The notes under the pieces were generated by a model. That model worked only from the letters and a program-made list of their open reading frames with translations. It made no database searches and was not told the origin of the DNA. 64,000 bases of DNA from Chitinophagales bacterium (GTDB taxonomy: Bacteria > Bacteroidota > Bacteroidia > Chitinophagales > UBA10324), in assembly GCA_013816805.1 (NCBI GenBank), contig JACDDS010000005.1, positions 1 through 64,000 on the forward strand, in the 5' to 3' direction. Position numbers and translations under genes: made by a program. Below are positions 1 to 64,000 of the stretch, one piece after another. The number at the start of each line of letters is the position of its first letter. Position 1 is the stretch's first letter.

Positions 1-225
1 AGTCTTCAATAATTACCTGTGCTGTATATTTCATAAATCGCTGTCTAATTTTAGAAGGATCTGTTGCAGTAAAGAAATAAAGTTTACCACCTTGCATTTT
101 AGTGTCAAGGTAAATGTTTTATAGAAGCCACCCACATCGTTGTTGGTCAGCTTTAACTGAACCTTGGCCAAGACCATCAACGGCCAAAAAATGAAAAGAA
201 TTTCCCCCTTTCTTACCGATTACAT
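1..225 (-). pseudogene. Unrecognised degraded coding remnant at window edge
   Basis: The minus strand carries protein-like stretches that jump between frames. One frame reads VIGKKGGNSFHFLAVDGLGQG, a second reads NNDVGGFY, and a third, open to the window edge, reads DTKMQGGKLYFFTATD. The second and third join cleanly if one A is restored in the A-run near position 119. I do not recognise the family. It could be the broken 5' part of a gene lying to the left, or chance. No functional call is made. Confidence 0.25.
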
Positions 226-251
226 GAATTATATCTAAGTGAAATCGAATG

Positions 252-276
252 ATGGTCGGCGGAGGACGCCGACCAT
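252..276. repeat. Perfect 10-bp palindrome, REP-like
   Basis: Two perfect 10-base arms (252-261, ATGGTCGGCG, and 267-276) enclose the five-base loop GAGGA. The hairpin is GC-rich in AT-rich surroundings, lies in a gene-free stretch, and has no T-run typical of a terminator. It looks like a dispersed extragenic palindromic (REP-type) element. No second copy of this exact sequence was seen in the window. The rest of 277-402 shows nothing further. Confidence 0.55.
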
Positions 277-402
277 GGACAAAATTTTTTCATGAGTATT
301 AGGATTAAGATTTAAAGGTATTAAAGAAAACTAAAATCGAGATTTGAAATCTGATTAATGGACTTTCCAGCAATACATCATTATTTGTTTACAAAATTAC
401 AA

Positions 403-1737
403 TTACACTTTTTTCATACTCCATTTGCCATAGATCAGGTAATAGCTGCAAAATAGTAGTGCACACACCCAATAAACGGTTTCCGCAAGCCAGATAACCG
501 GTAAGCTCATATGGAATACCTCTGCCACCAGGTAAACGTATATGACATAAACAATAATGCAAGCCACTTCAATTAACAGTGACACTCTGGTTGCCCCTGT
601 TCCGGACACGGCAAAAATGGTGAGCACTGCAACTGAAAAAAGGGTGATTGCAACTGTTACGCTCCTCAGGCTTGGAATGCTTGCGATAATCAAATCCTTT
701 TCATTAGTGTAAATCGATAATACACTGGCAGGAAAAATATTTACCAATGCGGCGAAGACAAGGGAAAAAACAATGCTTACCGAGGCAATTTTTTTTATGA
801 GCGGAATTACCTTCTCCTGCTTGCCTTGCCCCAATAAATTACTTGTCATAGAATTGGTTGTGGAGGCAAGTGCCCATACGGGAATACCAAAAAAGGTATA
901 GAGACTTCGGACGAGGTTGGAGATGGCCAGCTCCCGTTCTCCCAGGTGCTCGATAACAATAAAAAACAAGAACCAGGTGCCGACACTTATAAGCTGCTGA
1001 AACACGAGGGGAGACGAAACACTTAACATTTTAACGGTTAGCGCACGCTTCATTTTTCTGAAATGAAACAAGGAAAAAAGTTTTACAAAATTTTTTCTGT
1101 AGAGGTAAAAAATAATAACCAGGGTAACCGTGGCTTCAGATATAGAAGAAGCAAGACCTGCTCCGGCAATCCCCATCTTTGGAAAATTAAATTTGCCAAA
1201 TATTAACAGATAGTCAAGAATGATATTGACAAAGCATAGCACCCCGGTCGTCCATGTGGTAACTCTTGTATTACCAATTCCTACAAAAAATGCCATAAGG
1301 CAGGAGTTTATAAGGCTAAAAAAAATTCCGAAAGAACGATAGTGCAGGAACTCGCTGGTCTTTTCATGAACAAGAGAGGACTGAACAAAGAAGTACAGTA
1401 ACTTATCTGAAAAAAAATACATTATAGAAAATTGAGTAAGCGCCAGAAGCAGGATCATTATTAATTCATGGTCTACCACTTCACCTATTGCTGCATCTGC
1501 ACCTTCACCCTTTCTGCGTGCTACAATTACCTGCATGCCTGTATTGAGTCCATAACCCACCATGAACAAAACAAAATAAAATATACCGCCTATGGCTGCT
1601 GCACCCAGTTCAATCTCTCCTACCCTCCCGATGAAAGAAGTATCAATCAGATAAATGAGATTCTGTCCCAGGGAGCCCAGCATAATTGGCCACGCTATTA
1701 AAAAGATATTGCGATAAGAAGTATAATTGTCATTCAT
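403..1737 (-). CDS. MATE family efflux transporter
   Basis: This 444-residue polytopic membrane protein belongs to the MATE (multidrug and toxic compound extrusion) family. Such proteins export cationic drugs or metabolites in exchange for Na+ or H+. The N-terminus has the characteristic start, with IAWPIMLGSLGQ followed by LIDTSFIGRVGE. About twelve hydrophobic segments fall into two similar halves, the second beginning near residue 235 (SSPLVFQQLIS). The length is normal for the family. The gene stands alone. A possible -7 box (TACCTTCG, minus strand 1760-1753) lies 15 bases before the ATG. The substrate cannot be told from the sequence. Confidence 0.93.
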   Translation of the reverse strand: MNDNYTSYRNIFLIAWPIMLGSLGQNLIYLIDTSFIGRVGEIELGAAAIGGIFYFVLFMVGYGLNTGMQVIVARRKGEGADAAIGEVVDHELIMILLLALTQFSIMYFFSDKLLYFFVQSSLVHEKTSEFLHYRSFGIFFSLINSCLMAFFVGIGNTRVTTWTTGVLCFVNIILDYLLIFGKFNFPKMGIAGAGLASSISEATVTLVIIFYLYRKNFVKLFSLFHFRKMKRALTVKMLSVSSPLVFQQLISVGTWFLFFIVIEHLGERELAISNLVRSLYTFFGIPVWALASTTNSMTSNLLGQGKQEKVIPLIKKIASVSIVFSLVFAALVNIFPASVLSIYTNEKDLIIASIPSLRSVTVAITLFSVAVLTIFAVSGTGATRVSLLIEVACIIVYVIYVYLVAEVFHMSLPVIWLAETVYWVCALLFCSYYLIYGKWSMKKV

Positions 1738-1836
1738 GCTGCAAAAATTCTTCGAAGGTATACAGATTGGAGAAAGGGGAAAATAATCCGTGTAATAATG
1801 TATTCTTTCTACTTAAAAAAGCCCGCTTCAAACCAT

Positions 1837-1844
1837 TATTTTTG
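1837..1844 (+). promoter_or_regulatory. -7 box for tRNA-Val
   Basis: TATTTTTG matches the Bacteroidota -7 consensus TAnnTTTG exactly. It ends seven bases before the tRNA, so transcription would start almost at the mature 5' end. No clear -33 TTG is visible. Confidence 0.5.
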
Positions 1845-1851
1845 ACCCATT

Positions 1852-1926
1852 GAGATCTTAGCTCAGTTGGTTTAGAGCGCTTCCTTGACAGGGAAGAGGT
1901 CGAGGGTTCGATTCCCCCAGGTCTCA
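1852..1926 (+). tRNA. tRNA-Val (anticodon GAC)
   Basis: The 75-nt sequence folds as a cloverleaf: acceptor GAGATCT/AGGTCTC, D stem GCTC/GAGC, anticodon stem CTTCC/GGAAG around TTGACAG (anticodon GAC), T loop TTCGATT and discriminator A. CCA is not encoded. The T stem (GAGGG/CCCCC) has one A-C mismatch at the 50-64 pair, which is unusual; all other stems are sound. An open frame that crosses this gene on the other strand is not a protein gene. Confidence 0.95.
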
Positions 1927-2014
1927 CATAATTTTTCTGCAGGACAGCAAAAAAATTAACAGAAAGATGCAATACCATGGCAGTCCTTAAAAAGCTTTTG
2001 ACTGTTATAATCGC

Positions 2015-2428
2015 TTAATGAATAAGAAGTATGGTTCCAAAAATAATCATCACAATTCCTGCTATCATTTTTAGTGTTAGCGTTTCACCTAGAAAAATAA
2101 CCGCCAAAACAATGGCAATTGCAACGCTTGCCTTATCCACCGGGGCTACTTGAGATACTTCCCCTATTTGAAGTGCCTTAAAATAAAAAATCCAGCTTAA
2201 CCCGGTTGCTATACCTGATAAAACGAGAAAAAGAATATTATATCTTGTCAGTGAATATATAGAATCAGTGCCTCCGCGAAACCATGCAATGCCCCAGGCT
2301 AAAAATAAGATCACCACAGTGCGAATAGCTGTTGCCAGATCGGAATTAACATTTTTAATCCCGATTTTTGCAAAGATTGCAGTGAGTGCTGCAAAAGATG
2401 CGGAAAGCAAGGCGTAAATCCACCACAT
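2015..2428 (-). CDS. EamA-domain permease, half-size
   Basis: A small membrane protein with one EamA (drug/metabolite transporter) domain of about four to five helices, where full-length members carry two. It would act as a dimer in the inner membrane. The start MWWIYALLSA matches where the domain begins; an in-frame ATG 33 bases upstream (2461) is possible but adds only a polar leader. Motifs typical of the family are AIFAKIGI, the charged FRGGTDS loop and VDKASVAIAIVLAVIFLGE. It follows crcB on the same strand with a gap of at most 49 bases, so it is probably on the same fluoride-controlled transcript. Substrate unknown. Confidence 0.85.
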   Translation of the reverse strand: MWWIYALLSASFAALTAIFAKIGIKNVNSDLATAIRTVVILFLAWGIAWFRGGTDSIYSLTRYNILFLVLSGIATGLSWIFYFKALQIGEVSQVAPVDKASVAIAIVLAVIFLGETLTLKMIAGIVMIIFGTILLIH

Positions 2429-2477
2429 AGGTTTAAGTTTTAAGATACTGACTGGAATCACGGTACGAGATCATATC

Positions 2478-2855
2478 CTAAAAAAAATTTAGGATCGATT
2501 TCCCAATGAATAAAGCACCAAAGCAAAATAATACACTTGCCAAAGTGTACAAAAGGGCTGTCCCGTATTGGCCGGCCTGAATCAGCACCATATTCTCGTA
2601 AGAAAAACCGGAAAATGTTGTAAAGCCGCCGCAAACTCCTATAGTTAGAAATATCAGCCATTCTGAACTGAGCAATCCTGTTTTTTCTGCCAGTGCATAT
2701 AAAAATCCCATAAGTAAACAGCCAATAACATTTACAGTAATTGTTCCAAATGGAAAAGCGGAAGGAAAACAGGAATTAATAAATTGAGTAAAGTAAAATC
2801 TGGCTACGCTTCCCAGGAAACCACCTGCGCCTACTAATAAAAATATCCTGTTCAT
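2478..2855 (-). CDS. crcB: CrcB/Fluc fluoride channel
   Basis: This 125-residue, four-helix protein is a Fluc channel that exports fluoride as a dual-topology dimer. Diagnostic motifs are GAGGFLGSVARF at the N-terminus, FPFGTITVNVIGC (the polar-track Asn helix) and GVCGGFTTFSGFS, with the conserved Phe and Ser/Thr residues of the pore. The length is normal for the family. The assignment is strongly supported by the fluoride riboswitch directly upstream. The next gene on the strand is the EamA permease. Confidence 0.96.
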   Translation of the reverse strand: MNRIFLLVGAGGFLGSVARFYFTQFINSCFPSAFPFGTITVNVIGCLLMGFLYALAEKTGLLSSEWLIFLTIGVCGGFTTFSGFSYENMVLIQAGQYGTALLYTLASVLFCFGALFIGKSILNFF

Positions 2856-2925
2856 ACAGCAAAAGTTTTATATTGAACAGGAGTTATCAGCTTGTTTAAG
2901 GCGGTTAAAGGCGAACCCCATCGCC
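2848..2925 (-). promoter_or_regulatory. Fluoride riboswitch (crcB motif) with translational platform
   Basis: On the minus strand the aptamer runs from 2925 to about 2879. It starts with GGCGATGGGGTTCGCC, continues with a TTTAACC linker and a short GC/AAGC hairpin, then CTGAT and AACTCC. This matches the crcB-motif order; GGGGTT and AACTCC can form the pseudoknot with one G-T pair. Downstream, CTGTTCA (2880-2874) is perfectly complementary to TGAACAG (2854-2848), which includes the TG of the crcB start codon. That stem would bury the start when fluoride is absent. A -7 box lies immediately upstream. Confidence 0.88.
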
Positions 2926-2929
2926 AAAG

Positions 2930-2937
2930 CAAAAATA
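2930..2937 (-). promoter_or_regulatory. -7 box for the crcB-eamA operon
   Basis: On the minus strand the bases read TATTTTTG, an exact TAnnTTTG match. It ends five bases before the first G of the fluoride aptamer, so the transcript would begin at the aptamer itself. Confidence 0.6.
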
Positions 2938-2968
2938 AAATATTTTGATTTCGGTTTTTTATTCATCA

Positions 2969-3961
2969 TCAACCCGCGGTTCTAACTGATACAAAGGAAT
3001 CGGTAAATCCACCTAAAAAATTAAGTGTTCGCATTTCACTATAATAACCATATGGGTTTTCCATTGAAAAACCTACGTGACCTCCTTTATCGGGTGCTTC
3101 CAGAAATACACCGGAGTGGTATGTACACTCTTCCACAGGCAAACAGGCATCCGTAAAAAATGGGTCATTCCGTGCATTCAAAATTAATGTTGGTACGGTG
3201 ATCCCTTGAATAAAATTTTTCCCGCTGCATTTGGCATAATAGTCATACGCATTACGGAATCCGTATAACGGTGCTGTATACAAATCATCAAAATCAACCA
3301 GCGAATGCACCTTATCAATATCTCTTCTGTCCAGGGTAAAAGAATCATTCGGCAAGTGCTTTATTGCTTTTTGCTTCAGGGACTTAAGAAAACGATTTTT
3401 GTAAATGCTCAATGCATTGCGATCCAGAAATTCTGCACAAGCCCTTAAATCAGCGGGAACAGAGATGGTTACTGCCTTACTGATGACTGCAGGAATAGCA
3501 GTACCATTTTCACCCAGGTATTTCAATACCAGGTTACCACCCAGGCTGAACCCGACGATAACCAGGTTTTTACATTGATGTGATTTCAGAATATGATCAA
3601 CAACAGTTTTTACATCCTCGGTGCTTCCACTATGGTAAGAACGGGGTTGAACGTTAGGATATCCGCTGCAGCCTCTCAGGTTCATAGCAGCCACACACCA
3701 GCCCTGCTTACTTAATGCCTTTGCCATTCCTTTTATATACATGCTGTGGGCAGAAGCCTCCAAACCATGTATCAGCAGGGCAATGTTTGCAGATTTGTTC
3801 GAAAGCCAATCTATATCGAGAAAATCGCTGTCAGGAGTTGAGATTCTTTCCCTTTTGTATACTACACCTTTTACTACGCGAAATATATTCGGTACAATAG
3901 TTTGAAGATCTGCTGTGGGTAAATACCATGGATTTTTATATGCAGAGCGAACCAATGGCAT
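2969..3961 (-). CDS. YheT-family alpha/beta hydrolase
   Basis: A 330-residue alpha/beta hydrolase of the YheT/EMB8 (AB-hydrolase 4) family, cytosolic, probable esterase of unknown natural substrate. Family signatures visible are the N-terminal NPWYLPTADLQT, the oxyanion region LLIHGLEAS, the NLRGCSG strand-turn, the nucleophile elbow GFSLGG (Ser139), the acidic NARNDPFF and the late His in KGGHVGF. Its start is 16 bases after the DUF445 stop, so it closes a pyrE-DUF445-hydrolase operon. Confidence 0.92.
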   Translation of the reverse strand: MPLVRSAYKNPWYLPTADLQTIVPNIFRVVKGVVYKRERISTPDSDFLDIDWLSNKSANIALLIHGLEASAHSMYIKGMAKALSKQGWCVAAMNLRGCSGYPNVQPRSYHSGSTEDVKTVVDHILKSHQCKNLVIVGFSLGGNLVLKYLGENGTAIPAVISKAVTISVPADLRACAEFLDRNALSIYKNRFLKSLKQKAIKHLPNDSFTLDRRDIDKVHSLVDFDDLYTAPLYGFRNAYDYYAKCSGKNFIQGITVPTLILNARNDPFFTDACLPVEECTYHSGVFLEAPDKGGHVGFSMENPYGYYSEMRTLNFLGGFTDSFVSVRTAG

Positions 3962-3977
3962 TTTCTCAATACTAATA

Positions 3978-4574
3978 TTACCTGTTCAGGTGAAGTAAAA
4001 AAATTTCGAACAGCCCAAGAATACCTCCAAAAAAAGCGCAGCATACTTTAAGCTGTAAAATATTTTTACCTGCCATGGTATAAAACTTATTTTTTAAATC
4101 CTCAGTGGAGAGCGAACTCAACTTTTCACTAATCAGTTTATTCATATCATATTTCGCCTGGAGGTCATCTGCGAAAAAATTTATTAGGTCTGGAACCATT
4201 TGTTCCAGTTCTTTCGTCAGGATTTCCTTCATCTGCAGAATAAGAGAATCTGTGACGAACATAGAAAAAATAGGAATTTTTTCCTTCAGCTTATTCTTAA
4301 GGAAATTATCAACCTTTTCCTCAAGCAGGGAATGTATCCGGCGCAGGTTCTCTTCTTCAAGAATGCTCTCTTTTAGCCTGCTGATGCTGAAAAAATTTTG
4401 TGAGACGTATCCACCCAACTGAATACCCCATTTATTTAAATTTTTCGGAATGAAACCCTGAACTTCAGCAATGAAAAAATTCTTTCTTTTAATCGGATGA
4501 ATCAAAAACCAGGATAATGCTGATATTATTAACCATCCAAAAGCGGCATTTAGTATTGGAATAACCCAGATCAT
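3978..4574 (-). CDS. DUF445 family membrane protein
   Basis: About 198 residues. An N-terminal helix (IPILNAAFGWLIISALSWFLI) is followed by the DUF445 pattern HPIKRKNFFIAEVQGFIPKN, a long charged helical region and a C-terminal hydrophobic helix near the end. Function is unknown for the family; the anchored helical layout suggests an envelope role. I chose the ATG at 4574 because it overlaps the pyrE stop as ATGA and has a GGGAGGG stretch upstream; an ATG at 4610 lies inside pyrE. Translational coupling to pyrE is likely. Confidence 0.85.
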   Translation of the reverse strand: MIWVIPILNAAFGWLIISALSWFLIHPIKRKNFFIAEVQGFIPKNLNKWGIQLGGYVSQNFFSISRLKESILEEENLRRIHSLLEEKVDNFLKNKLKEKIPIFSMFVTDSLILQMKEILTKELEQMVPDLINFFADDLQAKYDMNKLISEKLSSLSTEDLKNKFYTMAGKNILQLKVCCAFFGGILGLFEIFLLHLNR

Positions 4575-5218
4575 CGAAGGCCCTCCCAGGTTGACGGAGC
4601 CATACGCCATTGCTGTAGCCCCGATAGCTGATCTCCAGAGATGACGCCCTGTGAAAGCGCCTCATTTAATAAGGTATCGTAATCTGTAAGTGTATAAAAC
4701 AAAACTTGTTTTGAGAGCAATTTTTTTTCTGCTTCCGGAAACCCATATGTAAAAATTGCGATCAGCCCTGTCACTTCACACCCAGCCCCCCGCAATGAAT
4801 CTATTACACTTATGCCGCTTCCGCCCGTGGAAATGAGGTCTTCTACCACTATTGCTTTTTGGCCCGGGACTACCAATCCTTCAATGCTATTACCGAGACC
4901 ATGCCCTTTTGAAGATGAGCGTACATAGCAAAATGGTGTTTCAAGATAATCAGCAACCAATGCGCCGTGAGCTATACCCGCCGTGGCAACACCGGCAATT
5001 AATTCTGTATCAGGAAACTTGAGGTTAATGATATTGCTGATCTCTTCTTTAATAAAGGTCCTTATCTCAGGAAAAGAAAGCGAAAGCCGGTTATCGCAAT
5101 AGATAGGCGACTTCCATCCGCTCGACCAGGTAAATGGTTCATTAAGGTTTAACCTGACTGCATTTATTTGCAGAAGCAAACCAGCCATCTTTTGCGCTAC
5201 AGATTCATTCAAAATCAT
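4571..5218 (-). CDS. pyrE: Orotate phosphoribosyltransferase
   Basis: This 215-residue enzyme joins orotate to PRPP to give OMP in pyrimidine synthesis. The PRPP-binding loop is VVEDLISTGGSG. Upstream are the substrate motif FTWSSGWKSPIYCDNR and the catalytic loop region YVRSSSKGHG, all as expected. Its length is normal. It leads an operon with DUF445 and the YheT hydrolase; the stop overlaps the next start by four bases. A TATCTTTG -7 box lies 20 bases upstream of the ATG. Confidence 0.97.
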   Translation of the reverse strand: MILNESVAQKMAGLLLQINAVRLNLNEPFTWSSGWKSPIYCDNRLSLSFPEIRTFIKEEISNIINLKFPDTELIAGVATAGIAHGALVADYLETPFCYVRSSSKGHGLGNSIEGLVVPGQKAIVVEDLISTGGSGISVIDSLRGAGCEVTGLIAIFTYGFPEAEKKLLSKQVLFYTLTDYDTLLNEALSQGVISGDQLSGLQQWRMAPSTWEGLR

Positions 5219-5238
5219 CCTATGCCCGATATTTTTTA

Positions 5239-5246
5239 CAAAGATA
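5239..5246 (-). promoter_or_regulatory. -7 box for pyrE operon
   Basis: On the minus strand TATCTTTG matches TAnnTTTG exactly and lies 20 bases upstream of the pyrE ATG. No well-spaced TTG -33 element was seen. Confidence 0.5.
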
Positions 5247-5319
5247 ATTTACCTGCAACGCTTTAAAAGTGTTTAACTATTTTTTGGTATTATTTTCGGG
5301 CCCTGATTTTAATGTATCT

Positions 5320-5955
5320 ATGAAAAAAATTTTCATCAACAATTCCAGCATATTCCTGGCCAGTTATAGGGAGCGAAATACATCACTTTTAAAATACCTT
5401 GAAGAAGAATTCTTTATCTATGAGTTCCAAAACAAAAAAGATTTATTAAAACAAATTGAAACAATAGAACAGCAACCTCCGGCCACCTGGGTAATTCTGC
5501 ATAAGTCTATATCAGATTTGGAAAGGGTATTTCTTTCATGCTATAAAAAAATTACAGCAGCTGGCGGTGTTGTTTTTAACGAAGAAGACAAAATATTAAT
5601 GATCTTCAGAAGAGGCAAGTGGGATTTGCCTAAAGGAAAACTTGAAAAGGGAGAATCCATCCGTGAAACAGCTAAACGCGAAGTGCAGGAAGAAACAGCA
5701 ATAGAAAACCTGACTCTTCAATCACAGATTAAATTTCTGAAAGCCACCCAGGGTTGCACTTACCATACGTATAATTTAAAGGGAAAACGCATTCTTAAAT
5801 CCACTTACTGGTACCGTATGAAAAGTAAGGATAGAAAATTGATTCCACAGGCTAACGAGGGAATTGAAAAAGCAGAATGGTGCACAAGATCAAAAGTTAA
5901 GCAGAACCTGAAGAATTCATATCTCTCAATAGTTGATGTGCTTAATGAAATTTAA
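5320..5955 (+). CDS. Nudix hydrolase
   Basis: About 211 residues with an N-terminal region of roughly 80 residues and then a Nudix domain. The Nudix box reads GKLEKGESIRETAKREVQEE followed by TAI. It matches Gx5Ex7REUxEExGU except that the late Gly is Ala; the metal-binding REVQEE core is intact. Such enzymes hydrolyse nucleoside diphosphates linked to other groups; the substrate here is unknown. I prefer the start MKKIFINNSS at 5320 over an in-frame ATG at 5269, because the extra 17 residues look like leader sequence. It is divergent from pyrE. Confidence 0.88.
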   Translation: MKKIFINNSSIFLASYRERNTSLLKYLEEEFFIYEFQNKKDLLKQIETIEQQPPATWVILHKSISDLERVFLSCYKKITAAGGVVFNEEDKILMIFRRGKWDLPKGKLEKGESIRETAKREVQEETAIENLTLQSQIKFLKATQGCTYHTYNLKGKRILKSTYWYRMKSKDRKLIPQANEGIEKAEWCTRSKVKQNLKNSYLSIVDVLNEI

Positions 5956-5972
5956 TTTTAAGTAAGACAGTC

Positions 5973-6548
5973 TTATTTTATGCCAATCAAAATGGTTGTT
6001 GCGGCAATTCCAATTACCAACCCTCCCAATCCCCATTTTACCCTGTCCCACCATTTTCTCCTTTCATTTTTTACAATATCAACCTGCGCCGATGATATTT
6101 TTTCACGCGCGGATTCCACATTCAATTGTATGGATGAAAGATCAGCATTAATGGTTTGCATATGGGCATTTGTAATATTCACAAGGTTTTTAGAAGAATC
6201 GGTAAGTAACTGGAAATAGTTTCGAAGGGAATCAAATTTAGCGGCCTGTTCTGCTTCATGCCTGTCGTATTCATACAGGTAGTTATCGGCGGCATCGAAA
6301 AAATTTTTCAAGGATCCGCTCTGTGACCTGAAATTCTTATAGGAAGAACTGAGTAAGCGAAAAGTGGTTTTGTTGAGAATATACACCGTATCACAGGTTA
6401 CTTTTATTACCTGGCCGTTAAGCCTGGGAAGAACGCTGAAAGAATGATCATCACATATAGATTCAGTGGTGCTCTGTGCAAATAAACTGGAATAAAGCAG
6501 GATTAAAATAAGCGAAGCCAGCAAATAATTTTTGATCTGTATAATCAT
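5973..6548 (-). CDS. Exported protein with C-terminal membrane anchor
   Basis: A 191-residue protein of no recognised family. It starts with a clear signal peptide (LILILLYSSLFAQS), continues with a polar periplasmic part, a predicted helical/coiled-coil stretch at about 75-155, a basic ERRKWWDRVKW segment and a C-terminal hydrophobic helix (GGLVIGIAATTILIG). The ATG overlaps the stop of the upstream partner (TAATG), implying coupled translation. Both proteins would face the periplasm, so a joint envelope role is likely, but this is inference. Confidence 0.7.
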   Translation of the reverse strand: MIIQIKNYLLASLILILLYSSLFAQSTTESICDDHSFSVLPRLNGQVIKVTCDTVYILNKTTFRLLSSSYKNFRSQSGSLKNFFDAADNYLYEYDRHEAEQAAKFDSLRNYFQLLTDSSKNLVNITNAHMQTINADLSSIQLNVESAREKISSAQVDIVKNERRKWWDRVKWGLGGLVIGIAATTILIGIK

Positions 6549-6937
6549 TATCGTGAAGTATCAATTACAATTGCCGGCCAGTCATGCCGGTTATATTTTA
6601 ACAACGAATCTTTTGTCTGGCTGTATTTTTTTTTCGCCTGCTCCTTGCGCAAATTAAAATTTGCTTCATCCGCTTTAAAGCTTTTTGTGAGATTGTTTAC
6701 ACTACTGTTGAGGGAGCTGAGGAATATATCATACGTGGTTATCTTATTCTGCAGGTCAGTTAAATATTTTTGGGAGCTGTCCACAGATGCCAGCGTGATG
6801 CCAAGCAACATTTTTGTGGAATCCAATTTTCGGAGCGCATTGTCAATGCGGTTATCTTTCTGGCGCAAATTCATCAGCAGCAAAATGATGATCGCTGCTA
6901 ATAGTACGGTAAAAGTAATCTTCCAGGATCGTTCCAT
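6548..6937 (-). CDS. Small single-pass coiled-coil protein
   Basis: A 129-residue protein with an N-terminal transmembrane helix (ITFTVLLAAIIILLLMNL) and then about 90 residues of polar, heptad-like sequence ending RHDWPAIVIDTSR. No family recognised. The stop codon overlaps the start of the following exported protein. The topology (inner-membrane anchor, periplasmic coiled coil) resembles FtsL/FtsB-type or other small scaffold proteins, but no diagnostic motif supports any of these. Confidence 0.65.
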   Translation of the reverse strand: MERSWKITFTVLLAAIIILLLMNLRQKDNRIDNALRKLDSTKMLLGITLASVDSSQKYLTDLQNKITTYDIFLSSLNSSVNNLTKSFKADEANFNLRKEQAKKKYSQTKDSLLKYNRHDWPAIVIDTSR

Positions 6938-6987
6938 ATATCAGAACAAAAAGCATGTGAATATAATATAAAAGCATTAGCTCCGGA

Positions 6988-7782
6988 TTAACCCAACGGA
7001 TACCCTACAAGGTAATTCACCTTTATACCGATCCGGTTTTTCACTTGTCCTGTCTCATAAAAATAGCCGCTGTCATCCATGTTTTTAATAAGGTCGTTTA
7101 GCTGCTCTACGGTATAGAAGCGAAGCACTGAAACCGATCCATCCCACAGTGTACACAGGGGAATCAGTGGAAGAATGTAAGTAAACAATAACCTGCTCCA
7201 CTTAAAAGGCCTGATGAAGGGTGTAACAAAAAAGAAAATGAGAGGCTGCAAAAGAATGACACCGAACAGAATGGTAAGAACACTTTTTGTTCCCGCATCA
7301 AAAATTCCGATCGGTGCGTTTTTAGTTCTTGCATCCAGCAATATCTTTTTTGCATCTTCCTGATTAAAATGATGAAACGATGAAAACAGGAGGCGCATTC
7401 CTTTTAAATCCTCGGGTACATTTAATGCATTCACCGGTTCCTCAATATAATTGATGCGACCTTTTGAAATATTTTTTAAATCACGATAAGCCGGAATATT
7501 GGGGTACAAGTCACTTAAAATAATTTCAGGAACCAATCCAAGCTGTTGTAACTGCTTTTGCATTTTCAAGGCACCACCCCCGCCACCGGCTCCCAGTTCC
7601 ATCAGTTGGTTTTCACCTGTTTTTTTGAGAGTGGCTGCAATTATGGGCATTACAGGTTCGTAAAAATTCGTCTTCGTGATCATAAAGCGAAGGAAATCCG
7701 TCATGCCTTCCCTAACCACATCCGGAAACCACGGCAGGTCTTCAAACTCAAAGAGATGAAAACGTTTTCTTATCTGAAGCAT
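6988..7782 (-). CDS. Class I methyltransferase-like protein with membrane segment
   Basis: A 264-residue protein. The stretch LMELGAGGGGG fits the SAM-binding glycine loop (motif I) of class I methyltransferases, followed by ILSDLYPN (acidic end of strand 2) and LLFSSFHHF (motif IV-like). Residues about 165-215 hold two or three hydrophobic segments, unusual for a soluble methyltransferase, so the enzyme is probably membrane-associated and may act on a lipid or quinone-like substrate. It stands just upstream of the coiled-coil pair on the same strand. Substrate unknown. Confidence 0.7.
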   Translation of the reverse strand: MLQIRKRFHLFEFEDLPWFPDVVREGMTDFLRFMITKTNFYEPVMPIIAATLKKTGENQLMELGAGGGGGALKMQKQLQQLGLVPEIILSDLYPNIPAYRDLKNISKGRINYIEEPVNALNVPEDLKGMRLLFSSFHHFNQEDAKKILLDARTKNAPIGIFDAGTKSVLTILFGVILLQPLIFFFVTPFIRPFKWSRLLFTYILPLIPLCTLWDGSVSVLRFYTVEQLNDLIKNMDDSGYFYETGQVKNRIGIKVNYLVGYPLG

Positions 7783-7793
7783 AAGTAAATGAC

Positions 7794-7815
7794 AAAACCC
7801 CCTTTCGGAGGTTTT
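7794..7815 (-). terminator. Probable terminator after tRNA-His
   Basis: On the minus strand AAAACCTCC pairs with GGGGGTTTT across a short GAAA loop with one mismatch, and the 3' arm ends in a T-run. It follows tRNA-His by seven bases and precedes the methyltransferase-like gene. Confidence 0.55.
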
Positions 7816-7821
7816 ATTTGG

Positions 7822-7897
7822 GGTGACTGATGGGACTTGAACCCACGACCCTCAGATCCACAATCTGATGCTCTAACCAAGCTGAGCTACAGCCACC
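7822..7897 (-). tRNA. tRNA-His (anticodon GTG)
   Basis: The minus-strand cloverleaf has acceptor GTGGCTG/CAGTCAC, the extra G at -1 opposite discriminator C as expected for tRNA-His, D stem GCTC/GAGC, anticodon loop TTGTGGA (GTG) and T loop TTCAAGT. CCA is not encoded. Confidence 0.97.
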
Positions 7898-7988
7898 AAA
7901 TACCTTATGTAATATTTATTTTAAGATGTACACCGCTAATCCATTGTGCAATATCGCTTAGAAAGCAATCGTATCAATTACAACGGCG

Positions 7989-7996
7989 CAAAAATA
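7989..7996 (-). promoter_or_regulatory. -7 box upstream of tRNA-His
   Basis: Minus-strand TATTTTTG is an exact TAnnTTTG match. A TTG lies 17 bases upstream, slightly closer than usual. It is about 90 bases from the mature tRNA, implying a 5' leader removed by RNase P. Confidence 0.4.
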
Positions 7997-8074
7997 AGTA
8001 AATTCAATTTTCACAACTAATGATTACTTTTTCATTCCGCTTATACTATAGATTATAAGTTTAAAGAAAACGGA

Positions 8075-8842
8075 TTAGCCATAATTTTCCATCACCTTAT
8101 TCCAATGAATTACGTTCCAGATGTCGGTAAGATATTCCGGACGACGGTTCTGATGTTTCAAATAGTAGGCATGTTCCCACACATCAACTCCCAGAACAGG
8201 CTTACCCTGGTCTTTTGCAACATTCATCAATGGGTTATCCTGGTTAGGCGTAGTAGTGATGGATAATTTACCATTCTTATCGCTGATCATCCAAACCCAT
8301 CCTGAACCAAATAAATTCTTACCCGCATCATTAAAAGCAGTAGTAAAATTTTCCATAGTTTGCCACTGTGAAACCATGGCATCCTTAAGTTTTCCGGTTG
8401 GAATGATCTCTGTTTTAGGGTGCAAAATTTCCCAGAAGAAAGTGTGGTTCCAATGGCCTCCTCCATTATTCCGAATCGAATTACGTACCTCTTCAGGTAA
8501 TTCATCGATGTTTGAAAGTAACTGGCGAATGCCCTGATCTTTAAAATTGGGAACTTTGGAAATAGCTGCATTAAGCTTGTCTACATACGCCTGGTGGTGT
8601 TTTGTATAATGAATTTCCATGGTTTGCGCATCGATATAAGGCTCTAAAGCATTATAAGCATAAGGTAATGGAGGAAGCTTGAAAGGGCCTTCTTCAGGTG
8701 CTTCTCGTCTTTCCATGGTCTGGATTGAACCGGAGGCAAATGATTTGCCTGCAGGAAACGCAAGGATGCCAATGGCGCCGGCAGCGGTTAATGTGCTTTT
8801 TTTAAGAAACTCGCGGCGTGAATTTTTTTTAATGTTTTGCAT
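8075..8842 (-). CDS. Tat-exported Fe/Mn superoxide dismutase
   Basis: A 255-residue superoxide dismutase. A twin-arginine signal (NSRREFLKKS plus a hydrophobic stretch to about residue 36) precedes the SOD fold, so the folded, metal-loaded enzyme is exported. Metal ligands visible are His78 (EIHYTKHH), His133 (GGHWNHTFFW), Asp220 and His224 (VDVWEHAYY). The GGH before the second ligand and the NQDNPLM Gln are Mn-type marks. It would remove superoxide in the periplasm or at the surface. It is monocistronic. The 261 bases upstream to 9103 hold its untranslated region and the left REP element. Confidence 0.95.
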   Translation of the reverse strand: MQNIKKNSRREFLKKSTLTAAGAIGILAFPAGKSFASGSIQTMERREAPEEGPFKLPPLPYAYNALEPYIDAQTMEIHYTKHHQAYVDKLNAAISKVPNFKDQGIRQLLSNIDELPEEVRNSIRNNGGGHWNHTFFWEILHPKTEIIPTGKLKDAMVSQWQTMENFTTAFNDAGKNLFGSGWVWMISDKNGKLSITTTPNQDNPLMNVAKDQGKPVLGVDVWEHAYYLKHQNRRPEYLTDIWNVIHWNKVMENYG

Positions 8843-9000
8843 GAATAGATTTTTTTATTGAATGAATTTAAAGGAAACCATTTTGCTGAAAAATAATAAT
8901 AAAGAAAGATTATAAAAAACGTGAAATAGTAATAATGATTTTACCTTCATTAAAGATCAAGTTTACAGATGCTCGGATCGTGAGGATTTATAATCTGTTC

Positions 9001-9060
9001 TGCTGGTCGGCATTTGTAATTCCTACCACATAACCCACATCACTTTGGATTATAGATCAA
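9001..9060. repeat. Left REP element (degenerate)
   Basis: Bases 9001-9027 match the reverse complement of the right-hand REP (9660-9686) at 22 of 27 positions, sharing TGCTGGTCGG at the outer end. A second part at 9045-9060 (TTGGATTATAGATCAA) corresponds to the smaller hairpin of the right copy at 9635-9651. The two copies lie in inverted orientation on either side of the RAYT pseudogene, the arrangement known for REP-RAYT loci. Confidence 0.7.
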
Positions 9061-9106
9061 CTTATAGATAATAGCGTTTAAATATCAAATCAATAATCAA
9101 TCAGAT

Positions 9107-9710
9107 ATATATTTTCTGCCAGTGACACTTATAGTGTGATAGATATTTTTACCAGGCCGAGCTATAAATTAGCATTGATTCAATCATTAGAATTTTGTCA
9201 GGCTCATAAGAGATTGAGAATTTATAGGTGATGCCTGATGACCAACCATCTTCACCTGATTGCAGATGCAAACCCTGGCTTTAATCTTCGGGATGTCCTT
9301 CGCGATTTAAAAAATTCACTCCAAAAAGTATAATTGAGCTTATTAAAAATGATCTATAAGAGAGCCGTAAAATATGCCTATTAAATAAATTTGAGTTTAC
9401 AGGAAGGATAAATCCAGAGATTAAGGAATTTCAATCCTGGCAGGAAGGGAAACATCCCGTTGAACTGGATCAGTATGGGATAATACTACAACAAAAGCTT
9501 GATTACATTCATCACAAGCCTGTGAAAGAAATGATTGTCTTTCATGCTGAAGATTACCTTTCTAGTTCTGTCTGCTATTACGTTGGTGAAAAAGGATTAA
9601 TTGATGTAATTCTACTTGATGATATTTATTTTGATTGGATTACAAATCCAATATTACTTAGTCGGGATTGCAAATCCCGACCAGCAATCTATTACAATCA
9701 AAAAAAGTAG
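9107..9710 (+). pseudogene. Degraded REP-associated tyrosine transposase (RAYT)
   Basis: Once frameshifts are bridged, this reads as a Y1 transposase of the IS200-like RAYT group. In order: YFLPVTLIV, IDIFTRPSYK, SLEFCQAHKRL, the HUH motif NHLHLIA (His codons at 9247 and 9253), FNLRDVLRDLK, FQSWQEGKHPVEL, and the catalytic-Tyr motif LDYIHHKPVKE (Tyr codon 9504), then EDYLSSS. Lesions: a one-base loss near 9138, Trp to stop at 9229-9231, a one-base loss in the A-run near 9312, and a stop at 9357-9359. The 62-codon open tail at 9522-9710 is only its C-terminus. It cannot make a functional protein. RAYTs mobilise REP sequences, and two flank it. Confidence 0.85.
9635..9686. repeat. Right REP element, double hairpin
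   Basis: Two neighbouring palindromes. The first, 9635-9651, is TTGGATT, loop ACA, AATCCAA. The second, 9661-9681, is GTCGGGATT, loop GCA, AATCCCGAC. Both stems are perfect with the same three-base loop style. The tail ACCAGCA continues the match to the left copy. It overlaps the end of the RAYT remnant's open frame. Confidence 0.85.
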
Positions 9711-9750
9711 CAAAGGAATAAAATTGCTCTTCCACTGAATCTTCTTCGTA

Positions 9751-9758
9751 TATCTTCG
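9751..9758 (+). promoter_or_regulatory. -7-like box very close to GT4 start
   Basis: TATCTTCG differs from TAnnTTTG at one base. It ends five bases before the ATG at 9764, and a TTG sits 24 bases upstream of it. If used, the mRNA would be leaderless or nearly so. Confidence 0.4.
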
Positions 9759-9763
9759 CACCT

Positions 9764-10942
9764 ATGCGGCCTAAGGTATTGTTTACTACACGCTGGTATC
9801 CCAATCGCATCGATCCGCTGGATGGAAATTTCATTGAAAACCACGCGAGAGCAATACACCGGTTTGCTCACCTGGTGGTATTATATGTAGGTGCTGATAA
9901 AAACTTATCCGATGCCGGCTACGATGTGCAGATAAGTGCTCCCTATGGCTTTAAAGTGATTCATGTCTATTACCGCAACAATGATGTCGGGAAAAATTTC
10001 TTCGCCCGGTCCATCAAATTTTTTCGCTATGTTAAAGCAACCCTTTTAGGATGGAAGGAAGCACAGCGTGAATTTATTATGCCGGATGTCTGCCACGTGA
10101 ACATACTCACCCGGGCCGCTGTACTTCCTCTCTATTTACGGTTCAGGTATCACATCCCTTATCTCATTACGGAACATTCAAGCATTTATGTTTCCCTGGA
10201 GCCGCATTGGCTTGCCTATCTGAAAATCCATACGCGTTATGTGGCTCACCGTGCCTTCGTGATTACTACGGTATCCACAGCTTTGCAGAATGCCATGATA
10301 CGTTTTGGAATCAGGGGAAGATACCAGGTAATCCCAAACGTAGTTTTCACTAAACAAACAATAATAGTAAAGGAGCAGACTGCAGATGTAAGGATGGTTA
10401 CTATTGCAAATGCTAATGATGCAAGGAAAAACATAAATGCAATCATCCGTGTCTTCGGCTTTTTAGAGCCGCAAATACCTCTTGCTAACCTTCATATTAT
10501 CATTGCAGGGATTTATGATCAGGGCGAAGCATTGGCAGAAGAACTGAAGCTGCTGAATAAAAAGATTTTCTTCCATTATGGCCTGCAAAACCAGAAGGTG
10601 TATGACTTCCTTAATCAGTGTTCTTTCCTTATAGTAAACAGCTTTAGTGAAACATTCTCTATGGCAGCAGCGGAAGCCCTTGCTTCAGGCATTCCGGTAA
10701 TTACTACAAAGGCTGGCGGGCCAGAGGAATTTATTACTGAAGAACGAGGGCTCACTATTGCAATAAACCGTGACGATCAGCTGGCTGAGGCCATGAAATG
10801 GATGTATAAACATCATCCGGAATTCAGTCCTGAAAAGCTACAGGAATTTGTGGCCAGCCACTTTTCTGAAGAAGTAGTCGGAAAAACTTTCCTGGACATC
10901 TATTGCTCTATGCTCAGGCAAAAAGAAAATTCCAAACAATGA
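9764..10942 (+). CDS. Glycosyltransferase family 4 protein
   Basis: A 392-residue GT-B glycosyltransferase. It opens with FTTRWYPNRIDPLDGNFIENHARAI, the family's N-terminal Rossmann strand and glycine-type loop. The C-terminal half carries NCSF-like positions and the donor-binding signature SFSETFSMAAAEALASGIPVITTKAGGPEEF, with the E-x7-E arrangement. It would transfer a nucleotide-sugar donor onto a surface polysaccharide, lipid or exopolysaccharide precursor at the inner face of the membrane. The flippase and sulfotransferase a few genes away fit this. The only in-frame start is very close to a -7-like box. Confidence 0.9.
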   Translation: MRPKVLFTTRWYPNRIDPLDGNFIENHARAIHRFAHLVVLYVGADKNLSDAGYDVQISAPYGFKVIHVYYRNNDVGKNFFARSIKFFRYVKATLLGWKEAQREFIMPDVCHVNILTRAAVLPLYLRFRYHIPYLITEHSSIYVSLEPHWLAYLKIHTRYVAHRAFVITTVSTALQNAMIRFGIRGRYQVIPNVVFTKQTIIVKEQTADVRMVTIANANDARKNINAIIRVFGFLEPQIPLANLHIIIAGIYDQGEALAEELKLLNKKIFFHYGLQNQKVYDFLNQCSFLIVNSFSETFSMAAAEALASGIPVITTKAGGPEEFITEERGLTIAINRDDQLAEAMKWMYKHHPEFSPEKLQEFVASHFSEEVVGKTFLDIYCSMLRQKENSKQ

Positions 10943-11004
10943 ATTTTTAATTCCCGTTTCTTATCAGCAAAACCCATTTGCTTTTAATTCATAAATCAAA
11001 CACA

Positions 11005-11439
11005 TTACATGGGTGTGTATCGTGCTTCGCTGATTGCATCTACAATTTGCCGTATGTATTCCTTTTTAGTACTGGTCACAGCATCCTTTATGCCTTCAGC
11101 CGTTGTAATGCGTACGGTATATTTTTCTTTTGAAAAAAGTAACCAGATAACTCCAATAAGGAAAAGTATGCCGCCTGCTGCTATTGCAATCTGGTTAGAG
11201 GTTAACTGATAGGTTCCTGATGTGGAAACGCGATCCGGAAAAATATTCATAAAACCTGCTATAGCCGCTCCTGCCCCTATTAGTAATAGAATAATTCCCG
11301 GAGCAATCGGGGCTTTAATTATAAAAAGGGAAACATTTGTTATTCCATTAATCAGGTATTGCGCTTTGCCGATAATCAAACTGCTGGAAGTAACTTTTAT
11401 TCCGTGACCATCTGTGTAAATTACAGGTTCGTTTTGCAT
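11005..11439 (-). CDS. DUF6232 family membrane protein
   Basis: A 144-residue protein with a short polar start (YTDGHGIKVTSSSLIIGKAQYLINGITNV), two hydrophobic segments (about 43-67 and 84-104), then a basic region ending TTAEGIKDAVTSTKKEYIRQIVDAI. The pattern fits DUF6232, a small bacterial membrane family of unknown function. The family call is from recall of the pattern and is moderate. It converges on the GT4 gene and is divergent from the PqiA-like gene. Confidence 0.7.
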   Translation of the reverse strand: MQNEPVIYTDGHGIKVTSSSLIIGKAQYLINGITNVSLFIIKAPIAPGIILLLIGAGAAIAGFMNIFPDRVSTSGTYQLTSNQIAIAAGGILFLIGVIWLLFSKEKYTVRITTAEGIKDAVTSTKKEYIRQIVDAISEARYTPM

Positions 11440-11600
11440 AGTTTATCTTTATTTTAGAATCACAAAACGTGTTCCATACCATCATTTCATTAATTTGTAC
11501 CGAGCTTTTTTCAGTGTTACCATACTTGTAAAGTCACCTGACTGACCATAATTCCTAATATTATTATGAATATTCACCCAAGATTTTCAGTTTCTGGCGT

Positions 11601-12893
11601 ATGAAGTGGTCTGTTATGCAATTCCTTCTGATCTTATTCCTCGGGGGAATGATAGCCTTTAATATCTGGTGCGGGATACAAATTCATACCCTATCCGGCC
11701 ATCGCGCAGCCATAAAGAAAGATTATAGCCAGGTAAACAGCATCAGCTACGGACTGCTTTCAGTGAATGCCTGGAAGGATAATATTCAAAAAATATTAAT
11801 TAACCGCATCCAGGATTTTTCTTTCTCACCTGAACAGGAACGTTCTCTGAAGATTCAAATCTCAAAGGCACTGAATGCCATAATCACCAAAGGTGACAGC
11901 ATGCTGAACCAGAATCAAAAAACTTTCAGCGGGAAGATTAAAAAAATTGCAGTAAAGGCACTGGTTAATACTGACGACATCCGTAAAAAAGTGCCGCAGT
12001 TTTCGCAAGCAGTTATCGATGAAATAAAAAAGCCAGAGAACAGAGATAAGCTTAAAACTTTAGCAACAGAAAAAATAGATGAGCTCGCCATTCAAACCCG
12101 TGACAGCCTGGTGGATACTGCGGCGTTCCGCATGATCCTTGCAAATTATAATGCAAAAACGGTTGATGAATTCAATGATAAGACTGCCACTATAATAAAG
12201 GATCTCCAGGCAGAGATATACCGTTTCTGCTATTTGGTTATCGGATCTATGGTTTTGCTATTAATTGCCTGGTGGTTTTTTCGTAAGGCAGAAAGTCTGA
12301 GAAAGCCATTATTTATTCTCTCAGTAGTATTGGCAATAGTGGTGCTTGTAATTGGGTTAACTACTCCAATGATTGAAATAGATGCACGCATAAAGAAACT
12401 TGAATTTTTACTCTTGGGGCAGCAAGTGCAATTTCACGATCAAGTAATTTTTTTCCAGAGCAAAAGCATACTTGATGTGGTGAAAATTTTGTTAAGCACA
12501 AAAAAAACGGATTCCATGCTGGTAGGTGCTCTGATTCTCGTTTTCAGTGTTATATTTCCTTTTTCAAAGCTGATATCTACAGAAATTTATTTATTGGGAA
12601 ATGAAAAAATAAGAAAAAACAAAATTTTAAATTTTTTAGCATTTAAATCAGGGAAGTGGTCTATGGCAGATGTAACCGTAGTCGCTATATTTATGGCTTA
12701 TGTGGGATTTAAGGGAATACTCGATAACCAGTTGCAGTATATGAACTTTAAAACAGAAACCTTGACCAGCATTGCGACCAATGAGACCAGCCTTCAGCCC
12801 GGATTTATTGTTTTTACTTCTTTTGTATTGTACGGCTTATGCCTGTCGGAGATCCTGAAGAGAATTTCTCATTCTTCCGGGAAAATTCGGTAG
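11601..12893 (+). CDS. PqiA-like paraquat-inducible protein A family protein
   Basis: A 430-residue membrane protein. An N-terminal helix (about 7-27) leads to a lysine-rich, probably periplasmic helical domain of about 170 residues. A group of five or so helices follows. The last part matches the PqiA domain, with SILDVVKILLSTKK, LVFSVIFPFSKLIS, SGKWSMADVTVVAIFMAYVGF. PqiA-type proteins are inner-membrane partners of MCE lipid-transport systems. No MCE or PqiB gene is adjacent, so the partner must be elsewhere or the role differs. The long periplasmic insert is not typical of E. coli PqiA. Confidence 0.8.
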   Translation: MKWSVMQFLLILFLGGMIAFNIWCGIQIHTLSGHRAAIKKDYSQVNSISYGLLSVNAWKDNIQKILINRIQDFSFSPEQERSLKIQISKALNAIITKGDSMLNQNQKTFSGKIKKIAVKALVNTDDIRKKVPQFSQAVIDEIKKPENRDKLKTLATEKIDELAIQTRDSLVDTAAFRMILANYNAKTVDEFNDKTATIIKDLQAEIYRFCYLVIGSMVLLLIAWWFFRKAESLRKPLFILSVVLAIVVLVIGLTTPMIEIDARIKKLEFLLLGQQVQFHDQVIFFQSKSILDVVKILLSTKKTDSMLVGALILVFSVIFPFSKLISTEIYLLGNEKIRKNKILNFLAFKSGKWSMADVTVVAIFMAYVGFKGILDNQLQYMNFKTETLTSIATNETSLQPGFIVFTSFVLYGLCLSEILKRISHSSGKIR

Positions 12894-12928
12894 AGTATAC
12901 CCCAATTTAAGGTTTTTTTTCCGGTTGA

Positions 12929-13288
12929 TCAGTGGATAATAATCTGATCTTTATTTTTTACTACAATTTCAGGTTTTCCCTTATAGAGACTGATAGTTCC
13001 GGTAACACAAATTTGTTTTCCATTCCAGGTAGTCGGGGATGTTGGAAATTTTGCAGCAACATCCTTTCGGATCACTACATTAAGCACCTGGTGAGGATAT
13101 GGAGCACATAGAAATAATAGTGTCGGGATCTGCTTTATCGCGCTATCTACAGAAACACCCTTTACTTCTGTGCAAATAGTTATTGATTGTCCAACGTAGC
13201 TTGAAACTTCACCGCATGCAATCGTTTGAGCATGAACCAGGGCAAAACTACCTGTTAATAAAAGGAAAAAAAAGAATATCGTTTTCAT
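12929..13288 (-). CDS. Small exported OB-fold-like protein
   Basis: A 119-residue protein with a signal peptide (FFFFLLLTGSFALVHAQ). The mature part has a single compact domain: IACGEVSSYVGQSITICTEVKGV near the start and GKQICVTGTISLYKGKPEIVV near the end. The latter pattern (CVTGTI..YKGKPEIVV) is typical of OB-fold domains such as those in nucleic-acid binding proteins. Four Cys residues could pair in the periplasm. Ligand unknown. Confidence 0.7.
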   Translation of the reverse strand: MKTIFFFFLLLTGSFALVHAQTIACGEVSSYVGQSITICTEVKGVSVDSAIKQIPTLLFLCAPYPHQVLNVVIRKDVAAKFPTSPTTWNGKQICVTGTISLYKGKPEIVVKNKDQIIIH

Positions 13289-13418
13289 TGCAGACTTTTG
13301 TAAATGTTACTAAAGGTAAACCATCTTTTCATTGATGGAGCCATCCTAAGCTATAGAGCATACTGATATTTGTGAATCAACCACAAGTTTAATTGACTAT
13401 TTTCCCTGCAAAAAATTT

Positions 13419-14765
13419 TTGCTAAAGCATATCAGCCATATTTTTCAAAAAACTATCGGAGAAACATTAAGTGATCTGCTGCAAAGCAGGTATGCTAAAC
13501 AATTGATCCTCGTATTTTCGATACAGGCATTTTCATTGTTCACTTCTTTCAGCATAAGCTTAATCATTACGAATTTACTGGGAGCAGCGTCCTATGGGGT
13601 TTTCAGCTATAGTTTTTCATGGGTTAACCTGCTTGCAGTGTTGAGCTGCCTTGGCTTAGAACAGCTGGCTATAAAAGAGCTTCCAAATTACCAGGTGCTA
13701 AACAGAAATGACCTTATCCGGGGTTATTTTAAATATGCACTGCGCAGAGTGATCATTACTTCCTTTATTGTTTCATTAAGTCTCTTCTGTTACTCTTTTT
13801 TTTTAAATCAACCGCCCGACCACTCTCTCCAAAAAGGGTTATGGTTTGCCCTGCCCATATTACCGGTAATTGCAGTTATCAACCTGCGTTCTGCATGGCT
13901 CAGAGGGTATCACTTTAACTCTCTGAGCCAGGTTCCTGATAAAGTACTAAGGCCATTATTGTTCCTGGTACTTCTTGCTGTGTATTATTTTTTTATTCCT
14001 GACCAGCTGAATATTTATGCGGTAATCGTAATCAGCATGGTCAGCATCCTTGCAGCCCTATTAGCCGGAAATGTTTTTATCAGTAGAAGGATATTACCTG
14101 AAGTTACAGACATAGCTCCCGCCTATGATCAGGCTTACTGGTTAAAAATTTCATTCTTACTGTTCCTCGTGAATGGTGCTTATTTTTATCTCTCACAGAT
14201 CCAGATTTTAATGTTGGGTTCACTTAGCGGCGCAAAGGAAACAGGTATCTTTTCCATTGCCTCGCGTCTATCTGACCTTGAAGGTTATTTGCTCGCTGCG
14301 ATGAATGTGGTGCTCGCTCCTCTCATTTCAAAATTGTTTGCAGAAAGAAATATGAAAGAGCTGCAGGCTTTGGTTACTAAAAGTTTACGCATTGGTTTTT
14401 TCTTTTCCGCTCCTGTAGTAATTCTTTTTTTATTGTTTCCCGCCTTTTTTCTGCACCTTTTCGGAGATGATTTTGCCGCAGGAACTTTTGTACTGATATT
14501 GCTTACCGTATCGCAGGTGGTTAATTTTGCAACCGGTTCGGTAGGATATTTATTGACCATGACAGGCCATCAAAAAACAGCGGTTCAGATACTCCTGTTC
14601 TGTGCTTTAGTAACCACGCTTCTGAGCTTTATCCTGATTCCTGTTTTAGGAATAAACGGTGCTGCCATCTCTGCTGCGACAAATAATATTCTGCTGAATG
14701 TGCTTATGGCTATTGCCGTTTACAGGAAAATAGGCATCAATTCCACATTACTGCGAATCAGATGA
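13419..14765 (+). CDS. Polysaccharide flippase (Wzx/MATE-like, MOP superfamily)
   Basis: A 448-residue inner-membrane protein with about twelve to fourteen hydrophobic segments, of the oligosaccharide flippase family. N-terminal features are SIQAFSLFTSFSISLIITNLLGAASYGVFSYSF and SCLGLEQLAIKELPN; such proteins move undecaprenyl-linked repeat units outward. The start is TTG: no ATG lies in the first 100 codons, and the frame is closed upstream. The stop overlaps the start of the sulfotransferase (ATGA), so the two are translationally coupled and probably serve one sulfated surface glycan. Confidence 0.88.
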   Translation: MLKHISHIFQKTIGETLSDLLQSRYAKQLILVFSIQAFSLFTSFSISLIITNLLGAASYGVFSYSFSWVNLLAVLSCLGLEQLAIKELPNYQVLNRNDLIRGYFKYALRRVIITSFIVSLSLFCYSFFLNQPPDHSLQKGLWFALPILPVIAVINLRSAWLRGYHFNSLSQVPDKVLRPLLFLVLLAVYYFFIPDQLNIYAVIVISMVSILAALLAGNVFISRRILPEVTDIAPAYDQAYWLKISFLLFLVNGAYFYLSQIQILMLGSLSGAKETGIFSIASRLSDLEGYLLAAMNVVLAPLISKLFAERNMKELQALVTKSLRIGFFFSAPVVILFLLFPAFFLHLFGDDFAAGTFVLILLTVSQVVNFATGSVGYLLTMTGHQKTAVQILLFCALVTTLLSFILIPVLGINGAAISAATNNILLNVLMAIAVYRKIGINSTLLRIR

Positions 14766-15673
14766 GCACCAATAAAATACCTGGTTTTTTTATTGTTGGG
14801 GCACCGAAGAGCGGCACCACTTCCCTATATTTCTATCTAAAGCAACTTCCTGAAATTTTCTTACCCAGAATTAAGGAGCTGAATTATTTCTGTACAGATC
14901 TCCATTTTCGATTTCCATTGCTTACCGAAGAGCAATTTTTCGGTTATTACGATGGTTGGAAAAATGAAAAAATTGCGGGTGAAATTTCTGTCTGGAACCT
15001 CTTCTCACGAGCCGCGCCGGGAAATATTTATAAACTAAACCCTGATTCTAAAATTATTATCCTGCTTCGCAATCCCGTAGAAATGATGGTTGCACTGCAT
15101 AGCAACCATGTATTCAACGATAATGAAATCATCCTCGATTTTGAAGATGCTGTGAAAGCAGAGGAAGATCGCAAAAAAGGTAACCTGATTTCACCGACTA
15201 TTAAATGCCCGGTGGAAGGATTGTATTATACAGAGGTAGCTTCTTATTTTGTTCAGGTAAAAAGATATATCGATGTTTTCGGCAAAGAGAATGTCAAAAT
15301 TATTTTGTTCGAAGAGTTTAAAAAGGATGTGACCACTGCTTATAAGGAGGTAATAAAATTTCTTGAAATTACTTCTGATTTCAATCCTGATTTTAAAGTC
15401 TACAACTCCAGGAAAATCAGCCGGAGTAAATTATTAAAGAGGCTTATTGTTGCTCCTCCGGCATTGATTAAATCTTTAGGTGCTATATTTTTTCCTCATC
15501 AGACAAAGCGCAGAGATTGGCTCATGTATTGGCTCTGGAAAGTAAACACAAAAAATAAGGAACCTGAACAAATTGACTCGGCATTTAAAAGAAAGCTAAT
15601 GTTGAAATTAATGCCTGATATCAAAAACCTGGAAAGGCTTGTGGAAAGGAATCTGACGGAATGGTATCGATAG
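14762..15673 (+). CDS. PAPS-dependent sulfotransferase
   Basis: A 303-residue P-loop sulfotransferase. The 5'-phosphosulfate loop is GAPKSGTTSLY near residue 13, and the 3'-phosphate site is LLRNPVEMMVALHSNH (Arg and Ser). The conserved late Lys/Gly region is not clear, which is common in this broad family. It would move sulfate from PAPS to a sugar or lipid. Coupling to the flippase (four-base overlap) suggests the acceptor is a surface polysaccharide or glycolipid. Confidence 0.88.
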   Translation: MSTNKIPGFFIVGAPKSGTTSLYFYLKQLPEIFLPRIKELNYFCTDLHFRFPLLTEEQFFGYYDGWKNEKIAGEISVWNLFSRAAPGNIYKLNPDSKIIILLRNPVEMMVALHSNHVFNDNEIILDFEDAVKAEEDRKKGNLISPTIKCPVEGLYYTEVASYFVQVKRYIDVFGKENVKIILFEEFKKDVTTAYKEVIKFLEITSDFNPDFKVYNSRKISRSKLLKRLIVAPPALIKSLGAIFFPHQTKRRDWLMYWLWKVNTKNKEPEQIDSAFKRKLMLKLMPDIKNLERLVERNLTEWYR

Positions 15674-15737
15674 GCCATTTTGTACATACATCTTTTTTAT
15701 TTTATCTGATCTTTACGTTTCTAATAAATCAACTGAT

Positions 15738-16805
15738 ATGAGCGAAGTTTATTACAGCGATTACCTGCAGCTCGATAAAATCCTAAGTGCTCAGGAACCA
15801 GAAAGTATTAAAGCCGGGTTGCGTGCTGATGATGAGATGCTTTTTATAATAATCCATCAAACCTACGAGCTATGGTTCAAACAAATATTATTCGAACTCG
15901 AAATAGTTCGTAGCATCTTTGGACAGTCAGGAATCAATGACAATTCACCCGATATAATCATCAGCGTACACCGGCTTAAGCGCATCGCTTCTATTTTCAT
16001 GCTTGCAGTAGATCAGATCAATATTATTGAAACCATGACGCCGCTCGATTTCCTTGATTTTAGAAATTTATTACGTCCTGCCTCAGGCTTTCAAAGTATT
16101 CAATTCAAAATTATTGAAGCCACACTGGGCTTGAAATATGAACATCGTTTTGCACAGGAATATTATATTTCAATGCTTAAGCCTGCAGATGTGCAAAAGG
16201 TAAAAGAAGCAGAATCACTTCCATCGATTGTAACCCTTATAAAACAATGGCTGGAGAGAATGCCGTTCTTTGAACAATCAGAGCTGTGGCAGAAATATAT
16301 GGCGGTTCATACAAATACATCGTCCGAACACACATTTTGGAATGACTACCGTAAATTATATGATAGCAGTTTAGTGGACGCAGAAAAAAGCAACCTTCAG
16401 CACTTTGACGAATTATTTATGGAGAACATGCCGTACCCGGAAAACCGCAGTTTTTCACGCAAGGCGAATCGCAGTATTCTCTTCATTATGCTTTACCGCG
16501 ATTATCCTTTAATGCAGCTTCCATTCCAGCTTCTTAATACGTTATTGGATATAGATGAATTAATAAGCACATGGCGATATCGCCATGTAAATATGGTGCA
16601 CCGAATGATTGGGACGCGCATTGGAACCGGTGGAAGCAGTGGTAAAGATTACCTGCGCTCTGCACTTGACAAGCATTATATTTTTAAGGAAATTGCAGAA
16701 CTCACTTCGTTCCTGATTGAGCGAAGGAATTTACCGGTTTTAACACCCGAACTTCAGCATATATTAGGCTATTCAGATATAAATAAATCGAATGTTGTAA
16801 ATTAA
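15738..16805 (+). CDS. kynA: Tryptophan 2,3-dioxygenase
   Basis: A 355-residue haem enzyme that opens the indole ring of L-tryptophan to N-formylkynurenine, the first step of the kynurenine pathway. Visible motifs: YSDYLQLDKIL, the substrate-site HQTYELWFKQILFELE, RPASGFQSIQFK, and the haem-ligand region RYRHVNMVHRMIGTRIGTGGSSGKDYL. It is longer than the compact bacterial enzymes because of inserts in the middle. No other kynurenine-pathway gene is adjacent. The name follows family recognition. Confidence 0.95.
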   Translation: MSEVYYSDYLQLDKILSAQEPESIKAGLRADDEMLFIIIHQTYELWFKQILFELEIVRSIFGQSGINDNSPDIIISVHRLKRIASIFMLAVDQINIIETMTPLDFLDFRNLLRPASGFQSIQFKIIEATLGLKYEHRFAQEYYISMLKPADVQKVKEAESLPSIVTLIKQWLERMPFFEQSELWQKYMAVHTNTSSEHTFWNDYRKLYDSSLVDAEKSNLQHFDELFMENMPYPENRSFSRKANRSILFIMLYRDYPLMQLPFQLLNTLLDIDELISTWRYRHVNMVHRMIGTRIGTGGSSGKDYLRSALDKHYIFKEIAELTSFLIERRNLPVLTPELQHILGYSDINKSNVVN

Positions 16806-17243
16806 TTGATTGTAAGAATTATAATCCATGAATATCAACAATTATAAATCCCCTTAAATAAATAATTATCAACAGGTTATATTATTTAATCTAACCTTGT
16901 TTCAAAGGTGGAATATGGAAAGAAACGTGATTGAGCCTTCAAACAATTTGTGTGTCATGTTTCCGGGAAAGGTAAGTCTTAACATAATTTTCAGGTCTGT
17001 TTCTGACTTTGGTATGTAATCTATAAATGGTTTCAAGAATAATTGGATCAGAAGAATACGAACGCATCATGCTGATTCCGGTAAATTTGCAATAAGGAAT
17101 ATTGCCGATGTCAGGCTGAAGGGAAAGAACAGTTGGTAGATATCTATAGTGTTGAACAGGTTTCAACAACTTCTATTCACTTCTAATTTTTTCAAATAAA
17201 ATGTATTGAATTATATATACAGACATGTTACGAAGTTATCAGG
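16806..17243. other. 438-bp gap with an unrecognised open frame
   Basis: The gap holds an AT-rich stretch and one minus-strand open frame at 16939-17169 (76 codons, first codon TTG, no ATG before MMRSYSS). Its translation includes DIGNIPYCKFTGISMM and NRPENYVKTYLSRKHD, which reads like protein but matches nothing I know. Lack of a good start suggests a gene remnant. No RNA, terminator or repeat was recognised. Confidence 0.3.
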
Positions 17244-18731
17244 TTATGAATCCCATCCTTTAGCTCTTTCAATAGCTTTATGCCATTGATTTAATAATTG
17301 ATCTCTTTCATTCTCATTCATCTCTGGAGAAAAAACGTTATCATTATTATTGTGACTGAGAATTTTTTCTTTATTAAAAAAGCCTACAGCTAACCCTGCA
17401 AGATAGGCAGCACCAAGTGCCGTGGCTTCACGCATAGCAGGCCGGGCAACAATCACATTTAAAATATCAGATTGAAACTGCATTAAGAAATTATTTTCGC
17501 AGGCACCACCATCCACTCTTAATTGATGTAACCCTATGCTGGAATCCTTCTCCATTGCATTAATCACATCATAGGTTTGGTAAGCAATAGATTCAAGAGT
17601 GGCTCTGATAAGATGGTTTGCAGTAGTGCCCAGGCTCAATCCGAATATTGCTCCTCTTGCATACATATCCCAGTAAGGCGCCCCAAGTCCTGTAAAAGCA
17701 GGAACTACCACCACCCCACCATTGTCAGCCACCTTCAAGGCTGCAATGCTTGATTCTGCTGAAGAAGAAAGAAGCTGTAATCCATCCCGCATCCATTGAA
17801 TAGCGGCTCCGCCGATAAATACACTTCCCTCCAATGCATATTCTACAGAGTCATCTATTTTCCATGCAATGGTCGTTAACAATCCTGAAGCAGATGAAAC
17901 TTTCTTTCTCCCAGTATTCATCAGCATGAAACAGCCTGTTCCATATGTGTTCTTTGCCATTCCGGTTTCAAAACACCGGTGCCCAAACAGCGCAGCCTGC
18001 TGATCGCCTGCCGCGCTTGTAACAGGAATTTTTACTCCAAATATCTTCATATCTGTGTAACCAAATAAGCTGCTTGTATTTTTTACCTCGGGAAGAATGG
18101 ATGCCGGAATATTTAATTCATTCAATAGCTCTTCATCCCATTTAAGCGTGTTGATGTTAAACAGCATAGTACGGGATGCATTTGAAAAATCTGTAGCATG
18201 GACCTTGCCTCCCGTCAACTTCCAGATGAGCCAGGAGTCTATGGTTCCAAAAGCCAATTCGTTATTGATGGCAAGCTGTTGCGCGTTTTCAACATGGTCT
18301 AGAATCCATTTTATTTTGGTAGCACTGAAGTACGCATCAATCACCAGACCGGTCTTTTCTTTTACAATTTCACTGTAACCCTTAGCCTTCAGAGCATCAC
18401 ATATGCCGGATGTTCTTCTATCCTGCCACACTATGGCTTTATATACAGGCTTTCCTGTTTTCCGATTCCATATTACCGTAGTTTCGCGCTGATTTGCGAT
18501 CCCTATGGCTGCAATGTCATAAGCAGTGATATTGCTGCTGCTTATCACTTCATAAATGGATTCCAGCTGTGTATTCCAGATTTCTTCTGCATCATGCTCA
18601 ACCCAGCCGGGCGTTGGAAAATACTGGACAAATTCTTTTTGTGAAGTGCCGCAAACATTGGCGCTGTCATCAAACAAAACGGAACGGGCACTTGTGGTTC
18701 CTTCATCTAATGCAAGAATGTATTTTTTCAT
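17244..18731 (-). CDS. glpK: Glycerol kinase
   Basis: A 495-residue FGGY-family kinase that makes glycerol 3-phosphate from glycerol and ATP. N-terminal [15 protein letters not shown] is the phosphate-1 motif with the typical EGTTS. Further family marks are [51 protein letters not shown] and [21 protein letters not shown]. Length is normal. It faces a monoacylglycerol-lipase-like gene in divergent orientation; no glpF or glpD is adjacent. Confidence 0.97.
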
Positions 18732-18853
18732 TAATTAAAAAATGTAAAACGAGGAACATTCACTGAGCAATATTATATCCGGTTAATTTATTTATTACAT
18801 TAGAAATATTATCTGACAATATTTCAATTTTTGTAATCTTAAATAATCAGAAG

Positions 18854-19705
18854 ATGAAACACAGCGAATTAAGCTGGACCGCTTCGAACGGAAAAAAAAT
18901 ATTTGCTCAATACTGGAAGCCGGACACCCCACCAATTGCACTTGTTTGTATGGTTCATGGATTTGGAGAGCACAGCGGACGGTATGCACATGTGGCAAAG
19001 TTTTTTTCTGATAATGGCATAGCTATGGTTGCTTATGATATGATTGGCCATGGAAAATCAGAAGGCAAAAGGGGACATACCCCATCCTATGATTTTTTGA
19101 TAGACCAGGTTGATGACTTATTAAAGCAAGCAGATAAAAATTTTAAAAACATTCCAAGATTCCTGTATGGCCATAGCCTAGGTGCAAATATTGCTCTTAA
19201 TTATTTGTTACGCCGGAACTATCAGGAAAGGAATATTAAGGGAATTATCATCTCATCACCATGGTTTCGATTGCCCTTTGATCCGCCCACATTCCAGGTC
19301 ATATTAGGGAAAATAATGATGAAGATCTGGCCATCCTTTACCCAATCTTCTAAAATTGACACCAAATCGATTTCCAGTGATCCTTCAGAAGTTAAAAAGT
19401 ATGAAGAAGACCCTTTAATCCATGATAAGATCTCACCGATGCTATTCTTTCCTGCAATTGACGCAGGAATTTTTGCCCAGGAGCAATCACATAAAATACA
19501 TTTACCCATGCTTCATTTTCATGGATCAAAAGACCGGCTTACTTCTCACGAAGCGAGTATTGCATTTTCCAAAAATGAAAAGTATGATTACAGCTTCAGA
19601 TTATTTGAGGGCGGATTCCATGAAATGCATAATGAGCTAAACAAAGATGAGGTAATGAACTTGATAGTAAACTGGATTAAAAATCACCTGAAACAAAAGG
19701 ATTAA
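18854..19705 (+). CDS. Monoacylglycerol-lipase-like alpha/beta hydrolase
   Basis: A 283-residue serine hydrolase of the Hydrolase_4 type. The pattern is MVHGFGEHSGRYAHVA, YDMIGHGKSEGKRGH, and the nucleophile elbow YGHSLG (Ser108). The acid is in HGSKDRLTS and the base His in GGFHEMHNE, which are typical of monoacylglycerol lipases and lysophospholipases. No signal peptide, so it is cytosolic. Divergent pairing with glpK suggests, but does not prove, that the released glycerol is phosphorylated by the neighbour. Confidence 0.87.
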   Translation: MKHSELSWTASNGKKIFAQYWKPDTPPIALVCMVHGFGEHSGRYAHVAKFFSDNGIAMVAYDMIGHGKSEGKRGHTPSYDFLIDQVDDLLKQADKNFKNIPRFLYGHSLGANIALNYLLRRNYQERNIKGIIISSPWFRLPFDPPTFQVILGKIMMKIWPSFTQSSKIDTKSISSDPSEVKKYEEDPLIHDKISPMLFFPAIDAGIFAQEQSHKIHLPMLHFHGSKDRLTSHEASIAFSKNEKYDYSFRLFEGGFHEMHNELNKDEVMNLIVNWIKNHLKQKD

Positions 19706-19790
19706 AATTTTTGGCTTTTAAACTAATACATCCTTTAAATGTGACATTTTGATTACACCATATTTATGAAGTAAGCTTAACTGTAACGTC

Positions 19791-21191
19791 TTATTTATTA
19801 GGATGGCTGCTGTAAATAATTTTATGAAGAAGCTGACCATACAAAAGGTCATAGCCGGATGTGAATTCAGCCAGGTAACCCTCAGCTTTTGAAAGTCCTT
19901 TACCCTGCAATGGTTTAATAATATTGTTTAACTCCTTCAGCAGGTAGAAGTAATGAGCATATTTATATTTTTTGAGGGATAACTTTTGAAGCTGAATGTA
20001 CCGCATGTTTTTTTGAGCCAGGCGGGATGCAAATTCCAAATCTCCTGAATATGCAAAATATAATGTTTCAAGCATGCGGAGCCTTATCTCATATTGAAAA
20101 TAAACCTGCAGGGAATTGAGTGATTTTCCAATGGCTATATATTCAAATGCCTTTTCATAAAGTCCCTTTTTAAAACACAGTTCTGCATACAAAACAGAAC
20201 CCAGTACACCGGCTGATTCATGCTTGTTTTGAATATATATCAAAAAAACATTATCCAGCACCTGTTGCGCCGTACTCAGCTCATTCATAACCATTGCCAG
20301 TTCTGCAAACCGGGAATAATGGTGGAATTGATTTTTAAGTAACGTATCATACTCGTGAAATGTGCGGGCATACAGCACATATGCCTCGCCTAATTTATTT
20401 TCCTCAAACAACTGCTCCGCTTTATTACAATCGGAGAGTGCTTTTTGAAAATGTGGTAATTCTTCTTTTCTGTAAAGTGATTCAATTTGGGCCAGATAGT
20501 AATTCCTCTTTTCAAATTCGGGGCATAAATAGTTATAATAAAAAACCATTACACGGTACAGAACTGTTTTTGCGCTTACCTCCTTAACGGACTGATATTT
20601 TTTCTCTAATGCATTTAGCTCCTGAAGCAACTTCAGATGAGCCCGCTCATCCGGTGGCTTTTGCATCTGTCGATTCAGGCGTGAAAAAATAAGCTTTGAT
20701 TTTACCTCAAGCTCTTTTGCGGGTTTACCGCTAATGATATTTTTTAAGTACAGATCAGCCTGTCCGTTAACCAATTTTTCATCAAGAAAGCGCGCTGGTA
20801 CATTCAAGGTAAGGTTATAAAATGCATATGCATATTCCTCTTTTTTTTCAGCAGAAAGCTGATCGAATTTTGATTTCGCAGACAATTGCCTGATTTCATG
20901 AAACAGGTGCGGGAACAGCTGTTTCTTATTAAGAAAGGTGAGCTGGTCCAGGTCGTTTTCGCCAGAGAAATGCCGGTAGCATTTCTTTAGCAATACCGTA
21001 TTTATCTTGTCATAATGGGATGAGGAAATATGCAGCTGATCGCAAATAGCTTTTTTATCGATACCCGTTTCAGTACGGCTTTTCAGTATTAGCTCAAGCA
21101 TTTCTTTCTCCTTACCCCGCAATTGCATATGACGCAATGATTGCAATTCTGATTCATTTAAAAATGAAATAAAAGAAGGTAATAAGGCCAT
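19791..21191 (-). CDS. Large helical TPR-like protein, unknown function
   Basis: A 466-residue, soluble, helix-rich protein without a recognised family. The first 70 residues could form a helix-turn-helix (KKAICDQLHISSSHYDKINTVLLKKC). The rest is made of paired amphipathic helices with TPR-like features such as KLGEAYVLYARTFHEYD and KKGLYEKAFEYIAIGKSL. No signal peptide or membrane segment. The layout would fit a scaffold or regulator. It stands alone. Confidence 0.65.
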   Translation of the reverse strand: MALLPSFISFLNESELQSLRHMQLRGKEKEMLELILKSRTETGIDKKAICDQLHISSSHYDKINTVLLKKCYRHFSGENDLDQLTFLNKKQLFPHLFHEIRQLSAKSKFDQLSAEKKEEYAYAFYNLTLNVPARFLDEKLVNGQADLYLKNIISGKPAKELEVKSKLIFSRLNRQMQKPPDERAHLKLLQELNALEKKYQSVKEVSAKTVLYRVMVFYYNYLCPEFEKRNYYLAQIESLYRKEELPHFQKALSDCNKAEQLFEENKLGEAYVLYARTFHEYDTLLKNQFHHYSRFAELAMVMNELSTAQQVLDNVFLIYIQNKHESAGVLGSVLYAELCFKKGLYEKAFEYIAIGKSLNSLQVYFQYEIRLRMLETLYFAYSGDLEFASRLAQKNMRYIQLQKLSLKKYKYAHYFYLLKELNNIIKPLQGKGLSKAEGYLAEFTSGYDLLYGQLLHKIIYSSHPNK

Positions 21192-21338
21192 GGTGCTTGA
21201 CTCTATTCCTGTATATAGAGATCCGAAAAATTAAGTAAATAAAAAAATATTCTATAATAAAATCAACATTTGAGGATGTTTCTGTTATTACATAAAAAAT
21301 TATAGGGTATTACGGAAGGAATAATACAGAAGCTAAAC

Positions 21339-21857
21339 TTACTTTTTAACACAGACCATATTTGCAATCTTATCATGCCAGGTTTGATGATGATCTGATA
21401 CAAAAAAAGCCAGGCAGCTTAACACTGCAGGCACACCGGCAAGAATCACAAAGATCATATATACCCACGCTCTTGCAGCACACATCCTGAAAGGAGGCAT
21501 TTCACTGGTAGTAGCATCAATCAATTTAATTCTAACCAGGCGTTTCCCTAATGTTCCTCCGGTACTTTCCATGATCGGTGAATAGAGCATCACCCAAAGC
21601 ATTAAAGCAAGAGCAGGCATGGCCTGCTGCACACTTTTAATTATGAAATCCTCATTGAATGGTTTGCTTTGCTTTATAAAATAAATGGCAATGGCTTCAA
21701 ACAGGTAAGCAGTGCCAAACACCATCAGGGTATCTACCGTTCTTGCAATCGCCCGTTGTGTAAAGGTTGCCAACTGCCGCTGTTCAGCCTCGGCTTCCCT
21801 AACAATTTTTTCCAGCAGTTTATCTATAGGATCCGGTTGTGTAGGCTGGGAAATCAT
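21339..21857 (-). CDS. RDD family membrane protein
   Basis: A 172-residue protein with an RDD domain. The domain opens with the Arg/Asp helix (FTQRAIARTVDTLMVFGTAYL) and continues with GGTLGKRLVRIKLID, the classic GxxxGK/R-loop, then RAWVYMIFVILAGVP. It has about three transmembrane helices. RDD proteins are linked to ion or metabolite exchange, but the role here is unknown. Confidence 0.85.
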   Translation of the reverse strand: MISQPTQPDPIDKLLEKIVREAEAEQRQLATFTQRAIARTVDTLMVFGTAYLFEAIAIYFIKQSKPFNEDFIIKSVQQAMPALALMLWVMLYSPIMESTGGTLGKRLVRIKLIDATTSEMPPFRMCAARAWVYMIFVILAGVPAVLSCLAFFVSDHHQTWHDKIANMVCVKK

Positions 21858-21947
21858 TCAATGATTTTTAATGAAAGCTAAATTCAGAATGTTTCTTGGA
21901 AAAAGAAAATAAAAGTTTAAACGAGGACCTGAGACTAAGATCTGAGA

Positions 21948-22103
21948 TCAAAACGGTGTAACTTTTAGCGTAATAAAATTCCAATGGTTCTGGTAAAATC
22001 CAGAGACTTTAAAAGATTTTAAAGCATATCCCGGACGGGTTTCAGACTCATTGAAGGTCAGATTGTGAAATTTCAGTCCCCACATACGGGCATCAAAATC
22101 TAA
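21948..22103 (-). pseudogene. C-terminal fragment of an outer-membrane beta-barrel protein
   Basis: The minus strand encodes about 51 residues ending in TGA at 21948, including ARMWGLKFHNLTFNESE, PGYALKSFKVSGFYQN and HWNFITLKVTPF. Alternating aromatic/polar strands and a terminal Phe are usual for the last strands of an outer-membrane barrel. A stop codon closes the frame upstream and no start is seen, so only the tail of a lost gene remains. Confidence 0.4.
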
Positions 22104-22112
22104 TCAAAATAT

Positions 22113-22474
22113 TTTCCGCAAATAGACCACCTGTGCCTTCAAATTAATATCGGAGAAGTTTACTTCGCAGATTTAGATGTCTATTCTAATGAATTTAATG
22201 TCTTCCAACCGACCTTATTCTTTATAAAAAGAGAGTGTTTGGATATAATAAAACCCAATGGAATTTATGGCTTACCTGATCTTATTATAGAAATTTTTCT
22301 CCCTGCGATTTCTATCATAATCTAAAAGTGAAAAGAAAGATTTATGAAAAATATGGCGTTGACGAATATGTGATCACTGATCCTGATAATAAAGAATGTT
22401 ACCATTATATTTTAAGAGATGGAGCGTACGCTGAACTGGAAAAATGTCAGCAACATTTTTTTAGGAAGTATTGA
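22113..22474 (+). pseudogene. Frameshifted Uma2-family nuclease remnant
   Basis: The plus strand reads like a Uma2 (DUF820) PD-(D/E)XK-type protein. The first half in one frame has NIGEVYFADLDVYSNEFNVF, then LFFIKRECLDIIKPNGIYGL and PDLIIEIF. The second half, in another frame, has PCDFYHNLKVKRKIYEKYGV and DEYVITDPDNKECYHYI, closing at 22474. The frames join if one T is restored in the run near 22294-22298. The 5' end is also missing. Uma2 genes are common as many-copy families in Bacteroidota and Cyanobacteria. The bases between this and pgk show nothing else. Confidence 0.75.
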
Positions 22475-22593
22475 GCATCGCTATTACTTTCTGGTGAGCA
22501 GTGATCTTTACTTAGAACCAACATACTTAAAAAGCATTGACTGGAAGAGTTGACTGCAGCTAACCTTGCAGCTCATTCTAATTATATTATCTG

Positions 22594-23793
22594 TTAGTTT
22601 CTTGAAATTGCTGCTATGCCAGGCAATATCTTTCCTTCGAAATATTCGAGCAGTGCTCCCCCACCGGTTGAAACGTAACTCACCTTATCGGCCAGGTTAA
22701 ACTTATTGATTGCCGAAACAGAATCTCCTCCGCCAATCAATGAAAAGGCGCCTTTAGAGGTTGCTTCTGCAACCGCTTCTGCAACGGCCTTAGTGCCTTC
22801 CTGAAAATTATTAAATTCAAAAACACCCATTGGTCCATTCCATAAAATGGTTTTAGATAGCAGAATTACTTCTCTGAATTCTGCAATAGCTTTCGGACCA
22901 ATATCCAGTCCCATAAAGCCGGAAGTAATTTCATTGCTTGGGCATTCACCCCGTTTTGCATCATTGCTGAATGCATCAGATGTAATGGAATCTGCAGGCA
23001 AGAGCAAGTTCACTTTTTTATCCTGTGCTTTTTTTACCAGATTTACCGCGTTGCTCAGGCGCTCGTCTTCGCAGAGTGAATTTCCAATATTTCCTCCCAT
23101 CGCTTTAAAAAAAGTATACGCCATTCCACCTCCTATCAGCACGTTATCTGCTTTATCGATCAATTGCTCCAATATCAAAATTTTATCCGAAACTTTTGCC
23201 CCACCGATGATTGCAGTAAATGGTTTTGCAGGATTTCGAATAGCCTTATCTGCATTTTCAATTTCGGACGCCATCAGGAAACCGAACATCTTTTTTCCTG
23301 CAGTAAAAAAATTCGCAATTACAGCAGTAGAAGCATGCGCCCGATGTGCAGTTCCAAAAGCATCATTAACATAAACATCTCCAAGCGCTGCCAATTGTTT
23401 TGCAAATGCCTCATCACCTTTTTCTTCCTCGGGGTGGAACCTGAGGTTTTCCAAAAGCAGAACGTCACCATTTTTTAAAGACCCTGCTGATTGTTTTACT
23501 TCTTCTCCAATACAGTCCCCTGCAAACTTAATTGGCCGATATAATAACTGTGCAGCTTTATCCAATACATGCCTTAAAGAATATTTATCTTCCGGACCGC
23601 CCTTAGGCCTTCCGAGGTGCGACATCAGGATTACAGCACCGCCATCCTTTAATATTTTATTTATTGTTGCTAGTGCACCACGGATTCGTGTATCATCTTT
23701 TACCTGTAATGTCTGTTTATCAAGCGGCACATTAAAATCTACCCTAACAAGTGCCCGTTGGCTTTTAAAATTATAATCGGCAACAGTTTGCAT
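22594..23793 (-). CDS. pgk: Phosphoglycerate kinase
   Basis: A 399-residue glycolytic enzyme that transfers phosphate from 1,3-bisphosphoglycerate to ADP. N-terminal RALVRVDFNVPLD and MSHLGRPKGGPEDKYSLRHV are diagnostic substrate-binding motifs. LLENLRFHPEEEKGD, GGAKVSDKI, LWNGPMGVFE and GGGDSV follow. Full length. It lies 89 bases downstream of gap on the same strand, so the two may be transcribed together. Confidence 0.98.
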   Translation of the reverse strand: MQTVADYNFKSQRALVRVDFNVPLDKQTLQVKDDTRIRGALATINKILKDGGAVILMSHLGRPKGGPEDKYSLRHVLDKAAQLLYRPIKFAGDCIGEEVKQSAGSLKNGDVLLLENLRFHPEEEKGDEAFAKQLAALGDVYVNDAFGTAHRAHASTAVIANFFTAGKKMFGFLMASEIENADKAIRNPAKPFTAIIGGAKVSDKILILEQLIDKADNVLIGGGMAYTFFKAMGGNIGNSLCEDERLSNAVNLVKKAQDKKVNLLLPADSITSDAFSNDAKRGECPSNEITSGFMGLDIGPKAIAEFREVILLSKTILWNGPMGVFEFNNFQEGTKAVAEAVAEATSKGAFSLIGGGDSVSAINKFNLADKVSYVSTGGGALLEYFEGKILPGIAAISRN

Positions 23794-23882
23794 ACATTAA
23801 TTTAAAAACGAAATAAATATAAATATCACAGCCAAAGGTTATGACTGTAATTGCCTATTGTAAATAATTACCGGATAGTTGC

Positions 23883-24920
23883 TTAAGCCCGCTCAGCCTG
23901 AAAAGCTTCCTTTTCAATCAGTGTGGCAAAATAGTGAACCGTACGCACCAATTGTGAAACGTAGCTCATTTCATTGTCGTACCAGGACACTGTTTTAACC
24001 AGCTGCTTCTCTCCCATCGACATCACCTTGGTTTGAGTGCCATCGAATAGAGATCCGTAGGTGATACCGATTACGTCGCTGCTTACAATTTCATCCTCGG
24101 TGTAACCGAATGATTCATTTGAAGATGCCTTCATGGCAGCGTTCACTTCCTGTATAGTAGTTTTCTTATTTAAAACAGTAGTAAGCTCAGTGAGAGAGCC
24201 GGTAATGGTTGGTACGCGCTGTGCGGTGCCGTCTAACTTTCCCTTTAATTCTGGGAGCACCAATCCTATTGCTTTTGCAGCGCCGGTGCTATTGGGAACA
24301 ATATTAACTGCGGCTGCCCTGGCGCGGCGAAGGTCGCCTTTTGGGTGCGGAGAATCCTGTGTATTCTGGTCGTTGGTATAGGCGTGAATAGTGGTCATCA
24401 GGCCCATCTCAATGCCGAAACTGTCGTTCAGCACTTTTGCCATAGGAGCAAGACAATTGGTAGTGCAGGAAGCGCAGGAGATAATTGTTTCGCTTCCGTC
24501 GAGGATATCGTGATTCACATTAAAAACGATGGTCTTTAAATCTCCTGTAGCAGGAGCTGAAATTACCACCCGCTTTGCGCCGGCAGTAAGATGAGCGGAA
24601 GCCTTTTCCTTATCGGTAAAGAAACCAGTGCATTCAAGTACCACATCCACATCGTGCTGCCTCCATGGAATTTCTGCAGGGTTTTTTTGTGTATAAATAT
24701 TGATTTCATTACCGTTTACAATAATGGAATTTTCAGTAGACCTTACATCAGCATTAAATCTACCCTGCGCTGAATCGTATTTTAATAAATGTGCTAATAC
24801 CTTAGGGCTTGTAAGGTCATTGATGGCAACCACATCTATGCCATCCATTTCAAATATCTGCCGGTATACCAGGCGGCCAATCCTTCCGAATCCATTTATT
24901 GCAACTTTTACTGTTGACAT
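23883..24920 (-). CDS. gap: Glyceraldehyde-3-phosphate dehydrogenase
   Basis: A 345-residue NAD-dependent enzyme that makes 1,3-bisphosphoglycerate. The Rossmann start is [16 protein letters not shown], and the active site SCASCTTNC places the catalytic Cys at 152. The start MSTVKV at 24920 is chosen over an open frame that runs to 25202 because the upstream part overlaps the tRNA-Glu gene and lacks homology. A TACCTTTG -7 box lies about 44 bases upstream. It pairs with pgk downstream. Confidence 0.98.
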
Positions 24921-24964
24921 TATTAGGAAATTTTTAAGGTGAGTTAAGGAATAATTTTGATTGG

Positions 24965-24972
24965 CAAAGGTA
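24965..24972 (-). promoter_or_regulatory. -7 box for gap
   Basis: Minus-strand TACCTTTG is an exact TAnnTTTG match 44 bases upstream of the gap ATG. It probably drives gap and perhaps pgk. A TTG 14 bases upstream is closer than the usual 19-21. Confidence 0.5.
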
Positions 24973-25024
24973 GAAAAAGAAGCTTTCAACTGAAATGATG
25001 CAGGAAATATTTTAACTGTGCAGA

Positions 25025-25056
25025 TTGGAAATGGAGCGATAAAAAATTTATCTTTG
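25025..25056 (+). promoter_or_regulatory. -33/-7 promoter of tRNA-Glu
   Basis: TTG at 25025-25027 and TATCTTTG at 25049-25056 are separated by 21 bases, the usual Bacteroidota spacing. The -7 box lies 18 bases before the tRNA. Confidence 0.6.
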
Positions 25057-25074
25057 CGACCGTTATTTACGAAC

Positions 25075-25146
25075 GGCCGGTTGGTCAAGGGGTTAAGACG
25101 CCTCTCTTTCACGGAGGAATCACGAGTTCGATTCTCGTACCGGCTA
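25075..25146 (+). tRNA. tRNA-Glu (anticodon TTC)
   Basis: Cloverleaf of 72 nt with acceptor GGCCGGT/ACCGGCT, anticodon stem CCTCT/GGAGG (one G-T pair) around CTTTCAC (anticodon TTC), T stem ACGAG/CTCGT and T loop TTCGATT. The first acceptor pair is a G-T wobble. CCA is not encoded. The stretch 25147-25473 after it holds a short tandem repeat and otherwise nothing recognised. Confidence 0.96.
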
Positions 25147-25221
25147 CAAAAGTACACTAATAACTGCCCGCTCCCCATGGCAACAGAGAGAGATGTAGCC
25201 AAGTCAATTGCTCAAAAACGA

Positions 25222-25263
25222 CACCTCACGGCTAAATCACCTCACGGCTAAATCACGGCTAAT
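25222..25263. repeat. 16-bp tandem repeat, 2.6 copies
   Basis: CACCTCACGGCTAAAT occurs twice head to tail (25222-25237 and 25238-25253), followed by a partial CACGGCTAAT. It lies about 75 bases beyond tRNA-Glu. The CGGCTA core also ends the tRNA, which may be chance. Confidence 0.6.
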
Positions 25264-25473
25264 GACTCGAACAAGTAGTTAAGCTATCAATGGCTTCCGT
25301 CCTGATTAGCGCCAGCTTACAAGAATTATGTGGAGTTATTTTATGCTAACATCTTACAGAAAGACAGAAGTGATGGTGACCCAATATCAAACACCGCACT
25401 TTTCATTATTCACCTAACAATAGTAATTTGCTTAAGAATATCTTGCATTAACGTATAAAGCTATTATCCTGCT

Positions 25474-27072
25474 ATGTTATACCATTTCGGAAGCATTCTT
25501 AACTCTTTCATACTGATTTCGGTTTTAACTTTAATGTTAATGATATCTAAAGGAATAGCCCAGGATCTTCCTCAACACTATGCACTCACCATTACTGCAA
25601 ATGATCTAAAAGACCGTCTCTCCGTTATCGCAAGTGTCGAAATGGATGGAAGAGAAACGGGCACAGCAGGGCAGCGTAGAGCTGCAGATTATATTGCCAA
25701 TTCTTTTAAATCTATAGGTCTTCTTTCTGCCGGCAGCACGATAGGTTATTTCCAGGAGTATCCGCTTTTTACCGATACCATGGTCTCTTCTTCAATAGGT
25801 ATCGGAAGAAAAAAATACTATTATGGCAACGACTTTCATGCTGCGGTTCGCACGAACCAGAGTAAAACCATTCTTGCCCAAAGAGTCATCTTCGCCGGGT
25901 ATGGCATCAGCGATTCAGCATACGATGATTACAAAAATCTTGCTGTAACAGGAAGCATAGTTGTTATTGCTTATGGCGAACCTAAAATCGGTGCGAATTA
26001 CCTGGTCAGCGGAGACGAGACAGCTTCCGGCTGGTCGTTCAGAACGATGTCAGAGAAAAAAGAGGCAGCATTAAAAAAGGGAGCAGCGGGAATTTTTTTC
26101 ATAGATCCGCTTGGATCGCCAGATCCGGATGCAGCAAATACCGAAAAAAAATCAAGCCTCTATTTCAGGCATGAATACACAAGCGCTTCAACGATTAACT
26201 CAGCCTTTATCAGCAGGCAAATGGTGGCAGACCTTTTTGGCAAACAAGCTGCGGATACCTTACTCTCCAGGATGAAACGCGGCGCGCCATTCAGCCAGCA
26301 CGATTATAGAAGTGTCAGTAAAAAAATTTTATTTGATTTTCAAAAAAATACATTTACAATGACTGCCGCGAGCAATGTTTTAGGGATGGTGGAGGGAAGC
26401 GATAAGAAAGATGAATACATTTTTGTTACCGCTCACTACGATCACCTGGGCGATAAAGGAAACGGGAAGATCTACTACGGCGCAGATGACGATGGGTCGG
26501 GAGTAAGTGCCGTGCTTGAGATTGCACAGGCATTTGAAAAAGCAAAAGAAGATGGATACGGCCCGCGCAGATCCATTGTTTTTATGACCGTTTCGGGAGA
26601 AGAAAAAGGATTATGGGGCTCAGAATTTTATACCTCACACCCGGTGTTCCCATTACAACAAACTGATATTGATCTCAATATCGATATGGTGGGAAGGATT
26701 GATCCAAAAAGGGAAGCTGCAGATTCTCTCAACTACGTTTATGTTATTGGTGATGATAAGATCAGCTCTCAATTGAGGCCTCTTTTAGACTCAGTAAATA
26801 ACAGCCATTCAAACATAAATATTGACCGAAAATTCAATGGAAATGATCCGGAACGATTCTATTACAGGAGCGACCACTACAACTTTGCAAAAAATGGCGT
26901 GCCTGTAATGTTTTTCTTTAACGGCACCCATGCTGACTACCATCAAACAACAGACACCGTTAACAAAATAAATTTCGACCTGATGGAAAAACGGACGAGA
27001 TTAATTTTCTACACAGCCTGGGAAATTGCTAACCGGCAAAGTTCTATTGTGCGGGATATTACATTAAAATAG
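25474..27072 (+). CDS. Exported M28 family zinc aminopeptidase
   Basis: A 532-residue secreted metallopeptidase. A signal peptide (LILISVLTLMLMISKGIAQ) is followed by a PA-like insert at about 80-260 and an M28 catalytic domain. Zinc-site motifs are TAHYDHLG (His, Asp), GADDDGSGVSAVLEIA (Asp bridge), SGEEKGLWGSEF (Glu-Glu) and later NIDMVGRID (Asp) and YHQTTDT (His). It would trim N-terminal residues from peptides in the periplasm or outside. Alone in its transcript as far as can be seen. Confidence 0.93.
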   Translation: MLYHFGSILNSFILISVLTLMLMISKGIAQDLPQHYALTITANDLKDRLSVIASVEMDGRETGTAGQRRAADYIANSFKSIGLLSAGSTIGYFQEYPLFTDTMVSSSIGIGRKKYYYGNDFHAAVRTNQSKTILAQRVIFAGYGISDSAYDDYKNLAVTGSIVVIAYGEPKIGANYLVSGDETASGWSFRTMSEKKEAALKKGAAGIFFIDPLGSPDPDAANTEKKSSLYFRHEYTSASTINSAFISRQMVADLFGKQAADTLLSRMKRGAPFSQHDYRSVSKKILFDFQKNTFTMTAASNVLGMVEGSDKKDEYIFVTAHYDHLGDKGNGKIYYGADDDGSGVSAVLEIAQAFEKAKEDGYGPRRSIVFMTVSGEEKGLWGSEFYTSHPVFPLQQTDIDLNIDMVGRIDPKREAADSLNYVYVIGDDKISSQLRPLLDSVNNSHSNINIDRKFNGNDPERFYYRSDHYNFAKNGVPVMFFFNGTHADYHQTTDTVNKINFDLMEKRTRLIFYTAWEIANRQSSIVRDITLK

Positions 27073-27297
27073 TTTAAGGGCTGCAGTTACTTGAGATTTG
27101 TATTTAACCGGAATTGATTATTAAACCTTCTTCAAAGGCCTGAATAGGCAGATAAAAATATAGCAGAGGTATTGTAATAAAAATCCGCTATTTTGATCCC
27201 GATTGCAATAATCATAATTAAATTCATGAATATTTTATGTTGACTTTGCGCAAATTGAACTCAAATAATAACTAACCATTCACGATCATTGTAAACT

Positions 27298-28932
27298 ATG
27301 GATAACGTTTCACCGTCTGTTAGTAAGGGTGCATTACCTACTTTGGTTACTGTATTTTTTTTCTGGGGATTCGTTGCAGCGTCAAATGGCATTTTTATTC
27401 CCTTCTGCAAATCGCACTTTAACTTAAATCAATTTCAATCGCAGCTTATTGATACCTCTTTTTATGGTGCCTATTTTTTCGGATCACTGCTTTTGTACTT
27501 GTTCTCCGCTTTTGCAGGGATTGATCTGCTAAATCGAATTGGATTTAAGCATGGGATAATTTACGGCCTGCTTATGTCGGTAGTCGGCGCCATTGCGCTT
27601 GCCTTTATTTCGATTTCACCAGGTGCTACTTTTGCAATGATCCTGCTCTGCTTCTTTATTATAGCACTAGGCTTCTCTTTACAGCAAACTTCTGCACAGC
27701 CGTTTGCAATTGCATTAGGAAATCCCGCTACAGGTGCTCACCGCCTCAATCTTGCAGGAGGAATAAACTCGCTGGGTACTTTACTGGGGCCATTAGCAGT
27801 AAGCTATGTCCTTTTTGGCGATATGAAAGATGCAGGCGTTGCCACCATCCAATCCATTCAGACACTGTACCTGATTTTAGGAGGTTTATTTTTTGCGGTG
27901 GCAATGTTTTTTCTAACTTCAAAAAAATTGCCCTCCATAAAAAATAATGAGCACGTTGAAAAAAGCAGAAAGGCGACTTCGTTATTACTGGCCATAGCAG
28001 TGCCTACCATCATGCTCTTATTCCTCAACCAGATGTTCAGTGATGATAACAGAGTTTACCTGGTAGCCGGTTCTTTGGTGATTATAATTGGTTTATTATT
28101 TTTTGCATACAGCTCCGCACAAAAAAACAAGGAAGGATGGGGAGCTATGCAGTTTCCTCAATTGGTGCTGGGCATGGTGGCAATATTTGTATATGTGGGA
28201 ATGGAAGTAACTATACAAAGTAACATGGGCGCTTTATTGAGAAAACCTGAGTTTGGTGGCCTGGATGCAAAATATATCTCCCAATTTATTTCATTGTACT
28301 GGGGCAGTTTAATGATAGGAAGATGGACGGGCGCTGTAGCGGTATTTGATTTGAAGAGATCAACTAAAAGACTTCTTACCGTGGTAGTGCCACTCGTAGC
28401 CTTTGCCTTAATTCTTTTTGTAAATGTTATTCGTGGCAATGAAGTGAAAAATCTCTTTGTATATATTATCTGCATTGCAGTATTGATCGGGGCGTTTTAT
28501 TATGCGAATGAAAGGCCGGCTAAAATGTTACTTACGGTTGCATTTCTAGGCACTATTGCAATGTTAATCGGTTTGTTAACCACGGGAACTCTGGGCACCT
28601 TTGCCTTTATAAGCGGTGGACTTTGCTGCTCGGTAATGTGGCCTTGCATATTTTCATTAGGAGTTACAGGGTTGGGCAAATACACCAGCCAGGGCTCAGC
28701 TTTTCTTATTATGATGATTCTAGGTGGTGCTATTATACCACCGGTACAGGGGGTAATTTGCGATTTCGATAGAACCAACCCGAATGGGATAATGGGTATT
28801 TCTTATACGCATTTCTCGTATATAGTACCATTCATTTGCTTTGCATATATGATTTGGCACGCTAACAAAACAAGAGCAATTTTAAAGTCACAGGGTCTCG
28901 ATTACGACCAGCAACTGAGTGGTGGTCATTGA
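27298..28932 (+). CDS. FucP-type sugar MFS transporter
   Basis: A 544-residue major facilitator transporter of the FucP/GluP group that imports monosaccharides with H+ or Na+. Marks are FFFWGFVAASNGIFIPFCKSHF, the acidic helix SQLIDTSFYGAYFFGSLL, LQQTSAQPFAIALGNP and GGINSLGTLLGPL. About twelve or more membrane segments. It is roughly 100 residues longer than typical FucP, with extra helices in the second half (around residues 350-420), an unusual feature. The sugar cannot be told. Confidence 0.88.
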   Translation: MDNVSPSVSKGALPTLVTVFFFWGFVAASNGIFIPFCKSHFNLNQFQSQLIDTSFYGAYFFGSLLLYLFSAFAGIDLLNRIGFKHGIIYGLLMSVVGAIALAFISISPGATFAMILLCFFIIALGFSLQQTSAQPFAIALGNPATGAHRLNLAGGINSLGTLLGPLAVSYVLFGDMKDAGVATIQSIQTLYLILGGLFFAVAMFFLTSKKLPSIKNNEHVEKSRKATSLLLAIAVPTIMLLFLNQMFSDDNRVYLVAGSLVIIIGLLFFAYSSAQKNKEGWGAMQFPQLVLGMVAIFVYVGMEVTIQSNMGALLRKPEFGGLDAKYISQFISLYWGSLMIGRWTGAVAVFDLKRSTKRLLTVVVPLVAFALILFVNVIRGNEVKNLFVYIICIAVLIGAFYYANERPAKMLLTVAFLGTIAMLIGLLTTGTLGTFAFISGGLCCSVMWPCIFSLGVTGLGKYTSQGSAFLIMMILGGAIIPPVQGVICDFDRTNPNGIMGISYTHFSYIVPFICFAYMIWHANKTRAILKSQGLDYDQQLSGGH

Positions 28933-28979
28933 CGATTATTGCAGTAAGCGAGGTGTTAACAGCTGAGCTTTATCCTTTT

Positions 28980-31274
28980 TTATTTTTTAATTGCCTCGGG
29001 TTCATCCCCTTTGTATTGAAATATATAATTGGTAAATCCGGAAGGCGGAATTGTGATAATGCCATGGTTAAACGTAATGCGGTCAGAGGTTTTTTTATTA
29101 TCGAAAAAGTCCATAATCGTTTTCTTCCGGTTGACCAGTATAGCAGCATATTTTTTATTAACTACACCTGCTCCAATTAATTTCATGCATTTCCCCTGAA
29201 CGGTAAATTCCAGCCCACTGTGGTTAGTCAGGCGGTCCAGGTAACGAACGAATGAGGAATCTTTAATAGATAATTTAGTTATGGCCACTGAATCATCTAT
29301 TGACAGTGCCGCCTGTTTTATATTGTTTTGGGCAGCATAAAATTTTTTCTTTGATTCAAAAAATAACATTGCTTCTTTCTCCTTTTCCTCAAAATATTTC
29401 GGCGATATGGTAAGATGTGAATTAGGATGGAAAAACATATACCGTGATATCTTCCGCAATTGACCTTTCTGATCGTCATTTAATGCTGTCTGCATTGGCT
29501 TCCATTCCATCATAATAAAATCCTCTTTATCTTTCTTTTGCTTTTCTACGGATGATGTGTATGGAAAAGCAGGAGGTTTAAGAAAGATATTTGCAATTAC
29601 ATCCCAGATCACATCACGCCAATGGTATTTAGGATTGTTCAGATCGCCGGTGATCGGAAGTGTAATATCTATTTTCCGGTGTAAATTCCTGACAAGGAAA
29701 AGTACGATCGGCATTGGAATATGTTTGGTACCTTCATTTTTTACCTTATCGGCACGAGTAGGGTTTATGATCAGCAGGTGGTTATCGCTGTTGATTTGCT
29801 TGTTCACCACGTTCCATTTTCCGAGTAATTCTATAGTGCCTTTATCGAAAGGATATGAGGAATAAGTAATAGTGTATGGATTAAAAAGAGGCAGCGGAAG
29901 ATCGGTAACGCTGTAATTAAGATGAAAATCTCCGAAGTCATTCGGATTCACATCGAACTTTACATCTACATTTCCAAAGGGATTCAGTTTGGATTGCATT
30001 GTCAAAAACATCCTCTTATTCCGAGTGCTTATGTTGGTTGCTTTTATTTCGATTGGGTTTGCAGTAAGTGAAAATTTTTCCAGGAGGGAGTAATCGGCAT
30101 AGCGCAAATGTGCATTGGTTATGCTGAACTGATCTACACGGTATTGGCTGTTCACGATATTCGCTGCAAGCTCTTTCAGGTAATCAGCTATCAGGAATAT
30201 AATGTTTGTTTGCGGATGCACAGCTTTCGCTTCCTGGATGTTTGCTCCTTTGGCACCGAACATACGCGCAAAATTATCGAGGTAGTCATACTTTTCATAT
30301 TTGATAAATGGGCTGTCGAGTTTCAACGAACTGAAGAAATATTTTTTATCAGCCGGATTTAGAGAATCGATGTTCATTGAAAGTGAGGCAAACGAAACGT
30401 AATCATCGCTTATATTTTTCCCAAAATGAAAATCGCTGATGGCAAATTTTCCATTAGCCAATAAATCCAACTTGCTTCGAACGCTTCCTTTAGCATGGAT
30501 ATCTGCATCTAAGAAGGCGGAAATATTCCCATATTTTGAAAAATCTTTCAGGTACTGTTCCATTATTTTCAGATCAAACCTGGAAACCAAAGTGTGCAGA
30601 TTGTAAACACTGCTCTTCATATTATAGTCTGCAAACCCTTTTACAGAGCCGCTGCCTATACCAGAAATAAAATTATATTCTACATGAGTGGTGTCCACAT
30701 TCCAGTCAAGAGAGGGGCAGGATATATTCACTTTGGTAATGTAATATTTAACAGGAATGGAAAGCTCATTATAGTGGAATTCACTGTTCTTAATATTTAT
30801 GTTCCGAATGCAGTAATGTAACGGGGCTGATGGTTTTGTGGAATCTGTTTTAATAAGATCAGAAAAATTAAACACCGTGGAATCCTGGATTACATTAATC
30901 CATAGTTGGTCGAAGGTTAAAGCGGAGAGTTCATAAGTCTTTGCAAAAAGCTTTCTTACGGTAATGTTTAAGGAAAGATTATTTGTTTTAATAAAAATCT
31001 GCGGACTTTTTTTCTCATACACCCGTAGATCATGTGCATTCACATACCCGCTAAAGGGGTTTACATACAGCCAGCTCATTTCAATTTTGCGGCCTACATA
31101 TTTTTCGCTGTATTTTTCAATTATATATTTGGCAATGGGAGAAATAAAAATGATAACTACCGCGACAAAAATAAATAGTATTAAAAATATAATTAATGCA
31201 TACCTTAAAAAACGATTTTTTATTTTCCTGAAAAGACGCAGCATAAGTTCGCTATAATTCATTTTCCGTGCCAT
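28980..31274 (-). CDS. DUF748 / AsmA-like envelope protein
   Basis: A 764-residue protein with one N-terminal membrane helix (about 26-50, YALIIFLILFIFVAVVIIFI) and a long beta-rich periplasmic region. The C-terminal part has the DUF748 pattern DITLPITGDLNNPKYHWRDV. Relatives of this AsmA-like group bridge the periplasm and help carry phospholipids to the outer membrane or its assembly; that role is inferred. Repeated short beta segments such as FDVNPNDFGDFHLNY are visible. It is convergent with the sugar transporter. Confidence 0.85.
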   Translation of the reverse strand: MARKMNYSELMLRLFRKIKNRFLRYALIIFLILFIFVAVVIIFISPIAKYIIEKYSEKYVGRKIEMSWLYVNPFSGYVNAHDLRVYEKKSPQIFIKTNNLSLNITVRKLFAKTYELSALTFDQLWINVIQDSTVFNFSDLIKTDSTKPSAPLHYCIRNINIKNSEFHYNELSIPVKYYITKVNISCPSLDWNVDTTHVEYNFISGIGSGSVKGFADYNMKSSVYNLHTLVSRFDLKIMEQYLKDFSKYGNISAFLDADIHAKGSVRSKLDLLANGKFAISDFHFGKNISDDYVSFASLSMNIDSLNPADKKYFFSSLKLDSPFIKYEKYDYLDNFARMFGAKGANIQEAKAVHPQTNIIFLIADYLKELAANIVNSQYRVDQFSITNAHLRYADYSLLEKFSLTANPIEIKATNISTRNKRMFLTMQSKLNPFGNVDVKFDVNPNDFGDFHLNYSVTDLPLPLFNPYTITYSSYPFDKGTIELLGKWNVVNKQINSDNHLLIINPTRADKVKNEGTKHIPMPIVLFLVRNLHRKIDITLPITGDLNNPKYHWRDVIWDVIANIFLKPPAFPYTSSVEKQKKDKEDFIMMEWKPMQTALNDDQKGQLRKISRYMFFHPNSHLTISPKYFEEKEKEAMLFFESKKKFYAAQNNIKQAALSIDDSVAITKLSIKDSSFVRYLDRLTNHSGLEFTVQGKCMKLIGAGVVNKKYAAILVNRKKTIMDFFDNKKTSDRITFNHGIITIPPSGFTNYIFQYKGDEPEAIKK

Positions 31275-31361
31275 CCTATAATTTTAAGGTTTACCGGCAG
31301 TATATAAAAGTAATATTAACTGAAAGGTATAAACAAAAGTGAGCCAACTTCTTATATAGAC

Positions 31362-32054
31362 TTATATTCTTGAAATTAGCCGGAAACCTACTCCGTGGTG
31401 GTTTTCAATTTCCACTTGAGGATCTGAAGATAAATATTTTCTTAACTTGGAAATAAAGACATCCAGACTTCTTCCGAGGAAATAATCATCGCTACCCCAG
31501 ACTCTAAGGAGCAGATCGTTGCGCTTCACAAGCTGGTTCATACTTGAACAAAGTGTTTTCAGAACTTCAGACTCTTTCTCCGTAAGCTTTAATTTTTTCT
31601 TTTTAACAGTTAATTCATAATTCAAATAGTCAAAGACACATGCTCCAAAACGAAAAAGCTTTTCTTTAGAATGGGCACTTTTACTCCTTTTTAAGAACAC
31701 TTCAATACGTAAAACAAGCTCTTCAATATTAAAAGGTTTGGTTATAAAATCATCTCCACCGGTTTTAAATCCTTTAATGCGATCTTCCTTTCCGGACTTT
31801 GAAGTGAGAAACAAAATAGGAACTTCCTGATTTATCTGCCTTATTTGTTCTGCCAATGCATATCCATCCATCTTTGGGAGCATCACATCAAGGATGCATA
31901 GATCAAACTTTTCATTGATAAATTTATCCAATGCAGATTTTCCGTCGTCACACACTGTTACATTTAAGCCGGATAATCCAAGAAAATCACGAATCACCGA
32001 TGCGAGGTTTTTATCGTCTTCCACTAATAAAATAGTTGCTTTGGTCAATTGCAT
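31362..32054 (-). CDS. OmpR-type response regulator
   Basis: A 230-residue DNA-binding response regulator. The receiver has the acidic pair VEDD, phospho-acceptor Asp56 in LCILDVMLP, a Thr/Ser at FLTSK and the conserved Lys in FITKPF. The C-terminal half is a winged helix (KLTEKESEVLKTLCS, VFISKLRKYL). It is the partner of the kinase immediately upstream; three bases separate the genes. Targets unknown. Confidence 0.95.
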   Translation of the reverse strand: MQLTKATILLVEDDKNLASVIRDFLGLSGLNVTVCDDGKSALDKFINEKFDLCILDVMLPKMDGYALAEQIRQINQEVPILFLTSKSGKEDRIKGFKTGGDDFITKPFNIEELVLRIEVFLKRSKSAHSKEKLFRFGACVFDYLNYELTVKKKKLKLTEKESEVLKTLCSSMNQLVKRNDLLLRVWGSDDYFLGRSLDVFISKLRKYLSSDPQVEIENHHGVGFRLISRI

Positions 32055-32057
32055 CAG

Positions 32058-33329
32058 TTATATTTTTAGGAGGGGAAACGCGAGAATAACCTCTGTTCCC
32101 TCACCAGGCGAACTTATAATACGAACATTTCCATTGTGATCCTTCATAACCGTTTTTACATAATACAAACCCAGCCCAAAGCCTTTCACATCGTGAACAT
32201 CTCCGGTTGGTACCCGGTAAAAACGATCAAAAATGCGTCTCCGGTTTTTTTTTACAATTCCGATTCCATTGTCCTTCACAATCAATTCTACAAATTGACC
32301 TGCATTTCTGGTGCTTATAAGAATCCGGGGAATTGCTTCATTATATTTAACTGCATTATCAACTAAATTAAAGATTACGTTTGAGAGGTGCATTGCATCT
32401 CCTATAATCATTGAAAAAACAGCCAGGAGTTCATGCTCAATTGCACCTCCTTTGTCAATTGTTAATTGCTCTAAACCAAGTATAGAATTTCTTAAAAAAA
32501 TATTTAAATCAATTTCACTGAATTGATATTTCATTTTCTTCTCATCCCATACTGCAACCTGTAACACCCGTTCCACCTGGTTTTTCAAGCGAAGCGCTTC
32601 CTGCTGAATCAAGTTTGAATATTGCACCACAGAGGATGTTTGTTGTAATATTTCTGATCTGTTCAGCAGTTTAGATGTAACCAGTATGGTAGAAACCGGC
32701 GTTTTAAATTCATGAGTCATGTTGTTTACAAAGTCTTTTTGAATCTGCGATAACTGCTTCTGACGAAGGATGGTGATAAGGGCGAAGGCAAAAAACAACA
32801 CAACCAGCAATAATACAGCTGATGAAAATAGCCATATCCCTAAAGAACCTGTTAGCTGGCTTCCCTTATCCGGAAAATTCACGCTGAAATAATACAGGTC
32901 ATTTTTCCACTGTGGTAGTTCATGTGTAATACGCTCCTTTTCTGATGCAGTGAAAGAAACATAATTTCCATACACTAACTTTTGGTGATTACAATCATAT
33001 ACGCCATATTCAAAATCCATTAATAGACCCCGATTCTTAAATTCAGCTTTGAGCAGCGATTCAAGGGCCTTGGTATCTATTTCGCCATTTACGCTTACAA
33101 CAAAATAATTACCTGATAACTGGTTAACCAATCCGCTGTTGGGAATTTGCTGATTATTAATTGTGAGGATTTGCTCTCCTACCCTTTGTAATGCAGTAAA
33201 TACGTTTTGGTCGAATTCTTTCTCATTCACATCAAAAGCTTTTCGAAACCAGAATATTTGCAGAACAACAATTCCTGTTATGGCAAGCAAAGCCAGAATG
33301 GTAACTATTTGAATACTGCGATTTTGCAT
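32058..33329 (-). CDS. Membrane sensor histidine kinase
   Basis: A 423-residue kinase. Helices at about 8-28 and 163-187 enclose a periplasmic sensor domain of about 130 residues. No HAMP signature is obvious. The HisKA helix is NNMTHEFKTPVSTI with phospho-acceptor His206. The ATPase has NLVDNAVKYN (N box), VKDNGIGI (G1) and GFGLGLYYVK (G2). The response regulator gene follows by three bases, so they form one two-component system. Signal unknown. Confidence 0.95.
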   Translation of the reverse strand: MQNRSIQIVTILALLAITGIVVLQIFWFRKAFDVNEKEFDQNVFTALQRVGEQILTINNQQIPNSGLVNQLSGNYFVVSVNGEIDTKALESLLKAEFKNRGLLMDFEYGVYDCNHQKLVYGNYVSFTASEKERITHELPQWKNDLYYFSVNFPDKGSQLTGSLGIWLFSSAVLLLVVLFFAFALITILRQKQLSQIQKDFVNNMTHEFKTPVSTILVTSKLLNRSEILQQTSSVVQYSNLIQQEALRLKNQVERVLQVAVWDEKKMKYQFSEIDLNIFLRNSILGLEQLTIDKGGAIEHELLAVFSMIIGDAMHLSNVIFNLVDNAVKYNEAIPRILISTRNAGQFVELIVKDNGIGIVKKNRRRIFDRFYRVPTGDVHDVKGFGLGLYYVKTVMKDHNGNVRIISSPGEGTEVILAFPLLKI

Positions 33330-33453
33330 TAATAATTAAATAGGGCAAAAAGCCAATCTACAATTAGAGGATTTTCTAAAAAGAAATTTTTAATCAGGTG
33401 AAGGTTTGGATGTATATAAATTGAATGAAAACCTTGATTTGCAATGCCGGGAT

Positions 33454-33942
33454 TCACCCTTTTACTAAAGATACCCGAGAAGCTAACCAGCTTTCTTTTA
33501 AAGGAATAATCCAGCGCTGGTCAAAATGTTTTTTTAAAGTGATGGTATTGTTAAATACTAAAGTGTCCTCTGTAATTTCTCCATTTTCAATTAACTTATC
33601 GAGGTCATTAAGTGCCGTTACATTTATATTATTTCCTGCTTTCCAGGACACTAACAGGCGGTTAAATAATTGCACCTGGTATTCAGATTCAATAACCTGC
33701 ATAAAGTGCACTGATTTATCTATTGAGCAACCACTTGCCCCGGCATGTGTTTCATCCACCATTAAAACAATGAAGCGGTTGTAAAAAATTTCTCCCTTTG
33801 CCAGAAGGGTTGATCCGTGAGCCGTCCATTCTTTACAAAACAATTTCAAAGCATTATTGATATCGCGAGACTCAGTGTCTGTAAATGCACGATTGCACGT
33901 ATAGATCCAAACCCTGGATTGATCATCGAAATTTTGATTCAT
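33454..33942 (-). CDS. Conserved Bacteroidota protein, sometimes called ABC transporter ATPase
   Basis: A 162-residue soluble protein of a family seen widely in Bacteroidota. Key conserved-looking segments are SRVWIYTCNRAFTD, LKLFCKEWTAHGSTL and IVLMVDETHAGASGCSIDKSVHFM. It has no Walker motifs, so the ATPase name used in some databases is not supported by the sequence. The Asp/Glu/Cys-rich central motif suggests a catalytic or metal site, unproven. It sits 55 bases downstream of the Fe-S oxidoreductase gene, on the same strand. Confidence 0.75.
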   Translation of the reverse strand: MNQNFDDQSRVWIYTCNRAFTDTESRDINNALKLFCKEWTAHGSTLLAKGEIFYNRFIVLMVDETHAGASGCSIDKSVHFMQVIESEYQVQLFNRLLVSWKAGNNINVTALNDLDKLIENGEITEDTLVFNNTITLKKHFDQRWIIPLKESWLASRVSLVKG

Positions 33943-33997
33943 TGAATTATTTATATCGTCAAAGATACTATTAGATACCGGTCATGAAAAATGCTAT

Positions 33998-36091
33998 CTA
34001 TAATCCCTGAGCTTCTGCTATCAGCTCTGAAATGTCTTTTAATTTAGGTGCATTTTCACCACCTGCATGCTTTAATCCATCATCAAGCATGGTCATACAA
34101 AACGGACAGGCAACTGCCACAGTTTTCGCACCTGTTGCAATTGCTTCTTCAGCTCTTTCTGCGTTTACGCGTTTTTTTCCTGGTTCTTCTTCTTTGAACA
34201 CCTGTGCTCCCCCTGCTCCGCAACACAATCCTTTTGAGCCACACCGTTTCATCTCTTTTAAGTCAGCTTTAAGGGATTCAAGCACCTGCCGGGGCGCCTC
34301 ATAAATTCCATTTCCCCTTCCTATGTAGCAGGAATCGTGATAGGTAATGGTTTCGACGCTTCGGCTTTCTTCAGTCTGCACTTTTATTTTTCCATCCAGA
34401 ATCAACTGCTGAAGGAAAGAAGAGTGATGCAGTACTTCATAACTTCCGCCAAGGCCGGGGTATTCATTTTTTATAGTATTGAAGCAATGCGGGCAAGCTG
34501 TTACAATTTTTTCCACTCCGTAAGTATTTAAGGTACTGATATTCGACATGGCTTGCATCTGAAATAAAAATTCGTTGCCTGCGCGTTTTGCAGGGTCACC
34601 ATTGCAGGTTTCTTCAGTTCCCAATACAGCGAACTTAATACCTGCCTGCTTTAAAATTTTAGCAAATGAGCGTGTTACATTTTTATTTCGCTCATCAAAA
34701 GAGCCTGCACAGCCTACCCAAAACAGCACTTCAATTTTTTCACCTTTTGAAGCAACGTCGTTCATGGTACTGATCTCCAGGCCATCTGCCCAATTAAATC
34801 GATCGGCTTGCGAAAACTGCCATGGTGCACCATTATTTTCGATGTTTGAGTTCATCATTGTCAGCTCATTTGGCACTTTAGATTCTTCCATCACCAGGCT
34901 TCGCCGTAAATCCATTATGATACTTAAGGGTGAAATATTTACAGGACATTCCTGCACACAGGCATTACAGGTGGTGCAGGCCCACAGCTCTTCTTCAGTA
35001 ATATAATTGCCTAATAATGTTTTACTATCGTTATAATCGCTTCCATGTTTATCAATATTTTTTCCCACCTCTTCCATGCGGTCCCGGGTTTTCATCATGA
35101 TAAGGCGGGGAGATAGTTTTTTACCGGTAATACTGGCAGGACATGCTGCAGTACATCGTCCGCATTCGGTGCAGGAATAGGCATCCATCAACTGCTTCCA
35201 GTTCAGATCAAAAATATCTTTTGCTCCGAACCGCTCCGAAGATAGTTCTGTAGCAGGCGGCTCTGTGGAAGGGTCAAGCATTAATTTTACTTCACGGGTT
35301 ACGGAAGCCAGGTTGTTAAATTTTCCCTGAGGAAAAAGATTTGAGTAAAAGACATTCGGGAAGGAAATGATAATATGAAAATGCTTTGAAATAACCAGGT
35401 AATTCAAGAAGAAAAATATTCCGATTATATGGAACCACCACGCAGACCTCTCAACGGTTTGCAAACCCGAAATAGATAATGAGGAATATATAGGCGAGAA
35501 GAAAACATCACTAACGGGAAAAGCGCCAGCCTTTGTAAAGGATTCTGCAGCTCTGATTTGTAAAAGGTGATCAGTAGCATTTAAAGACAAAAAAGCTATC
35601 ATCAGCAGAATTTCCATAATCAGAATATTGTTCCCATCACGGCGAGGCCAGCCGTCAAGATCACTGGAGGTAAGCCGGGGAACCTTAACAATATTCCTTC
35701 TGGCTAAAAAAACTATACAGGCTATCAACACCCCGAATGCCAGAATCTCAAAGCTCCCAATAAGAAAATTATAAAATGGTATGGGTAAAACCTTTGATAA
35801 GATCCGATGCGTCCCGAAAATTCCATCAATTATTATTTCAAGCACTTCAATATTAACAATGATAAAACCTGCATAAATTATCAGGTGAAAAAATCCAACC
35901 ACAGGCTTTGCCATCATTTTCGATTGACCAAGCGCTACACGAAACAGGATATTCCATCTTTTCTTTTTACTTCCCTCAATCAGCACATCCCTTCCAAGAT
36001 GGATGTTGCGAATTATCTTTCGCACATTAATGGTGAAAACTGAAATAGCAATAATAAAGCAGATAATAAAGACGACTTGGGCTATAGGCAT
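33998..36091 (-). CDS. Membrane-bound Fe-S oxidoreductase (HdrD/GlpC-like)
   Basis: A 697-residue protein. The N-terminal 240 residues have about five or six membrane helices, including His-bearing ones (FFHLIIYAGF, WWFHIIGIFFFLNYLVISKHFH) that could bind haem b. Two 4Fe-4S sites follow at Cys307/310/313/317 (CTECGRCTAACP) and Cys372/375/378/382 (CTTCNACVQECP). Two CCG domains then contain ACPHCFNTI and CGAGG. This architecture fits heterodisulfide-reductase/glycolate-oxidase-like electron-transfer proteins linking quinones to soluble donors. The partner is not adjacent. Confidence 0.88.
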   Translation of the reverse strand: MPIAQVVFIICFIIAISVFTINVRKIIRNIHLGRDVLIEGSKKKRWNILFRVALGQSKMMAKPVVGFFHLIIYAGFIIVNIEVLEIIIDGIFGTHRILSKVLPIPFYNFLIGSFEILAFGVLIACIVFLARRNIVKVPRLTSSDLDGWPRRDGNNILIMEILLMIAFLSLNATDHLLQIRAAESFTKAGAFPVSDVFFSPIYSSLSISGLQTVERSAWWFHIIGIFFFLNYLVISKHFHIIISFPNVFYSNLFPQGKFNNLASVTREVKLMLDPSTEPPATELSSERFGAKDIFDLNWKQLMDAYSCTECGRCTAACPASITGKKLSPRLIMMKTRDRMEEVGKNIDKHGSDYNDSKTLLGNYITEEELWACTTCNACVQECPVNISPLSIIMDLRRSLVMEESKVPNELTMMNSNIENNGAPWQFSQADRFNWADGLEISTMNDVASKGEKIEVLFWVGCAGSFDERNKNVTRSFAKILKQAGIKFAVLGTEETCNGDPAKRAGNEFLFQMQAMSNISTLNTYGVEKIVTACPHCFNTIKNEYPGLGGSYEVLHHSSFLQQLILDGKIKVQTEESRSVETITYHDSCYIGRGNGIYEAPRQVLESLKADLKEMKRCGSKGLCCGAGGAQVFKEEEPGKKRVNAERAEEAIATGAKTVAVACPFCMTMLDDGLKHAGGENAPKLKDISELIAEAQGL

Positions 36092-36174
36092 TTATTGCTA
36101 TTTTTAATGGTAAGTGCTGCTTAGATTTTCAGCCATAACATCACACTTATGGAATTTTTCAAAAGTAATTTATT

Positions 36175-38433
36175 ATGAAGAGAATAATAAATTACGTTTT
36201 TATTTATACCCTCATTTTACCAATGTCTGTTCGAAGCCAGCACACGGCATCGATGAATACAGGCCTCAGAAGAGCACTGAGTCAACCCGTGAATTCGGGA
36301 AGAATGGTTTCTTTAATTGTAAAAAGCAACAACCCGGCCCTTGAAGAAATAACCAAAGAATCAGGAGGTATTTATAAGTTTACAATAGGTAATCTTAGCT
36401 CAATATCTCTTCCACTCAATAAGATAAATAGTTTTGTAAAACAAAGGGATATTATAAGCATTGAAGGATTATACGGCAGCGGGAAACTTTTTGATGAAAT
36501 GACTTTGGTAAATGCGAATGTAAATCCCGTACATCAGGGGCTGTTTCCATTAGCCCAACCTTACGATGGAAAAGGAGTGGTAATTGCGGTGCTGGATGAT
36601 GGAATTGATATCCATCATCCTGATTTTCAGAATGCCGATGGCACTACCAGAATAAAATTTTTATGGGATCAGACTTCAATAACGGGTGGAAATATACCTC
36701 AGCCCTATAATTATGGCCAGGAGTGGGATTCTGACGCAATTAATTCGGGAAGCTGCACACATGTGGAACCGTATTATGAGTATGGTCACGGATCAAATGT
36801 ATCGGGAATAGCAGCAAGTAATGGTTTGGCTGTAAATAATTTTTACGGAGTTGCTCCTGCTTCAGATCTGCTTGTGGTTGCAGTGGATATGGGTGAAAAC
36901 TTCCTGAATAATGTTGTAGACGCAACGAAATACGCTTTTGATAAAGCAGCCGAATTGCATGAACCGTGCGTTATTAATGCGAGCATCGGCACCTATTTTG
37001 GTTCGCATGATGGGCTAGACCTTGCAGCACTGTTAATTGATAGCTTAATTGCTTCCCAAAGTGGAAGGACCTTTGTTTGTGCTGCAGGTAATGCAGGTAA
37101 TATTCCTTTTCATCTGGGATATCAAATACAAACAGATTCCGCTTTTACGTGGTTCAAATATGCTCCTAATATTCCGGGAGTTTTCTTTGAGTGGTGGATC
37201 AATAAATCAGAGGCAGACTCCTTTAATTTTGCTATTGGCGCAGATAATACAAATCCATTTTTCTTTGAGGGCAGAACGAAATACTATAACCTCAAAAACG
37301 ATTTTGATTTACCTTCAGGAGCGCCCAGCTTAATGGATACACTTTGGAATGCGGGGTTGGAAACCGGAATAATATCCATAAATGTTCAGGCATTTGACAG
37401 CACATATTCATGCGATGTTTTTATAACTTCTGCAAATACTTCTGATCTTTGGCGGTTCATCACAAATGGAAGCGGGAAGTTTGATTTATGGAGCGGCCTT
37501 ACCACCACGGGAACATCTGATATTATATATTCTGATTTGCCGGATTCGGTTTCATTCCCAGATATTTCTCGATATAAAGTACCGGATACTCAGGAAACTA
37601 TTGTAAGCAGCTTCAGCTGTTCTGATAAAGTAATAACGGTGGGTAACTTTACAAATCGTAATCAATACATTGATGTTAATGGAAATCTTCAAATTTTTAC
37701 CTCGGATACTACCGGGCAATTAGCCATTTCATCAAGCTTTGGACCTTCCCGGGATGGAAGAATAAAACCCGATATTACAGCACCCGGTAACCGCACACTT
37801 ACTAGCGGCAATTTGCTGACCCTTCAGAATCTTTTATTATACCAGCCTTTTAAAGTTGCCCTGGGTGGATTACATAATTCCAATGGGGGCACTTCTATGG
37901 CTTCGCCGGTAGTTGCAGGGATTGCAGTATTATATTTAGAAAAAAAACCTGCGGCAAATTGGAAAGAAGTGAAAGATGCAATTTTATTTTCTGCAACAAA
38001 GGACCAGTATACAGGACCGGATTTACCAGATAACCATTGGGGTTATGGCAAAGCAGATGCTTTTGCAGCTATGACCAATATAATAAGCTACGGATGTACG
38101 GATCCCGCCTCTACTAACTATAATTCGGATGCTACTGTGGATAATGGCTCGTGTATTTATCTTTCAGAAATCCTTACTCAGCACAAAAATTTTTCCTTTT
38201 CCTGCTTTCCGAACCCCTTTCACTCTTTTACAAACTTTTCCTATGACCTGGATCAAAATTCGAATTGTAAAATTTTGATTACTGATATTTCAGGTTATAT
38301 CTATAACGTTATAAAATTACATGAACGAAAAGGTACGGTAAGCTTTGAGAACCCTCTTCAACCAGGTATCTATCTTTACCTGTTGCAAACAGGTGTCAGG
38401 ATATTAAGTACCGGGAAAATGGTTGTTTTTTAA
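36175..38433 (+). CDS. Secreted S8 subtilase with T9SS sorting domain
   Basis: A 752-residue exported serine protease. Signal peptide at about 1-21. Catalytic Asp141 in AVLDDGID, His205 in EYGHGSNVSG, and Ser574 in GGTSMASPVVAG. The common GHGTHV reads GHGSNV here, but the catalytic His is present. The wide His-to-Ser spacing shows an inserted domain of about 250 residues. After the protease comes GCTDPASTNYNSDATVDNGS, a Cys-bearing repeat common in Bacteroidota surface proteins, and then a C-terminal sorting domain (CFPNPFHSFTNFSY) ending GKMVVF. It should pass the outer membrane by the type IX system. Confidence 0.9.
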   Translation: MKRIINYVFIYTLILPMSVRSQHTASMNTGLRRALSQPVNSGRMVSLIVKSNNPALEEITKESGGIYKFTIGNLSSISLPLNKINSFVKQRDIISIEGLYGSGKLFDEMTLVNANVNPVHQGLFPLAQPYDGKGVVIAVLDDGIDIHHPDFQNADGTTRIKFLWDQTSITGGNIPQPYNYGQEWDSDAINSGSCTHVEPYYEYGHGSNVSGIAASNGLAVNNFYGVAPASDLLVVAVDMGENFLNNVVDATKYAFDKAAELHEPCVINASIGTYFGSHDGLDLAALLIDSLIASQSGRTFVCAAGNAGNIPFHLGYQIQTDSAFTWFKYAPNIPGVFFEWWINKSEADSFNFAIGADNTNPFFFEGRTKYYNLKNDFDLPSGAPSLMDTLWNAGLETGIISINVQAFDSTYSCDVFITSANTSDLWRFITNGSGKFDLWSGLTTTGTSDIIYSDLPDSVSFPDISRYKVPDTQETIVSSFSCSDKVITVGNFTNRNQYIDVNGNLQIFTSDTTGQLAISSSFGPSRDGRIKPDITAPGNRTLTSGNLLTLQNLLLYQPFKVALGGLHNSNGGTSMASPVVAGIAVLYLEKKPAANWKEVKDAILFSATKDQYTGPDLPDNHWGYGKADAFAAMTNIISYGCTDPASTNYNSDATVDNGSCIYLSEILTQHKNFSFSCFPNPFHSFTNFSYDLDQNSNCKILITDISGYIYNVIKLHERKGTVSFENPLQPGIYLYLLQTGVRILSTGKMVVF

Positions 38434-38459
38434 TATAGAATTCTACATCAAATTGCCAA

Positions 38460-38972
38460 ATGGAAGCTATAAACAGATCATTAATTCTTACCGCTGACGA
38501 TATAGATAAAAAAACAGAACGTATAGGATATGAAATACTGGAGAACAACGACGATGAGCACGAGATCATTTTGGCCGGCATCAGGCAAAAAGGATTTGTA
38601 TTTGCCCAAAAGCTGGAATCAAAGCTTCGCATGTTTAGCAAGATTTCCATTATTTTGACAGATATACAACTGGAAAAACACAGACCGTCAGGTTCTCAGA
38701 TACTGATGGGTATTGATCCTTCCACAGCTAACAATAAAGTTGTTATCGTGTGTGATGACGTCGCAAACACCGGAAAGACTTTATTATATGCCATGAAACC
38801 TTTCCTTGATTTTGCTCCGAAAAAAATACAGGTAGCTGTTCTCATTGACCGCAAGCATAAGGTCTATCCGGTTTGCGCGGATTACGTAGGGCTTTGCCTT
38901 TCAACCAATATGCAGGAACACATAACGGTTGAAATTGGCTCCGGACTTACCGAAGCCGTTTACCTGAGCTAA
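38460..38972 (+). CDS. PyrR-like phosphoribosyltransferase
   Basis: A 170-residue phosphoribosyltransferase fold protein. The PRPP loop is VVIVCDDVANTGKTL and the flexible region QLEKHRPSG. Related proteins are PyrR (uracil phosphoribosyltransferase/attenuator) and similar unknown enzymes. No pyrimidine genes are adjacent, and no RNA attenuator was seen, so the enzyme may be a salvage phosphoribosyltransferase. It starts 26 bases after the S8 protease stop. Confidence 0.82.
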   Translation: MEAINRSLILTADDIDKKTERIGYEILENNDDEHEIILAGIRQKGFVFAQKLESKLRMFSKISIILTDIQLEKHRPSGSQILMGIDPSTANNKVVIVCDDVANTGKTLLYAMKPFLDFAPKKIQVAVLIDRKHKVYPVCADYVGLCLSTNMQEHITVEIGSGLTEAVYLS

Positions 38973-38986
38973 CGGCATAAAAAAAA

Positions 38987-39008
38987 ACTCCGCAAATAAT
39001 TGCGGAGT
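38987..39008 (-). terminator. Intrinsic terminator of the T9SS propeller gene
   Basis: A perfect nine-base stem, ACTCCGCAA with TTGCGGAGT, encloses loop ATAA. The A-run just before it on the plus strand becomes a T-run on the minus strand, so it terminates the leftward gene at 39030. It lies between convergent genes and could also stop the rightward transcript weakly. Confidence 0.85.
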
Positions 39009-39029
39009 TGTCTGATTCAATGTTAAACA

Positions 39030-41687
39030 TTATTTTATTACTACAAACTTTTTCGTAAACACAGATGATTCAGCTTGTACCTTTAACAGGTAAGTTCCGT
39101 TTGCAAGACTATTGGTCTTAATTGCTACAGTATTTTCTCCTGAAGGTAAATTATGCAATTCATTAGCAAAATGCTTACCGTTTAAATCAAAAATGCTAAT
39201 ATTTATCAGCGCCGGCTTTGCTAAGTTTAGGTTTACATTAACCAGGCTGGACACAGGATTTGGAAAAACAATAACATTATCCAAAATCGTGTTCTGAGAA
39301 GAAATACCTACGTTCACTCCGGCAAGCGTACTTGAACGGAATATTCCACGGCCGTGAGTTGCTATGTAGAGGTAGGGGATTGTATTAAACGGAATTTGCC
39401 GAACCATAAGAGTGGGAACATGAGCCATTCCTGTATTTTCTTCTGACCAAACACCTGTACTCAAATCCTGAGAATAAACACCGAAATCGGTACCTACTAT
39501 CAGATTATTGGGATTAGAAATATCTATAGTTGATCCGTACACCGGCATCATCGGCAGATCGCCTGTAATGTCGGCCATAACTATAGTATCTGACAAAGCA
39601 TTATTCGATTTCCAGACATAGCTGGTATTACCATAATTACCTGCCGTTACTACAATATTATTGTTGTTAGTCGGGTCAATTGCAACGGAGCGGATATACC
39701 GGCCACTTGCCACTAAAACCGAAGTTACCTTAATGCCACTATCTGCAACATTCCATACAGTAGATGTAGGAGAAGAATAATGAAATTTTCCGGCGTTAAA
39801 AACATCCTTAATATTGCCGCAATGGTAAACGTATCCTGCCGTAGTGCCTGCATATAAGTCGTTTCCATCGTGTGAAAAACTTATACAGGAAACTGCGCCA
39901 ATAGTAGAGCTTAGCCGGAACCAATCGGGAATTATCGAAAAATTAACTGCGTATGGAGTAAACCAAATACTTTTGCTGCTTCCACAGGCGTAAAAAGAAA
40001 CCTGAGGGGAATCCAGCTGTTCCCACAATATAAAAGGAGTTACAAATTCAGCACCCTCATCTATTTTCCCGTTATTATCCTTATCAATACGAAAGTCGAA
40101 AAAAGTAGAAGCGCCTCCGCCTTTTGACGGAGATCGAAATAAAACACCATTCGGGGTACCTCCAAAAAAAGCATCCGGATTATTATGTGAAATTTCTGTA
40201 TATCCACCATCGCCACCGAATATTGCATCCCCGGACATAGTAGTGTTTCCTAAAAAATCAATATAAATCGTCCCATTATCCTGGGTACCTCCTGTGACTT
40301 CGCCGGTAGCGGCAGCAGCCACAGAATACATTTGAGTAACGCGGTAATTGCGGTCTGCTGAATAAAATTCAGGCTGATCCTGGAGCGCATTATCAGTAAT
40401 ATATACTCCTCCATCACAACCTATAAGCATTTGAGTTGGTTTAAAAGGATTAAAAACCAGCGCATGCATATCCGGGTGAACATAGAATCCAAAAAAAGGA
40501 TTTTGATAAGCATCTACTATTTTAACCCATCCCGTTGTGGATGTATAGCGATACATGATACCCGAACCTCCTACAAAAATTGTTTGAGGATCCGTTAAAG
40601 AAACAGTAACTGCATCATCATAATCTCCCTGACCACCGCTTTGAGGTTCAAAAAAAGCGAAGGGATTAAAATTTACACTGTTACCCGGTCCAATCTGCGT
40701 CCAGCTAAGTCCTGCATCAGTAGATTGAAAAACGCCAGCCATTCCACCTGAACTATTTACCGTGCTGGCATATACATAATTAGCATCAGATTGCGCTACT
40801 GCTAATTCAATTCTGCTAAAGCTGCCTGTAAAAAAAGAACTTTGCCCGGTTGGCAGCTGAAAATCATCTCCATCAGGTGCAGTAGATCTGTAATATTTAT
40901 TGCCTATGCTGGCATGAACATAGCCATCGTTTCCCGTTTTTACATCTGTTGACGAAATGACACCTACAGGCCCGTAAACAGCCACCCAGGAGAGGCCGCC
41001 ATCGTGAGATACTTTTAAACCGGTATTGGTAGCGGCGTATACTCTGTTAGGATCGTTGGGGCTCACTGCTATTCGATTGACGTCAGCCCAATCTACAAAA
41101 ACATTTACGGCGGATACAGGCTGTGTAGACTGCAGCTGGCTGAAAAAATTACCGCCATCTGTAGATTTCCAGATCCCCTGGCCTATAAATCCGCCGGTAC
41201 CTGTACCATTGTTGAAGTATAAACCTTCTCCGGTACCAAAGTAAATATCACCCGTTGGGCCCTGCGCAAGGCTTACTATCGTCAGGCATTTATACTGATC
41301 CCCGATATTTTGCCAGGATTGGCCGCCATTTGTGCTTTTCCACAATCCTCCGGAAACACCCGCGGCAAAAACTACATTTGCATTTTTTGCATCAAATAGA
41401 ATGGCTCGGGTTCGTCCACCGACATTGTCAGGTCCCATCTCCTGCCACTGAATGCCAAGGCTGCGGGAAGAGACCAACGTCTCTGCAGCATTATAAGCTC
41501 TTACTTCGTCGTTTAGATCTAATTTACCGGTTATTTGATTTGCCCGAATACGGTACATGTAATCGATATAGCCGCGCGCATCCTGAGTCTCATTCTGTTC
41601 AGAATCCAAACTTATTTTCTGGAACATGTACATTAATGAGGTTAAGGTTAACGCAATAAATAATCCTGTGAGTAATGGTATTCTCAT
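39030..41687 (-). CDS. Large T9SS-exported beta-propeller (BNR-like) protein
   Basis: An 885-residue protein with a single N-terminal membrane/signal helix (LLTGLFIALTLTSLMY). The main part carries repeated BNR/sialidase-like segments, for example GLWKSTNGGQSWQNIG, STDGGNFFS, SHDGGLSWVAVYG and STDAGLSWTQIG, forming one or more beta-propellers. A calcium-loop-like DKDNNGKIDEGAEF lies in the middle. The C-terminus is a T9SS type A sorting domain (VFPNPVSSLVNVNLN to FVVIK). No sialidase active-site set was identified, so a binding or scaffolding role is as likely as catalysis. Confidence 0.87.
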   Translation of the reverse strand: MRIPLLTGLFIALTLTSLMYMFQKISLDSEQNETQDARGYIDYMYRIRANQITGKLDLNDEVRAYNAAETLVSSRSLGIQWQEMGPDNVGGRTRAILFDAKNANVVFAAGVSGGLWKSTNGGQSWQNIGDQYKCLTIVSLAQGPTGDIYFGTGEGLYFNNGTGTGGFIGQGIWKSTDGGNFFSQLQSTQPVSAVNVFVDWADVNRIAVSPNDPNRVYAATNTGLKVSHDGGLSWVAVYGPVGVISSTDVKTGNDGYVHASIGNKYYRSTAPDGDDFQLPTGQSSFFTGSFSRIELAVAQSDANYVYASTVNSSGGMAGVFQSTDAGLSWTQIGPGNSVNFNPFAFFEPQSGGQGDYDDAVTVSLTDPQTIFVGGSGIMYRYTSTTGWVKIVDAYQNPFFGFYVHPDMHALVFNPFKPTQMLIGCDGGVYITDNALQDQPEFYSADRNYRVTQMYSVAAAATGEVTGGTQDNGTIYIDFLGNTTMSGDAIFGGDGGYTEISHNNPDAFFGGTPNGVLFRSPSKGGGASTFFDFRIDKDNNGKIDEGAEFVTPFILWEQLDSPQVSFYACGSSKSIWFTPYAVNFSIIPDWFRLSSTIGAVSCISFSHDGNDLYAGTTAGYVYHCGNIKDVFNAGKFHYSSPTSTVWNVADSGIKVTSVLVASGRYIRSVAIDPTNNNNIVVTAGNYGNTSYVWKSNNALSDTIVMADITGDLPMMPVYGSTIDISNPNNLIVGTDFGVYSQDLSTGVWSEENTGMAHVPTLMVRQIPFNTIPYLYIATHGRGIFRSSTLAGVNVGISSQNTILDNVIVFPNPVSSLVNVNLNLAKPALINISIFDLNGKHFANELHNLPSGENTVAIKTNSLANGTYLLKVQAESSVFTKKFVVIK

Positions 41688-41784
41688 GGTTTGGTTGTAG
41701 GTGTAAGTCGCTAAATTAGAAAAGATTCTTCCAAAAGAAATATTAATCCTTTATCACGGGTCACAGCTTTGTAAAAGGAAATAT

Positions 41785-42669
41785 TTATGCAAGATGTCGT
41801 TCGGCATGGTAAGACGACCGCACTAAAGGACCACTTTCAATATATTTAAATCCCCTGGATATGCCTGCTAATCTATATTCCAAAAAAATATCCGGATGAA
41901 TCCATTCAATAACTTCCAGGTGATTTTTTGTCGGTTGAAGATATTGCCCAATCGTCATTATATCACACCCCCACTCTAAAAGATCATCCATAACCTTAAA
42001 TACTTCGTCCCGGGTTTCTCCAAGGCCGGCCATAATGCCCGATTTTGTTCTAATGCCCCCATCTTTTAATCTTTTTATTACTGAAAGTGAGCGATCATAT
42101 TTCGCCTGAGGACGCACTTTTCTATATAAGCGGGGAATGGTTTCCATGTTATGCGAAACTACCTCTGGGGCTGCTTCTATCATTTTATCTATGCTCGCCG
42201 TATTTCCTTTAAAATCCGGAATCAGTGTTTCCAAAGTTGTTCCCGGACTTAAGGTGCGTACTGCCTTAACTGTAGCTGCCCAAATATCTGCACCGCCATC
42301 TTTTAATTCATCCCTGTTCACGGAAGTGATCACCGCATGCTTAACACCCATCAGCTTTATTGCTTCTGCAACACGCAGCGGTTCATCCCAATCCAGTTCT
42401 GTGGGCATCCCTGTAGCCACAGCACAAAACCCACAGGAACGCGTGCAAACATTCCCAAGAATCATAAAAGTAGCTGTACCAGCTCCCCAGCATTCCCCCA
42501 TATTAGGACAATTACCACTTTCACATATCGTATGAAGTTTATATTGATCTACCAGGCTCCTTACATGGCGGTAATTTTCACCAGTGGGTAATTTAACTCT
42601 GAGCCAATCCGGTTTTTTTAACCGGGGTGGTTTTGACGAAAGAATGTTTGCTTCCATTTGGCTCACCAC
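41785..42669 (-). CDS. lipA: Lipoyl synthase
   Basis: A 294-residue radical SAM enzyme that inserts two sulfurs into protein-bound octanoyl groups. Auxiliary-cluster cysteines are Cys49, Cys54, Cys60 ([12 protein letters not shown]); radical SAM cysteines are Cys75, Cys79, Cys82 (CTRSCGFC). The C-terminal [10 protein letters not shown] ends the family pattern. The ATG at 42669 overlaps the end of the upstream envelope gene by seven bases; MEANILSS at 42657 is an alternative. Coupled with that gene in one operon. Confidence 0.97.
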
Positions 42670-43430
42670 TTTTTTCCAAACTGAACGCTCAAATAAACAT
42701 TAGGATAAAACTGAGCATTCTTTTTAATTACCATTACCGGGATTCTCTTATAGTATGCCTCGAGTGAAACTCCAACTTCCAATGTTTTTACAAAATCATC
42801 ATAAGTCGCCCAGTCGAATGTTAATCCGGATTTAAAATGCAAGCCTGGAATTACTTTTATTTCCCCCAATCCATAAGCAAATCCGGCACCTCCATAAATT
42901 GAAAACCAATCCAGGAATTTATCGGCTGTTTCTGAAGTATATTTCTGCGTTTCTATTCTATAGGAAGTAGTATTATCTACAGGATATAAAAGGTCGAGGT
43001 AATAAGGCTTTAGTAATCCAAGAGATAATCCACCAACTGCTTTTATTCCAACCTGCACTCCACTTTTTTCTGCACGCTCGGCAATCAGGATTTCCCGGCC
43101 AAGCGAAGCATGTAACTGGTAGAAATTATTTTGCTTGCCGTAAACAAATGGTTTTGGAGAATTAATTCCTAAAAAAGAAAATCCAAAATCTATGGTTTGC
43201 TTTATTTCTTTTGGGCTGTGAATCTGCGTAAATTCAAATTCATAAATGGTTTTTCTGCGAAGAGAAGTGCGTGAGGCTTTATCAACAAAAACGCCCCATC
43301 CGGTAGTATGTAAGCTTAAGCCCCCGCTCAGTTCGTGGTTATAAATAATGCCTTTCCGGTTGTCTGAAGTTTGAGCAAAAGCCAAGGACGAATACACAAG
43401 CAAAATGGCTATGCCGGCTAAGTATTTCAC
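42663..43430 (-). CDS. Putative outer-membrane beta-barrel protein
   Basis: A 255-residue exported protein. Signal peptide at about 1-20 ([16 protein letters not shown]). The mature chain is full of alternating aromatic and polar strands ([37 protein letters not shown]), and ends [12 protein letters not shown], as a small outer-membrane barrel would. No family recognised. It overlaps lipA by seven bases and probably shares its transcript, but a functional link is not obvious. Confidence 0.75.
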
Positions 43431-43454
43431 ACTTCAATATTAGAACATTTGGTC

Positions 43455-43462
43455 TACATTTG
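43455..43462 (+). promoter_or_regulatory. -7 box for osmC
   Basis: TACATTTG is an exact TAnnTTTG match, 27 bases before the OsmC ATG. Confidence 0.45.
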
Positions 43463-43489
43463 AATACCTTTATAAAAAATGATTAATCT

Positions 43490-43891
43490 ATGACTTGTGA
43501 AGTAACTTATAAGGGTGAATTGAGATGCGAAATGACGCATCTTCAATCAGGCGATAAAATAATTACCGATGCGCCGACGGATAATCATGGAAGAGGAAAG
43601 GCATTTTCACCAACCGATTTAACTTCATCGTCAACTGCTGTTTGTGCACTTACTACCATCGGAATTGCAGCAGAGATGCATGGATTTAATATTGAAGGGA
43701 GCAAAGCTGAAGTTACTAAAGTAATGAGCAATAATCCCAGAAGAATTTCTGAAGTACACATTACTTTCTATTTTCCATTCTTCAATTATTCTCAGAAAGA
43801 AAAAAAGTTAATTGAACATGCAGCAAGAACCTGTCCTGTAATGCTCAGCTTACATCCTGATATTAAAAAAGAAATGACATTCATATTTTAA
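43490..43891 (+). CDS. OsmC family peroxiredoxin-like protein
   Basis: A 133-residue OsmC/YhfA-type protein. The two reactive cysteines of the family are visible as Cys52 (SSSTAVCALTTIG) and Cys115 (ARTCPVMLSLHPDI). OsmC proteins reduce organic hydroperoxides using thiols. Length and motif order are standard. A TACATTTG box and probable terminator make it a stand-alone unit. Confidence 0.93.
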   Translation: MTCEVTYKGELRCEMTHLQSGDKIITDAPTDNHGRGKAFSPTDLTSSSTAVCALTTIGIAAEMHGFNIEGSKAEVTKVMSNNPRRISEVHITFYFPFFNYSQKEKKLIEHAARTCPVMLSLHPDIKKEMTFIF

Positions 43892-44227
43892 AGGTTGCCA
43901 GTTAATGACTATCCATTATATCTGCAGCGGGTTAAACATATTTATTTTAATTATTACTTCTTATAGAAAAAGAATTCTAAATACAATGGATAACAAACCT
44001 TAAACTACTTACCGGCTTTGGTAGTATTTTTTTAATGCGATAATCTAAACTATGCGGGAATGGATATTCCATTTGGGATTGGTAGTAGATACATTCTCTG
44101 TTCGAATTCAGAAGTGCAGATAACAAGAAAATTTCTTCTTAATATGGATCGGGAAGAAAGAAAATTGAACTGTGGGACATATAGATCAACGTTTTCGGAA
44201 TGGCAGAAAACAATTAAAGCCATAATA
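43892..44227. other. 336-bp gap after osmC
   Basis: The first third holds a probable terminator for osmC (see next entry). A short open stretch near 44050-44115 begins MREWIFHLGLVVDTFSVR but stops quickly and matches nothing known. Nothing else was recognised. Confidence 0.4.
44007..44033 (+). terminator. Probable terminator of osmC
   Basis: ACT(T)ACC pairs with GGTAGT around loop GGCTTT, with one bulged T, followed by A and seven Ts. It lies 115 bases beyond the osmC stop. Confidence 0.45.
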
Positions 44228-45463
44228 TCATTTTAATATTTCATGCCCCATTTTATCACGCTTTGTTTTTAAATAGCTTTCATTATGTGGATTCGGATAT
44301 TGCTCAATGGGAACGTTTTCAACTATTTCCAAACCATATCCCTTTAATCCTGCCCTTTTTTTTGGATTATTAGTCATAAGCCGGATTTTTTGAATTCCCA
44401 GATCGCGCAAAATCTGAGCGCCTACGCCATAATCTCTTTCATCCATTCCAAATCCCAATTGTATATTAGCATCCACAGTATCGAAGCCCTGTTCCTGTAA
44501 AGCATAAGCCTTTAACTTATTAAGCAAGCCAATACCCCTTCCTTCCTGATTCATATATAATACTACTCCCCTTCCTTCCTGTTCTACCATGTACATGGCA
44601 TCATGCAGCTGACCTCCGCAATCACACCTTTGCGATCCAAATACGTCTCCTGTAAGACAACAGGAATGCACCCGTACAAGAACGGAATCATTCTTTTCAA
44701 AGTTTCCTTTTACCAGTGCAAGATGCACATCGCCGGTATTGATTTGGGAGTAAGCATGTAACTTAAAGACACCCCAATCGGTAGGCATATTCACAACCAC
44801 TTCTTTCCTGATAAGAGATTCGTTTTTAAGCCTGTATTCAATTAAATCTTTTATAGTTATCAGCTTAAGATTAAATTTCTGTGCCACATTCACTAATTCC
44901 GGTAAGCGGGCCATGCTGCCATCATCATGGATAATTTCTACGAGCACTCCAGCCGGATCAAATCCGGCGAGACGAGCAAGATCAACAGTTGCCTCTGTGT
45001 GACCGGCTCTTCGCAGTACGCCGCCTGTGATGGCTTTTAACGGGAAAATGTGACCCGGCCTTCCTAAATCATCCGGCTTTGTTTCAGGATTAATAAGAGC
45101 TTGTATGGTTTTGGAGCGGTCGAATGCTGAAATACCGGTGGTTACTCCGTTTCCAAGCAGATCCACAGAAACTGTAAAAGGAGTTTGATGTAATGCGGTA
45201 TTCTTACCCACCATTAGGTTCAGATTCAATTCATCGCAACGCTGTTCTGTTAAAGGAGCACAAACAAGACCACGGCCCTCCTTAGACATAAAATTGATGA
45301 TCTCAGGAGTTGCATTCTGCGCAGCAGTAATAAAATCTCCCTCATTTTCACGGTCTTCATCATCAACCACAATCACGAGCTTTCCATTACGAATATCATC
45401 AATGGCCTCTTCAATAGTATGGAATTGAAAATTATTGATTCCGTTGTGTTGGCGTCCAGACAT
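44228..45463 (-). CDS. ribBA: Bifunctional RibBA (DHBP synthase / GTP cyclohydrolase II)
   Basis: A 411-residue enzyme of riboflavin synthesis. The first half is 3,4-dihydroxy-2-butanone-4-phosphate synthase ([37 protein letters not shown]). The second half is GTP cyclohydrolase II with the zinc motif [15 protein letters not shown] and [21 protein letters not shown]. The two supply both riboflavin precursors. Its start overlaps the upstream glycosyltransferase by 32 bases in another frame, suggesting tight coupling in a GT4-GT2-ribBA transcript. No FMN riboswitch was seen upstream. Confidence 0.97.
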
Positions 45464-46604
45464 TGTTTTTAACTCCTCCTATAAATTTAAAAAAACCATT
45501 TAGTAATGCAAGATTCATTACATAGAAATGCGTGATATATCGTAAACCAAAAAAATGCACTTTTAGTTTTCGCAGCACTGAATCCAAAATCGGGATGAGA
45601 AGCAGAATGCATTGAATCCAGAAGCAAAGGTTATAGAATGTATTGCTGAAGGATAAGGCAAAGTTGCTCAAATATGCCCCAATGATAAAAAAAGGACCCA
45701 TCCAGCGCAACACTTTATGCGACCAAAAGGCAAAGGCAATTCCGCCTTTGGATGGCGACAATAGTTTATTAAACCGTCCAATAATCTGAAAATTTCCGGT
45801 AGCTATCCTGCTTTTACGGCGAAATTCTTCTGCAATCCTGTTACTTACATCCTCATAACAGACAGCATTCAGTTCTGCAAGCGCTTTTCCACGCTGTTCC
45901 AGAACGGACATGGTAATATAAAAATCATCCACTATAAACTTATCAGGAACTGGTATAAAGTAATCCTTCCTTATAGCATAACAACCTCCGAAGGCTCCCA
46001 TCATTCCACCCCATAAAATACCTTCCAGATATTTAATATGGTTTTCCATGAATAAGTAGGAGCTCTCCTGAAATGAAATGCCATCCGTCTTCAGATTCGG
46101 ATTTAAGATGTTGGCTCCAACAAGAGCAACCGGCTGTTGTTTAAAGTGTTTTACCAGCTCATAGATAACGGTTTCAGAAAAAAAAACATTTGCATCAGTA
46201 AGTAACAAAATTTGCCCCCGCGATAGTTCAGCCAGCCGGTTCATAATATTTACCTTACCGCTACGCTGATAAAAACGTATCAATTTCAGCTTAGGAAAGC
46301 GTTCTGAGTACTTTAGAATGATCTCCTCTGAACGATCTGTAGATTGATCTGAGCCAATTAAAAATTCAATTTTGTCAATAGGGTAGGATGTGTTGAAGGT
46401 GCTTATTATTTTCTTCTCAATTACCTCTTCTTCATTATAGACTGCCAGTAAAATGGAAACATCGGGCAATTCTTCATTAAGATCATATGTAACTTTATTC
46501 TGAGATCTATTTCTTGAAAATAGTTGAAGGAGAAGCGGATAAAAAATATAACTGTGAAACAATAGGATTACGGAGCACCAGAAAATTAATTCTATTGCTA
46601 TCAC
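45432..46604 (-). CDS. Glycosyltransferase family 2 protein with membrane anchors
   Basis: A 390-residue processive-type GT2. An N-terminal helix ([21 protein letters not shown]) precedes the GT-A domain. Motifs are [32 protein letters not shown] (metal site), ED-like [15 protein letters not shown] and the [12 protein letters not shown] loop. Two or three C-terminal helices follow. It would add sugars to a membrane-linked acceptor. It overlaps the GT4 gene upstream by four bases and ribBA downstream by 32. Confidence 0.9.
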
Positions 46605-47833
46605 TTCAAAAGAGATTGATAAAACTGTAGCAAGTGTTCTATGTGTTTGCGGATATCATAATGTTGTTTCACAAAAGTACGACTGTTCTCGCCCAGCTGA
46701 TGGGCAAACTCAGCATCATTCAGACATTTTTTAATATGTCTTGCAAACCCATCCGCATCATCTGCAATTAAAATGTTTTCACCATTTGTTATATCAATCC
46801 CTTCGGCTGCCACTGTGGTAGCTATTACTGGTTTACCTTCTGCCATGGCCTCAATAATTTTAACACGAATGCCGCTTCCGGAAAACAGGGGGACGATTAT
46901 GATGGCTTTAGAACGAATGAATGCCCTCGCATTTTCCACTTCACCTACCAGCTCCAGATTAGGCTGCTTAGTGTCAGGAAAATCTTCAGGAAAATTTCTG
47001 CCGGCTAAGAATAGTTTTGCTTTCGGGTACTGACCATGCACTTTTGGCCAAACCTTCTCCAGAAACCATTCTATGCCTTCGCGGTTGGGCAGCCAGTCCA
47101 TGGACCCTATATATGCAAGAGAATCTTTTTCTTCAGCAATTTCACGTTCCGGAAATTTGAATGAGATCTTGTCGCTTACAGTCAGCGATCCGTTAATATT
47201 CATTCCAATAGGGCAGGAATGAATTGGCAGCTTGCATCCAAGCTCTATAAATTTGGCAGCATCTACATCAGAGATCGGTATTAAGGCATCGCATGAATTG
47301 ATGTTATATATTTCAAATTCTTTCATGCGCGCCGCCAGTGTTTGCAAGTACCACTTCTTTGCACCTGTTTTCACCAGCTTTGAATTACGCTCCCAGATTA
47401 AGTGCTCGATATTGTGCGCCCTAAGCACCACCTTAGCTTTTGAATATTTACGGACAGTAAGTAAATATGGTAACAAGTATAACCCTTCCAGCTGAACAAT
47501 ATCAAATTCATTCTTCAGTAAAATTCCTGACAATAATTTTTCAAAATCTGGGGATACAAATCTTTGAATGTTGTATGAGTCACCGCGAAACATGCTGCGC
47601 AATGCATCCCACCAATTCACATCCGTATCGAGCAATACAGAATGAAAATCGGCAAGCTCCTGATTTTCGACAGGCAATTCTGCAGGAGGAAAAAAATGCT
47701 TCCTAGTATTGATGGCTGCCACCGTAACCTTATGTCCTGCATCATGAAATCCACGGGTTAGCTGATGAATGGCAATTACCTCACCATCACGGAGGGGATA
47801 TGGAAATTTTTTACAGACTTGCAGAATCCTCAC
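46601..47833 (-). CDS. Glycosyltransferase family 4 protein
   Basis: A 410-residue GT-B transferase of the EPS/sugar-transfer type. N-terminal RILQVCKKFPYPLRDGEVIAIHQLTRGF is typical for this clade. The C-terminal donor site is PLFSGSGIRVKIIEAMAEGKPVIAT, with the E-x7-E motif, then EGIDITNGENILIADD. It leads an operon with the GT2 and ribBA. A TATTTTTG box lies 20 bases upstream. Confidence 0.92.
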   Translation of the reverse strand: MRILQVCKKFPYPLRDGEVIAIHQLTRGFHDAGHKVTVAAINTRKHFFPPAELPVENQELADFHSVLLDTDVNWWDALRSMFRGDSYNIQRFVSPDFEKLLSGILLKNEFDIVQLEGLYLLPYLLTVRKYSKAKVVLRAHNIEHLIWERNSKLVKTGAKKWYLQTLAARMKEFEIYNINSCDALIPISDVDAAKFIELGCKLPIHSCPIGMNINGSLTVSDKISFKFPEREIAEEKDSLAYIGSMDWLPNREGIEWFLEKVWPKVHGQYPKAKLFLAGRNFPEDFPDTKQPNLELVGEVENARAFIRSKAIIIVPLFSGSGIRVKIIEAMAEGKPVIATTVAAEGIDITNGENILIADDADGFARHIKKCLNDAEFAHQLGENSRTFVKQHYDIRKHIEHLLQFYQSLLK

Positions 47834-47853
47834 TTCAGCGGTTATGAGAGGCG

Positions 47854-47861
47854 CAAAAATA
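47854..47861 (-). promoter_or_regulatory. -7 box for the GT4-GT2-ribBA operon
   Basis: Minus-strand TATTTTTG is an exact match. It ends 20 bases before the GT4 ATG. Confidence 0.5.
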
Positions 47862-47952
47862 CAATGATTGACGAATTTTTGTTTGAGAAGTTATCAAGCT
47901 GATTTAGAATATCGGATATCATTTAGTTCAATAGAATGCTGACGCAACTTTC

Positions 47953-47960
47953 TATTTTTG
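47953..47960 (+). promoter_or_regulatory. -7 box close to GT2 start
   Basis: TATTTTTG ends seven bases before the ATG at 47968. If it is used, the transcript would start at or within a few bases of the start codon. No other in-frame start is close. Confidence 0.5.
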
Positions 47961-47967
47961 TTACCTC

Positions 47968-48714
47968 ATGCTCCATGGAAAAAAAGTAATTGTGGTTTTA
48001 CCTGCATATAATGCTGCGCGAACTCTGCAGCAAACCTATCTCGAAATTCCATTTGATATAGTGGATGATATTGTTTTAGTCGACGATGCCAGCCGTGATG
48101 ATACGGTGCAGGTTGCACATGACCTCGGTATTCAGCATATTATTGTGCACGAAAAAAATAAAGGCTATGGCGGAAATCAGAAATCCTGCTACGATCATGC
48201 ACTGCAACTCGGTGCAGATATTGTGATTATGCTTCACCCCGATTACCAGTATACACCTAAGCTTATTCCTGCCATGGCTTCTATTATTGCTGAAAATTTA
48301 TTTCCTGTGGTCCTTGGCTCCAGGATACTCGGGCGTGGGGCAAGAAAAGGTGGCATGCCTATGTATAAATATTATTTCAACCGCTTGCTTACTCTTATTG
48401 AAAATATTTTAATTGGTCAGAAGCTTTCAGAATATCACACAGGTTACAGGGCATTCAGCAGAAACGTATTAACAAGCATCTGCTATAGAAATAATTCTGA
48501 TGATTTCGTATTTGATAATCAAATGCTTTCCCAGATTTTTATGGCGGGGTTTGAAATAGGAGAGGTTACCTGCCCTACAAAATATTTTGAAGAGGCATCC
48601 TCTATTAATTTCAGCAGAAGCGTAAAATATGGATTAGGAGTATTGTCTACCAGTGTGAAGCACTTTCTGCATAAGCATCACATGGCAAAATTCCGCATTT
48701 ACAATAAGCAATAA
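47968..48714 (+). CDS. DPM1-type glycosyltransferase family 2 protein
   Basis: A 248-residue GT2 similar to dolichyl/polyprenyl-phosphate sugar transferases. Motifs are VVLPAYNAARTL, DDIVLVDDASRDDT, HEKNKGYGGNQKSCYDHAL, IVIMLHPDYQYTP (DxD-like) and HTGYRAFSR. No membrane helices. It would load a sugar onto a lipid phosphate or act on a lipid-linked glycan. Alone on its strand. Start within a few bases of a -7 box. Confidence 0.9.
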   Translation: MLHGKKVIVVLPAYNAARTLQQTYLEIPFDIVDDIVLVDDASRDDTVQVAHDLGIQHIIVHEKNKGYGGNQKSCYDHALQLGADIVIMLHPDYQYTPKLIPAMASIIAENLFPVVLGSRILGRGARKGGMPMYKYYFNRLLTLIENILIGQKLSEYHTGYRAFSRNVLTSICYRNNSDDFVFDNQMLSQIFMAGFEIGEVTCPTKYFEEASSINFSRSVKYGLGVLSTSVKHFLHKHHMAKFRIYNKQ

Positions 48715-48774
48715 AATGTTGCCCATCAGGTAAGTTTTTGATTAAACACGGAATGTTGGCATACTATACAGATA

Positions 48775-50187
48775 CTATTTTTTTGCTTTCTGCAATTTCT
48801 GAAATATTTTTTTAAAAAAAGCAATATAGGATTCAGCATTAAAAAGCATAGAATCATTAGTTGCTTTGTAAACAAGAAAAACGGATAGTGGTAACAAAAT
48901 AAAAGTAGAAAACCACATACCTTCAAAGGGGGTCATTACTTTTTGTTTAGCAAACTTTTCTCCCATAATCGAAAGCACATAGAAGATAACAAAGAAGAAA
49001 ACGGATACCACAAATGGTAATCCAAGGCCACCCTTACGGATAATGGCACCTAACGGTGCACCTATTAAAAATAATACGAAGCAGGCCACAGATAATGTAA
49101 ATTTCCGTTGCCATTCCACCTTGTATTTTATCAGCAATTCCTGCTGTGCTTCTGATTCTTTTTCAGAAATAGTAGCATAACCCTTTATACTTCTTGCATT
49201 TGAAAGGGCTCGGGAATAAATTACCGAACTATCCGTTAATGATTTAAATGTATCGGTAGCAGAGGCAGATGCAAGGCTGTCCAGATTATTCCGGCTGAAG
49301 GAAAGATAGGGTCGGGTGTATTCCTGAAACTGTCCAAACCGCTTGTTTAGCTGCATCCGTATGGTATCCATAGAACTGGTAAGCTGTTTCAGGTTTTGCA
49401 TCTGATAATTATCCTTAAATAGATTTTCATCGGTTCTGGTAAGGTTGAATTCAGACAGATCAAATACTTTTTTCCATTCTTTAAACGCTACACGAACCTG
49501 CTCATAATTTTTTCCTTTGTGGATAGTTGGACTCATTTCCTCGAATTGATGACCATCATAAAGCTCTAAAACCATGTACCGTTTGTCGGAGGTCAAATAC
49601 ATGGCTCCTTTATCAGCAGTTATTACATTATCATTTCCCCTGCCACTGGTATGATCATAGATCAAAATATCATGTATGGTGCGGTTGTCTCCCTCCTTTT
49701 TTCCTACTCTTATACTGTAGCCATCAATCTCATTATAAAAAACACCTTCTCTTATATTTAAAGCAGGGCGTTGCTGACGGATATCATAAAGCAATGAACC
49801 AAACTTCAAATTTGCCACCGGCAAGGCATAATTAGCAAAAGCAAGTGCTGCAGCGCTTAAGAAGATTGATACACCTATTAACGGAGCAATAATGCGCATA
49901 AGCGACATACCTGCAGATTTCATGGAAGTCAGCTCATAGTGCTCTCCGAGTGTTCCAAGGGTCATAATAGAAGAGAGTAGAACGGCAAGTGGCATCGCTA
50001 AAGGAACCATACTTGCAGAAGCATAAAAAAGCAGCTGAGCAATAATATAACTTGGCAAGCCTTTACCTACCATATCGTCCACATATTTCCAGAGGAACTG
50101 CATCACCAGCACAAAAAGGGTAATAAAAAATACCGCGATAAAAGGCCCCAGGAAAGTATTCAGTAAAAGCTTGTCTGTTTTTTTCAC
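48775..50187 (-). CDS. LptF/LptG family permease
   Basis: A 470-residue membrane component of the LPS-export ABC transporter. Three N-terminal helices (FLGPFIAVFFITLFVLVM onward), a periplasmic beta-jellyroll (about 130-370), and three C-terminal helices (LFLIGAPLGAIIRKGGLGLP, then two more) match the family. It would draw LPS from the inner membrane with LptB. The start is GTG. A TATCTTTG -7 box 27 bases upstream lies within the first codons of the divergent gene. Confidence 0.93.
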   Translation of the reverse strand: MKKTDKLLLNTFLGPFIAVFFITLFVLVMQFLWKYVDDMVGKGLPSYIIAQLLFYASASMVPLAMPLAVLLSSIMTLGTLGEHYELTSMKSAGMSLMRIIAPLIGVSIFLSAAALAFANYALPVANLKFGSLLYDIRQQRPALNIREGVFYNEIDGYSIRVGKKEGDNRTIHDILIYDHTSGRGNDNVITADKGAMYLTSDKRYMVLELYDGHQFEEMSPTIHKGKNYEQVRVAFKEWKKVFDLSEFNLTRTDENLFKDNYQMQNLKQLTSSMDTIRMQLNKRFGQFQEYTRPYLSFSRNNLDSLASASATDTFKSLTDSSVIYSRALSNARSIKGYATISEKESEAQQELLIKYKVEWQRKFTLSVACFVLFLIGAPLGAIIRKGGLGLPFVVSVFFFVIFYVLSIMGEKFAKQKVMTPFEGMWFSTFILLPLSVFLVYKATNDSMLFNAESYIAFFKKIFQKLQKAKK

Positions 50188-50188
50188 C

Positions 50189-50196
50189 TATATTTC
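50189..50196 (+). promoter_or_regulatory. -7-like box before the 205-aa gene
   Basis: TATATTTC, one base from consensus, ends five bases before the ATG at 50202. A leaderless start is possible. Confidence 0.35.
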
Positions 50197-50201
50197 GCCA
50201 T

Positions 50202-50819
50202 ATGGAAAACAGTTCAAAGATATGGCTTTCTGCAGGCGAGATTGATATGCTTGGCCAAAGAGATTTTTTCTTAACCAAAAAAATTATTATTGAAAAAATA
50301 TATCATCAGTTTGCTATATTAATTGAAGAAACGAAAAGACAGGCTATTTTTATTAATGCAACGTTTCCGGAAGGCTCTGATAGCAGCACGGGAAAAATCT
50401 CTAAAGGCGAAAACTACATGGGTTTCCCTTATCAGATTCTTGATTTTCCAAGATTTTTTTCCGGTGAAAACATTCTTGCAATACGAACCATGGTTTGGTG
50501 GGGTAATTTCTGCAGCTGTACATTATTGTTATCTGGCAACTCTTTGTTGCAGCATGCCTTTAACCTCCGGAAAAGTTTCCTTAAACTAAAGGAAAATGAT
50601 TTTTATGTAAGTGTTAGCGACTCACCGTGGCATCACCATTTTAACAGGGAAAATTTTATTGCAATCAATGAACTAAGCGAAGAAACCTGGATTAGGATAA
50701 TTGATAAAAATATTTTTATAAAGATTGCCCGTAAAATACCCATTGACCGGATAAATGAATTAGTGACTTTTTCAATAAACAGCTTTAGAATTTTTGCAGC
50801 CTTACTTACAAGTCATTAA
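50202..50819 (+). CDS. Unrecognised soluble protein, 205 aa
   Basis: No family recognised. No signal peptide or transmembrane helix. Parts look conserved-like, for instance GENYMGFPYQILDFPRFF, AIRTMVWWGNFCSCTLLLSG, SVSDSPWHHHFNRENF and AINELSEETWIRI. The start is an ATG only 14 bases from the divergent lptF/G start. It is a believable gene from codon bias and the absence of overlap with other genes. Confidence 0.7.
   Translation: MENSSKIWLSAGEIDMLGQRDFFLTKKIIIEKIYHQFAILIEETKRQAIFINATFPEGSDSSTGKISKGENYMGFPYQILDFPRFFSGENILAIRTMVWWGNFCSCTLLLSGNSLLQHAFNLRKSFLKLKENDFYVSVSDSPWHHHFNRENFIAINELSEETWIRIIDKNIFIKIARKIPIDRINELVTFSINSFRIFAALLTSH
50215..50222 (-). promoter_or_regulatory. -7 box for lptF/G
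   Basis: Minus-strand TATCTTTG exactly matches the consensus, 27 bases before the GTG start. It lies inside the 5' end of the opposing gene. Confidence 0.45.
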
Positions 50820-50860
50820 AATTTAGATAAAGGGTCCGGGGGAAGGGCAGTTTAAATTTG

Positions 50861-51256
50861 TTACAATCCTCCCAATCGCATTTTTAATTCCTGGAGCTGG
50901 CTTTCCCAAAGCTGCCTTGCATCCTTTAATTCTTGTGGAGTGCTGAAATCGGTAATCATTAAAACCGTATCTCCTGTAATTTCTGTAGTCTGGATTTTAA
51001 ATTCAAAGTATTCCTCTTTTGGGCTATCCTGCCACCGAAACCGGATCATTTCATTTTCCCGCTTGTCGATCATTTTTGCTTTTTGCGGAATCCCATCCCA
51101 TACAAAAGTATATTCATTATGAAAAACATCTACTTCGTCGGCAAACCATTGCGCAAGCCCGGAAGGTGTGCTTAAAAAGTCATATAAAATCATGTGTGAA
51201 GAATTTATCACAAACTCCAATACGTATTTATTATTCTTCGTTGACGCAGCTTTCAT
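50861..51256 (-). CDS. START-like domain protein
   Basis: About 131 residues. Core motifs LEFVINSSHMILYDFLSTPSGL, WFADEVDVFHNEYTFVW and MIRFRWQDSPKEEYFEFKI match START-like (SRPBCC/AHA1-type) ligand-binding domains, common in Bacteroidota next to rpoD. I start at MKAASTKNNK (51256) rather than the ATG at 51307, since the earlier residues are not part of the domain. Ligand unknown. It is divergent from rpoD. Confidence 0.87.
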   Translation of the reverse strand: MKAASTKNNKYVLEFVINSSHMILYDFLSTPSGLAQWFADEVDVFHNEYTFVWDGIPQKAKMIDKRENEMIRFRWQDSPKEEYFEFKIQTTEITGDTVLMITDFSTPQELKDARQLWESQLQELKMRLGGL

Positions 51257-51468
51257 CACACGGTTATAAAATAGTGGGAAAAATTTAAAAGTAACTTTTC
51301 CAGTCAAATAAAAAAAAATATTTGGGAAAATATCAATATATTAACCTTTGTTTTAATAAGAAGGAAACGGATTTTAATTTTTTGAGCTCCGTTATATCAG
51401 CTGGTATACAGGAATATTACTCGTGTCTGACAGCATGTACGGCCTGAATATCCGATACCATTTTTACG

Positions 51469-51476
51469 TATATTTG
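51469..51476 (+). promoter_or_regulatory. -7 box for rpoD
   Basis: TATATTTG exactly matches TAnnTTTG and ends 26 bases before the rpoD ATG. Confidence 0.5.
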
Positions 51477-51502
51477 GCTCGTTTCCCGAAAAACTCCACC
51501 GC

Positions 51503-52372
51503 ATGCGTCAGCTAAAAATTACAAAATCAATTACCAATCGTGAAAGCCAATCCCTGGAAAAATACCTTCAGGAGATTGGCAAAGTTGATCTGCTAACACC
51601 GGAAGAAGAAGTCGATTTAGCAAAAAAAATTAAGCAAGGCGATCAGAATGCCTTAGAAAAATTAACCAAAGCTAATCTCCGATTCGTGGTGTCAGTAGCA
51701 AAGCAGTATCAGAATCAGGGTTTATCACTCAGCGATCTGATAAATGAAGGTAACCTTGGCCTCATCAAAGCAGCTCAGCGGTTTGATGAAACAAGGGGAT
51801 TTAAATTTATTTCGTATGCAGTATGGTGGATTCGTCAATCTATTTTACAGGCCCTTGCAGAACAGAGCCGTATTGTTCGCCTTCCACTCAATAAGGTGGG
51901 TTCACTCAACAAAATTAACAAAGCTTTCTCTGCCCTTGAGCAGGAATTTGAAAGAGAGCCATCGTCTGATGAGTTAGCAACAGTATTGGAAATAAATGCT
52001 GAAGAAGTGGAAACAACATTAGGTATTGCATCCCGGCACATTTCGGTGGACGCTCCTTTCGTAGAAGGTGAAGATAACTCACTGCTTGATGTGCTCGAAA
52101 ATCCTAATTCTTCCCAAACGGACGAGGCCCTTAATTACCGGGAATCCCTGGGAAGAGAAATTGATAGATCACTTTCCACTTTAACCGAAAGACAAAAAGA
52201 TGTAATTAAACTTTACTTTGGAATAGGTGTTGAACATCCTATGTCACTTGAAGATATAGGCGAAAAATTTGCTCTTACCCGTGAGCGCGTACGGCAAATA
52301 AAGGACAAGGCAATAAACAAGCTTAGGAGTGCTTCCCGTAGTAAGCTTCTTAAAAGTTACTTAGGGCAGTAA
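51503..52372 (+). CDS. rpoD: Primary sigma factor RpoD (short Bacteroidota type)
   Basis: A 289-residue sigma-70. It lacks the long region 1.1 of proteobacterial sigma-70, as usual in Bacteroidota. Region 1.2 ([25 protein letters not shown]), region 2 with [36 protein letters not shown], region 3 and region 4.2 ([22 protein letters not shown]) are intact. It should recognise the TAnnTTTG promoters found across the window. Confidence 0.97.
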
Positions 52373-52391
52373 GTATTAAACAATACAGTTG

Positions 52392-52427
52392 AAAACCCTG
52401 TTCCATCTGTTTTGGGCCGGGGTTTTT
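52392..52427 (+). terminator. Probable terminator of rpoD
   Basis: AAAACCC pairs with GGGTTTT, extended inward with one G-T and a G-C pair, and a T-run follows. It lies 20 bases after the rpoD stop and before ffh. Confidence 0.55.
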
Positions 52428-52476
52428 AATTAAGCAAAAAATACAAATCCATCTCTACACTAAATAATTATCTGAA

Positions 52477-53802
52477 ATGTTTGAAAGTTTATCAGATCGC
52501 TTAGACAGTGCTTTTAAAACTCTGAAAGGGCAAGGCAGAATTTCAGAATTAAATATTGCAGCAACCGTAAAAGAAATACGCCGTGCTCTGGTAGATGCTG
52601 ATGTAAACTATAAGATAGCAAAAGAATTCACGGATAAAGTAAAGGATAAGGCACTTGGTGAAAAAGTATTAACGGCTGTATCACCCGGCCAGCTCATTGT
52701 AAAAATTGTGCAGGATGAATTGGTTGAGTTAATGGGTGGTGGAAAAGAAGATATCAATCTTAAAGGGAAGCCGGTCGTGATCCTGATGGCCGGACTGCAG
52801 GGTTCTGGTAAAACAACATTTTCAGCCAAGCTTGCAAATTATCTGAAAACAAAACGAAACAGGTTACCCTTTTTGGTGGCTTGCGATGTTTACCGGCCGG
52901 CTGCTATAGAACAATTAAAAGTTCTGGGGAGTCAAATTGGGGTTGAAGTATATTCCGAAGAGGGAAATAACAATCCGGTGCAAATTGCAGAGAATGCCGT
53001 TAAACAGGCGAAGCTAAAAGAGTTTGATACCGTAATTGTTGACACCGCCGGGCGCCTCGCAATTGATGAACAGATGATGGATGAGATAGCGCGTTTGAAA
53101 AAAGTATTGCAGCCTCAGGAAGTCCTGTTTGTAGTAGATTCTATGACCGGCCAGGATGCAGTAAATACTTCCAAAGCGTTCAATGAACGGCTGAATTTTG
53201 ACGGTGTGGTGCTTACCAAGCTGGATGGTGACACACGCGGGGGTGCTGCGCTTTCAATAAAATACGAGGTACACAAGCCCATAAAATTTGTTTCCACAGG
53301 AGAAAAGCTGGAACAGCTGGATATTTTTTATCCTGAAAGAATGGCACAGCGCATTCTTGGAATGGGTGATATTGTTAGTCTGGTTGAAAAAGCCCAGGAA
53401 CAATTTGATGAAAAGGAGGCAGAACGGCTGCAGAAAAAAATCCGGAAAAATCAATTCGACTTCAACGATTTTTTACAACAGCTTTCACAGATAAAAAAGA
53501 TGGGAAACGTTAAAGACCTGATGGCTATGATTCCCGGAATGGGTAAGGCGATAAAGGATATTGATATCAGCAATGATTCATTTAAAAAGATTGAAGCAAT
53601 CATTTTGTCCATGACGCCTCAGGAACGTGAAGATCCTGAATTATTGAATGGTGCAAGAAGAAAGCGAATAGCCATAGGCAGCGGCAATTCCATCCAGGAA
53701 TTAAATCAATTTGTAAAACAATTTGATGAGATGAGAAAGATGATGAAGCACTTCAATAAAATGAGCTCCATGAAACGACCTATTATGCCGGAGCGCCATT
53801 AA
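52477..53802 (+). CDS. ffh: Signal recognition particle protein Ffh
   Basis: A 441-residue GTPase that targets nascent membrane proteins with SRP RNA. The NG domain has MAGLQGSGKTTFSAKLA (P-loop), DTAGRL, and TKLDGDTRGGAAL; the Met-rich M domain follows (KKMGNVKDLMAMIPGM, MMKHFNKMSSMKRPIM). Full length. Usually accompanied by folD in relatives; here rpsP follows. Confidence 0.97.
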   Translation: MFESLSDRLDSAFKTLKGQGRISELNIAATVKEIRRALVDADVNYKIAKEFTDKVKDKALGEKVLTAVSPGQLIVKIVQDELVELMGGGKEDINLKGKPVVILMAGLQGSGKTTFSAKLANYLKTKRNRLPFLVACDVYRPAAIEQLKVLGSQIGVEVYSEEGNNNPVQIAENAVKQAKLKEFDTVIVDTAGRLAIDEQMMDEIARLKKVLQPQEVLFVVDSMTGQDAVNTSKAFNERLNFDGVVLTKLDGDTRGGAALSIKYEVHKPIKFVSTGEKLEQLDIFYPERMAQRILGMGDIVSLVEKAQEQFDEKEAERLQKKIRKNQFDFNDFLQQLSQIKKMGNVKDLMAMIPGMGKAIKDIDISNDSFKKIEAIILSMTPQEREDPELLNGARRKRIAIGSGNSIQELNQFVKQFDEMRKMMKHFNKMSSMKRPIMPERH

Positions 53803-53860
53803 TTTACTGTTAAAATGATTTGTTAATTCAATACAGAAAGACCTAAGTCAAATTAATATT

Positions 53861-53868
53861 TATATTTG
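53861..53868 (+). promoter_or_regulatory. -7 box for rpsP
   Basis: TATATTTG, an exact match, lies 40 bases before the rpsP ATG; transcription would begin shortly after, giving a leader of about 35 bases. Confidence 0.5.
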
Positions 53869-53908
53869 CGCCTCATTATTAACCCCATAAAACTTTTTCT
53901 AAAGTACA

Positions 53909-54334
53909 ATGGCTGTAAAAATCAGATTACAAAGAATGGGTAGGAAAAAAAGACCTTTCTACCACATCATCATTGCAGATTCACGCTCACCCCGTGATGG
54001 TCGCTTTATAGAGTCCATTGGCACCTACGACCCTACTACTGTTCCTGCAACCATCGATATCAATAAAGATAAGGCGCTGGAATGGCTTCAAAAGGGAGCA
54101 CAACCTACAGATACACTGCATAAAATTCTTTCTTTTAAAGGAGTTTTATACCATAAACATCTGCTTCGTGGAATTAAAAAGGGTGTTCTTACACAAGAAA
54201 CTGCGGACCAAAAATGGATTGAATGGGAAGAATCTCATCGCAATGCCATTATGGATGCAAAAGAAAAAGGGATTAAGGGTGTGAAGAAAAAGAAAGGCAA
54301 GAAAAGCGAAACCGCTGCTACACCGGCATCCTGA
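53909..54334 (+). CDS. rpsP: 30S ribosomal protein S16
   Basis: A 141-residue S16. The core ([40 protein letters not shown]) is unmistakable. It is longer than the ~82-residue E. coli protein, with a Lys-rich tail ([17 protein letters not shown]), as usual in Bacteroidota. It helps assemble the 30S subunit. It leads the rpsP-rimM-DUF721 run. Confidence 0.98.
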
Positions 54335-54440
54335 AAATATTACACAAGAATTTTAATAGAATTCTGATTTAATTAGCTCTCCCTCTCCCCTGTCTTCAAA
54401 CATAGTTTCACAATTCCGGAATGGTTCCTTATTTTTATTT

Positions 54441-54962
54441 ATGGAACAGGATTCATTAATTAAGATTGGGCATCTGAATAAAACGTTTGGCCTTAAGGGT
54501 CATATTCGTGCTTTTATTGAACCAGGAATTTTATCACGGCTAAAAAAACTTGAAGTAATTTTTCTTAATAAACAAAACAACCTGCTGCCCTTTTTTACCG
54601 ATGAAGCAGATCTTGATCCATCAGGACATTGTATGCTTCACTTTGAGGAAGTAAAAGATAAAACAACAGCAGATGGGTTGGTTCGAAAAGAAATTTTTAT
54701 TGATGAAAAATATCTTAAGAAATTAAAACCCTATCAGCGCCTTGCAGATTTTATAGGCTTTAAATTATCTGATGAAAAATATGGCGAACTGGGGATTTTA
54801 GAGAATATTATCGAGCTGCCTCAGCATGAATTAGGACAATTTATTTACAATAAAAAGGAAATTTTGTTTCCGTGGATCAAGGAAATTGTATTAAGAATTG
54901 ATAAGCGGAAAAAAGAAATAAGAGTTCTTTTGCCTGAAGGGTTAATGGATGTTTACCTTTAA
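54441..54962 (+). CDS. rimM: Ribosome maturation factor RimM
   Basis: A 173-residue protein with the RimM N-terminal barrel (LIKIGHLNKTFGLKGHIRAFIE) and C-terminal PRC-like barrel (GFKLSDEKYGELGILENIIELPQHEL, then ILFPWIKEIVLRID). It binds S19 and helps mature the 30S head. It follows rpsP by 106 bases. The usual trmD neighbour is absent. Confidence 0.93.
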   Translation: MEQDSLIKIGHLNKTFGLKGHIRAFIEPGILSRLKKLEVIFLNKQNNLLPFFTDEADLDPSGHCMLHFEEVKDKTTADGLVRKEIFIDEKYLKKLKPYQRLADFIGFKLSDEKYGELGILENIIELPQHELGQFIYNKKEILFPWIKEIVLRIDKRKKEIRVLLPEGLMDVYL

Positions 54963-54994
54963 CATAGTCATGAAACGTGCTAAAACCGGACTGA

Positions 54995-55285
54995 ATGAAA
55001 CACGGTAATGTGCAAAGTTTAAGAGAGGCAATAGACGAAGTACTTAATACGTACCAGCTTAAAGAAAGAATAAATGCAGTATCACTGGAGCAGAACTGGG
55101 AACTACTGTTCGGAAAAACCATTGCCCGATACACAAGGAAAATATTCATTTCTGATCATAAGCTTTTTCTTACCATTGAATCCGCTCCGCTTCGTGAAGA
55201 GCTCATGTATTCCAAAACAAAAATGATCGCCATAATCAATGAAAGAATTGCAGAAAATTTTATTACAGAAATTATTATCCGGTAA
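54995..55285 (+). CDS. DUF721 (DciA-like) protein
   Basis: A 96-residue protein with the DUF721 pattern: SLREAIDEVLNTYQLKERIN, WELLFGKTIARYTRKIF and LFLTIESAPLREELMYSKTKMI. DUF721 domain relatives include DciA, which helps load replicative helicase. The family in Bacteroidota has this short form. It sits 32 bases after rimM and is probably cotranscribed. Confidence 0.85.
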   Translation: MKHGNVQSLREAIDEVLNTYQLKERINAVSLEQNWELLFGKTIARYTRKIFISDHKLFLTIESAPLREELMYSKTKMIAIINERIAENFITEIIIR

Positions 55286-55317
55286 CCACCTTATAGCTGA
55301 AACAGCTAAAAAACACT

Positions 55318-55902
55318 TTACGCTTTCAGTTTTTCTTTAAATACTTTTTTCAGCTTATTTATTTTTGGAGCAATTACGAACTGGCAATAAGGTGCTTTCG
55401 TGTTTTGATCGAAGTATTGCTGATGATAATCTTCAGCCTTATAAAATTCCGGAAGCGGCGAAATTTCTGTTACAATGGGCCTATCAAAAGCTTGTGCGGC
55501 ATCCAGTCTTTGTCTAAACTCTTCTGCCAATTTTTTTTGTTCTTCATTGTGATAAAAAATCACGGAGCGATATTGAGTACCCTTGTCACCGCCTTGCCGG
55601 TTAAGTGTAGTAGGGTCGTGTGACTGCCAGAATACTTCCAGCAAGTCTTCATAACTGATTTCATCAGGATAATAAATTATTTGTGAGACTTCTGCATGCC
55701 CTGTCCTGCCGGTACATACTTCCCGGTAGGCAGGATTTTTAATCGTTCCTCCTGCATACCCGGAAGTTACATTATCAACACCTTTCAGATTTTGAAAGAT
55801 AGCTTCCGTACACCAGAAGCAGCCCATGCCGAAAGTGGCAGCTTCAATTTTTGACGAAACCTGTCCATTATTTACATCGTTATTTTCCATAAGCAAATTC
55901 AT
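55318..55902 (-). CDS. msrA: Peptide-methionine (S)-S-oxide reductase
   Basis: A 194-residue MsrA that repairs oxidised methionine. Catalytic Cys28 is in GMGCFWCTE, followed by VTSGYAGGT, GHAEVSQIIYYPDEI and QSHDPTTLNRQGGDKGTQYRS, all diagnostic. No signal peptide is evident, so it is cytosolic. ATGs at residues 1 and 5 are both possible starts. It converges on DUF721. Confidence 0.96.
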   Translation of the reverse strand: MNLLMENNDVNNGQVSSKIEAATFGMGCFWCTEAIFQNLKGVDNVTSGYAGGTIKNPAYREVCTGRTGHAEVSQIIYYPDEISYEDLLEVFWQSHDPTTLNRQGGDKGTQYRSVIFYHNEEQKKLAEEFRQRLDAAQAFDRPIVTEISPLPEFYKAEDYHQQYFDQNTKAPYCQFVIAPKINKLKKVFKEKLKA

Positions 55903-55988
55903 AGATAAATCAACAATAATATTGCATTCTTAATCCGAGTCTGTTAATACACTAAATGCAGTAATAGTTCCCTGGACTGTAATGCTGA

Positions 55989-58466
55989 TCAGTAGACGTC
56001 ATTTTCCTGGGGTAAATCTCCAATGTTGTTATCGCCTCGTTTCGATCTTTCATTTTGTTTATCATTATTTCCAAACCTATAGCTGAATCCAAAAAATAAA
56101 ATACGGGATTCCCGCTTGCGCGTAATTTCCTGAGAAAAATAGGGCTGATCTACAGTAATCCTGAATTCACGCGTATTGAAAATATCAGAAAGCCGTGCCG
56201 TAATTGCGCCTCTTCCTTTCATAACCGTTACCCTGGTCGAGAGATCACTGGAAAAGACAGGTCTTCTGGTGCCCTGAACAGTAACACCTGTGCCATTATA
56301 AAATGCAGTAAGCTGGACATTTAACTGTTTCATGAAATTCATGTTCGATATAATTTTTGCAGAATAGCTGATATTTTTATTGACAAGACCCTGGCCAAGG
56401 TTTTCTGCATTTCGGATGGAACGGAAGCAATTAAAAGTGGCTACGAGGTTCCACCAGTTATAGGTTGCCCAGTTTCCGGTAAGCTCTGCTCCGTAGTCAA
56501 GGTTGTACTTATAATTCTGAAAGGTTACGGTGTTTACATTATTTGAATCAACACTGATAAAGCGATTGATCGCATCCTGGGTATAGTGAAGATAGAGCGA
56601 AGGCGTAAAGGAACTGGAAGAGAAGAATTGGTTGTATGAAAGCTCTAAAGAATGTATGTATTCAGGTCTGAGCTCAGGATTGCCTTTTGTAATGTTGAAG
56701 AGATCACTGTAATCTACCAAAGGATTTAGCTGCATCAGCATCGGACGATTGATACGGCGGCTGTAAGATAGCTGTGTTGAAACCTTATCATTAAATCTTC
56801 GGGTTACATTGACACTTGGAAAGAAGCTAAAGTAGTTATGGGTGAAGCTTGCGTCATTTGCTTCCTGATGGCCTTTTGTATTTGTTTGCTCTAAACGTAA
56901 TCCCATTTGAAAAAGATATTTACTTAATCCAAAAGAATAAATTCCGTAGGCAGCGTAAGTGTTTTCATTGAAGCGAAAATCATTTTCACGTGCCGGATTT
57001 GAAATCCATTCGTTGTTAACGGTATCAAGATAAGAATAGGAAGAGCTGGTCTCGATTTTTCTTATGGTGGTTTTTATTCCTGTTTCTAATTTAGTTTTAT
57101 TGGAGAAGGGTTGTGCATAATCCGCTTGCCAGTTCCAGATATTAGAGTTATTGCCGAAAGGATCAGTATAAAAATAAGGCAATGCAGCGGAGGACGTAAA
57201 ATCGGTATTATACGGTTGCCACTGATTTGCTGATTCCTGATTTCGTTTGGAATTGTTATAGGTAATAGTAGATGAAAGAATTTGGTTTGGGTTGGAAAAT
57301 GTTCTGCGATAATCTAAAGAATAATCTATTCCTGAACCCTTAATAGTGTCCTTTGTATAGACGTAAGTCAAAAGCCGCAGTATGTTTTCTGCGTCCGACT
57401 GAAAGTCTGTGGCAACCGCATCTGACTTATTCCGATCCCATTCCGGTGTTATGGTTGCAGTAAAGGTATTTCGAAGGTCAGGCAAAAAAGAAATTCCGGT
57501 CTTTACCAGCTGGGATTGATTTTTATTGGTAGAATGACTGTGTTCCATAAAAAACGGCAAAGAGTCACTTAAAAAATTTTCTTTTGTCCAGTCATTATGA
57601 GAACCGGAATGATCAATTCGTGCACTGTAATTCAAAAACAAGTTCCATTTTTTTGTCCTGTAGCCAATGTTGACTGTTCCATTATATTTATCTCCTGTTC
57701 CTGCATTTAAAGAAACCAGGCCGCTGAATCCCATCAGCTTATTTTTTTTCAAAACAATATTGATAATTCCTGCAGTTCCTTCGGGGTCATATTTTGCATT
57801 TGGATTCGTCATCACTTCAATGCTCTCAATAGCACTTGCAGGCAGTTGCTGCAGAATGGATTGATCACCAGTTAATGTAAGGCTAGAAGGCTTTCCATCA
57901 ACCATGATGTTCACATTTTCATTGCCACGCAGGCTCACTTTTCCATCTACATCCACTGTAACCGATGGAATGTTTTGAAGCACTTCCGCGGCGGTGCCGG
58001 TGGAAGATGAAATATCCTTACCCACATCATATGTTTTCTTCTCAATGCCGTTTCGGTAAATGTCACCCGCTGTTACCTGTACTTCTGCCAAAGTGTTTGT
58101 TACAGGCTCCAGCTTGATCAGCTTTAAAATAACCTGCGGTCTGTCTGAAGAAAGGCGTATGGTATCGATGAATTTATTCTGGTATCCTATATAGGTTATC
58201 TTGATCCGGTATACTCCTGGTGAAAGGTGATCCATCATAAAATTACCTTTATCATTGGTGCTGCTGCCGGTTACTAATGAGGAGTCGCGGATATGCTGAA
58301 GAAATAAAGTGGCAAGTTCCAGCGGCAAGCCGGTTTTTGCATCCACTACTTTTCCGGTTATAACGCCAGTCTTTAAAGTATCACGATGAAAGGAAGCTGA
58401 CTGGGCTTTTACAGAACCATAAAATAAAATGGTAAGGATAGAAAAAATCAAAAAGGGCTTTATCAT
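55989..58466 (-). CDS. TonB-dependent receptor, outer-membrane beta-barrel family
   Basis: About 825 residues. The likely start is MIKPFLIFSILT (58466), giving a signal peptide ending VKAQ; an ATG at 58502 would place extra residues before it. A CarboxypepD_reg domain (GVITGKVVDAKTGLPLELAT) at about 35-120 is followed by a plug domain (DVGKDISSSTGTAAEVLQNI, IEVMTNPNAKYDPEGTAGIINIVLKK) and a large barrel. The C-terminus (ILFFGFSYRFG) carries an extra polar tail. Substrate unknown; no SusD partner is adjacent. Confidence 0.92.
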   Translation of the reverse strand: MIKPFLIFSILTILFYGSVKAQSASFHRDTLKTGVITGKVVDAKTGLPLELATLFLQHIRDSSLVTGSSTNDKGNFMMDHLSPGVYRIKITYIGYQNKFIDTIRLSSDRPQVILKLIKLEPVTNTLAEVQVTAGDIYRNGIEKKTYDVGKDISSSTGTAAEVLQNIPSVTVDVDGKVSLRGNENVNIMVDGKPSSLTLTGDQSILQQLPASAIESIEVMTNPNAKYDPEGTAGIINIVLKKNKLMGFSGLVSLNAGTGDKYNGTVNIGYRTKKWNLFLNYSARIDHSGSHNDWTKENFLSDSLPFFMEHSHSTNKNQSQLVKTGISFLPDLRNTFTATITPEWDRNKSDAVATDFQSDAENILRLLTYVYTKDTIKGSGIDYSLDYRRTFSNPNQILSSTITYNNSKRNQESANQWQPYNTDFTSSAALPYFYTDPFGNNSNIWNWQADYAQPFSNKTKLETGIKTTIRKIETSSSYSYLDTVNNEWISNPARENDFRFNENTYAAYGIYSFGLSKYLFQMGLRLEQTNTKGHQEANDASFTHNYFSFFPSVNVTRRFNDKVSTQLSYSRRINRPMLMQLNPLVDYSDLFNITKGNPELRPEYIHSLELSYNQFFSSSSFTPSLYLHYTQDAINRFISVDSNNVNTVTFQNYKYNLDYGAELTGNWATYNWWNLVATFNCFRSIRNAENLGQGLVNKNISYSAKIISNMNFMKQLNVQLTAFYNGTGVTVQGTRRPVFSSDLSTRVTVMKGRGAITARLSDIFNTREFRITVDQPYFSQEITRKRESRILFFGFSYRFGNNDKQNERSKRGDNNIGDLPQENDVY

Positions 58467-58749
58467 AGAACGTGATGCCGGCAAAATTCTGAACTGCAGC
58501 ACTCAATACCAAATAATAGTTAGAGCAGTGCTTCATGAGGAACCTTTGTATCAACTTATGTTTTTTTACCCTTGCCCTGTCTCGCTTGAGCTTAGCGTTA
58601 GATGCTGGAGAACAACTCTAAAAGTTTGGTGTTATGAAATATTTGCGGGTGATAATAATTTTTGTACATAAAGTCCTAAATAAAAACTTCTGCTATACCT
58701 AATCTTTTACAGGCACTGGCGATGAACCATTACGTGCTGACAAATTTCT

Positions 58750-58757
58750 TAAATTTG
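58750..58757 (+). promoter_or_regulatory. -7 box for the toxin-antitoxin operon
   Basis: TAAATTTG exactly matches TAnnTTTG and ends 18 bases before the antitoxin ATG. Confidence 0.5.
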
Positions 58758-58775
58758 GGCGTTAAAACTTAGGAC

Positions 58776-59006
58776 ATGACAAAACAAGCAATCATTGAAC
58801 GGACGGTAAAAGCGATTAGCCAGTTACCGAAAGAAAAGGCGGAAGAAATCTTAGATTTTGCTGATTTTGTGAGTAAGCGTTATGATGAACATCAATTAAC
58901 TCAAGGCATACAAAAAATGGCTGGAAATAGCCAGGCTTTTGACTTCCTAAATAATGAAGAAGACCTTTATTCTATAGAGGACCTAAAAGAAGTGTATAGT
59001 GGCTAA
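58776..59006 (+). CDS. Antitoxin of a PemK/MazF-type module
   Basis: A 76-residue acidic protein. The helix IERTVKAISQLPKEKAEEILDFADFVSKRYD matches antitoxins of the DUF2281/VapB-like kind. The rest is low in structure (SIEDLKEVYSG), as antitoxin tails are. It would bind and silence the toxin encoded next, and probably repress its own promoter. The stop overlaps the toxin start by eight bases. Confidence 0.78.
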   Translation: MTKQAIIERTVKAISQLPKEKAEEILDFADFVSKRYDEHQLTQGIQKMAGNSQAFDFLNNEEDLYSIEDLKEVYSG

Positions 59007-59319
59007 AGGTGACATTGTACTTATTACTTTCCCATTTACTGACCTAAGTGGCAGCAAGATGCGACCAGCTGCCGTTCTTTTCGACACCAGTCTCGACCTT
59101 ACTGTTTGCTTTATTACAACACAGATTGGGTGGCAAGAACCGACAGACGTTTTGCTTACGCCAAGCAGCAGTAATGGACTTAGAAAACAATCACTCATAC
59201 GAACAAGTAAAATTGCAACGTTAGACCGCACATTAGCCAGGGGACTTTTAGGCATCTTAACGCAAACAGATCTAGGAGACTTAAATAACAAATTAAAAAT
59301 TTTGTTCCAATTATCTTGA
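58999..59319 (+). CDS. PemK/MazF-type mRNA interferase toxin
   Basis: A 106-residue toxin with the family opening GDIVLITFPFTDLSGSKMRPAAVL, middle strand CFITTQIGW and KQSLIRTSKIATLDRTLARGLLGIL. Such enzymes cut mRNA. The start is GTG, eight bases inside the antitoxin gene, so toxin translation depends on antitoxin translation. The Arg and Thr of the active-site strands are retained, so it may be active. Confidence 0.88.
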   Translation: MAKGDIVLITFPFTDLSGSKMRPAAVLFDTSLDLTVCFITTQIGWQEPTDVLLTPSSSNGLRKQSLIRTSKIATLDRTLARGLLGILTQTDLGDLNNKLKILFQLS

Positions 59320-59400
59320 CAAAAAGATCTCAACGGATGCAAGTATTGTTTGCGTTCTGATAAATGTTGGAAAGGGAATGAATTTTTCAAATATGCGCTG

Positions 59401-59751
59401 CTACATATTAAGAAACGTTTCATCACCGTTCCTGGTCTCGTATTTGTCAAGCGCTTCTTGTAATTTATTTTTATTTTCCGTTTTTATCGCCTTCTGAATG
59501 CATGATTCAATTCCTTCAATCATTTTTTCTTCTAGGTCCACTGTGTTTCTTAGATCGAAATCGTCACTTTGAATTATTCCTTCCGGAGAATGCCATTCGA
59601 TATAGCTCCCGGTATAACCGTTGTTTTCAATTTGCACAATACTTGCAACATGCCAAACCCATGTAGGAAATGAACTATTTAGTTTATCTTTCAACTCTGC
59701 TACATTTCTGGTAATTGCATCATATTGCTCTTTAGTGGTGTTTGAGTACAT
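59401..59751 (-). CDS. Unrecognised 116-aa protein
   Basis: A small soluble protein with no recognised family. A helical start (TTKEQYDAITRNVAELKDKL) is followed by SSFPTWVWHVASIVQIEN and an acidic, Lys-rich C-terminal half. It lies just after the broken restriction-methylation gene on the same strand; a link is possible but unproven. Confidence 0.55.
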   Translation of the reverse strand: MYSNTTKEQYDAITRNVAELKDKLNSSFPTWVWHVASIVQIENNGYTGSYIEWHSPEGIIQSDDFDLRNTVDLEEKMIEGIESCIQKAIKTENKNKLQEALDKYETRNGDETFLNM

Positions 59752-59782
59752 AAATTTTTGAGTCTATTGATTTTTTCTTTTT

Positions 59783-62032
59783 TTAATTAAACAATTGTGT
59801 TTGGCCAAGCTTTTTTAATCTCCAATGTCCATTGCCAACATGTTCACCAATAGATTCCAAAACATTCAAGATCGTTTGCTTTTCTGGAGTTATACCATTA
59901 CGAAGCAATGGGATAATATGAAGAACGATATCATCGAATGATGCATTCTTGCCTTGATGTTCCATTCGTGTTAGATAGCTCAGCACATAATAGCGTACTC
60001 GTAGGTTGAGATCAATATGAGTTCTGAATTTTGCGTTTTTCTTTATCGTGAATTTTTCCGTCGCTTCAGCGTAGTCGAAGTTCTCAAATAGAATTGGAGT
60101 TAAGTCACTGTACTCTTTTTTCATGAGGTCAAGAAAACCTAACTCCAATCCCTTAATGATTAATTCATCATTGATTGCTCCAATGTTGCACCATGATATT
60201 TTGCGATTATTCCTTCTGATGTTTGCATTATGATTTGTTCGACGTCCATGCCAAGATGCGCTCTCATAATTGCTTTTGGATTGCGAACTTTTCGAAAGTT
60301 AATTATGAGTTGACCTGATAAAACTGTGAATGGATTCTGTCTTTTCTTAAAACTTGTTTGTCCATTTTTTTGTGCAACTGCACCTACATATTCAAAACCG
60401 CAATCCTGAGCTGTCTCAATAATTAAGTGCCAGAACTCCGGGTCTTTGTGAGCAAACACAAAGGACATCCAACGATCAAATTTTAGAACACGATACATTT
60501 CACGGATGCTTTCAGCAATTAATTGATTGTAGCTGTCTTTTGTTTTCTGATGCTCCCTCCTTCAATTGCTTCATCAGAATAATCTTTTTCGGTGACCTTC
60601 AAATCAAGCCAAGCGTTCCACATGATTGATAAGTCGAGGTAGGGAATTTTTTTGCAATATGGTGGATCAGTATATATGTAATCCACATTTTCATTCTGAA
60701 TCCAATCGAGATTTGCAGCTGTACCCTTAAGTACTTGTATATTGCGAATAGTTCGTTCATTGATGAAAAATTGCATTTCTTTCTTTGCGTCGCAAATTTT
60801 CTTAAATCGAAGGGAGAAATACTTCATCACATCAACGTCTTTGGGATCAGGAGCAATTCGATTCTATAATACTGAAATGCACTCGCGTTTCCTTGTCCGT
60901 CTTTTGTTGCAACTTTTCCGGTGTGGTACGTTAGGTTCACTTTAGTCACGAGCCCAGAAAACATAAGTAGTAAAGAATTTCTGATCTCTATTGATTTCTC
61001 TTCATTAATAATAGACTGTAAAACTGCGAGCTGTGCAATTTGTTTATCTGAAAACAAATCTTCAACTACTGAAACATCTGATCCCTTTGGCAAACGAATA
61101 CCTTTTGGATATTCATGTCTTCTTAATGCACTTTCAATTTCTTTTTTGGTGTTCGGTTCTTCTTTCACATACTTATTCCTCACCCGCTCAAAAGCTGTTG
61201 ATAGCTTTTCATAGTTTACTGGCTCAATTAAAGAATTTACAATAAAAACTGCTAAGGGATTAAGATCGATATTTATTGCTCTACGATTGTTCATTAATGC
61301 TTCAATTCCTGTTACACCACTTCCCGCAAATGGGTCAAGAACAAGATCACCGGGCTTTGAAAAATTCCTGATGTACTCTCCAACAACATTCCATGTTTGC
61401 TTCGTAAAATATCCATGAATTCCAAAATGCCTTTTAGCTGCTCTTTTCTTCACTGGAATTTCATCGGGAAGTGGGCGATTCTTATAGTCAAAACCATCTC
61501 GGGCTGTATAGTTTACTTCTGGCTCATACACGAATTTCTTTCCTGCCTGAAAACTATTGAGAGAAAGAAATTTTTTCATTTCATCCCAATGGTATTCTAT
61601 TTCATCAAGTGAAAAAAAGAGAACCGGCTTTTCAGTATTAGGACGATAGGCAATAAATTGTTTTCCATTGCAAACAGCAAAGTAGTTACTTCGGATTTCA
61701 GGATGAATAGCATAACTGAAAACTTGTTCAAGATTTCCTGATTCGTTTACTTTTTCGTCTGGGGATTTTGCATCAAGAACCCAAGCGTAACTTTCATCAA
61801 TCTTCATTGCATAGTCAGGAATGATGGTAACTGGTTTTTTTGTACTACCAATTTTTACAAAAGGATGTTGAAGTGATTTACTGCGAATAATGCTAGAATG
61901 GCTGTAGCCTAGTTCTTTTAAAATTGGAAGAATAATTTCTTCTCTTACGCTATCTTCCTTGAAGTCCGGATTACGATCAATCTTACTTATATCGAGTGAA
62001 CCGAATAGTTTTTCTTTTGTGATTGTATCCAT
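59783..62032 (-). pseudogene. Broken nuclease-methyltransferase (restriction-modification) fusion
   Basis: Four consecutive frames on the minus strand (60827-62032, 60519-60830, 60160-60498, 59783-60148) form one protein of about 750 residues once three single bases are restored. The N-terminus resembles the HsdR_N nuclease domain: IIPDYAMKID and WVLDAKSPDE give the PD...DAK triad (Asp73, Asp87, Lys89). The middle has the SAM motif LDPFAGSGVTG (about 233-243). The second part holds the catalytic DPPY motif (60657-60668), and the rest is target-recognition-like. Breaks: near 60855, in the G-run at 60553-60557, and near 60174. Intact relatives would cut and methylate DNA with one chain. Confidence 0.8.
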
Positions 62033-62077
62033 GAGCAGAAGACAAAGCTAAGAAATGGCGAGAGGAATTTTGCAGCC

Positions 62078-62101
62078 GTTGTCGGTCCCTTGACCGACGA
62101 C
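62078..62101. repeat. Intergenic palindrome
   Basis: Arms GTTGTCGGTC and GACCGACGAC (one T-G pair) enclose loop CCTT. It lies between the restriction-methylation pseudogene start and the M49 stop. No T-run follows on either strand, so it is more like a REP-type element than a terminator. Confidence 0.5.
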
Positions 62102-62121
62102 TACGTGCAGCTCAAAAACTT

Positions 62122-64000
62122 TTAATTCACTACCGGCAGAAAAGAATACTCTTTTCCATACTCGAGCATCTGCTGTGTGAAATTCATCGGGTACTCGATC
62201 TTAACATCGCTAACAGAGTTACCATTCATTACAGGAACTAATTTAGGCTGTATGAATCCCCGGTAAGGTGCTATTCCTAATTTGGTATACCGGTCAAGAA
62301 CCTCTTTATGTAAAGCAGGATCTACCTTCACGCCATAGTTTTCAACTAATGCGCTGCCGGCATTGTAATCGCCTTCTGATTTAATGCGCTGCACTTCGCG
62401 AAGCAACTGGCCATACAGGTCGCGGAGCTTACTGTAATCGTTTATGACAAAATATGTTTTTCCATTCTTCATCACCTTTGAGATCACGTTTTCCGGTTGG
62501 CCGTACTGGTAGACCCATTGCGCAATCATCTGCCGGTTGCGCATATGCGCTTCCTCAACTTGGTTCTCGTGCTCCGGCAAGCGGGTTAACTGGATCATCA
62601 ATCCATTATTAATCTGGCGGTCGTACTCTGCTTTTCCTACTTCAAGAGATGGCATCACACCTATTTCAATAAGCTTTGGATCCATGATATAATATAGTGC
62701 CACCAGATCGGCCCTGGCTTCTTCCAATGTATTCGAATAATTTTTAAGGGTCTCATTGAAAGAGCCAACACCCGAATTAATTTGTCCCGAACCATGTCCT
62801 ATAACTTCATGCATGTCGGTATGAAGGTTATCTGCGAGCGCGCCGTATTTGGTGAGCCGGTCCTTAATGGTATCACTATAATAAAATTCTTCCAGCACAC
62901 CGCTCGCCTTTCCATCTTCTGAATAAGCCTTTGTTATATTATCGATGCTTACCGATTTTGAGCCATACTCTTCCCGTATCCATTCTGCATTCGGAAGGTT
63001 GATTCCGATAGCTGTTACGGGTGCAAGATCACCTCCTTCCACCAGCACATTAATGACTTTTGCTGAAATACCTTTTACATTTTTCTTTTTATGCTGAGGC
63101 ATTATAGATGAATGATCTTCAAACCATTGAGCCTGATCACCTATAGCTTTAATCCGCTTGGTTGCTTCCAAATCTTTAATAGAAACATATGATTCCCAGC
63201 TGCCTTTATAACCCAGGGGATCGTGATAGACTTCAATAAATCCGTTTACAAAGTCAACAACTGAAGTATCTTTTGCCCATTCAATACTGTACTCATCAAA
63301 CTTCTTCAAGTCACCGGATTGATAAAACTGAATCAAGAGATCGATCACCTTTTTCTGATGTTCACTTTCTGCAAATGGCTCAGCCTTTTTCAGCCAGTAA
63401 ATAATTTTTTCAATAGCTGGTGAATACATGCCACCTTCTTTCCATTGCTTCTCCTGGAACTCGTTACTTTCCTTCAGCAACTTGGTATTTAATCCGAATG
63501 AAGGCGGCTCCGGCGATTTATTTGCCGCCATCTTCGAATAAAAATCTGAAGCTTCTTTCTGAGTTACATCTTCATAAAAGTTGACAGCACTCGTCTGTAC
63601 AAAATCACTGTTTGGATCGAGGTTGGTTCTTTTAGGAGCTACCTTAGGATCAAAAATTATTGAAACAATATTTTTTATAAAATCGTCTGCAGACTGTCCT
63701 ATTATTACAGGTAACAATGATTTATCACATTTTTTCAGCTGTTCTTTAAACCACACTTCGCTGCATTCGGGAATAAATTTATTGCTGGAATAGTGATGAT
63801 GGATTCCATTGGAAAACCAGACCCGCTTGGTATAAATCATAAACTTTGTCCAATCACCTGAAGTAGTATCGGCTTTTCCGGAATTGATAATGGCTTCCAG
63901 AGTCTTGCGCACCATTAAATTATCTTTATACAGCTGATCATAAAAGATATCACGGCCGGAAAGTGCCGCTTCATATAAATAATAGCAAAGGGTTTTTTGT
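62122..64000 (-). CDS. M49 (DPP III-like) peptidase, partial
   Basis: The coding frame stays open from the stop at 62122 to the window edge, so the start lies beyond 64000. An ATG at 63915 is internal, because LYEAALSGRDIFYDQLYKDN precedes it in frame. The zinc motif HEVIGHGSGQ (62793-62810 encodes the HExxGH part) and EEARADLVALYYI give the M49 active site (two His and the later Glu). M49 enzymes release dipeptides from peptides. Database entries for such Bacteroidota proteins are often mislabelled dihydrofolate reductase. Confidence 0.92.
   Translation of the reverse strand, partial: QKTLCYYLYEAALSGRDIFYDQLYKDNLMVRKTLEAIINSGKADTTSGDWTKFMIYTKRVWFSNGIHHHYSSNKFIPECSEVWFKEQLKKCDKSLLPVIIGQSADDFIKNIVSIIFDPKVAPKRTNLDPNSDFVQTSAVNFYEDVTQKEASDFYSKMAANKSPEPPSFGLNTKLLKESNEFQEKQWKEGGMYSPAIEKIIYWLKKAEPFAESEHQKKVIDLLIQFYQSGDLKKFDEYSIEWAKDTSVVDFVNGFIEVYHDPLGYKGSWESYVSIKDLEATKRIKAIGDQAQWFEDHSSIMPQHKKKNVKGISAKVINVLVEGGDLAPVTAIGINLPNAEWIREEYGSKSVSIDNITKAYSEDGKASGVLEEFYYSDTIKDRLTKYGALADNLHTDMHEVIGHGSGQINSGVGSFNETLKNYSNTLEEARADLVALYYIMDPKLIEIGVMPSLEVGKAEYDRQINNGLMIQLTRLPEHENQVEEAHMRNRQMIAQWVYQYGQPENVISKVMKNGKTYFVINDYSKLRDLYGQLLREVQRIKSEGDYNAGSALVENYGVKVDPALHKEVLDRYTKLGIAPYRGFIQPKLVPVMNGNSVSDVKIEYPMNFTQQMLEYGKEYSFLPVVN

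Follow-up and report, generated by a model that had tools for sequence, protein, structure and literature searches.

A fluoride riboswitch with a hairpin over the crcB start codon, probably controlling translation, in a member of the order Chitinophagales

The window, which is the whole stretch of 64,000 nucleotides analysed here, contains on its minus strand a fluoride riboswitch aptamer, followed by the fluoride exporter gene crcB and a gene for an EamA permease. The features of the locus, in the order of the transcript and with the basis of each assignment in brackets, are as follows.

2930 to 2937, minus strand: putative -7 promoter box TATTTTTG, Bacteroidota consensus TAnnTTTG (sequence)
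2871 to 2934, minus strand: fluoride riboswitch aptamer, RF01734 (cmscan)
2914 to 2919, minus strand: 5' strand of the pseudoknot, GGGGUU (sequence; Rfam consensus alignment)
2880 to 2885, minus strand: 3' strand of the pseudoknot, AACUCC, the final UCC of which is common to the platform hairpin (sequence, Rfam alignment, fold)
2874 to 2882, minus strand: 5' arm of the platform hairpin, UCCUGUUCA, with the inner extension UAUA at 2872-2869 past the bulged A 2873 (fold, covariation)
2846 to 2858, minus strand: 3' arm of the platform hairpin, UGUA-UGAACAGGA, with crcB codons 1-3, AUG AAC AGG (fold, comparison, covariation)
2478 to 2855, minus strand: crcB (Fluc) fluoride exporter, 125 aa (PF02537, TIGR00494)
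2470 to 2499, minus strand: hairpin across the crcB stop codon, AUCCUAAA-UUUUU-UUUAGGAU, between crcB and eamA (fold)
2015 to 2428, minus strand: single-domain EamA permease, 137 aa, 49 nt past crcB (PF00892; start from relatives)

In the cmscan search, the match to RF01734 at 2934-2871 (minus strand) scored 53.7 bits against a gathering score of 34 (E = 4.4e-12, computed over 64 kb and 4227 families), and this is the sole match to the family in the 3.57 Mb assembly. The motif elements GGCGATGG, TTCGCC, AACC and CTGAT are all present, and the pseudoknot strands GGGGTT (2919-2914), in the P1 loop, and AACTCC (2885-2880) form six pairs, one of which is G-U. The original prediction had named these elements and a six-base pseudoknot, and had proposed a search of the minus strand with the Rfam covariance model; the result of that search bears it out. 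The gene downstream of the aptamer is crcB, a fluoride-response gene, the product of which scored 99.8 bits for PF02537 and 101.8 bits for the NCBIfam equivalog TIGR00494 (cut-off, 80.45 bits).

The 3' end of the putative -7 box TATTTTTG lies five bases ahead of GGCGATGG, so that the aptamer would stand essentially at the 5' end of the transcript, transcription starting at it or just before it, in agreement with the start site that had been predicted. Of 98 related aptamers, 68 have TAnnTTTG in the 45 nt or so upstream, whereas the rate in shuffles is 3%; no clear -33 box was seen at this locus. We also examined a sample of the host family, consisting of the window's genome (G000) and 15 other family members. 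While 12 of the 16 genomes carry crcB, an above-cut-off fluoride riboswitch occurs only in the window's genome, and no remnants of a riboswitch were found before crcB at nine loci of this family. The window's genome may have acquired its riboswitch-crcB unit from a different family of the order, or the remaining family members may have lost it.

Between the aptamer and the beginning of crcB, TCCTGTTCA (2882-2874) and TGAACAGGA (2854-2846) form a platform stem of 9 bp, and beyond a bulged A, TATA and TGTA (2858-2855) add 4 bp more. The hairpin has a folding energy of -12.8 kcal/mol (z -5.75 versus shuffles). CTGTTCA and TGAACAG, formerly proposed as the two arms, do pair, but they are only part of this longer 9+4 bp stem, and the ATG (2855-2853), which was said to lie partly in the second arm, is enclosed as a whole. 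The first three bases of the 5' arm, UCC, belong to the pseudoknot strand AACUCC; thus, the full platform stem and the fluoride-bound pseudoknot are mutually exclusive, and -4.2 kcal/mol is left of the stem without the UCC pairing. By helix score alone, 39 of 4000 shuffled leaders (about 1%) equalled the helix of the window, which is therefore modest evidence by itself, and the comparative data carry the case. A longer OFF fold, in which GCUGAUAA is paired to crcB codons 6-8 and AACCGCC to codons further on, also appears in the folding; we do not claim it, because the paired codons encode the conserved LLVGxGG motif.

Our survey of the same order covered 398 genomes and found an above-cut-off fluoride riboswitch in 56, giving 60 sites, and every leader was inspected. 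By inspection, the aptamer tail pairs with the gene start at 54 of the 60 sites, the pairing tail beginning in these with the CCU of the pseudoknot strand, and at 48 of the 60 the helix between tail and gene start falls within the top 5% of shuffles. In most of these, the common type, the arm ends 0-6 nt before the ATG, as in CCUACAAAU...AUUUGUAGG-AUG, and the genes encode CLC-type exporters and in some cases CrcB; Voltage_CLC (PF00654) was found in both members scanned (L013 and L029). In an in-register comparison for which the arm was picked by its AGG near the ATG, real partners formed a mean of 8.5 contiguous bp, against 6.1 when the partners were exchanged at random between loci (2000 shuffles, highest value 7.1). 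For the upstream-arm type, 87% of the positions are paired versus 75% in shuffles, and there are 54 double-change cells versus 22, a covariation score that none of 500 shuffles reached; in pair counting, no slid register approaches the score of the true one. The signal is weaker in other orders of the class, where 12 of 39 sites are within the top 5% of shuffles. A CrcB search of genome contigs gave only five remote relatives and no information on the platform.

Some other leaders call for comment. At L134, L146 and L147, CGCCUACAAUA pairs with UAUUGUAGGUG, with AAAAAATTAAAA directly after, about 100 nt past the platform arm; the ATG annotated in the scan is much further on, and a GTG at the arm may be the start. 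The riboswitch of L135 (aptamer 1501-1571) has a gene at +128, with the start MKITKVEAIEILDSRGNPTIEA, that looks like enolase, a fluoride-inhibited enzyme. L139, L143, L144, L148, L152 and L155 form a crcB group at the level of a genus, and their leader is short. In these, a pairing of CUCCUAC with GUAGGA at crcB codons 7-10, which would place the ATG in the loop, is not convincing because it is confounded by the conserved VGxGG motif.

In the window and at L008, L009, L010, L011, L018 and L154 (the last from another order), the arm is the crcB start itself, in the single register ATG NNN AGG, which the ATG sets, independently of complementarity. Codon 2 is AAC, TAC, AGT or GAC, and the matching aptamer tail is GUU, GUA, ACU or GUU, respectively; 98% of the positions are paired, with compensatory double changes at all three positions of codon 2. 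As the loci were not to be chosen by complementarity, a search of about 790 genome slots was performed with a pattern that prescribed the aptamer core, the ATG and the AGG but allowed any codon 2. It gave nine true riboswitch-crcB leaders besides the window (L160-L164 and L166-L169), part of which had been identified before, and one locus, L165, that contains neither riboswitch nor crcB. Codon 2 pairs in all nine except L164, which breaks two of the three pairs, and the covariation score of the enlarged set is still above every shuffle. AGG accounts for 79 of 13,740 codons (0.6%) in the larger genes of the window, and it was not found at codon 3 in any of 14 riboswitch-less crcB genes examined. 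This subtype comprises only about ten loci, a number of them close relatives of one another, and they span at least four bacterial families.

These data favour, with some reserve, the view that the arm consists of the first three crcB codons, that the tail and codon 2 co-evolve, and that the RNA dictates an N-terminus M-x-R of the exporter, the logic being that of the order-wide start-hiding platform. Comparative covariation supports the earlier proposal of a platform that hides the crcB start. The aptamer class, the control of crcB, translational platforms and AUG sequestration are already known. The start-site platform of the order and the crcB subtype with codons 1-3 in the stem have apparently not been described before; we found no earlier description in mostly open literature, which is weak evidence of novelty.

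We regard it as quite likely that the locus is a fluoride-activated, mainly translational riboswitch that controls crcB, with EamA as a neighbour. Bacteroidota do without Shine-Dalgarno sequences, and their translation is tuned by the structure at the start codon and by upstream adenines (PMC6847099); a switch in this phylum must therefore act on the start region. Moreover, the common type lacks a U-tract and the window has only a weak one, which favours translation control that is ON with fluoride; the ON logic follows from the known class and the anatomy of the leader. According to the model, the hairpin would win without fluoride, burying the AUG and codons 2-3 and blocking initiation. With Mg2+ and fluoride, the pseudoknot would be locked and the hairpin would lose its three lowest pairs (two C-G and one U-A), which would reduce it from about 12 to about 4 kcal/mol; ribosomes would then open the remainder, and from the opened start CrcB would be made and fluoride exported. 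When both pseudoknot strands were blocked in the folding, the AUG was still paired, in the 6+4 bp that remained of the stem (about -4 kcal/mol). As the AUG stays in this stem, the switch probably acts by cutting the cost of opening by roughly 8 kcal/mol and not by full exposure of the AUG, which in fluoride would be an assumption and not a prediction of the folding.

We considered whether termination of transcription contributes. A dual device, in which a weak terminator also hides the start codon, is a lesser possibility that we take seriously: the geometry permits both functions, and Barrick and Breaker count riboswitches whose terminator lies no more than 10 nt from the start codon among the dual ones (PMC2258182), but the terminator required is as weak here (d = -26) as it is for termination alone. 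Somewhat less probable is pure transcription attenuation, in which the same hairpin would be an intrinsic terminator, with codons 1-3 as its stem and codons 4-7 (AUA UUU UUA UUA) as its U-tract, and fluoride would prevent termination. Transcriptional fluoride riboswitches do share the overlap of pseudoknot and terminator stem (PMC13273304, PMC11077080), and the sequence after the stem is U-rich in the crcB subtype (5-7 of 8 bases; 6 of 8 in the window). However, the terminator score is poor, at d = -26 in the window and 1.4 at best among the relatives; the stem is A+U-rich, the predicted loop is 10 nt and the run is UAUUUUUA. To judge by this score and tail, the hairpin is not an intrinsic terminator of the kind with a strong G+C stem and a U-tract; the simple terminator scanner, which accepts only loops of 3-8, is blind to the platform hairpin. 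The same codons are also U-rich in several riboswitch-less crcB genes, because they encode hydrophobic residues (Ile, Phe, Leu, Val), and the common type keeps the helix at the ATG although it has no U-tract (mean 2.0 U in 8, versus a background of 2.45). These observations argue for control mainly at translation.

Downstream, the hairpin across the crcB stop codon is near-perfect and AU-rich (-10.1 kcal/mol, z -3.2), with no U-tract after it; its possible roles are to set crcB apart from eamA or to protect the end of the crcB mRNA. A tRNA gene at 1852-1926 (plus strand), with the anticodon loop UUGACAG (Val, GAC, by eye), is convergent with the crcB-eamA unit. In the case of eamA, the start is likely ATG 2428 and not GTG 2461 (the ORF being 2461-2015), because relatives at 55-83% identity begin with MWW(I/V)YALLSA or a similar sequence. 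The product has one PF00892 domain (77.8 bits), and relatives with 39-83% identity in 22 sampled genomes of the order are stand-alone proteins of the same size in varied neighbourhoods. The description of the protein as half-size is thus right as to the single domain, but this is the normal form of the relatives and not a truncation.

The original prediction also suggested EamA as a possible new member of a fluoride-response operon, and proposed a search for crcB-EamA pairs. That EamA is a genuine member of the fluoride regulon, exporting for example a fluorinated or fluoride-linked metabolite, would agree with its position on the same strand 49 nt downstream of crcB, and no TAnnTTTG box was found in the 200 nt before its start. 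We nevertheless consider such a role very doubtful. None of the approximately 22 relatives in the order has crcB within 1.5 kb, and no EamA gene lies downstream at the other riboswitch-crcB loci; the one near L036 is upstream of that riboswitch and not under its control. At the sister loci, crcB is followed instead by DUF190, inorganic pyrophosphatase or Usp genes, with a gap to the next gene of -1 to 15 nt where the start lies in the stem and of as much as 48 nt in L026; both pyrophosphatase and Usp have been described from fluoride operons (PMC5533749). In addition, control of translation at the crcB AUG would not directly extend to a gene with a start of its own, and a hairpin lies between the two genes. 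EamA is probably a chance neighbour, perhaps co-transcribed, outside the fluoride response, and a single neighbour of this kind needs to recur before it is taken for a new fluoride gene. Finally, that the helix over the crcB start is a chance inverted repeat and the riboswitch uses another platform is highly improbable: about 1% of shuffled leaders match its strength, but the same ATG register with compensatory changes recurs at about ten loci from at least four bacterial families.

Compared with known systems, the locus agrees with the RF01734 class in aptamer sequence, pseudoknot, linker, the controlled gene crcB and the expected ON logic, and its aptamer differs in nothing except the G-U pair in the pseudoknot. 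The CLC-F (eriC-F) riboswitches of the order (L013, L025, L063 and others), in which the tail CCUACAAAU pairs with AUUUGUAGG beside the ATG, likewise show compensatory changes, but their arm lies 0-6 nt upstream of the ATG instead of over it, and the gene encodes an exporter of the CLC type (PF00654 in L013 and L029) instead of CrcB. In the fluoride operon of Enterobacter cloacae FRM, crcB is under a fluoride riboswitch, as in the window, and is accompanied by pyrophosphatase and Usp, as at the sister loci of the window (PMC5533749); neither partner is present in the window, where EamA takes their place. The transcriptional fluoride riboswitches known from Bacillus cereus and Thermotoga petrophila have a platform hairpin that, like that of the window, gains bases from the 3' strand of the pseudoknot through strand exchange (PMC11077080, PMC13273304), whereas the window has its far arm beside or on the start codon and lacks a good terminator. 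The published full-length models rest on terminator-type members; the locus offers a covariation-backed model of a translational fluoride platform. AUG sequestration itself is known from the add adenine riboswitch of Vibrio vulnificus, which, like the switch of the window, is ligand-ON and holds the AUG in its OFF helix (PMC5847336). The add riboswitch has a different ligand and aptamer and also hides a Shine-Dalgarno sequence (PMC5847336), whereas in the window, from a phylum that lacks Shine-Dalgarno sequences, codons 1-3 form the arm. The locus presents a clean riboswitch case in a phylum whose ribosomes ignore the Shine-Dalgarno sequence, the switch acting on the region of the start codon.
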